A stretch of 64,000 bases of DNA from Gonapodya prolifera JEL478. Taxonomy: Eukaryota > Monoblepharomycota > Monoblepharidomycetes > Monoblepharidales > Gonapodyaceae. Below, in pieces: positions 1 to 64,000 of this stretch. The translations under genes were made by a program, and so were the position numbers. The number at the start of each line of letters is the position of its first letter. Position 1 is the stretch's first letter. The notes beneath the pieces were generated by a model, which saw only the letters and a list, made by a program, of their open reading frames with translations, was not told where the DNA came from and did no database searches. Where the stretch lies: NCBI GenBank assembly GCA_001574975.1, contig KQ965742.1, positions 377,696 to 441,695 on the forward strand, in the 5' to 3' direction.

Positions 1-416
1 GGTTGGTCAAAAGGTGAAAGCCACGACTCAAACCGAGTTACAAATGACTCACATTGTTGCCTCGGGCCAAATTGAGATTCCTCTTGGGGACCTTCGGTGA
101 ACGGTAAGGACTCTTCATATTCCACGTGCGAGTCTATCGGGCTACCAGCTCGTGGCTGGAAAGAAGGTGCAGTTGATGTCACAGAGATAGGTGTCGTGGG
201 GCGACTTGGACCGCGACTCGGCGCATACCGAGAACTGGCAACGCTAGTGCTCGAGCCAGTTCGCTTCAAAAGAGGTATCGGAGTCGGCGCGAATCCATTG
301 AGTGCATCCTCAAGAGAGGACAGGTAATCCACATGCTTCGCCGAAAATCCAGTTTCAAGCTCATCGATAGTGGGAAAGTGCAAAGGCTCTTCATCTTCTT
401 CGGAAGCGTCAGCCAT
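1..416 (-). CDS. Unknown protein, 5' portion (cut by window edge)
   Basis: The reverse strand opens with an ATG at 416 and stays open to about position 53, where a good donor (GTGAGT) follows. The rest of the gene lies beyond the left edge. The roughly 121 residues visible begin MADASEEDEEPLHFPTIDEL, so the start is acidic; a Ser/Pro/Thr/Arg-rich low-complexity stretch follows. I recognise no domain. It lies 170 bp downstream of the cyclic-nucleotide-binding gene on the same strand. The coding call rests on the open frame, amino-acid composition and the donor; function is unknown. Confidence 0.5.
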   Translation of the reverse strand, partial: MADASEEDEEPLHFPTIDELETGFSAKHVDYLSSLEDALNGFAPTPIPLLKRTGSSTSVASSRYAPSRGPSRPTTPISVTSTAPSFQPRAGSPIDSHVEYEESLPFTEGPQEESQFGPRQQCESFVTRFESWLSPFDQ

Positions 417-585
417 CAGCTGGGTCCTTCAGCGGTGCAGTTTGGAGCAATCACGTGAAAGCGGGGAGATCCGCGTTCGGAACAAGTCAACCTCAGACTT
501 GGAGAACATGAACACTTTCAATATCGATGTAGTCAACAGTCTATATATATATCACACCTCAATGACGAGATGAGATGAATAAATA

Positions 586-2466
586 TCAGGTGCTGAGCGA
601 CTTTTTTACAAATGACCGAAATATGTCCCATTTCTTTCTATAAACGAGATACTTGAAGCGTCTCGTGAGCTCATCTTTGGATTGTCCCCACAGTGGGTCC
701 GGGGACAGGAGGGGCTTGTCTTCCTGACTACGCAACCGCACTCTAACATCTGGGATTGACATGGATGCGACCTCAACAGTAGTGCGACAGCGAACAGTCA
801 CAGAACTGGTAACATTAGACGAGCTTTCACTGTCTGAGGCACCCAGAACAGCAATTTGGCCAAAATACTGGTAAGGTTCGTAAGAGCCCAGCCAGATTTC
901 CAATGTACTGCTCTCCTGATTCTCCCACGGACGGTTTTGAAAGGCGTACCTTGACTGCTTCAGTGAACTTCCGTTTAGTTTTGACGATGTATGCTCTTCC
1001 GCAACTGGTCGGGTCAACTTTTTCCACTCGTTCTCTGTAGATTGGCGATCGGAGCGGCTGACGGTAATCTCAGCAAAAACATCGCAAATGCCTTTCTTCA
1101 AGATGTAAAATCTATCAACGGGGGATCCTCGACGAATGATCGTTGCCCCAGCAGGATAGGTGCTCATTGCGAGTACATTAGCGATGGATTCGTGAACTCC
1201 CGGAGGCAGATCCTTCGTAAGGGGTGCTTCAGATAGAAATAAAGCTTTGTCCTTGTGGTCTTTGCGATGGATGAAGCGCAAAATCCGTACATAATCCTCT
1301 TTCTCGGCTCGAAGAAGTAAACAAGGAACAACCGTAAAGATTGTTGCCATTCGACGAGCGTCGTTAATCAAAGAAAGCTCCCCGAAGCCGTCTCCGGTGA
1401 CAAGATGTGCGACTCTGACCATGGGAGCTCCGGAGGACGGTCGAAGGTCGTCTTCAAACTCTCTCCGCACGATGACATCGACTTGTCCTTGTAAGACGAC
1501 ATACCAGGATGTTCCGCGGTCTCCTTGATTAAAGACAACACGGTGGGCGTCGAAGTCATCCAATTGAAGCACACCACAAAGTTCCAAAAGAAGGAATTCG
1601 CTAAGACTTTGAAACGCTTTTAAATGCCTCAGGAGCTCAAACAGTTGCTTCCGGTCTTCAATTGTCCGCTCGATTGGTTTCTTTGAAAGGAGAGCTGTAA
1701 CTCTTTGGAGACGTTCTGAATGGTGGTTTCCAATGGTACTACGACGAGCGCGGTGGCTTGACACTTGCACGATTTCGGACACAGAGTGAGGGTTAAAGGG
1801 GGAATCAGGAGGCTTTGAGTTTTGATCGGCCTTTGCAGCCCATTTTCTGTAAATGTTGTCTCCGACTGCTGGATGTTCTCCGTCATGCACTTCACGTACG
1901 AGAAGTTTATGGGGAAGATGCGTTGCACCAGCATCGTTTTCATTCGCCGGCAGAGCTCCTTGTCGGCCAGTCAATTCGAGGTGTTCCTGTGTACTTCCTT
2001 TCTCGAACCAAGAGGCGACTTTGGTATGGGGGTGGGCAAGGAGCCGCAATTCCACTATCGAGAGGAACTTGGGTGGTCGCGAAGCAAGTGCATGCATAAG
2101 CCCATTTGTGTTTTGCAGTAACGAAAAGGAATTCTCTAGAGCCTGGAGGCCGGGTGGTCCACCCAACGACATGTGGGTGACGGTCTTCACATTGTTGGGT
2201 CGCCGAGCGGTCAAACCACGAGAGACAGTCGAGGGCAAGGAGCGTTGAGTTTGGCTAGGAGAATTATGACATCTTTTCTCCGGGGGTGTGAGAGATCGCT
2301 CCATGATGTCCAGTCCCCAACGCAGTTTCGAAGTTCGATTTCGACTTTCTGCTTCTTCTCTTGCCAGCGCTCTCGCTCTCGTGGACAATGTTGGTTGATT
2401 ATAGCGTGCGAGGGGGGTGAAGGGAGGAGGGGATTCGGATTCGATCGACATGTTATGAGTTTCCAA
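586..2466 (-). CDS. Protein with two cyclic-nucleotide-binding domains (CNBD2/Epac-like)
   Basis: A single uninterrupted frame of 626 residues. The first ~260 residues are basic and low in complexity. A first cNMP-binding domain spans roughly residues 280-400, with the beta-roll signature FNQGDRGTSWYVVLQG and a phosphate-binding cassette FGELSLINDARRMAT that keeps the family arginine. A second domain (about 415-590, around FYILKKGICDVF) has a weaker cassette beginning FGQIAVLG, so it may not bind ligand. There is no kinase, GEF or channel segment, so this is not a PKA catalytic chain, an intact Epac or an ion channel. Architecture resembles CNBD2-type proteins, which are linked to sperm and cilia; that link is inference. 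It is divergent from the MOB gene, with only 62 bp between start codons. Confidence 0.8.
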   Translation of the reverse strand: METHNMSIESESPPPFTPLARYNQPTLSTRARALAREEAESRNRTSKLRWGLDIMERSLTPPEKRCHNSPSQTQRSLPSTVSRGLTARRPNNVKTVTHMSLGGPPGLQALENSFSLLQNTNGLMHALASRPPKFLSIVELRLLAHPHTKVASWFEKGSTQEHLELTGRQGALPANENDAGATHLPHKLLVREVHDGEHPAVGDNIYRKWAAKADQNSKPPDSPFNPHSVSEIVQVSSHRARRSTIGNHHSERLQRVTALLSKKPIERTIEDRKQLFELLRHLKAFQSLSEFLLLELCGVLQLDDFDAHRVVFNQGDRGTSWYVVLQGQVDVIVRREFEDDLRPSSGAPMVRVAHLVTGDGFGELSLINDARRMATIFTVVPCLLLRAEKEDYVRILRFIHRKDHKDKALFLSEAPLTKDLPPGVHESIANVLAMSTYPAGATIIRRGSPVDRFYILKKGICDVFAEITVSRSDRQSTENEWKKLTRPVAEEHTSSKLNGSSLKQSRYAFQNRPWENQESSTLEIWLGSYEPYQYFGQIAVLGASDSESSSNVTSSVTVRCRTTVEVASMSIPDVRVRLRSQEDKPLLSPDPLWGQSKDELTRRFKYLVYRKKWDIFRSFVKKSLST

Positions 2467-2528
2467 TGCGGCCGAAGCAAACGGCTAACGGCTTCGCTGA
2501 AAGGGACCCAACGTCACAAACAGGACCG
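2467..2528. promoter_or_regulatory. Compact divergent intergenic region (CNB protein / MOB)
   Basis: The two start codons are 62 bp apart on opposite strands. There is no TATA-like element; the segment is GC-balanced and must carry both core promoters or overlap the leaders. Confidence 0.55.
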
Positions 2529-3599
2529 ATGGCCACGCTCTTCGGGTGAGTCCGAATAGTTTGCTTCTTGAGTGTCTGTAAATCTCAACACCAAGTCCGA
2601 ATGCGCTGGATGCTGCCTTGCTTCACCTCTTTTCACCTATTTCCCATTGCAACACTTTAACTCGCTGGACACGCAGAAAACTCGCATCACGAACTCGAAA
2701 GAAGTCTGCTGGGGCAGGAAATCAGTCCAATCGCCCTTTGTTCCTCCAATCACCTTACGCCCAAACGACATTGATCCAGGGGAGCATCAAACGGCTTGTT
2801 GACCTTCCTAAATACGTGGACCTGAGCGAATGGCTGGCTATCAACAGTAAGCACGATTGCTCCTACCTGTTTTTGTAGAAGCTTTTGAATGGACCGCCAA
2901 ATCCTCCGAAAGCATTCGAGTTTTTCCAATACGTTAACATGTTTTATGGATCGGTATCCGAATTCTGCACTCCCACGACGTGTCCCAGTATGTCTGCAGG
3001 AAGGTTAGTGTGATAATGAAGCGTATGGACACATGCGGGGTGTCAATAATCTTCGAATGCCGACAGTTGCGAGTACCATTGGACGGATAGCTCCAAGAGG
3101 ACATTGAAAGTCTCAGCCCCTCAATATGTTGATTTTGCTACGACTCAAATTCAAGCACAGCTCAGTGATGATACATTGTTTCCAACAAAGTCTGGTGGGT
3201 TGCCGACCGCATCTTTATCTTCAATAGTTTTACGTGATACGTCTTGTCATTTCAGGTGCCGAATTTCCTCCTGGGTTTCTCCCAAATGTGATTCGCCCCA
3301 TTCACAGACATCTGCTACGCATATTGGCCCATATATATCACGCGCACTACCCGCACATCCTCCAATTGCAAACAGAGGGTCACTTGAACACGCTTTTTGC
3401 CCACTTCGCTTGCTTTGCTCTGACCTTTGACACAGTGGAAGGCCTCAGTGCTTGGGCGGGCGTGACCGGTCTTCAAATCGGATCTGGACTAGCTGCTGGT
3501 GGAATGAGTGGGGCGAAGTCCTCGCGGGACAAAGAGAGAGAAAAGGATTTAGAGCCATTAAGAGAGCTAGTTGCTGAGCTTGAGCCTATGATCGCATGA
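2529..3599 (+). CDS. MOB kinase activator (Mob1/phocein family)
   Basis: Five exons: 2529-2545, 2677-2846, 2913-3003, 3067-3194 and 3256-3599, giving 249 residues. The first exon is only 17 nt. Family landmarks are in order: DLSEWLAIN joined to TFEFFQYVNMFYGSVSEFC, then CPSMSAG, SCEYHWTD, PQYVDFATTQIQAQLSDDTL, PTKSG and the long helical segment ending AHIYHAHYPHI..EGHLNTLFAHF. These include the Cys and His residues expected for the MOB zinc site. MOB proteins bind and activate NDR/LATS-type kinases in mitotic exit, septation and polarity. The acceptor of exon 3 (CCGAAAG) was chosen because it alone restores the family reading NTFEFF. Which MOB class it belongs to cannot be settled by eye. Confidence 0.9.
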
Positions 3600-3680
3600 A
3601 CTCATCAATAAATCGGTGGGTTGGGCGGGCTGTGGTCAGACGCACTCATCACCAGATTCCGTCTCCGATAAGAATTGGCG

Positions 3681-4464
3681 ATGGCTGATGAAAGTGACGA
3701 ACAGCAGGAAACAGGACCCAAACTAGCAGTCTACGAGGGCGATCGCGATGCGAACGGTGCTCGCCACGGGAAGGGGAAGACTACTTTCCCAAACGGAGAC
3801 ATGTACATTGGGGAGTACGTGAATGGACTAAAGTGAGCGAATCGATTGCGTTTGCCTCCAATTGTTAGTTGACGGGTCCATTCGGTCAGACAAGGTAAAG
3901 GCGTCTATCGATGGAAAAATGGAGCAATCTATAGTGGGGACTACGTTGCGAATGCGCGAGAGGGCAGAGGCACGTTCGTTTATCCAGACGGTTCTCGCTA
4001 CAAAGGTACGAGGAATGCACAACTTCGAACAGGGCGTATTTCTTACCTCACGGAACCTTTAGGCGACTTTGTAAGAGGCAGACGCCAAGGAAATGGCACC
4101 TATCTATTTGCGAACGCTGACTCTTACTCTGGGGAATGGGCGGAAGATCTCCGACACGGAAATGGTACTTATATCTATGGAGGAAGTGGGGTGAAGCGGA
4201 TCGGCGTATGGGAAAAGGGTGTGTTCAAAGGAGCAGGTGCGCCAATGCGAAAAGCCACGTTTCCGGATTGAATCACGAAAGGAATGGCTCTGTGTTCTTT
4301 CAGGTGAACTAGTTTACCAAGATCACAGTCTCTCTGGAACATTTAGCGCTGAAAAATCCATGTCTGGGCTTGTCAAATTGACGTTCGGCAAGGATCATGA
4401 TATTTCAGTGCCAGCACAGTTTGCTTTTGCGCCAGCCATCAAGAGTGAAGAAGAAGAGAAGTAA
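3681..4464 (+). CDS. RSPH1: Radial spoke head protein 1 (MORN-repeat protein)
   Basis: Four exons (3681-3832, 3890-4005, 4063-4218, 4304-4464) encode 194 residues. The start resembles RSPH1: an acidic leader, then YEGDRDANGARHGKGK and a run of MORN repeats (FPNGDMYIGEYVNGL, GKGVYRWKNGAIYSGDY, GRGTFVYPDGSRYKG, GNGTYLFANADSYSGEW, GNGTYIYGG). MORN proteins of this type form part of the radial spoke head of motile 9+2 axonemes. The protein is shorter than animal RSPH1 because it lacks the long acidic tail; only a short Glu/Lys end remains. Its presence is strong evidence that the organism builds a motile flagellum. Confidence 0.85.
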
Positions 4465-4565
4465 TGAATTATTTTAGTTTAAAATTCGAGTGAAGTTGTC
4501 ATCATGGTAAAGCTTTGAGCTAAAATTGATAACTTTTGTGATGTGTAACTGATTCACCAACCCGA

Positions 4566-7231
4566 ATGGAGCGATCGCAACGGAATCCTCAGGCGTTCGA
4601 CCCATATGTGTTTTCGATATCCGATGATCAACAAGCATCTGCAAGCTCTCCACCTCTTTTCCCTCCACCGGACCCCGGAGACCCAGAGGAGAACGAATCT
4701 ACACTGGAGGACAGATTAGACGAAGAAATCGCTGGTGCAAATACCTCAAGTCCAAATTACTATGCCATCTTGAACTTAGATAAGAACGTACGTCCAGCTA
4801 TCGCTTTAGCGACTTCCGTAGGCTACGAAACCAGTAATGGACAACAGGTCCTACTAATTTGCTTTGCATCCAGGCTTCAGACCAGGACGTCCGAGATGCT
4901 TACAAGCGCCTCAGTATGATTTTTCACCCGGATAAGCATCGGGATACGGCAGCAAAGGAAGCAGCGCAGCGGAAGTTCCAGACTATCCAGAGAGCTTATG
5001 ACGGTGAGTCCTGCGAGAACTGGGACACTCTTTTACACTACCGATTGCTATTTCGACACTTTTCAGTCTTAAGCGAAGGTGCAAAGAGGACTGCTTACGA
5101 CATGTACGGAGAACTTGGCATTTCGAACGGGCTTGGAGGCCGGGGCAACCAAGCGAGCCCACGCGATCGGGAGGTGGGACAGCGATTTAAGACCCCTGAG
5201 GAAATTCGAGATGAATACGAAAGGGCGATGCGGGAGAAAGCCGAAACAGATGTTGCTCAGCTGGTCAAGTCTAAGGGTGACATTTCCGTTACGCTTGACG
5301 CCACTGCCTTATTCGACCCGGAAAACAGGAGCGCCCGAATGTTGCAAATATTAGCAAACAAACGGGAAACTGCTGGTTATGGGCAGCCTCAGGAGCAACA
5401 ATACCAGCCACCGCCGTATCCACCCCCACCACCTATGTCTGAGAAAGATCATGAGCTTGAAGCAGATGGATGGTCGTTATTGACCGCATTGCCCAGTCTA
5501 GTATTGATGCAGCAGTCATTCGTTCGGCATTCTTGGGACACAAAACTCTCACCGTCCACTGTATTCACTCTGGCGGGAAATGCCATGACTCGCAGGGGAA
5601 TGGGAACTGGGTCGGTCGCTGGTACAGTTAAACAGTCTCTTCCTCGAGGTGCAGGAATGGTGGATGCTACACTGGCTCTTGGGGCGAATACTGTTGCGAT
5701 GATGAAGTGGGCTCGTAACTGGAACGGCGGGGTGTATGTGTCGTGTTATTCATGGCTCGTTGGTGTATTTCCGGCTCATTTTATTGTCCCATCAGCTTTA
5801 CGACTGTTCAAGCAACTTCGACCACTATTTCCCGCCCCCCTTCAATAGTTTTCGTTGCTGGCCGGCAAATATCCCCTTTTGTCACTGGGTTTATCACTTA
5901 TCGTACCGGAGACTATGTGGTTGGGAGTTGGGGCACAAACACCAGTATCCGAGAGCTGAGTGGCATTTCATTGGGAACTGTGGGTCGCGTTGGGAAGGGT
6001 AGTTTGGAGACCGACGTCTCGGTGGGCATTGCTACATTGGTACTTTGTGCATTTTGAAATGATTTCCTTTCCTTAGGCAGGGCTACAAGAGTCTCACCTT
6101 AGCACTGCTTATTCGCATTCGATCCATCTTCCTCTTCTTTCGGCTTCAGCTCGCATTCGTGTTCGCGGTTCGGTTACACTTTCAACGGCAAATGGATTTG
6201 TTTTTTCCCTTTCCACAACCCGAAAAGTCTCCAAACACTCTCGAATAGGAATCGGCTTGGACATGTCTGGAAGTGGTCTCACCCTACGGCTCCGATGGTC
6301 GCGACTCGGTCAGCGCCTGACCGTCCCAATACTTGTTAGTAATGACTGGGAAATCGACTTGGCAGTAATCTGCATAGCAGTTCCCTTGGGTTTGATGTGG
6401 AGTGCAGAAAAGTTCTGGGTAGAGCCGAGGCGGAAACGCAGAATTGAGGAGTGAGTCTTCAACTGATTCATGACTTGGGTTGGAAACTTCTAATCTTTGT
6501 GTGTCGCACCAGAAAGCTTAGCACTCTCCGTGAAAATCACTCTGCCCAATTCGATGATCGTAAAACTTCCGGAATAGAAGCCCAACGATTGATGCGGGAT
6601 GTTGTCGCCCGTAAAGTTGAGCAGGAGCGTGACAGGAGAGGACTTCTTGTTGTCAAAGCACTATACGGTCGATTAAGCAAGGATGAAGATCTTAGCATGT
6701 GGAATCGCGTCATCGGGGCTGTTGCTGGAGGAAACCGTAACCTGAAAGGATGGATGACGGGCAGAAATCCTGGTAAAAAACCCATCGGGGCTTTCCTGTC
6801 TGTTGGGACGGGTACCGGTTTTGGCGGATCGATGGAGAACTCTCCTGACTCTGATGAAGAAGATCAGGAGGTTTTGGATGTCACTGTTGCTGTGATGTCT
6901 CTCGTCAGCAACGGACAGTTGCATATCAGGGGTGGCCATCCGAAGGTCAGTGTTTCAAGTGCTGGCACGGGCGTGCTTTCGAAATCGCCTTCATCTCTTA
7001 TCACTGAAATTCTTTTAGTCGGCCATCCTCGGTTTTTTTGACCCTTGTCCTGGTCACACGAAGCATCTTTTGATCCACTATCAGTTTGATGGAAGGTTGC
7101 ATCGTGTGCTGGTGGATGACAGTGCGAGTGTTGCTGCTCCCTTGCGATCTCACATTCTCTCTCCGAGAGAAGAGTCCGAGTTAGATTACATTCAAGACGC
7201 GTGGCCAGCTACATCTACTTTTGTACAGTAA
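4566..7231 (+). CDS. DNAJC11-type J-domain protein (mitochondrial/MICOS-associated family)
   Basis: A multi-exon gene. The N-terminal J domain is split by introns: NYYAILNLDKN, then ASDQDVRDAYKRLSMIFHPDKHRD with the diagnostic HPD, then AYD/VLSEGAKRTAYDMYG. A linker PEEIRDEYERAMREK and a beta-barrel-like DUF3395 region follow, ending with LLVVKALYGRLS, VLDVTVAVMSLV and GFFDPCPGHTKHLLIHYQFD. Order and motifs match human DNAJC11, which associates with MICOS/SAM at the mitochondrial membranes and affects cristae. A hydrophobic stretch near 6330-6420 could be a membrane contact. Intron borders between about 5450 and 6250 were not all fixed. The stop at 7229-7231 lies 81 bp before the TPS start. 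Confidence 0.82.
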
Positions 7232-7312
7232 TGAAAAGGAGCAAATGACGTCACGGCCGCATAAGGTTGCTGTGCCGGTCACCAGTCCTCACCCATCGAT
7301 CGCACGACAACC

Positions 7313-10300
7313 ATGCTCACTTTTGGAGAAGCTCCGCCATCAGACAATCGCCGCGGCAGCGAAGATACCACTCAGGATCCGACTGCTGTTTCTATCCCAA
7401 CGATTACTGCTCCTGTCTGCGACTCACCCACATCGCAAAGAGACAGCGGTCCCGGAGGACGTGTCATCGTCGTATCCAATCGGTACGTAGATATGAAAAC
7501 TTCAAAGGATGATGATGCGAGTTATTTTGTCCCCTCCTTTCAGGCTCCCCGTATGCACTCCTTCACTGCATTTATCATAATCTCTTTTTGATGAGTTTTT
7601 CTCTTCAGATCACCATCAACAAGAAAGAAGGAGGTGGCTGGTCCTATCAAATGAGTTCCGGAGGTCTGGTCTCGGCTTTGAGTGGTTTGAAAAAAGAGTT
7701 AGATTTCCTGTGGGTCGGATGGCCGGGACTCGAGCTCAGTGAAGAGGACGCCTCCGTTGTCTCTCAAGATCTTGCGGAAAAGTTCAATGCTATTCCAGTC
7801 TACCTATCGGACAAGACTGCGGAATTACACTACAATGGATTCTCGAATTCAATCCTCTGGCCTCTCTTTCACTACCAACCCGGTAAATTGCTGCAATTTG
7901 TGTCTTAAGATTTGCTCACTAACAAAGTTCCACCAGGAGAGATGCTTTTTGATGAAGCCGCTTGGGAGGGTTATCAAAAGTGATTTTGAGATTTCAGTTG
8001 GAACCCCTGATGCCGAAATCATGTTCTATTCCCAAGGGCGAACGAGGAGTTTGCACGTGTAATCACAGAGATCCTTCGAGATGGAGACCACGTATGGGTG
8101 CGTCGAAATTTGAAAAACTGGAATTAATTCGTTTATGTCAGAGGCTGACAATGTCGCTGTCGTCTTATTAGATACATGACTATCATCTGTGAGTTCTAGA
8201 TTGATGTTCTTCCACGACTTATTCCGAATACACCCATGCAGGATGCTGGTTCCACAACTTCTTCGGAAAGCACTCGACAATATGGTCGTTGGAAGCTCTT
8301 CCTTTGCTCGAGACACCTCAAACAGCTCCCCTGATCGTGGAGGTGACAGGGATGAATCTGAAGCTGAAGCTATGGGAAATTTTGCTCAAACGATATCAAT
8401 TGGATTTTTCCTTCACACACCATTCCCATCCTCTGAAATTTACCGGTTGGTTTCAAAATCTGAAACAGGATATAGGAAAGACATCTCCCAATCATTTTGG
8501 TTCTGTTTCCTAGCGTTTTACCAGTCCGGCGAGAAATTCTTTTTGGAGTCCTTCAATCCGATTTAATCGGCTTTCACACATACGACTACGCTCGGCATTT
8601 TCTCTCTGCGTGCACCAGGGTCTTGGGCCTGCATGCTATGCCAAACGGAGTCGTGTTTGAAGGGCGTCTTGTGAGGGTATGTGGGTGATTTTGCAAGCGA
8701 CAATATCACTTGTAGTAAAATACTTGCAAACCCAGGTCGGAACTTTTCCCATTGGAATTGACCCCGAAAAGTATGTGAATGATGAAAAGTTTGAGAACGA
8801 ATCACACAATGAACCAAGGCTCACTCCAATTCACTTCTAAGATTCGAGAACCAATTGAGCCAAGAAGCTACGAAAAGGAGGATTAATGAGCTATCAAGCC
8901 AGTTCAAGGGTATTAAAGTGATCGTCGGAGTAGATCGGCTGGATTACATCAAAGGTGAGCAATAGAGGACCTTTCGACGGAGTTGATATGATTTGCTTGC
9001 ACAACAGGAGTGCCAAAAAAGTTTGAAGCATTTGAGCTGTTTCTCACGCGGCACCCCGAGTGGCGTGAAAAAGTGGTACTAGTACAAGTTGCAGTGCCAT
9101 CCCGGCAGGATGTTGAGGAGGTGGGTGCAGTTAGGGTGCTATTTCTCAGTGTCTTATCATTCTTTTTTTGCCAGTACGCAAATCTGCGGAGCAAAGTGAA
9201 TGAACTTGTTGGGCGCGTGAATGGAAAATTCGGCACCGTTACATATCAGCCGATTCATTTCCTGCATCGATCTGTGGACTTCACCGAGCTTGTAGCCCTC
9301 TACGCAATGGCCGATGCTTGTCTCGTTACTTCTTCCAGGGATGGGATGAATCTTGTGAGGTAGTCCGTGGCTCCTTCAACTGTTACCTGATTCACATACA
9401 TTTAAACAAGTCTTTGTCGCCTTACGAAGCTGCGAATATATCGCATCTCAGTCCCCTAAAGCTGGAGTTCTCATTCTGTCAGAGTTCGCTGGTGCTGCAC
9501 AGTCGCTCAATGGTGCCATCGTGGTGAACCCTTGGAGCTCTTCTGACGTATCCGAAGCAATTAAGGAAGCACTCGAGGCTCCTGAATATCAACGACGAGC
9601 TAGATTGAGGCGCATGACTCGTTATGTCAAGAAATACACCGCCGCATTTTGGGGTACCAGCTTTGTCAGCGAGCTCACGGTTAGTTGGTTTGATTTGCAT
9701 TTGCGAGTTGACGTATGTGTTTCGTATTGATTGAATGGCAAATCAAATCAGCGCATATCATCTGAGTACGACGCTCAAGTCGCCAACCGTCAACGCCTAA
9801 AGTTCAGAGAAGTTGCTAGCAGCTTCATATTTGCTGGAAATGCGCGTGTCATTTTTCTTGAAATGGACCTTATCCTGGGAGGCTCATCTGCCCATTCAGG
9901 CAGTGCTTTCACCGATTACACCAGCCCTTCGGTTCGGACTCTTCGTCTGCTCTCTTCTCTGACTGCAAAACCGGACACATATGTTTACGTGTTCAGTGGA
10001 AGAAGCAGGCAGCGATTGGAAGATTGGTTTGGGGTAAGTGACAAGCTTCTGGATTTCACATGACTTCCATATGCGTATTATTTGCTGTACAATAGGCGAC
10101 ACAAGTGGGATTGGTCGCGGAACACGGTAAAGCAGTTGACGCGTTTTCACACCACCAGTCAAATGATGCCCACATTTTTGAAACAGGCTGCTTTTATCGT
10201 CATCCAGGAAACTTGACGAGCCTCTTCAAAACACTCAGCGCTCGCCAGAAGGAAAAAATCAGCAAAGTGATCCCTTCTGTGTTAGCGGCCGATCAGAACG

Positions 10301-11348
10301 ATTGGGTGACACTTGCAGAGCATGTTGATCTATCGTGGGCAGGTGAATTAAGGGAAGATGAAGGACCAATCTGCTCTCAAATAAATGCTAATTTTATAGA
10401 GGACATCCGTCCTGTTTTTGACGCGTATGCTGAACGGACCCCTGGAGCGTTTGTCGAGGAGAAAGAGGTATACTGACGCCACCGTAAAGGGTATGTCCGT
10501 AGCTCACTCCAATTATATTAGATTGATCTGGCATTTGTTTACGGACGAGCGGACCCGTCACTTGGATCATGGCAAGCTGGCGAGTTGCTAAGCCACCTTG
10601 AAAAGGCCCTGTCATCCGTGCCTGTAACGATATATACTGGTGGGCATCCAGTGCGCTCGGCGATTCCGGCATTACATTTTACTACTTTCCCGTGATCTTA
10701 GGAAATCGCAGGATTGAAGTTCACCCCTCGGCAGTCGACAAAGGGTTTGCCGCACGAAACATTCTTCGAGATCTCTATCAAGTACTTGGATCTTCCAGTG
10801 GTGTATCGAAGCCCGGTGCTGAGAAGGGCAAGCCGCCGGTTTTCGACTTCATTTTATGTGGAGGTGGTGGTGGAGATGACTACGACCGGACAGATGAGCC
10901 CATATTCACACTGCTCAAGGATCCTTCACAATCGCTACCTGCTATTATTCAGCCGGGGCCAAGCTCAGAAGTTCCTCCCTCTCCATCTCGCTCAAGTGCG
11001 TACAAAAAGCCGCCAACGGATGACGAGCCTGGTACCTCTGATAATCTCAAGAGGTCGGGCTCCCAAAAGCAATTGAAAAAGGACCAACGACCAATATGGG
11101 ACGACGACACTTCCAAATGCTTCACTGTCAGAGCGGGTGAGCTCTGTGACGTATTGATTGGCATGTATTCTCTAACGCACACCCATCTAAACACAGGCAG
11201 CACTAAGCGGGTGACCGAAGCCCATTTCTATGTCAAAAGTGCACGCGATATTGAAGTTCTCCTGGAAACGTTGTCAGGTGCAGCTGATCCTTTGAGGAGA
11301 TTGGGTGTCCCGGACATACCCCTGGTCCGAAGAGCAACAACTGGTTGA
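7313..11348 (+). CDS. Trehalose-6-phosphate synthase with a degenerate TPP-like C-terminal domain
   Basis: A many-exon gene. The GT20 synthase domain is well kept: VVSNRLP, SGGLVSAL, WVGWPG, LHYNGFSNSILWPLFHY, HDYHLMLVPQLLR, GFFLHTPFPSSEIYR, GFHTYDYARHFLSAC, PIGIDPEKY, GVDRLDYIKG and SRDGMNLV. It makes trehalose 6-phosphate from UDP-glucose and glucose 6-phosphate. The C-terminal part resembles trehalose-6-phosphatase (VFSGRSRQRLEDWFG, GLVAEHG, GGGDDYDRTDE), but the catalytic LDYDGTL motif reads LEMDLIL, so phosphatase activity is doubtful. A regulatory role as in yeast Tps3/Tsl1 or plant class II proteins is possible. Exon 1 (7313-7482) is followed by a 7-nt exon (7544-7550) that completes SNRLP. 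An upstream ATG at 7245 is in another frame. Confidence 0.88.
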
Positions 11349-11436
11349 CCCAGAAGAAAACGATGTCACATGAAGCAACATTTCATTGTAGATTCCCCCA
11401 AATAAAAGTTTCTGCCTAATACATACATTATCGGTA

Positions 11437-12979
11437 TCATTGCACGGAATAGTAATAGTGGTAAGGCTGCTGTCCTTGCGAATGCTGAGATGCGTGTTGT
11501 ACATGTTGCGGCACGTGTCCATTCATACTACCCCCCGCGGCACCATATCCTCCAACCAATTGTCCTTGCGTTACTTGTGGTTGATGTTGGTGCTGGTATT
11601 GCGGGATACTGGGTCCCGCAACCACAGGGACAGCGCTGTACGCACCACCGACAATGTTGACATTGGCAGCTCCAACCGGTGGCATCATGACCCCGCCCTG
11701 CATTGGCATACCGACCGCCATCCCCGGTACACCAAGACCCATCTGCTGGGGCGCAGCGGGGTATCCGGCGGGTGCTGCAGAGTAACCAGCGACGGACTGA
11801 AGACCCATGCTTGCCATCGCTTGCGCGCAGGTGAGATGCCCGCCTGGTCCTGCTCCCATTTCGAAAAGACTTCGCTGCAAAGCCGACGCTTGGTTCAAAT
11901 CGGCAAAGTATGCGTGACTCATGGCCTCGTGAGCTGAAATCCGACGGTGTGGTTGGTACTGAAGAAGAGATTGGAGGAGATCCATCCCTGCGGGATCAAT
12001 CATTGGCAATTTTGCGGAGAGTGGTTGAGGAGGGTAGTGGGAGATGTTCTTCTTGTACTCCGGATACTCGGACACGCGCGGCCAAGTCGCCTCTGTGGGA
12101 GTCCCAAGAAGCTTGAAGATTTTGTTGAGCTGGTCTTCGTTGGTCTTTCCCGGGAACAAGGGTTTTCCGGAATACATCTCTGCCATAATGCAGCCAACAG
12201 ACCACATGTCAATCGACGTCGAATAATTTCGGGAGCCAAGAAGGACGTCCGGAGCACTTTACGTGACGCAAAAGTAAGGGGCTCGACCCTGCCAAAGATT
12301 GAAGTCGCAGAATGTACCCACCGGTACCATAAAGTCACCACCTCATTCGAAAACGTGTTGACAGGGATTCCAAAAGCTCTCGCCAGTCCAAAGTCCGCAA
12401 GCTTCAATTCTCCACGACCATTTATGAGAAGGTTCTGAGGTTTCAAATCCCTGTGCAGCACTCGATTATCATGACAGAAGGCAATTCCTTTCAGGATTTG
12501 AAACAAGAAGTGTTTGCACAGAAATGGATCCAAGGCCCCTCCATTTCCATGTGTGTCCATGTACTTCTTGAGGTCCTGGTCCATATGCTCAAATACGAGA
12601 GTGAGAGTCCTTTCCGAGTGAATCACGTCGTACAAGCGAACTATATTAGGGTGGCGTAGCTCTTTCATAAGAGAGATTTCTCGGATTGCAGTGGAGGGAG
12701 CGCCTTCCTCCGAATCCAAGTGAATCTCTTTCAGGGCGACGATGTCACCCGTTTGCTTATTCTTGCCCTAGCTCCGCACAATCATAGCAGGATTGAAGGA
12801 GGAGAAATTCGTCAGAACGAGGAGTCGTTCATATGCCAGACAGAGGAGGTCGCGTAAGGAGAGATGATTGCTCAAGGCAGTGGCGCAGACAACGAAGCAC
12901 TCACCCTGAATACCGTGGCATACGTTCCTTCTCCGAGCTTGTCTTGCTTTTGGTATCGTTCCCGATCCGCGTCCGGCAT
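11437..12979 (-). CDS. Cyclin-dependent kinase, Pho85/CDK5 type, with long Gln/Gly-rich tail
   Basis: Three exons on the reverse strand (12905-12979, 12322-12767, 11437-12256) give 446 residues. Kinase motifs: [11 protein letters not shown] (glycine loop), [22 protein letters not shown] (the Pho85/CDK5 form of PSTAIRE), [39 protein letters not shown] and [11 protein letters not shown]. In fungi Pho85 pairs with several cyclins to control phosphate, glycogen and cell-cycle responses. After the kinase core (about residue 290) comes a tail of ~150 residues rich in Ala, Gly, Met, Gln and His. It is probably disordered and is not part of yeast Pho85. The gene lies in tandem with the DNMT2 gene, 100 bp apart. 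Confidence 0.9.
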
Positions 12980-13078
12980 TAGCGTGATTGGGAATGACGG
13001 TCGCGAAGAGTCCCTAACTTGGGTCTGTGGCCGCAATCGGCCACATTCAAGACGGCCCCTCCCGAACTTGGCCCTTTG

Positions 13079-14991
13079 CTATTTATTTTCAAAAAACCTC
13101 GTCTCGCTGACATTAAATAGAACTTCCCTCATTAACGTGCCCACTGTGATGACACTTAGACTATTGCCCAATGCGCGCCACCGGTGCTTCAAAGTCATTG
13201 TCGGTGGAAAGTCAAACCGGTGCAACGATATTTTCCCGTTGCTACGCTCAGGAGGCGCGATAGGTTTGATTTCGACCGCTGCGGTCGGTCCATCTTTCCC
13301 ACTACTTCCAGGTGCGATAGTGTTTGCTCCCTCTTTAGCACCCTTCCCGCCTTTTGTCTGCATCATCGTTCGCTTCTGCCTCTTTCTATGCTGTGTTATC
13401 TCGGATTTACCAGAGAGATGCGCCTCGAACGCAGCTTCCTTTTGCGCTCTAGCGAGGAGCCACCGTTCTTGCGTCCACGGGACATAGGCGTCCTCATCTC
13501 CCGGATATGTTGGCACACTGCTGTCGATGGGGAACTGGTGCAAGCGGGCTACTTCGGTAGGGGTGAAGAAACGGAGGCGTAGAGGGAGGAGAGTCTCCGG
13601 GTGCTGCCAGTCAATTTCGTTCTGAAGTGTAACAAGAAATTTGTTGAATCTTCCATTCTCCGCAAGGCCCAACAAAAACGCACGTCGAATTTGTCTGTTT
13701 GCAAGTAAGCTCCAGTGCCAACGACATAGCTCGTCCCGTAGGCTTTGGTGAAGGCGCTGCATTTTCGATCTTCCGGACAGGCGATATCTGAGAGTACGTA
13801 AGCATGTTATCGGGCAGCAGAGCGAGGAACTCAATGTGTGACCCACCGAACCGGAAACCGTGCCTCTTGAGCAAGTAATTGTCGGGCACCAGAAAAGGAG
13901 ATTCATCATCAGGGTTCTCAAACCGCTCGAGGAACGTCGAGACAGGTTTCATATGTGTTAGATCAAAACCGCTCAATTTGAGGGTACTGAATGACTGTTC
14001 GTCCACGTCCTCGGACTTTGAGTCTCCAGTGGAAGAGCTGTTCTCGCCTTCGCTTGTCAAACCCGTTGGTTTGCAACTCGAATTCAGTCCCAATTCAACT
14101 TTCGTTCGAAAGTGAGTTTCTGGGATGTCAGCTGGTGAAGGAGGGGGTGGCCACGAAGTGTAAATTCGAAACTTGTCAAGATAGGGGATGGCGTCCACCG
14201 GACGAGGTTGACTGGGCTCATCTACAGGAAGCCTCGCCTGTTAAGAAAAGATACAGGCCCCAACCATGTGTCGTTAGCGACGTGGGCGAGTAAACATGGG
14301 GACACAACACACAGTCAAATAGTAACGCTGTCTGTCATTGGGTACTCCGAACTGAATTGAAGACACCATGAACTCCGCAATCCCATATCCCAAAGAATCA
14401 AGTGCCTCGACGAGCAGAGCTCGTGATTTGCTCTGTTCGAACAAGAAAACGTTCTCGAGGAATATGAAGCGGGGAGGATTTCGCATTTTAGGAAGCAGTT
14501 TAACAAGGTGAATCAGTCCTCGTGCGCGAGGATCTTGGTCGTCGCGGTGCTTTCCACCTGTCTTAATGCCGTGAGCGGCCAATATGGGAGTGGACGGACA
14601 GCTTGCACTCACCGCGGACGTACGGTTGGCAAGGGGGGCTGAGAAACCATGCATTTGCTCCGTACTTCTCAATGGACTCGACAGTCAGATGATCGATTCC
14701 AACTTGGATAGGCTGGACTCCAAAGTTGTATTCATAGCTTTTGAAGGGCTTTAGTCAGAGCTTCGAGCAAAGCGATTGCTTTCATAGGCTCACGATCCCT
14801 ACCATTCGTTTGTTTGGGGGGAGATGTCAAACGCTAATGGTGATTTTGGAGAGATCGTTCTGGTGAAGCTCAAAAGCAAAGACAAACTCACCAGCCAGCA
14901 CCTCCCCGTCCACGCGAGAAAACTCGAAGCTGTAGTGAAGACCACCGATTCCACAAAAAAACTCCAGGGCCTTGATGGGAACGTCCGCCAT
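13079..14991 (-). CDS. DNMT2/TRDMT1 tRNA (cytosine-5) methyltransferase
   Basis: Reverse strand. Exon 1 (14892-14991) begins MADVPIKALEFFCGIGGLHY, the SAM-binding motif I. A 31-nt exon (14803-14833) adds FDISPQTNE, and the next exon carries YEYNFG and the catalytic SPPCQPYVR. Then FIFLENVFLFE (motif VI), FGVPNDRQRYYL, and far downstream LRFFTPTEVARLHQFP and RALGNSLSVITVGTL. This order matches DNMT2, which methylates C38 of tRNA-Asp and other tRNAs; it does not look like a DNMT1/5 maintenance enzyme. Between motifs VIII and IX there is an acidic Ser-rich insert, and near the C terminus a Lys/Arg-rich insert, making it longer than the usual ~390 residues. Some internal splice sites (13600-13930) are approximate. 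Confidence 0.85.
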
Positions 14992-15189
14992 GGGCAAGTG
15001 AAATACAAAATTTGGCAGTCTGGACGGCAAAACTCGCAGTCACTTCTTCACATTGGCAGGCCACCAAACTCCCCCACGCCCAGGCTGCGTGACGCCCGAT
15101 TCCACGACGACCAATCGCTCTGCATCAGTGATTTATAGAAGAAACCACATCGATCGGACGTATCGCCAGCAGTCCGCCGCAGTTATTCC
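14992..15189. promoter_or_regulatory. Divergent intergenic region (DNMT2 / SNF2 helicase)
   Basis: 198 bp between divergent starts of a tRNA methyltransferase and a chromatin ATPase. No TATA box was seen; several CG-rich short motifs are present. Shared regulation is possible but not shown. Confidence 0.5.
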
Positions 15190-18100
15190 ATGACCGCCGC
15201 AGTGCAGGGCCACCCCGACGAGGAGGCGGCCTGGTCGTCGGACAGCGAGCTCGCAGCACGATTGTTTCCAGAACTGTCGTCGTCTTTTGCTCCTTCTTCT
15301 TCCACTTGGCCGCCACAACCAAAACCCCAAAATTCGGACGACTCTGAGGATGAACCAGAGCCCATTCGTGAACTCTCTTTCGAAACATCGCGATCCGATT
15401 CGTCACACGATTTTCAATCACATTCTGAAAACGTTGGTGGAGCTCGCGCCGCCGAGAAGCGGGAAGTGCCAGCAGCGCAAGTCCATTCTGATGTGGAGTC
15501 GGGTCCGTCGTCGGACAACGAGCTCGCGGCACGACTGTTTCCGCAATTATCGTCATCTTTTGCTCCTTCTTCTTCTACTCGGCCTCAACAATCAAAAACC
15601 CCAGTTGCGGACTCCTCTGACGAAGAACCAGAGCCCGTTCGAGAACTCTCTTTCGAGACATCACGATCCAATTCCTCTCGCGATTTCCAATCACAATCCG
15701 AAAATGCTGGTGAAGCTCGCGCCGCCGACAAGCGTGAAATTTCTGAACCAGTCACAACAAAAGTAGCGCCCCAAAAGCCGTTGTGGGCAGCGTGGGACGA
15801 ACGGCCATCCCTCGACAAACAGGAAGGAGCACCTCAAGCTATGCAGCCCACTGGTATACCTGGCGTTTTCCACGTTGCTCCCCTACCTGGGCAACGTGGT
15901 ACTTCGGCACGCCCCGCTGTACCTTCGAAGGTTTTTTTACCGACAAACAACTCCTCATCTGACTTTGTCACGGCACTTCAAAATGCCAGCGATATGCTCA
16001 ACCGCCTCAGCATCGGTGAACCCACAACTCGAAGTTCCCAAAAGGAAGTCTCAGAATCTCAACCTGCAACCGGGATCGGCAAACCTCTATCCTCAGTGGA
16101 CTACCTGTCATACAAGAATGTTGATGCGCGCCTTTTCGCTTCCCGGAATTCGAAAAGTTCAACAAAGCACATCCGCCCTCCAAAGACTTTACCCCCTCCT
16201 CCTCCTCCATCACCGCCAACCACGGACCGTTCGGGTGGGACATTAGTAGCAAACAATGTACAACCATCGGTGTGGGCGCCAAACTCTTCCGTGGCGGCCA
16301 CGGGGACTTCCAAACCACCCAGTTCCTCACCTTTAGTCCCCCTGAAAACTGAGCCTCGTGGCATAGTCCCTGTGAAGACTGAGCCTCGTGGCACCACACC
16401 CAACATGGAATTCCGTCCGCCATCTTTTACTGGTAGCAATGACTACAGCGGCTCCACAACATACCGTATGCCCGGTTCCTACCCTGCTTCAAGCTCCAGT
16501 ACATCACTCCACAACCCACACTCCCAAACGCAGGCTGAACGTCCACTCACACGATTGATCCCTCTTGGCCGCTCTGTCTCTGAATTTTCAGCCTCCTCGC
16601 TGTCGGTCCCCGAACCTACAAACGGCCTCAGTGACTGGGAATCATCGGGCCCACTCCCGAACGGCGTTTCAGATAACATGAGCCGTGAAGACGCCACCAA
16701 AACAGTCCAGAGCCTTTTTGCTGCAGTGATACAGTCGGATGAAGCCGCCCAGGCGACTGAGGAATTTGTGAGCCCGGAAGACCTCGTCTGCGATCTTTTA
16801 CCACATCAAATCAAAGGAGTAAAGTGGATGGCTGGTAAGTCAGAGAACTGTGCTGTTGAAGAGTGAATGTTGACATAATTAAACAAAAATCGGGAATGAT
16901 TTTGTGCAGCCCTCGAGAAAAGTGGGCCCAAGGGAGGAATTCTCGCTGGTAAGTATTTGTGCTCATCACCTTGTCCGTGAAGTATCTCACTTACGACGTT
17001 ACGTTCCAGATGTAAGGATACCTGTATTATCCTCATATAATCGCTCGTCGACTTTAATCTGAATTATTTTTCTGTCGCCAAAACAGGACATGGGACTGGG
17101 TAAGTCCAGTTATTCAACCCTGATGTCCCACACTGGACTGACACCATTGTTTACAGGCAAAACCGTTCAATCCATTTCACTCATCCTCACAAACCCACCC
17201 CCACCGTCTGGCCAACGTGTCACGTTGGTCGTCGGTGAGAAATTTTTGCTCTTACTTTTATATTTCCGTTCCTCACGCCATTTGCCGACAGCTCCTCTGA
17301 GCTTAATGTCTCAGTGGCACGACGAAATTAAAGCCAAGACGGCGCCAGGCTCGCTTAAAGTTTTGGTGCACCATGGACCAAAAAGAGCCAAGGATCTCAA
17401 AAAATTTTCAGGTGTTGACGTTATTCTGACAGTGAGTCCGAATAAAATGTGAATCGTACATTTGCTCCTCTCATTCAGTCATTACACGTTAGTCATACTC
17501 CACTTTGCAGCAAGAGTGTCCTGCCTCAAAGAAGAAGAGCAGGAAAGATGCTGACGAGACAGATTTGTTGGCGCCTTCGAAAGCTGCTGGCCCGTTGTTG
17601 CAGATGCGATACCACAGGGTGATCCTTGGTACGGGCGTCCATTCATGAACGCACTTGTGCATGCAAACATAATGACTTTTGAACCAACGACAGATGAGGC
17701 ACATAACATTAAGAACAAGGATACTGCAACGGCGAAGGCGTGCTTTGAGCTTAGTGCTGAATATCGATGGTGTCTGACTGGGTGAGCAAGGTACAACAGA
17801 ACCCTTTACCGTTGTACTAAGAGATCCCTCAATCGGTTTAGGACCCCAATTCAAAATTCAGTGGAAGACTTGTATAGCTTGCTCAAGTTCCTGAAGTTCA
17901 AACCGCACGACGATCACACCTTCTTCAAGACTCATATCACCATGTGGCTGAATCGTGGGAAGGGTATAACTGCCATAAAAAGACTCCAAGTCATAAGTAA
18001 GTCACCTAACGTTCTAATTTTCGTTGGTTCACTAGAAACACCTCTCTTTTTTTTGTGGTTGCAGTGAAAGCCATTCTTCTTCGACGCACAAAGGCCTCGG

Positions 18101-19566
18101 TCGATCTGAAACTTCCACCTAAAACAATAAATCACGTTCTATGCGATTTTTCTGAAGTTGAGAGGTGGGTAGCGACCAAGCGATCATAGTAACGTCGAAC
18201 TATTGCTTTGAATATCGCTTCGCTGTAGAAAACTTTACAATGAACATGAGGCCACCGCCAAGGCGAAGGTTTCGGAGCTAGTGGATCAGGCTGGGGACGA
18301 CGGAAAGGTCAACACAATATCTGCATTGAACATTCTCCTGCGACTGCGCCAAAGTAAGATTGAGTCGCTGTTACTGACTCATAAAATGTCGTTAACTTAA
18401 TCCCTTTCCAATCACTGTCTCTCATCACAAGTTTGCAACCACGCCAAACTGATTGGTGCCACAGATTTGGATTCGGTAGAAGGGGAGAATGGTGGGGATG
18501 AGACCGATGAGATGGAAGAACTTGCGGCGCAGCTTGGAAGCATGAGCGTCACTTCGAAGTGCTCCTACTGCCTTGATCCGTGAGCTCACCTTTTGCGTGA
18601 TCTTCGGGTTCCATATCTCATCGCTGACGTTATGCCGCGCCATCCAAAAGGCTCGGCCATGGTGAGGTTGGACGGTGTCGTCGTTGTATTACAGTGCTCG
18701 GGGAGGAAACCAGCAGTCGTACTGGCGCTCTGGATTCTCCAAGAAACAGTGCCAAAGCCAACATGACCATCGAAATATTGAATCGGATACGCCAAGATCG
18801 ACCTCATGCCAAGACGATAGTTTTCTCGCAGTTTGTGAAGTGAGGCTTACTCGTTGGACCCACTTAGTTCCCTGGTAATATGATGACTTTTCCTTCAAGG
18901 ATGATCGATCTTCTCGAGGCGCCATTGGAGGCGAATGGCATTGAATTTCTCCGCTGTGAGTGTCTTCATTACTCGGCCAGTGTATGGAGGTTCTGATGGA
19001 TTGGTTTGCTCAACAGACGAAGGCAAGATGAATGAAAAAGCACGAGCCGAAGTTTTGCAAAAGTTTAGGACGATGGGGCGCTATCGGGTGCTTTTGGCGT
19101 CGCTTAAGTGTGCAAGTTTGGGACTGAATCTAACAGTCGCCACCAATGTCATTCTATTTGATCCATGGTGGAACCCGGCGGTGAGTTGTCCTGACTTTTC
19201 TTTCTTGACCGACCAACTGAGTGTCCACGTTGTTGGACAACGATCAGGTTGAGAACCAAGCCAGTGAGCATCTTGTTGTAGTCCCTTCTGTAATTTGCAC
19301 GTAACACGTCACATTTATTAGTGGACCGAGTTCACCGTCTTGGACAGACCTCGCCTGTTAGTGTGTACAAGATCACAGTCCGTGACACGGTAGAAGACAG
19401 GATCTTGGAGCTTCAAGCCCGGAAGGCAGCGTTAGCTGATGGAGCATTGGGAGAGGGCGTCTTCAACAACCGCAACAAGTCCAAGCTCACGTTGGAGGAG
19501 ATTGCCTACATCTTTTCTGGGGAGGATGAAGGAGGAACGTCTGGCAAGGCCAAGCGGAGAATGTGA
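15190..19566 (+). CDS. SNF2-family helicase/ATPase (Uls1/Rad5-like)
   Basis: The first exon (about 15190-16830) encodes a Ser/Pro-rich N-terminal region of ~550 residues with an internal tandem duplication. The helicase core follows over many small exons: LLPHQIKGVKWM, then GGILA-DD-MGLGKT (Walker A), LVV.APLSLMSQW, VILTSYSTL, RVILDEAHNIKNK (DEAH), WCLTGTPIQN, LLRRTKAS, then lobe 2 with TIVFSQFVK, LLASLKCASLGLNLT, NVILFDPWWNP, DRVHRLGQTSPV and VEDRILELQARKAAL. Keeping frame requires micro-exons at 17010-17011, 17087-17099 and 18651-18661. Between the lobes, where Uls1/Rad5 relatives carry a RING, only CSYC remains. Likely a chromatin or repair translocase. It is divergent from DNMT2, 199 bp away. 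Confidence 0.87.
15217..15744 (+). repeat. Tandem duplication of ~255 bp inside the SNF2 gene
   Basis: Two adjacent copies (about 15217-15474 and 15490-15744) encode near-identical segments sharing NELAARLFP or SELAARLFP, LSSSFAPSSST, EPEP.RELSFETSRS and ARAA.KRE. Copies differ by scattered substitutions, many at codon third positions, so the duplication is old enough to have diverged but still keeps the protein pattern. Confidence 0.85.
17010..17011 (+). other. Putative 2-nt micro-exon (AT) in Walker A region
   Basis: The upstream exon ends at 16948 with one spare base (GCT G). After a 61-nt intron ending TTCCAG comes AT, followed at once by a GTAAGG donor. A 75-nt intron ending AACAG leads to GACATGGGACTGG. 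G+AT then GAC reads Asp-Asp, giving ILADDMGLGKT. Removing everything from 16949 to 17086 as one intron would break the frame. Confidence 0.65.
17087..17099 (+). other. 13-nt micro-exon (DMGLG)
   Basis: GACATGGGACTGG lies between AACAG and GTAAGT and encodes DMGL plus the first base of the next Gly. The next exon starts at 17157 with GCAAAACC, giving GKT. It carries part of the Walker A motif of the SNF2 ATPase. Confidence 0.8.
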
Positions 19567-19654
19567 ACATGACAGCGCTGGAGCACCAACTGAATTGAAC
19601 GGATGTTGGGGAAAACCCATTTATGTAGTTAATGTTGAATTTATTACAATCGTC

Positions 19655-22600
19655 TCATGCTGCAGCCTCCATCAACATCCCAGAATCCAATTTCCCACTG
19701 GGACTCTCCAGCTTCACCCTTTTGCTGGCCCTTTCTTCATCTTCGCCCACCTCTGGCTCGTTGTTGACACCGTCCACCTCCATATTGTCCGGGCCCTTCC
19801 CCCGGTTCTGACGCTCCTCCTCCTTCTTGAGCTTCCAGTGCAAATACTCCAGCGAGTGCGCGGGCTGTGGCGGACGGACCACGTCCAGTGGCGGGGTGTT
19901 GAACCATAAGAGCTCGCCCGAAGATGCAGTTTGGAATCGTTCGACTGGAAGATTCACATAGGTCGAGATCACAATGCAGTCAGTATCTGTGCACGAGTTC
20001 CTCGCGGGCTCACCTACCCCTGGCAGCCCACCGAAAATAACAGCATTAACTCACCAACGTTCTGAGGTACACCATAACTCCCCACGACCACGCCGGAATT
20101 ACTCGCAACCGACTTCTGTGCCTTACCCGACGGCAGCGGTAACGGTCCCAGCGCTCCCAAAATGGCCCACCCTGGCGGGGGAGGGGAGTACCCAGGCCTG
20201 GGGGGAACGGGCCCGCGTGGGCGGATCTGCATCTGGGAACCAGGAACACCACCCGCCCACATTTGCTGCGATCCTGCAGGCCCCCCGGGGCGGGGTTGGA
20301 ACATCATGGACTGCAGGTTTGCCGGTACTTGGGGGGGACGCATTGGGGGATATGGGTAGGGCTGGAGGTTGACGATGGGTCGTGGGGCGTACGGGGCTGA
20401 GGGTGGCGGCGGGGGAACGTAGGAGCGCAGTTCACGGCGGGAGTGGGAAGCGGACTGGGTTGGTTTGGTCGCGGTAGGATCCTTGCGTGGACGGCCCGGG
20501 CCGCGCTTGGAGGGGTTTCCAGGCGTGCCGCCGCCGTCGCTGCTGGGGTACGCGCCCGGTGTGCCTGGGGCGGGTGTTCCCTATTTAACAGTCAAAGCAG
20601 AGTGTACAAGGGCGCGAGAGAAAAACAGGTTCGACGGTGTCAATTGCGCCTACACCTGTGAACCCCCTTCCAAGAAACCCACCTCTGCCTCAAACGGCTC
20701 GGGCGGCGGACTCTCCGTCTCCTCCCTGGCCCTAACCGCTGACTTCTTGACCTCAGCCGCGTGAATAATGAGAGACTTCTCCATCTTGACGGGCTCCTGC
20801 CGTGGCTCCAAGATGACCTCTCTGACCCGTGCGGGGAGCCCACGCGCCCAGTCCTTGATCGCGTAGATGTTCTTGCCCTTCTCGTCGTATTTGGACGTGT
20901 ACAGGTACGTGTCCTCCTCGCGGATCCCTCGAGGCTTCCCGCGCGCGTAGTCCCGGTGCCACAGGACCGCGCACCGTCCTCGAAGAGAAGACACGTGGTA
21001 TTCTTCAAAGTGGTTCGTGCGGAGGAGTTCGCGAGGGTAGAACCGCGTGCCGGCGTGGTGTGTGGTTTGCTCGGGGCGGAGGAACCACGAGGCGTGTACG
21101 TATGGAGCACTAACGGTGGGTAGTTAATGGTAGTGAGGTGATTGGGTACACGGAGGCGAGTGTCGTCAAACAATGACTAGCACAATCGCACCGCACACCA
21201 CGCACTTTGTTTTATCCCTGTATACCTTGTAAATCTGCACAATCAGCGGCTTATCAGCGCCCACATCGACGTACGCGTAGTCTCCTGACAGAGGGGTGGA
21301 TGCGTTGTGAAATAGGCCCATACCCAGAAAGTAACCACCAATGTTTCCCACCTTCTCTATATTCCTCCCCGCCACCCTCGATAATCTCGACCTCCTCCCC
21401 GCCATCTGGAATGGAAGCTGCGGCTGCGGGAACTCCCCCCGCGCTGCGTCCCGACGCGGAGCCCAGTCCAAAGAACCCGTCGCGCACTTTCTCAGCCTCG
21501 TCTCGAACAACCCTCCTCATCTCCGCGGCGTCCTCGGCGCCCTCGCCGCCGTACAGCTCAGCGTTGGCAAAACACAGGTCGAGGTCCGCGACGAGGTCCG
21601 AGACGTCGAGGTACAGGTTGCGCGACAGGCGGTTGGAGATTTGGGTCAGTGAGAGAGGGTGCGGGATGGCGGCGAAGTAGTCGGGCAGGTCGGACGGGCT
21701 CGGGAGGTGCTCGAAGGGGGCGGCGAGCAGGCGGCCGCTGGGTGGTGGGGGTGGGGGTAGTGTCAGATTGGTCCCAACAATAGTCCCATCTCAATCCACC
21801 CTGTCAGCTCTCCTTCCACCGGCTTCTCCTTTCCGACCACCTAGTACTGCACCGTGACTCCCACGCCATCTTACGGTCCCTCCTCGTGCTGCTATTTTTG
21901 TTTCTCCTGGAGGCACCCCATCCAAATCCCTTCAGCACCCGTCCCCCAATGTGCTCATCCCCATCGACCTTCGTCTTCCTCCTGTACGTCCCCACCCACC
22001 CCCACCCCGAGCCGTGACATATCCAGACGGTCACAAAATCCTACCCTCTGCGAGGAACATTCCGCTCTGTGGGGAAACTCGCTACGCTCCGCGTTGTATC
22101 ATTCGCGTTTCGCGCAGGATCATTCGCCTCCAGCAGACTCCTCGGTCAGCACCTGGCGGCGTTTATGCCTCAGTGCTCGCTGCGCTCCGTACCCTCAGCG
22201 AGGAACATTCCGCTTCGCGGGTCATTCGCCTCCGGCAGACTCTGTGCTCGCTGCGCTCCCGTGGCTCGACTCCACTTCACTCGGCTTCCCCCCTCTCTTC
22301 CACCCACCGCCCCACCGCGCCACCGCCCCACGACCCCAACACCCAACACTCACTCTTCCCCGACCCACTGCCGCACCCTCTTGACCAGCTCCCTCATGCG
22401 CCCAAGGTCCTGCTTGGAGGGGACGCCCGTGCGCACGGGCGTGTCCCAGTCGACGCCACGCGGTGGCATTTCGCGCGCGAGGGCGGATTCGGCGGCGTTC
22501 TGTTGGGGGTGGGGGGTGGGGGGGTGTTTGTTAAGTGGTTGTGGAGGGGTATGATACAGACAGTGTCGGATTCTGGCCTTGGGCTGGTGAATCGACTCGA

Positions 22601-23256
22601 GCGCACGACCTGGTCATTTGAGTCCGATCCGGATGCAGGACGTCGACGTCTGAAGTGTGCTTGTGCGGTTTCAAGCCAATCCAATGCCCTGCAACGCGAA
22701 TCCCATTCATATCTCAATACAAATCAATCCATCTCCGTCATTCCCTCCACATCTCCACATTCAAGCTTTCACCCTCCAGTCCTCGGGCTCGCTTACGGCT
22801 TCCGTTGCTCGACTTCACTCCAATCCGCTCTTTCTCGCGTCGCCTCGACGCTCACCAGCAAGACCACTGCATCCTTGACAATCTGGGATCCCTTCTTGTT
22901 GTAGATCTTTGAATTATCGGCCATCTGCTGGAAATCGGCGAGAAACGCTCTCGGGGTCTTGTAGAACCTGTTTCTTATCCTCTCCTATCACCGCATACCC
23001 GAACCCCGGGGGTCAGTCAAGCACGCAACCCGCACCGCAATCGCAGCACCAAACCTACGAGAATCGTGTCCAAGGCCACGGGCTTCTGCACCAGCACGTA
23101 GTAGTCTGGAAACATGTCCTGGGGGGGCAGCGTGCGAAATGCCTCGGCGACGTCTGCGCCGTTCCTCGCCTTGACAGCCTGCACATGGTCGTGCACGCGC
23201 TCCAGAACTTCCTGCACGCCCTCCTCCTGCCGCGTGCGGAGCTGCACTGTTTCCAT
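19655..23256 (-). CDS. RSC1/RSC2-like protein (two bromodomains + BAH)
   Basis: Reverse strand, multi-exon. Bromodomain 1 starts at the N terminus (MFPDYYVLVQKPVALDTI, 23000-23256) and continues in an exon near 22840-22975 (ADNSKIYNKKGSQIVKDA, with the acetyl-lysine Asn). Bromodomain 2 lies around 21480-21790 (LPDYFAAIPHPLSLTQIS, CFANAELYGGEG); the key Asn is Gly here. A BAH domain follows (YVDVGADKPLIVQIYKVYRD, then CAVLWHRDYARGKPRGI). After a Pro/Gly-rich linker the C terminus reads ELLWFNTPPLDVV and AHSLEYLHWKLKKEEE, as in fungal RSC1/RSC2. These are subunits of the RSC remodeller that bind acetylated nucleosomes. The introns between the bromodomains are unusually long, and the start and several borders are approximate. 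Confidence 0.8.
22040..22270. repeat. Imperfect direct repeats within the RSC1-like gene
   Basis: In a stretch between the two bromodomain blocks, several short modules recur. GCGAGGAACATTCCGCT occurs near 22050 and 22198, TCATTCGCCTCC(A/G)GCAGACTC near 22122 and 22222, and GCTCGCTGCGCTCC near 22172 and 22245. A related GCTTACGGCTTCCGTTGCTCGACTTC segment lies near 22790. This looks like a local tandem duplication of ~150 bp in intron DNA. No transposon signature was seen. Confidence 0.6.
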
Positions 23257-23378
23257 GGGAAAGTTAACGTGACCTAAGTAACGACAGATATATAACCAAG
23301 TATTTACTTTTTCGTACTTTACTTCCGGCGGCCCTTCACGGGTCCTACATCAACGACTTCTCACGTCCGGAGCGCATT

Positions 23379-24420
23379 ATGGCGCTGAAAAGGACAAGGG
23401 TGATTGAATCATGCGAAGGTGAAGAGGTGGGTCCCGAATCAAAATTAGCCGTTGTCGATCCGCACCTGACTCTCAAAATAGGGCCTTGCGGACCATGGAA
23501 TCGACTATGGCGCGCAACACTTGGACGCTGGGCCTTGGTTTTCACTGGGGACCTCGTCCGTCACGTCGGATGGTCTTCCACAGCCAACCCACGCTCTCCA
23601 TCCACCCACGTCCCCCTTTTGGCAGACGTTTTCAGCCCACCGCGGCACGCAAGACTGGGTGCGCAAGATCCGCGGCTATCTTTTGCACCAGGGGATGGCA
23701 GTCATGCAGCACACCTTGGAGCTGACACCGTAGGACGAATAAAACCATCGAGCTGCTCATCAGCACAACGGCAACCCTTCTCGGGCCGGCGGGTTCGCCC
23801 GCCCCTATGCCCAACGATGGGCCTGTAGATCCGAGAATCGGTTGGGGTGGCCATCTCCTCCTAGTGTGCAGTTGGACAAAAAGAGACGTCCAGTGGAGGG
23901 GACGGAACCTCCTTTCGCCAAGTTGGACGACCTTTGCAATGAAATATTCGACTTTGACGAGGGAAATCACATCATCCATCAAAATTTTACCCTCATCACA
24001 CATGCCGGCGCCGTTCAGCAACCATCCCGCTTGGACTTTCATCCGTCCAAACAACCCGTCAATGCCTCCCTCAACCATCGATTCTCGGTAATTGCTGCTG
24101 TCTCACCTTCACCCGATGTTGCTCGATTCTGCTGGTGGCCGCACTCTCCACAAATCCTGCCTTGTCTCCATCGTGATCCAAACACAAACGTGGCAGGGCC
24201 CTACTCCAAGGAGGTCATGGAATTGCAAGAGGGAGATGTTCTCATTTTCAGGGGCGATGTTCTGTTCGCCGGAGCGCTGGACCCTCAAAACGACATTGAA
24301 AACGTTTGCCTGTTGTCCTTCATCAGCTCGACCGATCCAGGAGCGCCGAAATGGTCCGATGATCTCGTCAAGCCATCTCCGTCGTTGGAGGAGAGAATAG
24401 GCTCTGTGTTCCCACTCTGA
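23379..24420 (+). CDS. Hypothetical protein; possible double-stranded beta-helix (2OG-dioxygenase-like) fold
   Basis: The last ~190 residues (23842-24420) form a convincing open frame ending SVFPL-stop. It holds FDFDEGNHIIHQNFTLI and, near the end, LQEGDVLIFRGDVLFAGA. The latter resembles the second half of 2-oxoglutarate/Fe(II) dioxygenase-like proteins (GD.L.F.G...HAG), although the metal-binding His would be Phe. Upstream coding from an ATG at 23379 (LGRWALVFTGDLV) is in a different frame and would need introns I could not place with confidence. It is divergent from the RSC1-like gene (123 bp). A TATA-like ATATATAACC at 23287 lies upstream. The start and exon layout are uncertain. Confidence 0.45.
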
Positions 24421-27400
24421 AGCTTGGGAATTTTGTACATACGGGCAGCGTGCAGCGTGCTGCGTTAATACTCATTTGGTAGTGTTTTTGCTGCCTCGCG
24501 GTTTTTCCTCCTCGCCGGAACTGGTTCTGGAAATGCAGTGTCCGGGTCTGTGAGGGAGAGGTAGTGCTCTTGAGCACGGACGATAGGGGTGGAAACAAGG
24601 TGTACGACTGTGCGACGCAGAAGAGGAGATAGCGGATATTGATCTGGGCAGTGGGCGGGGTGTATGACGCGAGCCAGGGCAGAATTCAACGGGGGTGTTG
24701 GGACCGTTTCAAATGTGCCCATGGACGTTTGAAACTTCACCCATCTTTTTTCTTCTTTCGCAATCGCTTACAACAGTCCATAAACGATATGTATTGCGGC
24801 ATGGTTGAAATTAGAACCACAACCCTGCAACGAATGGCCATTCAATCACCTTCCTAGGAGTCCGTTAAATTCATGCTTTGACAGGCCACCAAGTTATTTA
24901 TTTTACCTCGCACATCAACGATAAGTAAAACGGACCAGCGCAACCTTATTCCTCTCCCGTCAGACTCCGTTCGCGCCACATTTTCAACGGCTCCAGTCGC
25001 TCACAAGGACCATCCTTCCCTTCCCACCCGCAAAATTGCATCATTCTGCATCAAAAGTGCACCTTCTGCAAGTCGACGCGGCCGGCAAGGCAAGCTGGGC
25101 GACATGCCTTCGCGTTCACCAAAGAGTGCACGCCCTTTCCCGCTGGTTGCAGCTCGGTCCTCTGCGGGGTCCGGCTGCGTAGGTGGGAAGACGCTTGTGG
25201 GCTCGGCTCGGATGGTGCCCAGGCGTGGAGAGGGAGATGGGAGCAAACACCCACGCTACAATAATCGACCATCGAACGGCACAGGCCGCTCGTGATGGAC
25301 CTTTGATGCATTATTCCAATGTGTAGGGTCTATTTGTCCCCCGTTAAGCCATCGCATGGCTGATCGTCGCCCATCTTGTCGATCGAAGAGTGGTGTGCAA
25401 CCATCAAAGTGATCGCCGCACCTAAGGCACACGTCAGCGTTTTGTGGGGATTTCGGTCGTTGGAGTTGGAAGTTTCTCAACTGTTTTCTCTGATCGCGAG
25501 TGGAGTCGAGCGTCCCCCGAATGGCTGACGTAACCGGGAGTGTCACTCGACAACCGATGGACTGAGGATGCTTGGTACGTTGTCCACGTAATACAGAGCG
25601 GGGTTTTCTTGAAGAAGCTGATGAAATCGGAATGATTGCGGATCGTGTGCCCGGCTGAACGGCTCTCCAGCTCTGAAACAGCCGTCGCTTCCCACATCCA
25701 AGGAAAACCAGTCGGAGTTGGTGACCTTTGGGGGTCGCTCCAAGGCTGGGATTCGAGTCGATGAGGAAATGAAAATGGTGGATGCTAGGATATTATGGAG
25801 CGGGGATGGCACATCTTGTGGATCGGGACAGGGAGACACAGTTCTGGATTGGAGAACCGTCTCTGGGTCGTCGTCGTCGGCTTCACCGAACCCTTCAGTC
25901 TTCGGTTATCGTCAAACCAAACAACTAAAACTATTGGATTGATGAACGGTTTCGCGGTGCTATTGCGGCATCGAGGGTGAAAGCGGACAAAGATCCACAA
26001 AAACTATTGGAATTATTTCCAAGCAAGAAACCTTCCCCGTCGCGTTCTCAGCCCCTTTTGGAGCACCTGGACCATTTTGTTTGGTACAAATAACTGACCA
26101 ACACGTGACCTGGACATTGCTGGCAAGCATAAAAACCCCAACCCTTCCCTCGAAATTCCCCACCATCATCCACCCAAACCTCGAATCAATCCAACCCAGT
26201 GAGTCATCGTGCACCGTGGAGAACGTCTCTCGCGTCGACATCCTGCTTCTGTCCTGCGCGCCTCTGTCGCGTCTCTCCTGTTGAGGTCGCGTGACCTCGT
26301 TCAGGGCTTCGTCGCGTTCCCCAGCCGAAACGATTTTCTAACCACCGTTCTCCCCTCTCCATAGTGGATGAATGGCGTCCGCGATGGCTCTTGTCACTCT
26401 TGGTGAGCAGCGCCCGAAAGTTCGGAAGCCTGGTGGTCCAACTGCAGCGGGCGTAGATGAGCGCCACCATGGAACTCACGCCCGTCTCATAATTCTACAT
26501 CATCCTTCAGGACTTCTTCATCGACGGGAATCTTCTATCCTCTCTCCTCTCTCCCTCCTCTCGCCAGCGATATGTGGGACGGTTCTCAAACATAGCGGTG
26601 AAGGGAACCGCCGGCTCCTGAGCTCCTCTTTGAGGCTAGCTCCGACGTCGAATTTCTTTTCCAGTCTGATGTGACTAACATTACCATTTCGCTCATCTTT
26701 CTGCACATTCTTTCCTTCAACTATCTCTCACTTCTGATCATTAAACTATCTCGTGCACTCATTCTATTCTCGTATTCGTGGCTTCAGTTCACAGCAACGA
26801 CAACGAGACGACTCGTATGCTTTACTTGAGTCACAGACGTGTCTCGTTATGCAGTATGGTTGGCTTTCTTGCATCCTTCGGCATTCTTTCCTCGCGAAAC
26901 CCATCTCTGACATTCCAACTATTTATCCCACATTTTATCGCATGTCCGCTCGCCTGCTTCTCTATCGTGTCGGTCCTTCCACTCTTCGAACACATCCAGA
27001 GACCAGAGTTCCCACTCCTCACCGAGACACCCGTCCATGGGGTTGCCGCATATCACGATACATCAAGAGCCACACCCAAGGCGTCATGTCGACTCTGTGT
27101 CGCCTTGACCGTCCGCGTGCTTGCACTTGTGGGGTCCGCTGTCGAAGACGCAGATCACTCATCGCCCCTCGGGGCTTTGAGGCCCGACAGACGTGACGCT
27201 CCACCAACCCCACGACCGGCATTCAACCGATGCACTCCCCTGGACACAACCTCAATGGGAGTGGGGTCGAGGTTATAGGAAGCCCGGGGACGTCCCGGCT
27301 CATCCGGCTCCGTGAACTTTGGCTGGGCGCAGCGGTGGTTCAACCGCTCGGTCCACCAGTCAATAAACATGGCTTTGGTACATCTCAATGCGGCGGGTGT

Positions 27401-28978
27401 ACTGGTGGGTGGCACGGGTGGCACTGGGGCAGGAATGGTGGAAGCGGGAGGGGCCGCCGAAACGTCTCCTCCCCCGTCTCGGCACGCATTCATAACTCTT
27501 TATCCCGGTAAGTCGAATTCTGTTCAGTATCACTTGATCAATCGTTATTGATGTTTCTTTCCTTTGTCTTTTGGTTTCCACATATATTTCGCGTAAGAAC
27601 AACGGCAATGTCTCCGTGGCTAACACGCATCTCTCGTGTGATTTAGGCGGAGCGCGATGGTGAGCAGCCTCCTCGTGGCGCGCTCTGGTAACGTCGCGAT
27701 CGAAAGGTCGAGGCGGCTAATGCTCGCCGAGCCAATTCGATTCCATATTTGAACGTGAGTTCGGCCTTATGTGCTACTTTGCAGTACTCGTGGTTGACCG
27801 TCTCCTCGCCTTACGGTTGCTCTGTCGGGATGTTCGGAGTATCTTTGTTAGGTATTCCCCAAAGAACCTCGAGCGCTTCAACAAGCGATTTTATATTATT
27901 ACACGGTATAAATATGAGTTATTGTAAAAAACGTTTGAATGCATCGCAAGCTTCCATTACGAATAGTGCCACTGGCTTGAGCTCACCGACGAGAATCCGC
28001 CCCCACGCGTCACGTGGCTGCCGTGAGAGGTCTTGCGACGACGGAGGCTCCCCAGTCCGTGATCCTCGTCCTCACCGAATATTCCACCTCATCCCACATC
28101 ATCCAATGCCCGCCCAGCCGCCAGTGCGAGCACACCCTCGCCGAGGGGTTTGTCCTCGTTCAGCCTCAATGCATCATCGCAGAAGTTGGTCATGGTTTGC
28201 GCCAGCTGGTCCGTCTTGACTCTTGGAGTCCGAGATGACGTGCTCCCAATCGCCCAACAGAAGCTCGCGACGCGCAATATGGTCGATTATGCCTTAGATG
28301 GGAACATTTGTTCGTGTCGGAAGGTAAGGAGGTGCGCTGGGTGCGTCGCGATTTGAGTGGGGAGGTGGGAGGGGATGGATGAGTGCGCGAATGCATTTCT
28401 GTCAATTGGGTGTTTCTGGTGGAGATCGGACCCTACTTCGTGCGTCTTACTGAACTATGCGTTGGATCCACCTGCAGTGGTGTTCCACGAAACACTCAGC
28501 CGTCTTGTTCGTCTTTTTTCGTTCCTTGCGGATACTTTCCTTCGTCGTTCGCTAATTGGGTTTGGCATTCGCACCGTCTTCATCCCTAAAACATTTTTTT
28601 TTTTAGTATGTTTGCCAACAAGACCGTTTGATCGCTCTGTGGCGTCAGGGAAATAAACGTCTCGCGTATTATGGCGCTGATAAGGGAAGGGAGGGACGTT
28701 GGTATGTACCTGGTATATATGTATAATCTATGGTTTAAAATCTGATGTTATGCGGGGCACATAACTATGTACGCATGCCAAACTCCGTGAGGCGAATAAG
28801 GTGAACTCCTGATATTATTTGTCTGCAAAGGAAAATCCATGTACAAATGACCTGAACAAAACCGCCCTGAATGTCCCCTCCTGTGCCTCGTCATTGACGA
28901 AACAGGGACAGGAGTCAAGCTGACAAAAACCATACCTGACCGCACCCAGCCTTGCGTTCAAAGCAACATTGAGCCGCG
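24421..28978. other. Gene-poor stretch with only fragmentary coding signals
   Basis: About 4.5 kb in which I could assemble no confident gene. Protein-like pieces without a join are: reverse strand 25400-25840 and 24465-24740; reverse strand 27155-27493 (MFIDWWTERLNHRC); reverse strand 28089-28340; forward strand 26600-26815 (a hydrophobic Ile/Leu/Ser-rich run after SDVTNITISLIFLHI); and forward strand 27700-27930. A promoter-like AGCATAAAAACCCC with a pyrimidine-rich leader lies at 26125-26200. No tRNA, rRNA or transposon ends were seen. These could be decayed genes or fast-evolving genes with many introns. Confidence 0.5.
24465..25839 (-). CDS. Candidate hypothetical gene (fragmentary)
   Basis: Three reverse-strand open blocks could be exons of one gene. 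25545-25839 reads SDWFSLDVGSDG and FRFHQLLQENPALYYVDNVP. 25300-25500 contains ADVCLRCGDHFDG and LFDRQDGRRSAMRWLNGGQ. 24465-24700 reads YPLSPLLRRTVVHLVSTPIV and ends at a stop. Composition looks protein-like, but the blocks sit in different frames and I could not fix the splice sites. The CxxC is not enough to name a zinc finger. It may be a real lineage-specific gene or a relic. Confidence 0.3.
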
Positions 28979-30646
28979 ATGCAACGATCGCGCGCCGACG
29001 CCATGCCCATCCGAGCGCCGCCGCGAGCCTACTCCCCCGCTCCTGCACCCGCTCCGGCCACTTTTTTTGACGGCGTCCCAGTCCCAGTCCCACGGCAACT
29101 GACGTCGGCGACTTCTGATGATCTTCTCGGAACGACCGCGTACAGCGCTTCGAACCATTCGCACAGTTCCGACTCCCTCGGCTCATCGCCCAGTGGTGGT
29201 TGGGCCTATGGAATGAAAAAGTTTGTAATCGCAAAAGGCCGGTGGTCCTTTTCCTTTGTCGCGTGGTCGATCGTCACGGGCGTTCTGGAGATCTCGCTCG
29301 TGTTGTGGCAGTTGGCACTTTCGATTGGATGTAAGTCTGGAGGATCTGCGCCTGTTCAAACGTGACATCGCGGATTAAAGTCAACAATCAAATGACCCTG
29401 CTGAAATCAGACTACACTTCACACGAAATTGGTTGGTACAACGATCTTTGACTCTGTTCGTTTGGGGTCATTTCTCTCATGCCTTTTTTGGTTTCGGCAG
29501 TGCTCAGCATCGCGTCAATGGTTGCAGCAGTATACTCCATCTGCCTCGCTATTAATGCCACCAAAACCGAGAACATATTCATGGTAAGTCACATGTACTT
29601 ATATATTCAGCGTAATATGAACTCACTCAAACCAAACCTCCAGGTATACGGCGCGATATTGTTCTCCACTATCGTCTTTGTCGCATCCGTGCTCGTGGAC
29701 AAGTCCGAAGCCGATCTGTGCCGGATCTGGGACACTCTCGTGCTCACGCTCGGGGGCTCCCCAACGGCTCTTCCACCCACCGACTCGGCGTACTGGTTCG
29801 CAAAGTACCTTACCGGCGTCTCGTTCCAGTCGCTCGAGATCTGGGGCGACAGAGTCAACGCAATTCGCGTGGCCACGTGTGTTGTCACGGGGCTGCACCT
29901 GGTCGGGCAGCTGATCATGGTGCCTGGGATTTGGCGCGAGGTGCGGTGGAAGGTGTTTAAGAAGATTGGCGCGGATCGGGGCATGCGGTGGAGGTACAGG
30001 TGAGTCTTTTATCATGGAAAAGCTCTTTGTGGGCGTGAGCGGGAGGCTGAGAGATCTCAACAACCAACCCAAAACAGCATCTATACCCTCCTCATCGTGC
30101 AAGTCCAAGTAAACGTCTACTTTGCGGCGCTGGCCGGATGCTACTTTATTTCGCACGGGTGGTGGTCGTACTCCCGGACGTTCCTCATCATCACGACTGG
30201 TGGTTACGTCGTGTACACGTGCGGTCTCGTCATGCTCACGTGGGCGGTTCGACGCGAGAAGCGTGCACCCGTAGTGGTTTTCTTGTTCTTGGCGTTGTTC
30301 ATCGAGGGGATTCTCATGATTCAACTGGAAAAAGTGAGTTCAAGCAATCAGCGGTCGGTGGCCAAGAACTGACCCTTGGTGGTTGAAGCTCTGGCCAATT
30401 GCACCGTTCAACGACGACAAATACTTTTTGATCCGCGAAGTCGGAACCTTCTTTTGCGTGTTCAACGTCTTCCTCCTTGCCGCATGCATGTTGACAACAA
30501 CAGCGTGTGCACTTAACTTTGGCGGCGGGCTCCGAAAGCATGTTGATGGCGTGGCGATTGAACTGGGAACGACCACAACCGCAAAGGGAGCACAGAGAGG
30601 GACAGCGGACGTACTCAAGCCAGCCGAGGGGTGGACTCTTCACTAA
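28979..30646 (+). CDS. Multi-pass membrane protein, unknown function (UPF0658-like?)
   Basis: About five exons (28979-29331, one ending at 29582, 29643-30000, 30077-30332, 30389-30646). The cytosolic N terminus (~80 residues) is Pro/Ala/Ser-rich. Hydrophobic helices follow: FSFVAWSIVTGVLEISLVLW, VLSIASMVAAVYSICLAI, YGAILFSTIVFVASVLV, ATCVVTGLHLVGQLIMV, YFAALAGCYFI, FLIITTGGYVVYTCGLVML, VVVFLFLALFIEGILMI and FFCVFNVFLLAACMLTTTAC, about eight in all. The last is followed by ALNFGGGLRKHV, a motif I associate with fungal Golgi UPF0658-type proteins. That link is tentative. It could equally be a 7TM-like receptor or transporter of fungi. The introns interrupt between helices. Confidence 0.72.
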
Positions 30647-30969
30647 TGAAAATGGACTTCAGTACAACGTACCACGTTTCGGACTTCGAAGCGGACGTGT
30701 TCATATGTGCATTTTTTTCACCATTCATGTATATTTATTCATAGCTTTTGAGGTTTTGCTATTCACATACGTACAACAATTCACATCTTGTCACACCGCT
30801 GAACACTAAAGATTAGGGGAATGTACGGAAGGGACGAAATTCCGCGGGTGAACCTGCCTTGCCAACCCATCCTAAACTCATCGGCGCACACGACATTCTC
30901 CCCCCAAGACAGATGCACCGCAAAAAACGGTGCAGGACGCGATGGTCTGGAACGGGATGCCTGGATGCC

Positions 30970-33900
30970 ATGGTGGACGATCGCCCCAGCGCCGCGATTC
31001 CGTTGCTTCATCGTAATCCGTTTCCGCCGACTCCACCTCCACCTCACACCAAACCCGCGCACCGCCACCGCCCACACCCTCGTGCACCGCTCGCACTCCT
31101 CACCCTCGTTTTCCTACTCATCGCGTGCCGTAACATCCACCCATCGCTGGCGGCGCTGCAGGACGGCTCGTTCGGGTTCGGACGGTGGTACTACGAGAGT
31201 TTGGAGCTGGATAAGACCGGGTTTTATGTCGGGAAGCCGGTGAGCGTCGTGCGGCCGAGGGTCGGGTCAGGAGAGTGAAGATTCGGGCGTGGAAACGTTG
31301 ATGGACGAGGGGAGGGGACCCCTCGGAGCCGTAATTCAACGCCCGAAACGAATTGCGTGGTCTAGGGTGTGAAAACAGAGAGACAGATGAGTGATTTATG
31401 CCGCCGCGCAGTGGCAATTGTTCTATTTTGGAGGAGAATGGACATGGTGTTTGACGGAGACGCTGCCCTACACACGGAGCGTCAGTGAAATGGGAATAGG
31501 ACTGACATTGGATACGTATATAAGTGTCATTGAAAATGGAGTGACGGTGGTTGGAAGTGATACGAATGATAGTGGAGGCCGTCCTAGATAGGTTGGAAGT
31601 GATATAAATGATACTGGAGGTTGTTCTCGTTTGAGATGGGTTGGAAGTGGCATGAATGATACTGGACACTGTTCTCGTTGGAGATGGGCGGGAAGTGATA
31701 GAGGATAGGAGGCTGTTCTCTTTTGTGGTTGACTCATGCACCAGTCTCATCCCAACCCGTCCAGTTCCGCGCCGTATACCGCTCCCCCGCCAGCGCCATC
31801 ACATGGTCCTACCCCTCCACTTGCACCTTTGCCGCGCTGACCCCGCTCGCCACACCCAACGACACCGTCCAGTTCACATGCACCGTGCGGGGGCCAAACT
31901 TCTTCTCCGTGTACGCCAACAACGCACCCGCATTGACGGACTCGTTCTACGTCACAATTGACCCCCCGCCAGGGTGCTACCAGTGGTACTTTGTCGCCGC
32001 CCCCGTCAATACATCAAAGGAGATCGATACGGTCGCCAGCGACAGCCTGGGCGCCCTCGAACCCGGGAGCAGGGCAACGGCAAGGTTGTGGATTGTCGAT
32101 CCAGCGCATTTGTCGGCGGTGGAGGCGGCCAAGACGGCGAGGGTGCCGGGGGATGTGAGTTGGTTGAGGGTGCGCGTGTGACGCTCCCGGAGCGGGGGGG
32201 CGTGAGCGTGAGGGTGTGACGCTCGCGCAAGGTGGGGTGGAAAGAGATTGAGAAATATCAGAGGCCTAAGCACGAAGTGCTGACCGAGGCCGTCACTCGG
32301 GGCGTGCATCGAGGCCTAAGGGACCGCACTCGACTCACCCTGCTGCTGCTACTGCTGACCGTCCTACTCGTCACACTCAAACCCCCCTTCCAATTTACAC
32401 CTCCACAGACATCCAAGCAACTCACTTTAAGTCTTGAAACCCTCGGCGACGTGCCCCTCTTCTCTTTTCCCACCCTGCACGCCCTCACAAACCTCTCCCT
32501 GTCCTTCGACACTGCCATCTCCGCATGGCACCTGCTCTTCACAACACCCACGTCGGGGGGCCTCGTCGAACTCAGCCTATCGTCTCGCGGAACCGCCGTC
32601 CTCGGATGCCGTGTCGCGGACACCGTCGTGGACGTCCCCATCGCGGCGTACGCCACCGCAGAGGCAATAGGGTTCCCGCGTGCCCCGGTGCAAACACTCA
32701 CCCCGCCCGTGCCCGCCTTCGACATCGTAACGGACCCATGTGCGGCGACGCTGCAGGTGGCCCTGTTGGGGGGCACGCGATTCCTGTTCTCGCACCGTAG
32801 CCTCGGTACCTCCGTTACTCCCATCTACACCCTTCCTGCACTCCCGGGCCTTCCGTCCCCGACCTCCCTCCAGTTCGCAGCGCCAAACCCGCGCGGGATT
32901 GCGCTCCTCGTGGACGGCGCCGTGTTCTTCACGCCCGACACCATCTTTTTCGTCCGCGCAACGGGGATTCCCACAGGTGTCACCATCACCGCGCTCCGCG
33001 GGGCGCCCGCATGCGACGACTCGCAAGGCCCGCTCGGAAACGTGTACAACAGTGCCATTTTGGCCTGGTCCGCCGGGTCCACGACGCTGTACTACTCGTT
33101 TGACGGAGGCGCGTCATTTGCAAATTCGACCGCGGCGCTTGCCGACACAACGCTGGTCGCGTCCTCGATTGCCGACGCGGCAACACTGCACGTGCAGCAG
33201 CGCGTTGTTGTTCTCGTCGCGACCGCGACGGGGAAGCACGCCGTCGCGATGCTGGACCCGGCCACGACGAGGTGGAGTGATGGCCATGTGTTCGCGTTGG
33301 GAGAGGTTCTTGGGTCGGGGAAGCCAGGCGCCGTCGCCAAAATGGCGGGGATTGCGAGCGGGAGCGTGGAAGTGATGGTGTGGGGGGCGGGGCTGTTTTA
33401 TAGGTGGGGTTGATCACTCCCCCTGCCGTTCTTATCATCAACCTTGCATCCGTAACCCTCCAACCCGTCCGTTTCTCCTCCTTCCATCCACTCCGGCTGC
33501 CTAAGTCCCAATGGGGGTTTGTCTTTCTTCTCGATCCCGCTCGTCAGCCGAGACCCCTTCCGCCCTGCCGTCCAGCTGGATGCCGCCGAGTACGTCCGCG
33601 ACATGGACACATCAGAAGCCGGCGCGTGGATTGCGATCACGTCCACAAATAGGTACATTACGTTGCCATCTCTATCGTCAATTACATGGTGGTGGTAGTG
33701 AAAGTCACCTCATTCGTTTGCTTGGTTGGGGTACTGGCAGGCTCTTCCACGGTAAAACTGGGCTCTCGGATGTCGTGGAGATTGCAGGAGGGCTGGTTCC
33801 TAGCGATGGTGAGTACCCGCAAGGAGCGCAAGGACAAGTTCCCACCCGAAAGCCTGAATATTTTTCCGTCGTAGTAATATCGCTCGAGTTTGACTACTAC

Positions 33901-35649
33901 GACCGAGCCCGGATCACAACCCCCGTCACGGCCAGCGCGCCACCGTACGTGAGCGTGAGGTACCTTCCTTTGTCGAACGAAGTGCGCAGTCCGAGGTGGG
34001 TTGGGAACGTGGCGGACTTCGCTTGTGCAGTTGCTCTGACCCGAACGTGGTAGGCCGCCACTTGCCCTCAATCCTCCAGAGACGTGTCCATATACAGGAA
34101 TGTCTGGGAACCTCGAGCACCAATACATTATTGATGTTGGTGAGAATGGTTGTCAAGGGCGGGGGAATACGTTCTCGAGGTGGAAGACTTCTAACTATCC
34201 CTTCTTCTGCCTGGTGTGTTTCCCTCCAGATGAAAACTTTAATTTCTCCGTTTCGATAACACCACAAGCAGGCTTCTCCAATGCGATCTCGGTGCGTCTC
34301 AATCTGTGCGAAAAAGCATACGTGCCGCAACTTTAAGCCCCATTCAAACGACAGGTCACCTTTTCAAACGTCTCCCTTCTCGATATGATGTATAGTGAAA
34401 CGACAACCGTCTCCTTACAAGCTTCGAGCTCGTCTATCGTCACACGCACGCGGACGGTCTTGATCACATCCCAGTCTTACAACCGAACAGGAAAATCTGA
34501 CATCCGTGTTATTCCTCACGCTGCAAATTTGGCGTGCACGGAGGGGCAGCAGGTAGGAAGCGAAGCTTTCCGAGAGTGTTCAAGTCCGTTCACGCGACAC
34601 TTGACGCGTGCCTTAAGGTGTCGTCAGTCATGGTCGGGTGCCATCCTGGCCGGCATTTACGCTACCGATATTCCAGCGCGCATTCTTACGACTGTGCTAC
34701 GGCTCCGGCTTCGATCACGTACCCCAAGGGCTCGTATATCGCGGACTGGCTGACTGGAGCGACAGGAACAGGAGATCTTGTAAGTACACGGGAGTCATCC
34801 GTTACAAAACATCCGATTCCATCCACATTGTTCCTCCTCTCATCAAGGTGGTTCCTTATAACTGTGCCTCGTGGGGAACACCAATCTCGGCGTATTATGC
34901 TTCATCTTTCCGACCCACGTTCGACGTCTATGACGGAACTACATTCGTCAAGTCTGTAGATGCGGATCTTGTCATTCACGAAATGTATGGTAGAGAGCCA
35001 TACTCTTACAACACGACGGTGGGAGGGGTGAGTGCACCTTTCTGCACGAAACAAGGGAAACTGCAAACCTGTACTTGTTCAAAGGCCGGATGCTTCAAGC
35101 AGCCTCAGACGTGGGAGAAAGTGACGGCACAAAGGCCGTATCCCTATCCTTTTGATGTTTGGTCGGCACAGGTGCGTGCACCAGATGAATATTGGTTTCC
35201 AGTTGAAGCCATCGTGACCGTTTGCGATCCCCTAGAACTACGAGCCTTGCTACCTAAACGCGGGGTTCGGCAATCTTTCGAACCTGGACACCCTCACCGA
35301 CACGTCTGCGGAATATGAAATAATAAATGGAACGAACTTCAACGCTCTACACTGGTTGGGTGGCTCCGACGTGTATTTAATTTTCCAGGCAAAAGTTGTC
35401 GACCCAACATTCAGGTAGGTGAATCAATGTTGCAAAAAATTCTACAAAATACTAACGCTCCTTTGCATTAGTTATTGCACCTTGCAAACGACATTTGTGG
35501 TCCACGTCTACGGAGCTCCATTGACGATCGGGTTGCAGCTGGGGATAGTGTTTGGACTCATTGCCGGGGTATTTTTGGTTCTCGCCGTATCATATCGATT
35601 CTATCGGAAGTTGCATGTCAATGAGTTTGCAAAAATCAAACCCGAGTAA
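30970..35649 (+). CDS. CatSper auxiliary subunit (delta/epsilon-like), single-pass ectodomain protein
   Basis: A large, many-intron gene. Start MVDDRPSAAIPLLHR, then a signal-anchor (ALLTLVFLLIACR). The ectodomain begins SFGFGRWYYESLELDKTGFY; after a 525-nt intron come RAVYRSPASAITWSYPSTC and propeller-like strands up to LFYRWG (33413). The decisive part is C-terminal: VGCHPGRHLRYR, YNCASWGTPISAYYASSFRP, FDVYDGTTFVKSVDADLVIH, EPYSYNTTVGG-AGCFKQPQTW, NYEPCYLN, and FQAKVVDPTFS-YCTLQTTFVV followed by HVYGAP. One membrane helix follows (GIVFGLIAGVFLVLAVSYRF), then a short basic tail. This order matches CATSPERD/CATSPERE, which cap the sperm-tail CatSper Ca2+ channel. Delta and epsilon cannot be told apart by eye. 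Exons between 33420 and 34560 are partly approximate. Confidence 0.82.
31549..31730 (+). repeat. Minisatellite, ~4 units of 42-48 bp, in an intron
   Basis: Units starting GGTTGGAAGTG recur at 31549, 31591 and 31639, with a degenerate fourth (GGCGGGAAGTG) near 31686. Each continues ATGATA(C/G)TGGA and an interior GTTCTCGTT. The array lies wholly inside the 525-nt first intron (31240-31764) of the CatSper-like gene. Confidence 0.85.
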
Positions 35650-35682
35650 CTCACGAATGTCGCCGCAGCTGGATATTCCACT

Positions 35683-37347
35683 CTACAAAACGTGTCCGTG
35701 TTCGAGGTGCACTTTCAACGCAGGAATGGTTTTGTACTCTTTACCACAACATCGCAAGTTGCGTTTCAGCATCTCTTCGTAGAAATTTTTGTCGTACTGG
35801 AATATGGAATGAAGATTACTTTGAAGTCCGTAATATCTGATAAGTTCTTAGCACTCACCTTCACACATCCTGCGCTCTCCAATAAATCAACTATCTCTTC
35901 AAATGGTTTGAAGAACTCGGTGTTGAACTGAAGCGGTGAAGGCGAGTTGAACGGGGATTATTAGAACACTGCCAAGTGTCATTGAGGGACAGAATTCGCA
36001 CCGAATTCCAATGTTTCTTGTTCTTCACGTACAACATGTCGCGAGTTACGACATGCATGTGAAGTTGGCGCATCGAAGGTATGGCATGAAAGCCAATCTT
36101 GAACTTTAGCCGAGGGTCCTGGGATTCATTTCTAATCGAGACAGTCTCAAGAATGAACGGGGAAAAACGAATCAGATAAACAACACACTCTCGCACTAGT
36201 ATATCAGCCCGTTCCTTCTGTAGTTAGGATTCAACAAGTGGGATTTATTGCCCAAAGGGGAAATGGCTCTTGCTTACCATCGCGTTCAGCAGCGGTAGCT
36301 CACCACGGGTTAATTGAGAGACCCCGTGAATATGGCACCGTGGCATCACAAGAAAATGCTTTCTTCCTTTGGGGTACTTGTCCTCAGCTACTACCAACAC
36401 TTCATCGTAATAAACGACTCCAGGAGTTGTCGCAGGGTGATCGACATAAGGAAGCAGTGCTTCGGACCAAGACATTTGATATTTTGCAGCCTGAGAGCTC
36501 CCCGTATTTCTCGTTTGCTTGGATGTAACTTGTTGCAAAGGAGAGTTGTTTGGCTTTGCGGACGAGCCTGGTTTAAGCCATCCAAGAAGGCCGTGCTCCT
36601 CTGACATGACCGTCAGATTGCGTGTGAACTCAGTCGCATTGCAAAGCACTCACTTGGCCGTCCAAACGTGGGAGTCCCGGAATTTATTAGCCGTTGAAAC
36701 TCAAGCAATCCAGCTCTCCAAGATTGCCTCAGCTCATCTCGAACAACGTCCATATCAGTGAGAGCATCCGGCTTTTCGGCATTCATATTCGGGACTTTGA
36801 TGAGGATCAAAGCTTCAATACCTTCATCGGTGTGCAACAGAGAGAACTTGTCAACGAGAATTGATTTCGCGACACCCGCAGCTGTTGTCTTGCCCCCGAA
36901 AACGGTGTGGGTAACGTTTCCTGCTGCAAACATTTGACGAGAAGACGAACAATTGGCCAAATATCTCCATGTGACTTCCGCAAACGCGTAATTTATGCCC
37001 TGAGCGGTCGCTGATTTAGCTCTCCACAAATCGCCCAACAATATGTGGAGGCGACCTTCCATCGAATCGTGATGTTTCCCAAGAAACGCTGTCCACTCTT
37101 CCAGAAACTGGTCGACCAAGGTTTGTTCTCCAACAAAAAGGATAAGCTCAAAGGTGTTTGTCCCGTGCTCCTTGAGAAAACGATGAATCTCCTCAACGGC
37201 GATCGTTGTTGCTAAATATTGATCGATGCGATGCTCCCCAGCACCGAGAAGACCGAACCCAAGTCGATTGGGGGAGACGATCGAAGATGTTAAAGATTCC
37301 GATGTTCTTTGCCGCTTAGATGGTCGTTCTTCTCCCTCGGACGACAT
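35683..37347 (-). CDS. Aprataxin-like protein: macro domain + HIT + C-terminal zinc finger
   Basis: Reverse strand. After a basic leader (ERPSKRQRTSE) comes a segment with macro-domain features: LHILLGDLWRAKSATAQGIN, NYAFAEVTWRYL, KVPNMNAEKPD. The HIT part follows: YDEVLVVAEDKYPKGRKHFL, PRCHIHGVSQLTRGELPLL, GFHAIPSMRQLHMHVVTRD and KNKKHWNSV, the aprataxin signature. It ends with EFFKPFEEIVDLLESAG and RCCGKEYKTIPALKVHL..GH. Aprataxins remove 5'-AMP from abortive DNA ligation products. Coupling to a macro (ADP-ribose-binding) module resembles plant bHLH140-type proteins. The zinc finger has adjacent cysteines (CC) instead of CxxC, so zinc binding may be altered. Its stop lies 34 bp from the convergent CatSper-like stop. 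Confidence 0.8.
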
Positions 37348-37466
37348 AGATTCGTCACCGTGGCCATCCCCGGCCAGACGCTAACAGAAGCGAACATTTC
37401 AGTTTGACTGTTTACAGAACATGTAGTACACTAGATAATATGAATTGAATTAATTAATGTACGACC

Positions 37467-40400
37467 TCATGCATTGATCCTGCCCCGTGTTTTGAATGAC
37501 AACGCTTCACTCCGAAGAGAGGAGTCGTTCGCAAAAAAGGGACGAGACTCTTTAGCGTTCGTCCGGTGGCTTCTGGTGGAGCAAAGCGGACAAAACAATC
37601 TGCGGTCTCGTGTAAGTCTCTTTCGCACACGAGCCGAGCCACCTATTCGTCCGATAGCGCCGAGGTCGCTGGAGAAATCATCAATGCCCTCATCTCCAAA
37701 AATGGGCGATACCAGACCGGCTTTATCATCAGCCAAATAGACAAGCCGGATACGCTTCTCAACCGATAACGTGTGATCGACTGCCATGTAAGATTGTTCA
37801 AGTGCTGGGGCCAGGTTATCAATGTTAAGATTGGACGACTAAAACGGATAATTCAGTTTCACTTCACGATTGCCGAACTGAATCGGTATCACTCACTAAA
37901 CAACGCTCGTGAAACCAGTGGCGGCAGAAAAATAAAACTGCAGCTGATGTTTCGGACGTCCCAGCGATTGCGGAGTTGCACATGGCACACAGTACTTCGG
38001 CTAGCGGCAAACATCAGTGGTACTAGGTGATGATGCACTTAAGAGGCAGCGTACCGTCAAAGGACATCGCCCTCCGTTGTGCAAAGTACAGCTGCTCAAG
38101 CAATCCTATTGTGTCACTGATCAAAATCTTTTCGCAGCCCTCTCGTAAGGCGGCCTGCCGTCGAATCGGGCCATCAGACATCGCCTCATAAATCGACATA
38201 AGAGTCGAATCTCACTTGAACACCATAATCCTCGAGTACCTTGACAAGTGCTTTTTTGAGACCAGGAATTTGCATTCCGTCGTCTATGCGCTTGATTATT
38301 TTGATGGGATCGATGTGTGCGTTGATATTTTCCAGAAGAATAACAATGAAGCCTGGTGTCAAAGTCGGAGAGGTCAGAACACGAACACACATGACCTGGG
38401 GTCTGATGCTCACTTGGGTTACTCATGGAATAGTTGATCAAATCGTCCCACAGGTCCGCATCATTCTGATCCTTTGCAAAATCAATGGCCTAACAGAAGA
38501 CGAGCGTCATTACACCAATCTTGTCAAAAGTCCTGGAATGGGAGCTTCACCTTCCGTATGTCACCCAATCCACCAATAATGAGTTGCAAAGCCCGTTTGT
38601 TGTCACCCATCTTCCCGAGAAGATACACCATTTCCGGAATCATCCTTCTCGCCTCGCAAACAGCGTACGCCCGCCGCAGATCGTAGGTTTTCTCAGTCTC
38701 ACGGGGAGTCCCTTCGCCATCCGCTTCAGACTTTGTGTAGACACTGTTCGGATCGTCATCTTCTTCATCATCTGCGGCAGGGGCTCGCCCGCCTTTGAGG
38801 AACTCCATCAAACGTGAGGGATCGTACTCAGCAAACAGCTCTACAATCATATCGGCGTACGTCGCCACATCCGGTGACGATGGATCCGTCCTCCAGAGTC
38901 GCTCCAGATAAATGAATAGATATTTCGATTGGTTGTGCTCGCGGAGCTCGTTGACCACCAGAGCTGGCGCTACACGATCCGTATTAGCGACAAGGAGCGT
39001 CACGGAAGGGCTACGCATGAGGGCGCGGACATGCACGAGAGGCGGAAACAGGGGTAGCGAAGCTGAAGTACTTGTCGAACTCAGCGAACTGGTTGCCTGA
39101 GCTGGAACTTCTGAACCCGGGCGTGTAAGGACAGGTACTCGATTTTGAGTGTCAGGTGGCATTCCCATCTCAGTTGCGATGTCGGATAAAATCTTAGATC
39201 CTGATTCGTCATGTGTAAGCATGAACTCGTCGTATTCGAACATGAGGGAAATTTTGCCTGGTAAACTTTGGAAGAGGTTATGCCGTGTGACCATGTCAAT
39301 GCAGTTCGGGGTTTTCAGAATCAAGTGGTAATAAAAGGACATGTCGAAGGTTTTGTTCGCCGAGTACAGATGGGCCAGCGCCTGAAGAACCAGAACGTCA
39401 CTGGGAGGAGAAACTTCGTGACGTCGCTCTTCTGCAGTTGCTATTATGGCTTGAACATTGTACAAAGACGGCGGCCACTTTCGTACAGTTTCGAGGAAGA
39501 TCTTGTATGACAACGGAACGAAATTGCATTTGTTCAAGATTAAGTGTCACACTGGGCAGAATAATGTACCGCATACCATGTAGTCCCGGGCCAAAAGTTG
39601 CACAAGCACCATCTCATACACTTGTGCTCTGAGCTGGGGATTTCCCGTGGGCAGATACGGGACAAGTGCATGCAATTGTTTGGAGTCTCTGAATGTATAG
39701 ACCCACTTCTCCCACAACGCGGTATCTCCACGAATAATTTTGGGACTGGCCGCTGCAGCATCAGCGTACCGACCTGAAAACCGCGATGTATCAAAATCGG
39801 AGGATGATTCGCAAAATCGACTGACAGAAACGAACCTTCCGCTGTGAGCGTCTGTAAATATTTCTGACCAATGTCCACAATGTCGTGCACTGCAACTCGT
39901 CCAGTGTACTCCTCTCCTGCCGCTTCCGCCGCTGCCAAAGCTTCCTCGTACCGTTGACGTTCCAACAACCAGTCAATGTGATCTGAAAGATCGCGTGGTC
40001 GTGCCATAACAACGTCTTTCGGCGATACAAGATAATAGGTGGATTCGACTGGGAGGAAGTCTTTGAGGGATGTTTGCAGGTTAGAAACATAAGGGTACAC
40101 CAAACCTCGCAGGCTGACGAACCCAGTCGATAGTCGTTTGCTTGGTAATATTCGTATCCATGAACACTCAACCCGTCATTCGCAACCTCTTCTCCATCGA
40201 GTTCCACGACTCGAACCTCGGGAGGTTTCGCAAGTTTTCTTCTGGTTTTACCAGTTGTCGCCGACTCCGCAGAAGGATCGGCAACAGAATCCACTGACGC
40301 GAGCTCAGATTTGTCAACACGGTATGCCAGGAGAACCAACAGTTGAGGATCTGATGGCGTTATAGGTGACAATGGCGCAATTCCACAAACAACGTAATCA

Positions 40401-42235
40401 GTGCGAAACCTGATACATTTCACGGTCAGTTAAAAAAGATAAGGAACAGCTTATTCGATGCATAAATATCTGTCTCACACGTGAACAATCTCGATTTTCT
40501 TATCGCCTTCTGCTCCTGGCCCTTCTGGAACATTGGCTACCATAACCGCGTCCGCCCATCCAACGAGCAGTTCTGTCTCAGACTTCCAAACGAGATTACA
40601 ACGAAACAGGTCCGGTCGCGGGGAGTTCTCTGGGCGTGGCAGAAGACCTCGATCAGCAGACTTGCGAGGATCATGCACACGGATTCCCTGCCACAATAAA
40701 TGAGGGATAAACGTTGCCCAATTTCCTCGCGATCACATCATGGTGTTACCTGGTCATTCGCCCAAGCCATGTATACGTTCCACTTGACCGTATAAATCGG
40801 ACCTTCGCCCTGGTGTACCACGTTTGTTGAGTTCCCCCACCAACCCTTCCCAGTCAGACACACTTGTTCGGCCATGCCACCAGAAAGCACTTGACGGGTC
40901 GTGGACTTTGCAAAATTTGGTTCTATAGCAACAGCTTTGATAGGTCTCCGAAACACAAATGGTGTTGTCTCGGCGCCGTACAGAGAGTTGATGACCACTC
41001 TCCCGTCATCTGAGGCAGATGCAACAAACTCCATTGCGCGATCAAGGGATATTTCATTGACCGTCGCTGTATGGCATTGAAAATGTTTGATAGCGTTCCC
41101 AGAAGGATCGAGAATATGAACTGAGCCCCAATGAGTTCCAAGAGCCTGCCGACCACGACTTCGTTACTGGCAAAAAGTAGCACATGAACAAGTTGCTCCT
41201 CACAATGAACTTATCGGATACCGCCATGCAGCTGACCATATCTTTTTTGAGCAAACCGCCCAAGGCTCCGCCAAGCCTGTGATACTTCAATCGGGGCTCT
41301 TGATCATCAAGGTCTTCCGAACCATCCTCTGATGATTGCTGTAGGGCGTCCAAAATCGAGTCAGTGGCGCCTTCGTCGTAGTTGTCTTCTTCATCTTCCT
41401 CCTCCTCCTCTTCTTCCTCCTCTTGAGAGTGGTGTTCCGCAGGCAGCACACCTTCAGCAGGGGGGGAGGAGAGTTTTTTCGCAGAAGGAGTCTCTAAGGC
41501 GACCGCTTCACCAGCCAGAGCGTCAGGTGACTTATTCCCCTCAATGTTGCTTCTCGCCGCCATTCCCAATGCTTCATCAACAGGCATCAAATGATCATCC
41601 CCGCTCGCATTTTCACCACTGCGATCATCAGAATGATGTCCCAGTGAGGACGGAGGGCGGGAAATGGGAACAGCTTGGGCCATGGCGGTCAAAGTGAGGC
41701 TGTTGGCGGTGGTGCGTCGCGACTTCACACGCCTTGGCTGAACAAAGTTGTGTTGAACCACCAAGTCAGGGTAGTCTGATGGTGCTCCTTGTGGGGCGTT
41801 TGGCAAGGGAGCAGAAGGTTGGGTGGTGACAGAGGGCAGGGAGTTTGAGCTTCCGGGGACAACAGACGCGTCCAGTTGCCGGTCAGCTGCTGAAACTTCA
41901 TCATTTCCATCTGTCAAATTGGAAACAGTTGATTGGGTCTCCCTGTCGGGTATTTCAGGGCCAGGCAGTGTGAAAGTCCGCGAAAACCGTGTCGAGGCAC
42001 TCCGAGAACGCAAGGGTGCCGAGAGTTGAGAGGAAGCAGCAGGGGTGTTGATCGTGGTGCTCCCGGCTCCGGCCACTTCGTCCAGGTGGCCGCCATCGTT
42101 TGAAAATGCGCTTCCAAACCCACGTCTGGATGAATTGGACACGCGATTAGACTCGTCGCCAATCTCCACCGAGCTCATTGTCAGATCATGCGACGGATTT
42201 GGAGAAACGGGGTCTCCATTCTCCACGGAGCTCAT
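37467..42235 (-). CDS. VPS41: VPS41, HOPS complex subunit
   Basis: Reverse strand, many exons. The first ~300 residues are a disordered Ser/Thr/Glu-rich leader with a poly-Glu run (41395-41430). The WD40-like propeller follows (PRLKYHRLGGALGGLLKKD, ALGTHWGSVHILDPSGN, SLDRAMEFVASASDDGRVVI, LVWKSETELLVGWAD). The clathrin-heavy-chain-like solenoid follows (SFYYHLILKTPNCIDMV, LVHVRALMRSPSVTLLVANT, MVYLLGKMGDNKRALQLI, INYSMSNPS, INAHIDPIKIIKRIDDGMQI). The C-terminal RING-H2 is complete: CAMCN, FFCRHWFHERC and, after a last intron, FCPLC near the end. VPS41 is the HOPS subunit that binds vacuolar Rab and the AP-3 coat in late endosome/vacuole fusion. The disordered N-terminal extension is longer than in yeast or human. 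Confidence 0.92.
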
Positions 42236-42346
42236 TGTCGTCGTTGTTTCATATACTCGGTTCGAGCTACTCCAAGTTTAACCGCTGCGGTAAATTCTTC
42301 CCCCCCATACATCGTGGGAATCAAAATAAATTAATAAAGTAGATAC

Positions 42347-43694
42347 CTAAAATAACACCTCTCTTCCGTGAACAAAATACGTTCCTGGGTTCTTGCTGCA
42401 GATTTCTGTAGCGTTGACCTTAGTTCTGTACCAATTTTGAACCACATCTGTGTATGTAATTCGCCCCACCATTCGCGCATAGCTTTCCCAAGAAACAACA
42501 GCACGGTCCCGTGCCACAAGGTGAATTGCAATATCGTACGATTCCACATACGCCCCGGGGTTGCGTTGTAGCTGGAGTTCCACCACGCGGACATAGGATC
42601 CGAATGCTTGTGAGGAGATGCGATACAGCGCGTTGCCGTTCAAATGGTCCGAAAATGACCACGATGGATATGGCGGCGTGTGTGGTCGCAAAATTGATCC
42701 TAGCATCCATTTTGTTCGACTCGGTGGGCGAGGATTCCTATATTTTAGCGTTTGTACTGAAGTGGGGTCCAAAAGGTGCCACCGATAAATCTTGTTCGAG
42801 GGCGGTTGAGCTTTACACTCGACGAAGCCAGATGCGTCCACCGTGACCTTCACATCACTATCGTTAGCGTCTATCTCCTTCGGAACAGCTTCTTTGAAAG
42901 GCGCTTTTGTTGGGGATATTTCGGGCTTACTTCCCGATTCATTCGACTTCCCCATTTCAATTTCCTGCACTTCACCAATCCCATCGATATCTGTGTCGCC
43001 ACCACTGTTCATTCGCGCTTCCCATTTCAGGGCGTCCAACCACCCTCTCCTACATGGCCTGTTGTCTGGTTCCATGTAAAACATCCAGTCATAACCCTCG
43101 GTCATAGTCCGCCATTTCCAGAGCTTGAAGAACATGTTGTTTGGTCCCAGAGGGTAGGTATCTTCGCTTTCAGAAAGCCGGGCGTTGAGGAACTTGACGT
43201 TTCGAAAACAGCTCGTTGCGTTGATGAAGGAGAGGGACGATCTGATCGCCGTCGCAAGCCCGGCATTTGTCCCGTGCAGGATGTCCGTGTGGAAGTAGAA
43301 GATGAGGTCTGCCTCCACGGCAACGTCTTCATTTGTCTGGCTCTTCACTTCGCCGTCTCCACCCAATGATTCATTCCAATCACACGGAGGATTTGACGAC
43401 CAAACGGTGCGAATAGAGGAGAGAAGCAATGGAGCGTCGTGGGCGGTGAAAGGAATCACCACAGCGAGGTCAAGTCGGTCTCCTAATGTCAGGCAATGCA
43501 AATCAACTAAGGCAAGAAATGAAATCCACCTCCTTTTCTGTCCACTCACGAATGCGAGGAAGTCTCCATGTCCTCCCACCGTTAGGTAAGGATATGAACT
43601 GGGTCAACTGGGAACAGACTGAAACCACCGCAATGGTCACCGCAACTGTGATGAGTTCTCGCCGATTGCTATTGTTCGCATTATCGTGTTTCAT
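42347..43694 (-). CDS. Type II membrane glycosyltransferase-like protein
   Basis: Exon 1 starts MKHDNANNSNRREL followed by a membrane anchor (ITVAVTIAVVSVC). After one intron (about 43480-43545) the lumenal part continues: GDRLDLAVVIPFTAHDAPLL, ADLIFYFHTDI, YPLGPNNMFFKLWKW and YDWMFYMEPDNRPCRRGWLD. The last resembles the metal/nucleotide-sugar site of GT-A glycosyltransferases (EPD in place of DxD). A Lys/Glu-rich insert follows, then NGNALYRISS, a pattern seen in enzymes that act on N- or O-glycans, and YESYDIAIHLVARD. I cannot name the family. The protein is probably Golgi-resident. Confidence 0.75.
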
Positions 43695-43855
43695 TGGAGA
43701 GCCAGCGTCGCAAGCTTAATCGGCGGCTCGCCCGCCCCTTATCGGTATGCAAATGTGAGTGGTGGTTCATTCATGATTTGTATATCACTGGAAGTAAATG
43801 CAAAACAAAAACTAGAATTATGACGCAGGCTTTTTCGAAGCGGATATAAGCTTCA

Positions 43856-46800
43856 TCACATTCTCTTACTGCCCGCTGCAAGTCCGACATTGACCCCCAA
43901 CCTTCCCAGCAAGCCGTGCCCCGGTCCAGGATCACCATCGCCCGCTCTAATGGATTCAAGAATATTGCGAACCAAGTTCAAGTCCAAATCGATTGAGTTC
44001 CGACTTTTGGGGCGAGCTGAACCTTGTGGTCTGGAAGACCGTGCACTTGCACGCCCACTTCCCTTCGACGCGGACTGCTCTGCGCTCGCTTCGTCTTCTT
44101 GATCACTTCCTTCAACTTCTCGGTCCGACCCGCCCTCAACCTCGAACCCTTCCGCCACTTTCGTTCCAGAAAGTTCGGCGTCCATCTGCGCCATATACCG
44201 CATCAAGTCTGGATCTCCCTCGTCATCGTCTTCCACGGGCTCTGCACGGGACCGTCCGTTCAACGCCTCCTCATCCGAGAGTGACGGGCCATCATCAGAG
44301 TCCGAGGCTGAGGGTTCAGTCTCATCGTCCGAATCTACCATGTCATCCCTCGGGCACGTAGACCAGTGAACTTTAAAAGATTCAGGGACGGCAATGTCCA
44401 TGTCATACACTGTACTTCTTGAGGCATTCTGGGTTGCTTCAGTTGCACCCCGACCTTCAAGCACTCTTCGCATAACATCCAGAAACGCATCAGGGTCAAG
44501 GGTCACTCGTGTCGGAGCTGGTTTTGACTGAGGACGAGAGGGACCTCGGAGAGGGTCGTCATCATCATCGTCCGAGTCAGAAGTCAACGGATCTTCAGGA
44601 TCTGAAGCTTCGTCAGAGCTCTCCGACATGTCATCGTCAGAGTCAGGATCACTAAAATGAATAAAATCAACCTATCGTAGCGTAAAATGTCTTATTCCAA
44701 CGTTACCTACCCATCAATCCTCGCTCCCCCAAGTCCACCGTCCCCATCCACAAACTTGGTAAAACCGCTCACGATTTTCGCCATTTCCTTCGCCTCTCTT
44801 CGTTCGGCCTCTGTGAGACCCTCGAGTCCGTTCACGGCGTCTTGCACATCATCCCAGTTCTCGTCCGTCGCTTGCAAATCACCATCTCCGTCAGATAACG
44901 CATCGTCCATTTCCCCGGATTTCAACCAATCCTCATCGTCGCCTTGAGCGTCAGGTCCTACGTCGAGGTTCTCGGCTGAGATAATAGTATCCGCAAAAGC
45001 ACGTTCCAATCGACTCCACGCTGGCGATTGGGGCTCAAAAGCGGGTGCTTTTCGGCCCGAGATGGCCGAAGCTGATTTTCTGGAAGCCACTGAGCAAATA
45101 TGGAGAGTTTGTGCTGTCTTGATGACTTGGCTCTCGTCCTGAAGAGAAAGATGTAAGAAATGTTATGGAGACAGAAGACCTCCCGGCGCAGACAACTTAC
45201 TACTGCGACACCATTTTGTTCGAGCGTCTTCCGCAACGCAGCCCACCGTGCGTCGGAGGTGAAGTCGTAAGAGTCTACAGTGGGTCTCCCAGGAAGATCC
45301 GAGGAGGGTTTAGCGGGACGGTCTTGGAAGAGCATTTCGAGACCAACAGCCTTGCAACGGTGAGTGATAGAGGAAAGATCGCAAAGAGAAATAGGAAGAT
45401 ATGAGTTTCAGAGGTTAACAACGATTTTCATGTCAACTCACCAGTTTCACCCCGATATCCCATTCCGTCCACTCTTTGCCTCCTTCTTCACCCTTTATCA
45501 CACCTCTCACCACCTTTGGTGGATAAAACTTCATACCCGTGGCCCTTGCATATGTCCGGCGACTGACTCTCGTAATCATCCGCACCCACTGCACCATCGA
45601 CCCATCCTTTCGTCCGCCATTTGAGGCGCCGGGCGCGGTCCGTCCCAATACACCCTTCATGTCCGCCGCTCTTCCCATGTCCCCAGGTGTTCGGCCGAGA
45701 AACCGCGCCAGTGCCAATCCGGCAAGGTCCCAGTCTGCATGGATGGCCCTCGCAGCAGGCAGAGGCAGTCTGCATGCGAAGCTGTGCGCGGACTCTTTCA
45801 AGGCGTTGGGGTACCGAGAAAGCTTTCTTTCAATCGACCCGTGCACGGCTGTGCTGGCCAGCGTTGGTTGAGCACGGTCCCGTACCAAGGTGAGGGCATG
45901 TGACAACGACAGTTTCGCGGGGATCCCCCGGGGTCGTCCAAGGGGGTACTTGAGTGGAATAATGTGGGGTGACCCATCGTGCACGAAGCAGCGGTTGGGA
46001 GATGTGGAGGGGTCCAGCCAGGGTGGTAGATGGGGGGCTGCGTGTATGAGGTCTGGAGGACCGTCAGGGTCGGATAGGCTGGTGCGGGGCGAAGAGATTG
46101 ACAGTGTAAAGCGCATTGGCAATGAATGGAAACAGAAAGTCACCTCTTATTCAACAATATGAGCAGCTTATGGGTTCCACACACTCTCTCAAGATTAGTG
46201 ACCCTTGGGGAAGTGTCACACCCTCACAACGTTCGCAGGTCCTACTAATCTCGCAACTGCTTCTATGACCCTGCTCTTTGTTGTCTTCTTCCTCCTCATT
46301 TCGTTGATTACGCACCTTACAACTGCTCCTTCAACCTTCCTCGAAATCTGGTAAAGGAGCCAGATAAGCACCCATTCATCCTCGACTGCGTCGGAAAAGC
46401 TCGTGGATCCGCGGAGGAAAGGGTATGGGGGGTCAGCTGAGAGTTGTCGAGAGATTGGGTGGAGTCAGTGCATAGAAGTTCGCGGTGAAATCTACGAGAT
46501 GCAAAGAGCGTGGACATCCTGCAGAACGGTCCAGCTCTTCATCTGCTTCGAGATCAAGAGCACGCTGCGCGACTGTCCCGGAAACCTTGCGTTTCCCCAG
46601 TATTTTCTTGAACCTGCTGCGGAGAGTCTCTCACCTTCTCCACTTTCGAAAATCGCCAAGTTGAAGCCCTCCGAAGTCCATGTGTAGTCTTTAATGTACG
46701 GGATCACAAACGCAGTGATGTCCATGAGTATCCGGTCAAGATTTTCTCGGTATCGAACAGCACTTGTGTTCTGATCCGGCGGAGGGAGATACACGGCATA

Positions 46801-46875
46801 CTCGAGGACATCGTCTGGGGCAGTCAGAGCACCGGATCTGAGCAGCGACAAGAACGGTGATTCTTCCCCGTCCAT
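43856..46875 (-). CDS. Ecdysoneless homologue (ECD/SGT1 family)
   Basis: Reverse strand. N-terminal exon (about 46510-46875): VLEYAVYLPPPDQ, AFVIPYIKDYTWTSEGFNLA. Next exon (46310-46410): FSDAVEDEWVLIWLLYQIS. Then PPWLDPSTSPNRCFVHDGSP followed by HIIPLKYPLG. These match the conserved SGT1/ecdysoneless N-terminal region in order. The middle includes RFLGRTPGDMGRAADMKG and GVKLVSGCKAVGLEMLF; the C terminus is long and acidic (SSDEASDPEDPLTSDSDDDD), ending LAAGSKRM. ECD proteins bind the R2TP/PRPF8 machinery and affect splicing and the cell cycle. The start is 56 bp from the divergent IFT81 start. Exon borders between 44630 and 45430 are approximate. Confidence 0.85.
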
Positions 46876-46931
46876 TTGCGAGAGTTCTCATACATTATGG
46901 GCCGCAGCATCTTCCAAACACAGATTCAATC
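46876..46931. promoter_or_regulatory. Compact divergent intergenic region, ECD/IFT81
   Basis: Only 56 bp separate the two start codons, so transcription start elements must overlap or lie within 5' regions. No clear TATA box was seen. Confidence 0.6.
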
Positions 46932-49900
46932 ATGGCGGCGGGAGCCCCAACTGACATCGACGTTCGCATTCTTTCAAATGAACTCTCTGCGGCACCGCTT
47001 TCTCTCTCCGTGACGCCGCTGCAGCTGGACTCTTTGTGGTCGCCGTCCCAGCTCATTCAGCTGACATCAGACGCTATCGCACGAATAGATTCCCAGAACC
47101 CGAATTCTCCTCACGCAGACGTGGACGTCGCCTTGGAACCGCAAGATGTCACAGCTTCAAGACTCACCGAGTTCTTGCTGATGCTCAAGTTTCATTTGGC
47201 GCTTTCTGACCCGTACGTTCCAGGGCAAGAGTTTTTCTCATAATCAAGGGACCTTTCGTTCCTTTTAAGATCCGTTGAGGGCAAATGAAACTGCATCCTA
47301 TTGAAACCGAGAACTGGAGATTGTCGGGCGGCTCTGTGCAACGTCGCGGAAGCTTGCAGCATGGAAAAGAAGAAAGCATTGGCGGAAAGAAGAACGTGTA
47401 GCGACAAGAAGCATTGCGTGACTGGTCTTTCTTTCTTTGGGCCATACAGTACCGAACTACAACGTCTCCTCACAATCCCCGACCGCCCGACTCTCCTCCT
47501 GTGCCTCTCGTTTCTCGCACGAGACGCTGAAACGCACTCTACCCGAGCCTATCTAGCTCGCTTTCTGGCAGAACCCGATGTTCCGGCAGAGTATCGAGAA
47601 CATGAAGGTGTGTTCCCTCTGTGGGTTTGTAACAAGGCATGAAGAAGAGGGAGCAAGAGCCACGACAAGCAGTGCTGCCATCAAGGTTTATTAAAGCTAA
47701 GGAGAAATGAAATGACGAAGACGATCGTTGGACGTGCAAGCTGTACTGCTGTTACCGAACCCTGGAAGCCCCAGGTTGACACAAGGCAACTATTATAACG
47801 CTCCCACCCCACCCCCACCCCCACCCCTTCCTACAGTTATCCTCCAGCCGCTCACCACGCTCCTCAACCTTCAATCGCAATTCGCACCCCTCCACAAACG
47901 CCTCATCGAAGCGCGCCGCTTTGCTGCAGAAGCGCGCCAGGCGAAGGAAGAAGTGGCGCGGCTCGAGAAGGAGCGACAAGTTATTGAGGGAAAGGTCGAG
48001 AGAGGCAACCAGAGTATCGGCGTGAGTGATCATCGTTCACACCCAGCACTTGTCCAAACTGAATCGTGGCAACTCACTTAGCCCGATCGAGAAAGATGGC
48101 TGGCAGCCGCGAAAACTCTTCGCACAGAGAAAGAGCGGGACGCCGAGGCGGAGAAGCGGTGAGTTCGTGCAAACAAAGAAGCTCAAAACGAGGAAGAGTT
48201 AAGCAACCCATCTGACCACCCAGGCTTCAAGAACAGCGCACCTTGCTCAGTCGAGTTGAGGCTCGGGTGGGAGAAGTCCAGCAGAAGATCAGGGAAGCTA
48301 GGGTGAGAATCGACGTTTGCAGGTGTGGAGACGGTTGGTGGCTGACAACACGTTACCTGTCAACTTAGGCTGCCGCAGATACCGCGACTCCTGAAGCTGT
48401 GCTCACGCGAGCTCGCGAAGAGGTCAGAGTGAATAGGATGCTGCTTGAGGATACACTCGAGAAGGTACATAAGCTACTTTGCTGTTCCGGAACCCTCAAC
48501 AACCAAACCTTTCCACAGACAATTTCATCCCAAAATCGCCTCGTTGCTAGCTTGGAACCACTCATGCGTGAGAAAGAGGTTCCAGAGGCGCGACTCCGGG
48601 AGTGGGAACAGACGTGCAAGGATTTGCAGCGAGAGATTGGCCAGATCAACGAGAAGAGGGTTGGGAGCGAGTGAGTGGTGGTGAACCGATTTTGAAATGC
48701 TAGTATCTAAATGGGTGTGGTTGCTCTGGACCCTTCAGTCCTGCGCGTGATGCGACACTCGCAACGCTACGTCACCAGCACCACCTTATCACCTTAAAGC
48801 GGTCAGCCGCGGGTGATCGGCTCACGAGTCTGCTGGACCAGCTGGCGCAGATACGCTCGGAAATTTCCAAGATCGAGGCATCTCACGGTGGAGAAGAAAG
48901 TGTGCGAGTGCCCAAGGGGGAAGAGTTTAAAAAGTTCGTGGCAGACCTGAGGGAAAAGAGCGCACTTTACAAGAAGAAGAAAGCCGAGGTGGCAGAGGCG
49001 ACTGGGGAAGGTGGCATTTTGCAGAGGACCCTCGAGGTGAGCACATCTGGTTATTTGCGAGTATCTGTGGTTTGAGCTGTTGGGGCTAGATCCTGCGGGT
49101 CCAAGAAAATGCACAACTCGACCGCATTGCGTCTCAAGAGAGAGCAAAGGGCGTTGAAGGATATTCGTCAGCACAGGAGACTTTAGAGAAGGTACGGTGA
49201 CTGTGCTAAACAAGATGAAGATTCCACCCAACGATCCTGGGATCCCACAGGTGTCCGAGAAAAAGTCCGAATTAGATGCGTCAAAAGGCGCAGCACTGCA
49301 AGAGATTGCGGCAATGGTGGATCGGTTGGTGGGAACGATATCGGACAAGAAGCAGCGGTTACAGCCTGTTATTGCGGAGCTTCGCTCGGCGAGACAGAAA
49401 CTGGCTGAGGCGGAGGCGGAGTTTGCTGAAAGAAAACAGATGGATGAAGCCGCACGCTTCGGGCTAGACAGGTGAGAAAAAGGCGACCATCTTGTGGTAG
49501 GACAGGTTTGACTAAAGCAATGTTCTCCTGCAGCGAGGCTCAGATCCTCGAGCAAGAAGTTCGCGCCCACCGTCAAGAGATTGAGCGACACACGGCACAT
49601 CTCGAGGAGCTCAGCCGCCTTCTAAAGGAAGCCGATAACGCTACAGAACGAGCAGCAGAAGAACGCAAGGCTATAGTTGGGGGTGACGATACAGCAGAGG
49701 GTCGGGCACGTCGAGGAGGCTTCCGAACGTATCGGGATATGTTCGGAAAGAAAATCACAGAAGCTGAGAGTGCGGGGCGGCAACTCAAGGAGAGGCAGAG
49801 GGAGGTGAAGGTAAGTCGATTCAAGTTGCGGGATTGTGCACTGTTCGTCACCGCCCTGCGCACTCGAACAGGAGCAACATGAACCCAATTTAATGCAGCG

Positions 49901-50033
49901 CGCGTTATTTGCGGACCTCAAGAGGTTATTGGAAGTGAAGAAGTTAGTGAATGAGAAGACCTTGAGCGGGAACAGGGCGGCGGTGGCATTGAAAACCGCA
50001 AATGAGAGGGAACAAAATAGACTTGTGCTGTAA
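46932..50033 (+). CDS. IFT81: Intraflagellar transport protein 81
   Basis: A multi-exon gene. The N-terminal calponin-homology-like domain reads ILSNELSAAPLSLSVTPLQL, LLMLKFHLAL and STRAYLARFLAEPDVPAEY, matching the IFT81 tubulin-binding region. The rest is almost all coiled coil (RRFAAEARQAKEEVARLEKE, LLEDTLEKVH, VSEKKSELDASKG, QILEQEVRAHRQEIERHTAH), with the family block KGEEFKKFVADLREKSALYK and FRTYRDMFGKKITEAES, ending LKTANEREQNRLVL. IFT81 pairs with IFT74 in IFT-B and carries tubulin into growing cilia. Coiled-coil length and order fit the ~650-residue family size. Together with RSPH1 this shows a ciliated life stage. Exons are short, interrupted by introns of 50-100 nt. Confidence 0.92.
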
Positions 50034-50958
50034 AGTGTTGCAGAAAAGTACGTTCCCGTATGAGGATTATCGACAATACTATGGGTGTTCCTTTTCTTCT
50101 TCGGGGAGCTCGATGTTGGTGCTGTAATGTATTCTCTATTCTTCTAACACAAACTGGCTGGTGCACTGAATATGTATTCACATTCAAATCTTGTTTTAGA
50201 TCAAGTGCTGAGTCAATAAACGTCTTGTCCAATTGAGATAGAGTGAGATGAGTCTCATTCTTTGATATTTCAAATAGTCTTTTTTGATTTGGGTTGAGCT
50301 CCAAGGACCTGAATTGTGTGACGGGATGTCTGCAGTGGATGGGTGACGTAGCGGGATCCAGCACACCACCGTTTTACGAAGCTAATCCCCGACTCCATTG
50401 CCACAATACACATTTCACGAAGCTGCTGTCAAAACTCCATCGCCACAACACGCATGAGTGTATGATGCTACCCCACCACCTTTTCGGGCAGTAAATCTGC
50501 GATCATGTTTCATTTAATGTGCCAGTGATGAGAATTCAGGAAGCATCATCAGTCCATTGCTGGGTACTGTGGCTTGAAACGTTTCAATCAGAGCTGCTGC
50601 TACTTAGTAAGTTATAAATGACACTTTCTGCGGATCGACAGCAGCCTGAGGACGTTGCGACAAAGTGCTTGAGGCTCGAGGTCGCTCTTGTTTGCTCGTT
50701 GTGAGAAGGTGTACGGAGATATGCGCACACTGTTCAGAGGGGGACGTCCTCGCCATATGAAACGATTGACGAGAGCCACGGAAGGCGGGCAAAGTCGAAT
50801 GGATTGAAATCGGGGGTGGTGCAGAGAACGAAGAACGGCGAGGAAAGAATCAATTTTCGGTGATGGAGTGGCATTAAGTTTCCAGGCTCTTGAGGACAAG
50901 AACGCGCTCAAAATTTGGTTAGCCGTAAATCAAAGGTGAAATCTCATCACCTTCCTCC
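50034..50958. other. Intergenic region, no confident gene
   Basis: Holds the IFT81 3' flank and the promoter side of the GT64 gene. An imperfect direct repeat of ~40 bp (ACGAAGCT....ACTCCAT(T/C)GCCACAA(T/C)AC) lies at 50376-50456. A 99-codon open frame on the reverse strand (50612-50911) has no recognisable motif and is not called. Confidence 0.5.
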
Positions 50959-53203
50959 ATGGCGGTGCGAGGCCGTAGGAAATCACGACAACGAATCTTT
51001 ATATTCACCCTTGCAATCTTCTTCGCCGCATACATACTACTGGCTGAACGCGCGGGACCCGGATCAACCAGTTCGACTGCCCCCAATGCTCGACAAGGTG
51101 ATGCCTTAATATATACAAGCGATTCGAGAACACTTCATTTCCAACATGCCCTGCTCCTTAAAATTTTATTTGCAGCGCGATCATCAGAATCTCGTCCTGA
51201 AAGCGTAGTCTGCATTGTCGGAAACGCTGAAACGAAACGCGACGCGTTGCGCACACACCGAATGTGGGATAATGCTTTCCCCTCTCTTTGGTATGTGTGG
51301 GGGGAGGGATCGCATCGGGACATCGACGATGGCCAGCCCTTTCCCGAAACCTTCGAGGTGGTATTTGGAACCAGTGGCAGTAGTTTGACTTGGGCCAGGG
51401 GGATCGAGATGCTTGTGGAGCGATTGAGAAAGACAAGGAAATGCGAGTACGTGTTCACTCATGATGATGGTGAGGACAGTTCATGATGGGGCTGCGGGGC
51501 CAACTCAATACTTCCATGACCAGATCTTGTGTTTTACCCGGGAAACAATTCTTCAAGCGTGCCTATCTCCCAAATACTGTCTCGTGTCCTCCAACAATAT
51601 CGACCTGCGGTCGCGGCGTTTCCGTGGAAGCACGGTGACTTGAAGATCCCAGCCATGAAGGAAGTCGAATGGGCCTTTAGAGATGATGAAGTCGCCCCTC
51701 TCACGGGATTTGATTCTGGAATGGTACTGTATCATCATTCTATTGTGGAACTTTTCATTCCATTTGCACCTCGAGGAGAGGGTGGTTTCTATGGGGACTG
51801 GTGGGGACTCACGAGAAAGCTTCCAATGTTTTGTTTCTCACTCGTCTTTATGTTCTAGGAGCCTTCCTGCTCACGTGTTGAATCTCCTTGGCCCGTTGAC
51901 GTTTCGAGAGTATGCCATCCGAATCAATGCTCTTCAATACGACAACCTCATCAATCTGGACACTGTCCCGGACAATGTAAAAATGAAATCTCTGCGCCAA
52001 GCCAAGCAAGTGCAGGGCTCCAAACTCGTGATGCGCCCCGAATCTCGGCATCCCTACGAGTACAAAATGAATACGCCGTTTAAAAAGTTCCTGAGTGAGG
52101 GACTGAAACCGCGTTCAAGGAATTGGGGCAGAACATTGCGACTGTCTGATTTGACGTGGCGTCCCACGCCTGGAAATCCACCTTGGAGCCGGTGGTGGAT
52201 CTTGAAGAGGATCCATGAGTTTTACGACGTCCAGCATCCCCTTCTCAGAGCCAACCGGTACATTCAATCTCAATACAGTATGGATGAACTGGAAGGATTT
52301 CTTCAGGGCACAGTGATGCCACCAGATCACTCTGAAACGCAAGTTATTCGCCAAGATCAATGCACACTTGTTCTGACAGTATACGATCGCCTGACGACGT
52401 TTCTGGATCGACTCGCTCACTACCACACATTTTCGGGGATTTCATCTATCGTTGTGATTTGGAACAATCCCTCAGCTGATCCACCTCCCATTCAACAGAA
52501 CCAATACCGTGTTCCTTTTGTGATCTTGCGCCAGAAACGGAACTCCCTCAGCAACCGCTTTCTCCCACACCCTGAAATTACCACCGACTGTATTGTAAAC
52601 ATGGACGACGACTGGGATATGCCTCATGAACACATGAGCTATGCGATTTATCTCTGGCGAAATGCGTTCAGGGATGCTCTCGTCGGCTTTCGCCACCAGT
52701 CGCGCACACATATATCGGTGGACGGTACGTGGCGATATAATCGTGAAAACAAGCACGGTGCTTCCATTGTACTCCCGTCGGGACTCGTTTACCATCGCAA
52801 GTTCCAGACAGTTTATTCGAGAGCGCCTCGTGCAGCATTGAAAATGGTGGACGATTACACAAACTGCGACGATATTTTGCTCAATTTTGTGGTCGCCAAC
52901 GAGACCGGCTTGTGCCCTGTTATCATCGACGTGGGTAAACCGGGTGCTTCTGCTGGCAAACCGATAGCTGGGTTGGGTGAGAAGGGTCTGTGGAAAAAGC
53001 GCAACGGAGATCACGTATCGGAAAGACACCATTGCATGCAACAGTTTGCTGAACTTTTTGGACGAATGCCGTTACGTTATTCGGTAAGCTTCTTCTCGGT
53101 CGAGAGTATTCAAAAGATGCAAAGACACGAACGGACACACAACATAAGAAACGAACAACAGTGTACAGATGTAGTTCAAAATCTTTCATACACGTACACG
53201 TGA
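50959..53203 (+). CDS. Exostosin-like glycosyltransferase with GT64 domain
   Basis: Starts MAVRGRRKSRQRIF, then a type II signal-anchor (IFTLAIFFAAYILLAE). A first lumenal domain carries SVVCIVGNAETKRDALRTHR and FTHDDD, where an intron (near 51470) joins to LVFYPGNN. The C-terminal GT64 domain is clear: LVLTVYDRLTTFLDRLAHYH, IVVIWNNPSADPP, FVILRQKRNSLSNRFLPHPE, CIVNMDDDWDMPHEHMSYAI (DDD metal site), GFRHQSRTHI, VDDYTNCDDILLNFVVANET and FGRMPLRYS. GT64 of EXT/EXTL proteins transfers GlcNAc-type sugars from UDP donors in the Golgi. The fungal substrate is unknown. The last ~40 residues after PLRYS may be intron or UTR read-through, so the true stop is uncertain. Confidence 0.85.
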
Positions 53204-53226
53204 TAATATAACTCGCTTCGTGTCTC

Positions 53227-54472
53227 TCAAAATGTTGTCCAACCTGCTGGAGCAGATGCTTGCGTCGGTTGGCTCGGCGCCACTTGCGGAGCAGCTGCGC
53301 CGGTATCCAACAAAGAAGTGGCAGCTCCCCCGGTTCGTCGCACTGTGGGTGGAGGGGGGAGGAAGGGAAGGCAGCCTGTTGCAGCTGTGGATCCGGAACC
53401 GAAAGTGAGAAACTCGTGTCTAGTGATTGCTTGATTCCAATATGTTCTCACGCTGTTCAGGCTTCACCAGAGATCCGACAGAGCCTGCTTTCTTGCCACC
53501 AATCTGGAAAGATGATTGAAGAGTTACGACGTTCTTCAAGCTAGCTCCAGTGAGACGACATACGTTGATGCTTATTGTCTCCCCCTCTTTTAGACTGAAG
53601 TCGACCTTTGGTCCTGAGTCAACAGGCTTTGGTTTTAGGGCTTCAGCTTCTTGTCGTTTGCGTCTGGCCCATTAAAAAGAAATGATCACTTCACGAGCTC
53701 CTCTACGATATTTCAGTTGACAGAAGTACCTTTCAAAGTCCTGTAAAACAACCTAGTCGCGAGATATTGAAGATTCGATGTTGCACCAAGTCACATAAGG
53801 CTTACGTTGAAGTCGAAAGAGTCCGATCGCTCCTGGAAGCCAAGCCCGATAAATGCATGCTGCTTAGTTGCTGCAAACGTGAAGCGAGCTCAAGAGGCCT
53901 TCAATGGTGTGCATTTCGCTGTTCACGACCCACTCTGATCCACCACTTTAACCACGAAATACCGGCTCGAATCCGTCACAGGTTCAACAGAGTTTGTTCC
54001 AGGAACGTACGGGCATTGCGCAAACAGTTGACCTGTTCGACGTTTGAGCTTCGGTGTTGGTGCAAACTTGCTCCATGCGACGCTCACCAGTAGTCCCATC
54101 CTGAGACCGAACAATTAAATTATGGACCAAGACCATGATAGGAGTATTGTACAACGTACCTCAAGATTGATGAAGCAGCTCTCTCCAATTGTGAATATTT
54201 TTACGCGACCTTGCCACAAATGCTGGGGGTCCCAATCGGCAGCTCTAGCGTGGGTACAGCCTGCATCATACATCGCAACCAACGCTTCCTGCGCCGTGGA
54301 GTACATCTCACCTGTACCCCTTGGCTGTTGTGCGTGGGGGTAGCTTGTACACTTGTGCCTGCCTGATTACGGTGAGGACTGATTCGACGCTGCATTAGGC
54401 GGTTTGGGAAACAGCTTGATCATTCTCCACTATAACTGCAATCCATCGCATCAAAACGTACTCTGCAGACAT
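53227..54472 (-). CDS. NECAP family, clathrin adaptor-associated protein
   Basis: Reverse strand, several exons. The first exon (54462-54472) is only 11 nt (MSA plus two bases) and splices to [19 protein letters not shown]. Then [52 protein letters not shown] and [11 protein letters not shown] follow, which is the NECAP PH-like (PHear) domain. A Lys/Pro linker and a short tail ending GWTTF-stop resemble the WVQF-type AP-2-binding motif at the end of animal NECAPs. The protein assists clathrin/AP-2 endocytosis. The stop is 24 bp from the convergent GT64 stop, so the 3' UTRs probably overlap. Confidence 0.85.
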
Positions 54473-54625
54473 GAGTCTCGAGCGACAACCTGGACCAAAG
54501 CCGAAGATTGGGAAGATCAATTGAAGCCTTACTTGTTGAACAGGCTTGTGACAAGACGGAGGATATTATCATTAATTATGCAGGTGTATATACAGACAAA
54601 GGACAAAATAAAGGAACATGAATGC

Positions 54626-57600
54626 CTATTTCACGGCAACTGACTTCCTTGCGGCTTTCGACCTGGTCATACGAGTCGACTCTGGAGGTGATATCCGAGG
54701 TGGTTGAGCAACAGAAGCTCGCCCTATACGTTTCCTGGGCGCTGGAACAGGAGGCTCCATCGTTGTCTTCGCTGGTACGGCATCCACTTCCATTCTTGCG
54801 GAACTGACCTCCGCCACCGATCCAACCTCGGATACGCTGGGCAGGGGTCTCCGCGAAACGCTGACAGGAATCATGCTTCGTCGCTTTGCCTTCTTCGTTG
54901 GGCCGGGGGGAGAAGGCACAGTCGTTGTTTCCACGACTGCTGTCGACGCCTGTTGTTGGTCCGCTCGCTCCGAAAGACGCGGGCTCAGCACGAGGCCGAT
55001 CGCCCCTGCCGACGCGGCGGCGACACGGTCTGCCCTTCGACGAGGGCTATCGAGACGCGCGACGAGGTCAGACCGCAGACGGTCATTTCTAGGTCGAACA
55101 CGAGGCGTGACAGCAGGTGCCGCATCCAAGTCATCCGGGGGAAATACAATGTAATTGTCAGGATGAACATTTCTGCTCTTTGGAGTTGATTCAACCTCCA
55201 TGGCGTCAACACCAAAAGGTGCTTTCTGGAGAGTGATATCAGGAGACTCATAATGGTGTGGAGCAGCGGCAACTGGAGCATCATCTCCACTTTCTCTTCG
55301 CCGCTTCTTAGCACTACCTAGTGCTATTGCATTTGCGAATGGGATGGAAGGAGGCGGTGGGCTCAAAGAAGGTGGAGTGACTGGTGCTGCCCCGTTTGAG
55401 AGTGTGGGCACTGGAGGTGGGAGGCGTTGTGCTGATAGATATTTGCCGAAGTCCAGCTTGTGCAACTCCATATCAGTGGCCTTTTGGAAGTCCGCATCGT
55501 CTTCCCTTTCACCAATCGGATCATCGTTTTGGGGTACTTCGTCGGGCCCATCTTCCAATTCGAATTCGGTGAACTCGCCATCTTCATCCTCGGTACCATT
55601 AGCAAGAGCATCATCTCCAGCGGGCCCTCCACCGTGCTGTATGAATTCCTCCAGGACTCGGATCGCCTCTTCCCATGTTTCAGTTAAACGCGTGTCGTCT
55701 TCCCGCATTCTCGCCCGCGAAACAATACCGACAATCCTAAGAAGGGCCGTAACAAAGTCTCTGGTTGCCCTTCCGTCCGCAAACTCCCCATAGAGTTTTT
55801 CGAGCACTTCGTATCGGTTCTGATTATCGTCCCGTTCGTGCTCTGCTCGGATCAGGTGTACCTCAAGGGCTTTTGGACCTTCAGAAGGAAGAAGATTCGA
55901 AAGACGCTCTAGTGCTCCTTGGACTCGCAATGCGGCCCGTCTATGGGTCTCCATGCGGGCGATGATAAACTTCAGGCGCTCCTCAATAGCGTGTACTGCC
56001 TGCTCTGTGAGTTGCCTCACGGTGACAAGTTCAGGAACGTCTCCTTCATCCCCACACGCAACTTCCAAAAGAGTTTGCAGAGTGGAAAGGCGGTCCTCCA
56101 ACAGTAGTTTCCGGACATCGTAGCGGTGGACGGAAGAGCGGTGAGCGCGAAGCTTTTTGTACAGTGTTCTGGTTCGTTTGATCGCCTCTGCAGCAGGGGC
56201 AGAGCCGATGTGGTCTGGCGAATTCCAGGCATCGTCTGGGATAATTTCAGTTGCAGGGCTGGACGCTCCCAATTGAGATTTGAGTTCGGTAACCTGATTA
56301 CGAAGATCCTAGACCCGCACAGTAATGGGAATGGGGTTGACGTGCCCAAGAGTGAACCCCTGTCATAAATTCCTCACCTCGATGATTTTCCCGTACTCTC
56401 CAATATGTGAGTCCACATCCACAGTGTTCTTTTGTATCTTTGTTCGAATATTCTTCGCTCGATTCGCGTACTGTAATGTGTTGTGGGTCTCCTCGTAGTG
56501 AATGCTGGCAGGGCTGACGGCTGCGATCATGACCACACGGCAGTTCCCCCCAAGGGAGTACTTGAGCAAACGAGTCAGTTTCGAGTCTCTGTAAGGAACA
56601 TGAGACGAAGTCGCAGGATTGCATAGCGCGTTGATACAGTTGCCAAGAGCGAGGAGCGACCTAGGAAAGCACAACATTGATCAGTTTCGTCTATTCGACA
56701 ATAGTCATTTGTACTCACCTGTTGATTTTTGCTCCCTCCTGCAGCCGATCTCCCCTGTTCTTCGTGACACTCGCTCGCTCACTTCCAGCCAAGTCGATAA
56801 TAGAGAGGACAGCAGTGTTCCACGATGCATGGGTTCCTGCCATCCGATCTTTCGTCCGGACATGAATTTGCAGAACAGCGTGACTCCTGGAACTAGCTTC
56901 ATTTGCTTCCGTTGGAGCTCTTGTACGGTTGTTGTTTCCATTGATTAGCAGCCGCATTATGTGGTCAACGTCGCGGGGACTGTGATGGGAAAGTCCAGAG
57001 ACCTGAACACTGACATCATCCTCTCGAAGCTCAAGGCCAGTTGGAGGCGCAGAGTCGGGAGCTAAGAGGTCCCTGATAGTCTCGTTGCTGGAAAGGTCGT
57101 TGTAGTAATACGAAGATAGGGTGTACTTTTCTCAGAAACTCACTAAACCTCAAGGTAAGAGACTGATGCCTCTGTGATTCGATCATTTCGAGAATCCCGG
57201 ATGCATTGAAAGAGGTCCCGCATGGTTCGAAAAATAACGCCTTGATTTCCGCCGGCAAGGACGAAAAATTCAGAGTTGCACCATTCACTCAAAGTTCCAC
57301 AAAGACGTACCGGGATCATTCTGAGTACCCGTTATTGTATGAGTCTTTCCACAGCCAGTGGCACCATAAGCGAATACCGTGGCGTTAAACCTATGGGAAA
57401 CCCGAGTGGTGGTTATGAAAACTGTAATTTGAGAAAGCAACTGTTCCTGCGCACCCGTTGAGGACTCCTTCAATCAGAGGCTTCGTCGTATTCTCATAGA
57501 CCTCCTGTTGCGTCGCGTTTTCGTCCTTTTTCCCACAGGAACGAGCAGAGAGTGTGCAGTCAGAAAGGTTTCGGTGTCCCAAGGAAAACATTGCTCCGAC

Positions 57601-57982
57601 TCACAAAGACTCTGTCGAACGTATATGGTATGTTCTTAAATCGTTTAGTACCCGGCACGTGGTACGTCGATTGGGTTGCGTTCTTCTCCGGCGGATCGAA
57701 GACAAGGACCTTCTCATTGAGGACAGATACGATGTGCCGGATTGGCGGCTGTCCGTTTCCAAGATGCTGCGATGCGCCGTTCGTCGAAGAAGTAGAGATT
57801 CCTGGAAGAAAAGGCGTTGGAAAAGTGGTCGGGAGTGGCTCGAGAGGGAGTCGAGCGATCTCCTTAGCGGAGAGGGGTCTGCAGCGGACCGTGACACGGA
57901 GCGATTCGGCGGATGATGCCAGGGACTTGTTTTCTCGTCTCAGCTGGCTGTTGGACAGGGAATCGCGAGAGCTGGAGAGCAT
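54626..57982 (-). CDS. Kinesin-8 family motor
   Basis: Reverse strand. The motor domain starts soon after [59 protein letters not shown] (P-loop in the kinesin-8 form), [30 protein letters not shown] (switch I), [12 protein letters not shown] (switch II), [31 protein letters not shown] and [16 protein letters not shown]. After the neck, the last 548 residues (54626-56272) are one exon: coiled coil ([20 protein letters not shown]), an acidic stretch, then a basic Ser/Pro tail ending [11 protein letters not shown], probably a microtubule-binding or nuclear-targeting tail. Kinesin-8 motors shorten microtubule plus ends and position chromosomes. Confidence 0.9.
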
Positions 57983-58174
57983 CTCGGTGAAGCTGCCGGC
58001 TTGGTGGCCTCTGGTAGGTTGACCTCAGTTATGAGTGAGTGCAGGGCGCACGGTTCAACCAAACTCAACTACGCTACATTTCTTTCCACAACCAACGAAA
58101 GAATTTTATTTATTATGCGTCGTTGCTTACAATTACGTCTTCACAACCCCATCTTCTAGATTTTTTCGATCTTA

Positions 58175-61100
58175 TCAATCTTCCTCATCGCTGTCTGCGA
58201 TGTCTACCTCGCTTTCCGTGCGTTCATTTTCGAACTGCAAGACGTTGGTCGGCATCCCAGACTGCTCGCTCATGTAGTTTGGGTGTTCGTGAATTGCCCG
58301 TCTCAAGATATCCGCCTCCTCGAAAATTTTACCAAAGTCGAGGTCTTTCCACTGCGAGCCCGGGAAGTAATCTTCGTACCACAGTTCTTGAACCCAAGAA
58401 GCTCGCCCAGACAGCTTTTTCCTTCTTGCGAAGAATTCTTCGCTGGTCTCGGGACCTACATAGAACAAGCCCTGTCAGTATCTGTGAACCAACAGTTCGA
58501 CCAGGGAATCTCACCTGCAGCTTGAACAATTTCAGCTCTCGCTTCTTCTGAGGCTGTGTCATCACTGACTCGATGTGACAAATTATCGTTTGTAGCCAAT
58601 GCATCCAGCTTGCGAGTCAGTGTACCATCTGCGACGCCGTGTGCAGCATAAAGCCAGTTCACAGCATTTGCCTGGAGCAAAGAGGAATCGAAAATCAACA
58701 ACCAGAAAACATGCTCTTCGCACCACTTACGACAGTGAAAAAGGTCTCGTAGGAATGTGTGGAACCTGCGGCAGCGGTCGCGTACAGTTCGCACAACTCT
58801 TCGTCCATCAGAAGACGATACATCCAGTCGGCCACGATGTCCACTCGACCCAAGGGAACTTGCATTGGATTAAGAGCTGGCTGGCCAGCGCGGCCCTGTC
58901 CGTCAACCGGGACGAGGATTCCTGGCACCACGTTTCAGATGACGAGGTCCAAATTCAACAAATACGATCACTCACCGTTCCGGTATTGAATCACTTGGTG
59001 TGGGATTCCACCAGCACCGTAACAGATAATAGGCTTCCCCTTGATAAGACTGGAGGCGCGACGATCAACACTGCGAACATCCTAGACAAAGATGACACTC
59101 ACCATTCTGTGACCTTGATCTCGAAGCCCTCTCGGTAGGATAGCTGAGTAGCAAGCTTCGCACCTTGAACCAACGCATTCAAAAGTTGATCGCTGGGGAA
59201 AAGTCTGCAGGCATGGTTGTTTGTCGCAGTGCCAACAGCAGGAGAGCTAAATGAGCAACAAATCCGCACCTTGCAGCGATAATGTCGTTCTAAGATTTTG
59301 ATCACATATGAGCCCATTGTTGATGCTCACACAGTGGAGATCTCACCGCAATTCCCGAGAACTCGTCCCGAGACAGAAGCTCACGCAGCTCTTCAAACAC
59401 AACTGTGCCGTCCGGGTCGTCCACGCTTCCATGACCTGCAAGGACCAATTGCGGAACCTTTGATTGCTCGGTTTGTTCCGCTGCCATCCTGTCGCGAAGA
59501 ATCTTGTAGGCCCGAACTAAGTCTGGTATTCCTTTGCTTGGGTCGAAGCGGGCAATCTGAATGATGTAGGGCCTCTCGTAGAATGCTACCTTCTTGCGGG
59601 ACTGGTCGAACGCGATGCGGTTGAAGAGTGCATGGCTGAAATGGCACAATGATGCTGGGAAACGGAGTGATGATCACAGCAATTCACTTACTAATAGAAG
59701 AGATCCTCTGTCCTCAGATCTTTGTTAAGCCCGTCTAGTCGATCAGTCACAGCTGGCATGTAGACGAGACGGTTCAGTGGAACTTGATCTGGTACAAAGG
59801 TCTTGACCGGGTGGAACACGAAGAGGTCACTGTCCTTAATGAAGTTCCAAAGATAATTCCACACTTTCGCCGTTTGGCTCTCAGGATCGGCCTTGATAAT
59901 ATCCTTCATACAGCAGTGGATCCGCAGTCAGAGGGCTATGCTTGTGGACGCCCAATCCTAATCACTTACGTTGCGTACTTCAATATGGCATCGAAATATT
60001 ATCTTCGCAGTAGGATTGACCTTTTTGATTATCGGAAGCATCGCAACCACTTGAGGGCTACATTTGCATCGAAACATTACGTTCATCGCTTTGGCACAAG
60101 GGGAAGCGCAAGCTCACTCGTCCATCACAAACACGTCCGTTTTGACGAAGGGTCCATCGGCAAAGTACCTATATACGCGTTGATCGATTATCTTTTTATG
60201 GACCTTGTAACTTGACGAACCTTTCTGCATTGTCCCGGCACCAGTCCTCGTAAATCGTTTGGTCCTCATCAGTGAAAATGACGTCCTTGCCAGCAACACC
60301 CTGAAGCACGTTGTGCATTCGCCGTTTGGTAATGTCGAACACCTGATCGCACACGTAATTATGAAGTTCTCCATTTGTTTCATGGTTCAACACATGTCGT
60401 ACTGACCTCCGGTTTAGGTTTCATCACAAACCTGCAGTGAGCAAGTAGTCAAAATGGAGTCGCGATAACCTCCGTCACGGGCACTGACCAGCGAACATTC
60501 ACATTCAACAGTCGGAAAAGGCGCATTAACGCATGTCGCATCAAGGCTACACCTCCACCTTGCGGTGTTGAGTTGAAAAAGCTTGGGGAAGAAGGGTGGG
60601 AAATCAGCGGATTACGAGAATTTCACTTTTCAAGGCACACCTTATTCGAAAATTTCTTTCCCTTGATTTGGAGCAGAGATCTTGTAACACGTGCCACGTC
60701 TGAGACGATGTTATTCTTTGATACTGCACGTTGTAAACTTAGTGACTGTGTTGGAAAGGGCGGTCCCAAATCTTCCAGCTTACATCCACAAGGTCCTGAG
60801 GTAAATAGTAGAATGCAGGTGAGTTCATCATCTCAGATTTTGTCTATCAATAAAAGTCTTACCGCAATGTGAATTCGAGCATTCATGTCTACTTCAACTG
60901 GAAAGAATCATCAATCGTTGGAACCCTTGCTATCTTGTGACACAGGGTTTCTATTTACCTTCGTGTCGGAAGCCCACGCTGATTCTGGGAAGACCACCTA
61001 CAGCAACAGCAGGTGCTAGGAATCCTAGAGCTTTCCGTGCCGCTGAGCAAGCTCTTTCGTCAATCGAGGATCCCTTCGTACTTGTGCAAGCATATGGTTA

Positions 61101-62232
61101 CGTGGAAACCAACCACATCTCATAAACTCGTACGATTTACCTGACAACGAACGGCAATATGTCGAGCTCCCTCCAGAGGCGAACGGGAAGCCGAAAGGGG
61201 TAGGTTTTGGAGGTTGTTTTGTCTGTTGAGGGATACAAAGATATGGCCCATACGTTCAGAAAGACAGCATCACTAGTAAATTACCGGTAATAGTGCTAAT
61301 CCCCCTCGTGTTTGCCATTGGTGTCGGTGGCCTCCTTGGCGTTGCAGTGAAGTAGGAAGATTCCTTCCCACGCTCTACTGTGGGGCTGATGATTGGTGAT
61401 AAGGGCACTGGCGAAGCAACTCGTTGATAAGGCCCATAAGAATGCTGAGAGACACCCGGTTGGAGATTGGAACTTGGCGGAGCCCGAACCCCGATGCCAC
61501 AGGCATGAATCTTGCAGGCAAAATGTAAGGGTTCACATTGCGACGTGGAACCCAAAGGAGCCATACCTTGCAGTTTTCATGTCTCATATATTCCTCAAGC
61601 CATCTGTACCTTATGTTAGGTTTGTGACCCTAAAAGAAGAAAGTAGTACTCACAAGATGATGCCATCTTCCATAGCGTTCAAAGTCTTTTCAAAGTCCAC
61701 TTCGTATCCATCTGCGGTTACTTCTCCAATAGGAGTTTCCGGCGTGCGCTCAATGAAATCTTCATCCCAGAACACAGTAATGTTTAACCTCTGTCAGAAA
61801 TTGGGCATCCTCTCGAGGGACTCACAATCTCTAAAAATCGCAAACAATGTCAATCATCAAGAGTGGAATAAATCAATTTATAAAGTCGGAAAGCTCATTC
61901 TACGACTTTCACACAACGCACAACCCGTAAAATCCGTCATGGATAAAAATGCAGAAATGGGGGAACGGGTCGAACTCGAGCTGGGGAATCATGGTCTCGC
62001 ATCAGCAGCAATGGAGATACTATGATATCACACTCACTTCAATGCCGACGTAAGAAGACTGTGGGAGAATACCGATGTCACCACGAAAGGCTGCCCTAGC
62101 TGTTGTCGAATCGGCACCGGCCTGGGCTGTGAACCCTTCCTTCATGCTTTTTGGAAGTTGTGGTGGTCTGATTTCTGATAGATGTATAGCGGGAACTGGT
62201 GGTTTTGAGTGCTCGAGTTTACTGCTTTCCAT
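58175..62232 (-). CDS. Trehalose synthase/phosphorylase, GT4 (ccg-9-like)
   Basis: Reverse strand, many exons. N terminus MESSKLEHSKPPVPAIHLSE, then DIGILPQSSYVGIE. Further on come VFWDEDFIERTPETPIGEVT, VDFEKTLNAMEDGII, DITKRRMHNVLQGVAGKDVI, FTDEDQTIYEDWCRDNAERF, AKVWNYLWNFIKDSDLFVFH, PVKTFVPDQV, YIIQIARFDPSKGIPDLVRA (GT4 core) and PQLVLAGHGSVDDPDG. The end is acidic (VDIADSDEED). These match fungal trehalose synthase/phosphorylase such as Neurospora ccg-9, which reversibly joins glucose and glucose 1-phosphate. With the TPS gene at 7313 the window carries two trehalose routes. Splicing in 59900-61600 is approximate; an upstream coding exon (62342-62617) could add an N-terminal piece. Confidence 0.82.
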
Positions 62233-62341
62233 CTTTTGGGAGAGAGGGGGAAAGAGAAGAGGTTGACGGTGAGGAAATAAGAGAGGGTGACAGTGACGTC
62301 AACGTGACAAGAAGGCGACACCGGGAGGGAGTGGGACTCTG

Positions 62342-62617
62342 CTAGCGTACCATGCCATCGTGAAATCCTCTATCTTGGATCTTGTCTATCGTCAGTTTTG
62401 GTGGTGTTTTGCTGCCAATCGGGGTGGGAAGTGAACTTGACTCCGTCCGACCCAATGCAGCATCCGTGCCTGCATTGCCAGCGGCGTCGGACTCCTTTTC
62501 TTTCGTAAGCATCTTGGGTGACCGTTCCTTGAGTCCACTTTTTCGCGAGGTTCGTTCCTTGTGATTGGCGATCGCACGGGAAAATATGCGTCCACCTGGA
62601 CAGAATAAATTGTACAT
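62342..62617 (-). CDS. Small open frame upstream of the trehalose synthase gene
   Basis: 91 codons, reverse strand, beginning MYNLFCPGGRIFSRAIANHK and ending GFHDGMVR-stop. Composition (Lys, Ser, Pro, Thr) is plausible for coding, but no domain is seen. A GTACGC donor follows GFHDGM, and an AAAAG acceptor lies just before the ATG at 62232 in the same phase. It may therefore be an upstream exon of the trehalose synthase, a mitochondrial-type leader or chance. Confidence 0.25.
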   Translation of the reverse strand: MYNLFCPGGRIFSRAIANHKERTSRKSGLKERSPKMLTKEKESDAAGNAGTDAALGRTESSSLPTPIGSKTPPKLTIDKIQDRGFHDGMVR

Positions 62618-62689
62618 TGAAAACTAAAATGCAAATAATATGCTAGTGAAAATTTGCCCACCCCTTGGCTCTTAAGTGTGTGGTGCTGT

Positions 62690-64000
<1,311 letters not shown>

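Follow-up and report, generated by a model that had tools for sequence, protein, structure and literature searches.

In mouse, the ectodomains of the CatSper beta, gamma, delta and epsilon subunits form a canopy whose roof consists mostly of their beta-propellers, and according to the accessible part of the same source the complex disappears altogether in mice that lack any one of the reported pore subunits or of the other membrane subunits (PMC9205950). The CatSper subunits co-evolve (PMC12638846), and CatSper epsilon dates to early eukaryotes (PMC5362262). The available passages of PMC13358043 report CatSper channels in some flagellated fungi, with CATSPER1 and CATSPER2 among the orthogroups specific to these organisms, and indicate that the complex is not universally retained. 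Allomyces macrogynus appears in a published survey list (PMC5362262), two oomycetes harbour CatSper homologues (PMC4820453), and none of three Ca2+ channels annotated in P. parasitica resembles CatSper2 (PMC12223298). The accessible portions of PMC4685582, PMC6660944 and PMC11289002 contain nothing on fungal CatSper, and our search of the available literature found no publication pairing CATSPERE with fungi. CatSper is hard to study because heterologous expression of functional channels has not been achieved (PMC5362262).

We analysed a window of 64,000 nucleotides from the genome of Gonapodya prolifera JEL478, in which a preliminary description had recognized a CatSper auxiliary subunit gene. 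The implied surprise of finding such a gene in a fungus was overstated, as CatSper in flagellated fungi and an ancient CatSper epsilon are both in print (PMC13358043, PMC5362262). The locus resembles those published cases in being a CatSper gene of a zoosporic fungus, and the presence of CatSper in such an organism is expected from the surveys.

The CATSPERE-like gene and its surroundings

The gene occupies positions 30970-35649 of the plus strand of the window. Manual splicing on GT-AG borders gave 14 exons encoding 1040 residues plus a stop codon (Table 1), and these limits coincide with a model running from ATG to stop, with GT-AG introns and no internal stops. Eleven of the 13 introns measure 57-102 bp; the first two, at 525 and 254 bp, leave room for a small exon that the model may lack. 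The acceptor of exon 7 was picked among several in-frame solutions for the exon 6-7 join, and we took the 58-bp intron because the remaining introns past exon 3 fall between 57 and 102 bp. The reading frame also stays open across intron 11 (57 bp, 35028-35084), but the alignment with mouse CATSPERE has no insert at that position.

Table 1. Exons of the CATSPERE-like gene, in window coordinates.
Feature	Coordinates	Strand	Remarks
Exon 1	30970..31239	+	Start codon; possible signal peptide ~31081-31140
Exon 2	31765..32154	+	N-terminal domain region; CATSPERE_NTD2 match (below cut-off) starts near 32077
Exon 3	32409..33403	+	CATSPERE_NTD2 match ends ~32462; presumed beta-propeller, inferred from position
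Exon 4	33506..33652	+	Splice model
Exon 5	33741..33808	+	Splice model
Exon 6	33875..33995	+	Splice model
Exon 7	34054..34139	+	Splice model; acceptor is one of several in-frame options
Exon 8	34230..34291	+	Splice model
Exon 9	34355..34552	+	Splice model
Exon 10	34618..34779	+	GCHPGRH; CATSPERD-E_C match starts near 34753
Exon 11	34848..35027	+	WGTPISAYY, RPTFDVYDG, EPYSYN; CATSPERD-E_C domain
Exon 12	35085..35171	+	CFKQPQTW; CATSPERD-E_C domain
Exon 13	35236..35414	+	NYEPC; CATSPERD-E_C domain
Exon 14	35472..35649	+	HVYGAP; membrane helix ~35524-35589; short cytoplasmic tail; stop

The ordered CATSPERD/CATSPERE signature that had been read from the DNA is present in full in the spliced protein, with all eight motifs in the claimed order: GCHPGRH starts at residue 786, WGTPISAYY at 842, RPTFDVYDG at 855, EPYSYN at 883, CFKQPQTW at 896, NYEPC at 923, DPTFSYC at 978 and HVYGAP at 993. 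The single membrane helix proposed to follow them corresponds to the most hydrophobic stretch of the protein (approximately residues 1000-1021, with a peak of 2.59 at residue 1003). A weaker hydropathy peak (1.75 at residue 39, approximately residues 38-57) could be a signal peptide, a reading that is not proven because a segment at residue 384 scores as high (1.77).

Immediately upstream of the gene, a multi-helix membrane protein was recognized by eye at 28973-30646 (+), and its frame 29452-30000 gave no Pfam match. Downstream, the gene adjoins a HIT/DcpS_C domain protein (36245-36649, -), which looks aprataxin-like by eye. The window also harbours a protein with cyclic nucleotide-binding domains (589-2484, -; 1e-20), exons resembling trehalose-6-phosphate synthase by eye (7265-10476, +) and a kinesin motor domain (56366-57473, -; 5.1e-30 on frame 56366-56680, with further exons by eye). 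As to the RSPH1 and IFT81 genes that had been named as flagellar neighbours, a MORN-repeat protein (1e-21) could be RSPH1, and the IFT81 assignment corresponds to an IFT81_CH match of 23.3 bits (8.3e-5), below the cut-off of 27.4. By their sequences, these MORN and IFT81-like proteins appear to fit a flagellate.

Fungi make lysine via the aminoadipate reductase pathway. Eight of the ten matches to the fungal-type aminoadipate reductase profile lie on contig C8, in profile order and spanning positions 1-1365 of 1390. None of them singly reaches the whole-protein cut-off of 1030.1 bits, and stops interrupt two of the eight, as is usual for matches that run across introns. As this family also matches 12 of 14 control genomes via shared domains, never over the cut-off, only the order and length of the matches count. 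Taken with the putative flagellar genes of the window, this apparent aminoadipate reductase fits a zoosporic fungus.

Family membership of the encoded protein

A Pfam scan of the 1040-residue protein returned CATSPERD-E_C as the single family above its cut-off (residues 825-1032, 208 residues; profile positions 16-214 of 215; 6.1e-34, 117.8 bits against a cut-off of 27.4), providing the profile match to CATSPERD/E that had been proposed as a check. CATSPERE_NTD2 was the one family below its curated cut-off (22.3 bits against 27, 1.4e-4). No Pfam propeller family was matched in the protein, including the delta-type propeller PF15020. A search of PDB sequences with E values up to 10 gave five matches, namely two CATSPERE chains (1.1e-34 and 1.7e-34), two CATSPERD chains (2.7e-19 and 4e-19) and one chance match at 0.14. 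The values for CATSPERD-E_C and for mouse CATSPERE exclude chance for the C-terminal domain. The protein is thus a member of the CATSPERD/E family, and it scores nearer to epsilon than to delta.

Mouse CATSPERE (7eeb chain H) scores 122.9 bits and aligns with both residues 86-401 (15.0 bits, i-Evalue 0.041) and residues 756-1030 (110.3 bits), whereas mouse CATSPERD (7eeb chain G) scores 71.9 bits, with the C-terminus alone contributing 71.8 bits through the CATSPERD-E_C domain and the other aligned piece (-2.4 bits) being noise. The weak N-terminal alignment was found with CATSPERE chains only. The higher score of CATSPERE and its being alone in aligning, weakly, at the N-terminus point to the epsilon type; the choice that the preliminary description had left between delta and epsilon thus falls to epsilon by a comparison of scores. 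The fungal and mouse epsilon proteins have in common the C-terminal domain and helix, their overall size (1040 residues and 985 in the PDB chain) and the N-terminal pattern CY-x-WYF (CYQWYF in exon 2, CYLWYF in mouse), but the fungal ectodomain is strongly diverged, as seen from the 15.0 bits of its N-terminal alignment.

In the genome, CATSPERD-E_C gave two matches, both corresponding to exons of the window gene, and no second C-terminal domain of this family was found by this exon-by-exon search in six frames, which a gene made of very small exons could escape. PF15020 did not match the genome, a null that does not show absence as this profile is also unmatched in all 14 control genomes. As judged from these searches, no CATSPERD gene was found in the genome and the window gene is CATSPERE-like.

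The single gene with the shared C-terminal domain might alternatively represent an undivided ancestor that predates the duplication into CATSPERD and CATSPERE and is neither epsilon nor delta, a scenario with which the later appearance of delta in evolution (PMC5362262, in its accessible part) would agree. We consider it improbable, since the N-terminal region shows weak similarity to CATSPERE and to the CATSPERE_NTD2 model and the C-terminal score favours epsilon (110.3 versus 71.8 bits); moreover, a sole ancestor with the epsilon architecture would be named epsilon anyway. We therefore retain the assignment to epsilon.

Other CatSper subunits and candidate pore subunits in the genome

We searched the genome (47.56 Mb in 207 contigs) for further subunits. 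The profiles suggested earlier for CATSPERB and CATSPERG both found their targets. A CATSPERB gene on contig C8 has an open frame of 980 residues with a CATSPERB_C match of 1.9e-27 and, in the same frame, matches to CATSPERB_2nd (28.1 bits against a cut-off of 27) and, under its cut-off, to CATSPERB_head (21.5 bits). On contig C10, CATSPERG_C (PF22846) matched twice within a single locus, both times above its cut-off (6.0e-9 and 7.3e-8), and there a CATSPERG_Ig-like match below cut-off was found as well. CATSPERG_beta-prop (PF15064) had no match across the genome, yet CATSPERG_C was found, which indicates that a null from one domain model can be misleading.

For the pore, the Ion_trans profile gave at least 40 matches in the genome. 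Those in C80:26839-31210, C13:491129-496137 and C2:144006-148992 look like four-domain Ca2+/Na+ type channels, from the spread of the matches alone, and nine places outside these clusters were inspected. Three channels have as their best CatSper chains CATSPER2 (contig C62; 122.6 bits, CATSPER4 82.1), CATSPER4 (contig C18; 102.3 bits, CATSPER3 81.6) and CATSPER3 (contig C1; 81.8 bits). Four-domain Cav/Nav chains outscore these (best 141.2, 119.6 and 134.4 bits, respectively), an uneven comparison because such chains offer four domains each. Single-domain bacterial channels also match the C18 channel, with up to 75.5 bits. All three channels keep the T-x-D-x-W filter. Among the matches listed, they are thus candidates for single-domain pore subunits of the CATSPER2, CATSPER4 and CATSPER3 types. 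Of the four pore subunits whose search had been suggested, three therefore have candidates, with the proviso that Cav/Nav chains score higher, and CATSPER1 was not found.

The region of the C18 channel has a second copy on contig C25 (85.5% identity across an alignment of 4182 positions in which 84 gaps open, and a further block of 81.3% over 1317). In this duplicated block (C18:380500-387000 and C25:111000-117000), the CATSPER4-like channel lies beside what by eye resembles a ubiquitin-like conjugating enzyme. The C25 copy of the channel looks broken because its filter lies outside the open frame of its S6.

CATSPER1 was not found among the Ion_trans matches listed, at least 40 in number. Its filter pattern occurs at seven places in the genome, as many as in the reversed control, none of them with a channel-like frame. 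Mouse CATSPER1 as a query found five places, all already among the Ion_trans places. The CATSPER2-like and CATSPER3-like fragments of the genome itself, used as queries, each retrieved 11 matches, among which a place on C6 (E 0.19) was the single new one; it was dropped in the absence of a channel-like frame. A divergent CATSPER1 could be hidden beyond the Ion_trans matches listed, mouse CATSPER1 being a distant query.

Other Ion_trans places were set aside as pore subunits: in the frames listed, those on C16, C89 and C59 were read by eye as K+ or cyclic-nucleotide channels, and those in C136:9000-17000 and C4:866500-873000 as voltage-sensor-only proteins of the Hv1 type. Two similar units of the latter kind appear by eye to lie in tandem on C136.

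The putative channel complex and its significance

It is highly probable that the CATSPERE-like protein is CatSper epsilon, as identified by its sequence, and likely a canopy part of a flagellar Ca2+ channel, a role that we infer. CATSPERE would carry a large ectodomain and be anchored in the membrane by a single helix at its C-terminus. By homology, its ectodomain would pack with those of beta and gamma to form a canopy above a heterotetrameric Ca2+-selective pore, and its helix would dock beside a pore subunit, presumably in the flagellar membrane of zoospores or gametes. Ca2+ entering by this route might then alter the flagellar beat and thereby change the swimming direction, in line with the Ca2+-gated steering of the zoospore flagellum suggested in the preliminary description.

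The fungal set resembles the described CatSper complex in the presence of beta, gamma and epsilon and of candidates for CATSPER2, CATSPER3 and CATSPER4, and differs from it in that delta and CATSPER1 were not found in the genome. A tent without delta is not without precedent. One conceivable, if doubtful, arrangement is a reduced CatSper, in which beta, gamma and epsilon would form a delta-less tent above a pore of three kinds of subunits, one of them used twice in place of CATSPER1. If true, it would reveal which components the complex can do without.

That CATSPER1 was not found in the searches above counts against a working channel; the mouse complex needs every such subunit, as reported in the accessible part of PMC9205950. 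The unmatched propeller models, the CATSPERE_NTD2 score under its cut-off, the higher Cav/Nav scores of the three channels and the ectodomain hydropathy peak at residue 384 also weigh against the preferred reading. A relic, in which leftover subunits assemble no working CatSper, would accord with this negative result, obtained with the channel profile, the filter pattern, mouse CATSPER1 and two of the genome's own channels, and with the broken look of the C25 copy, but it is highly improbable given that the epsilon gene is open across its 14 exons, that the beta gene keeps its long open frame, that the CATSPER4-like copy on C18 retains its filter exon in frame and that the search covered the Ion_trans matches listed, beyond which CATSPER1 could lie.

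Retaining CatSper epsilon of a flagellar channel as the preferred reading, we see the value of the locus in its contribution to one well-resolved, largely complete CatSper set. The parts missing from the fungal set would indicate which subunits may be later additions, and a zoosporic fungus with beta, gamma, epsilon and at least three pore candidates may offer a single-celled system for the older role of the channel.
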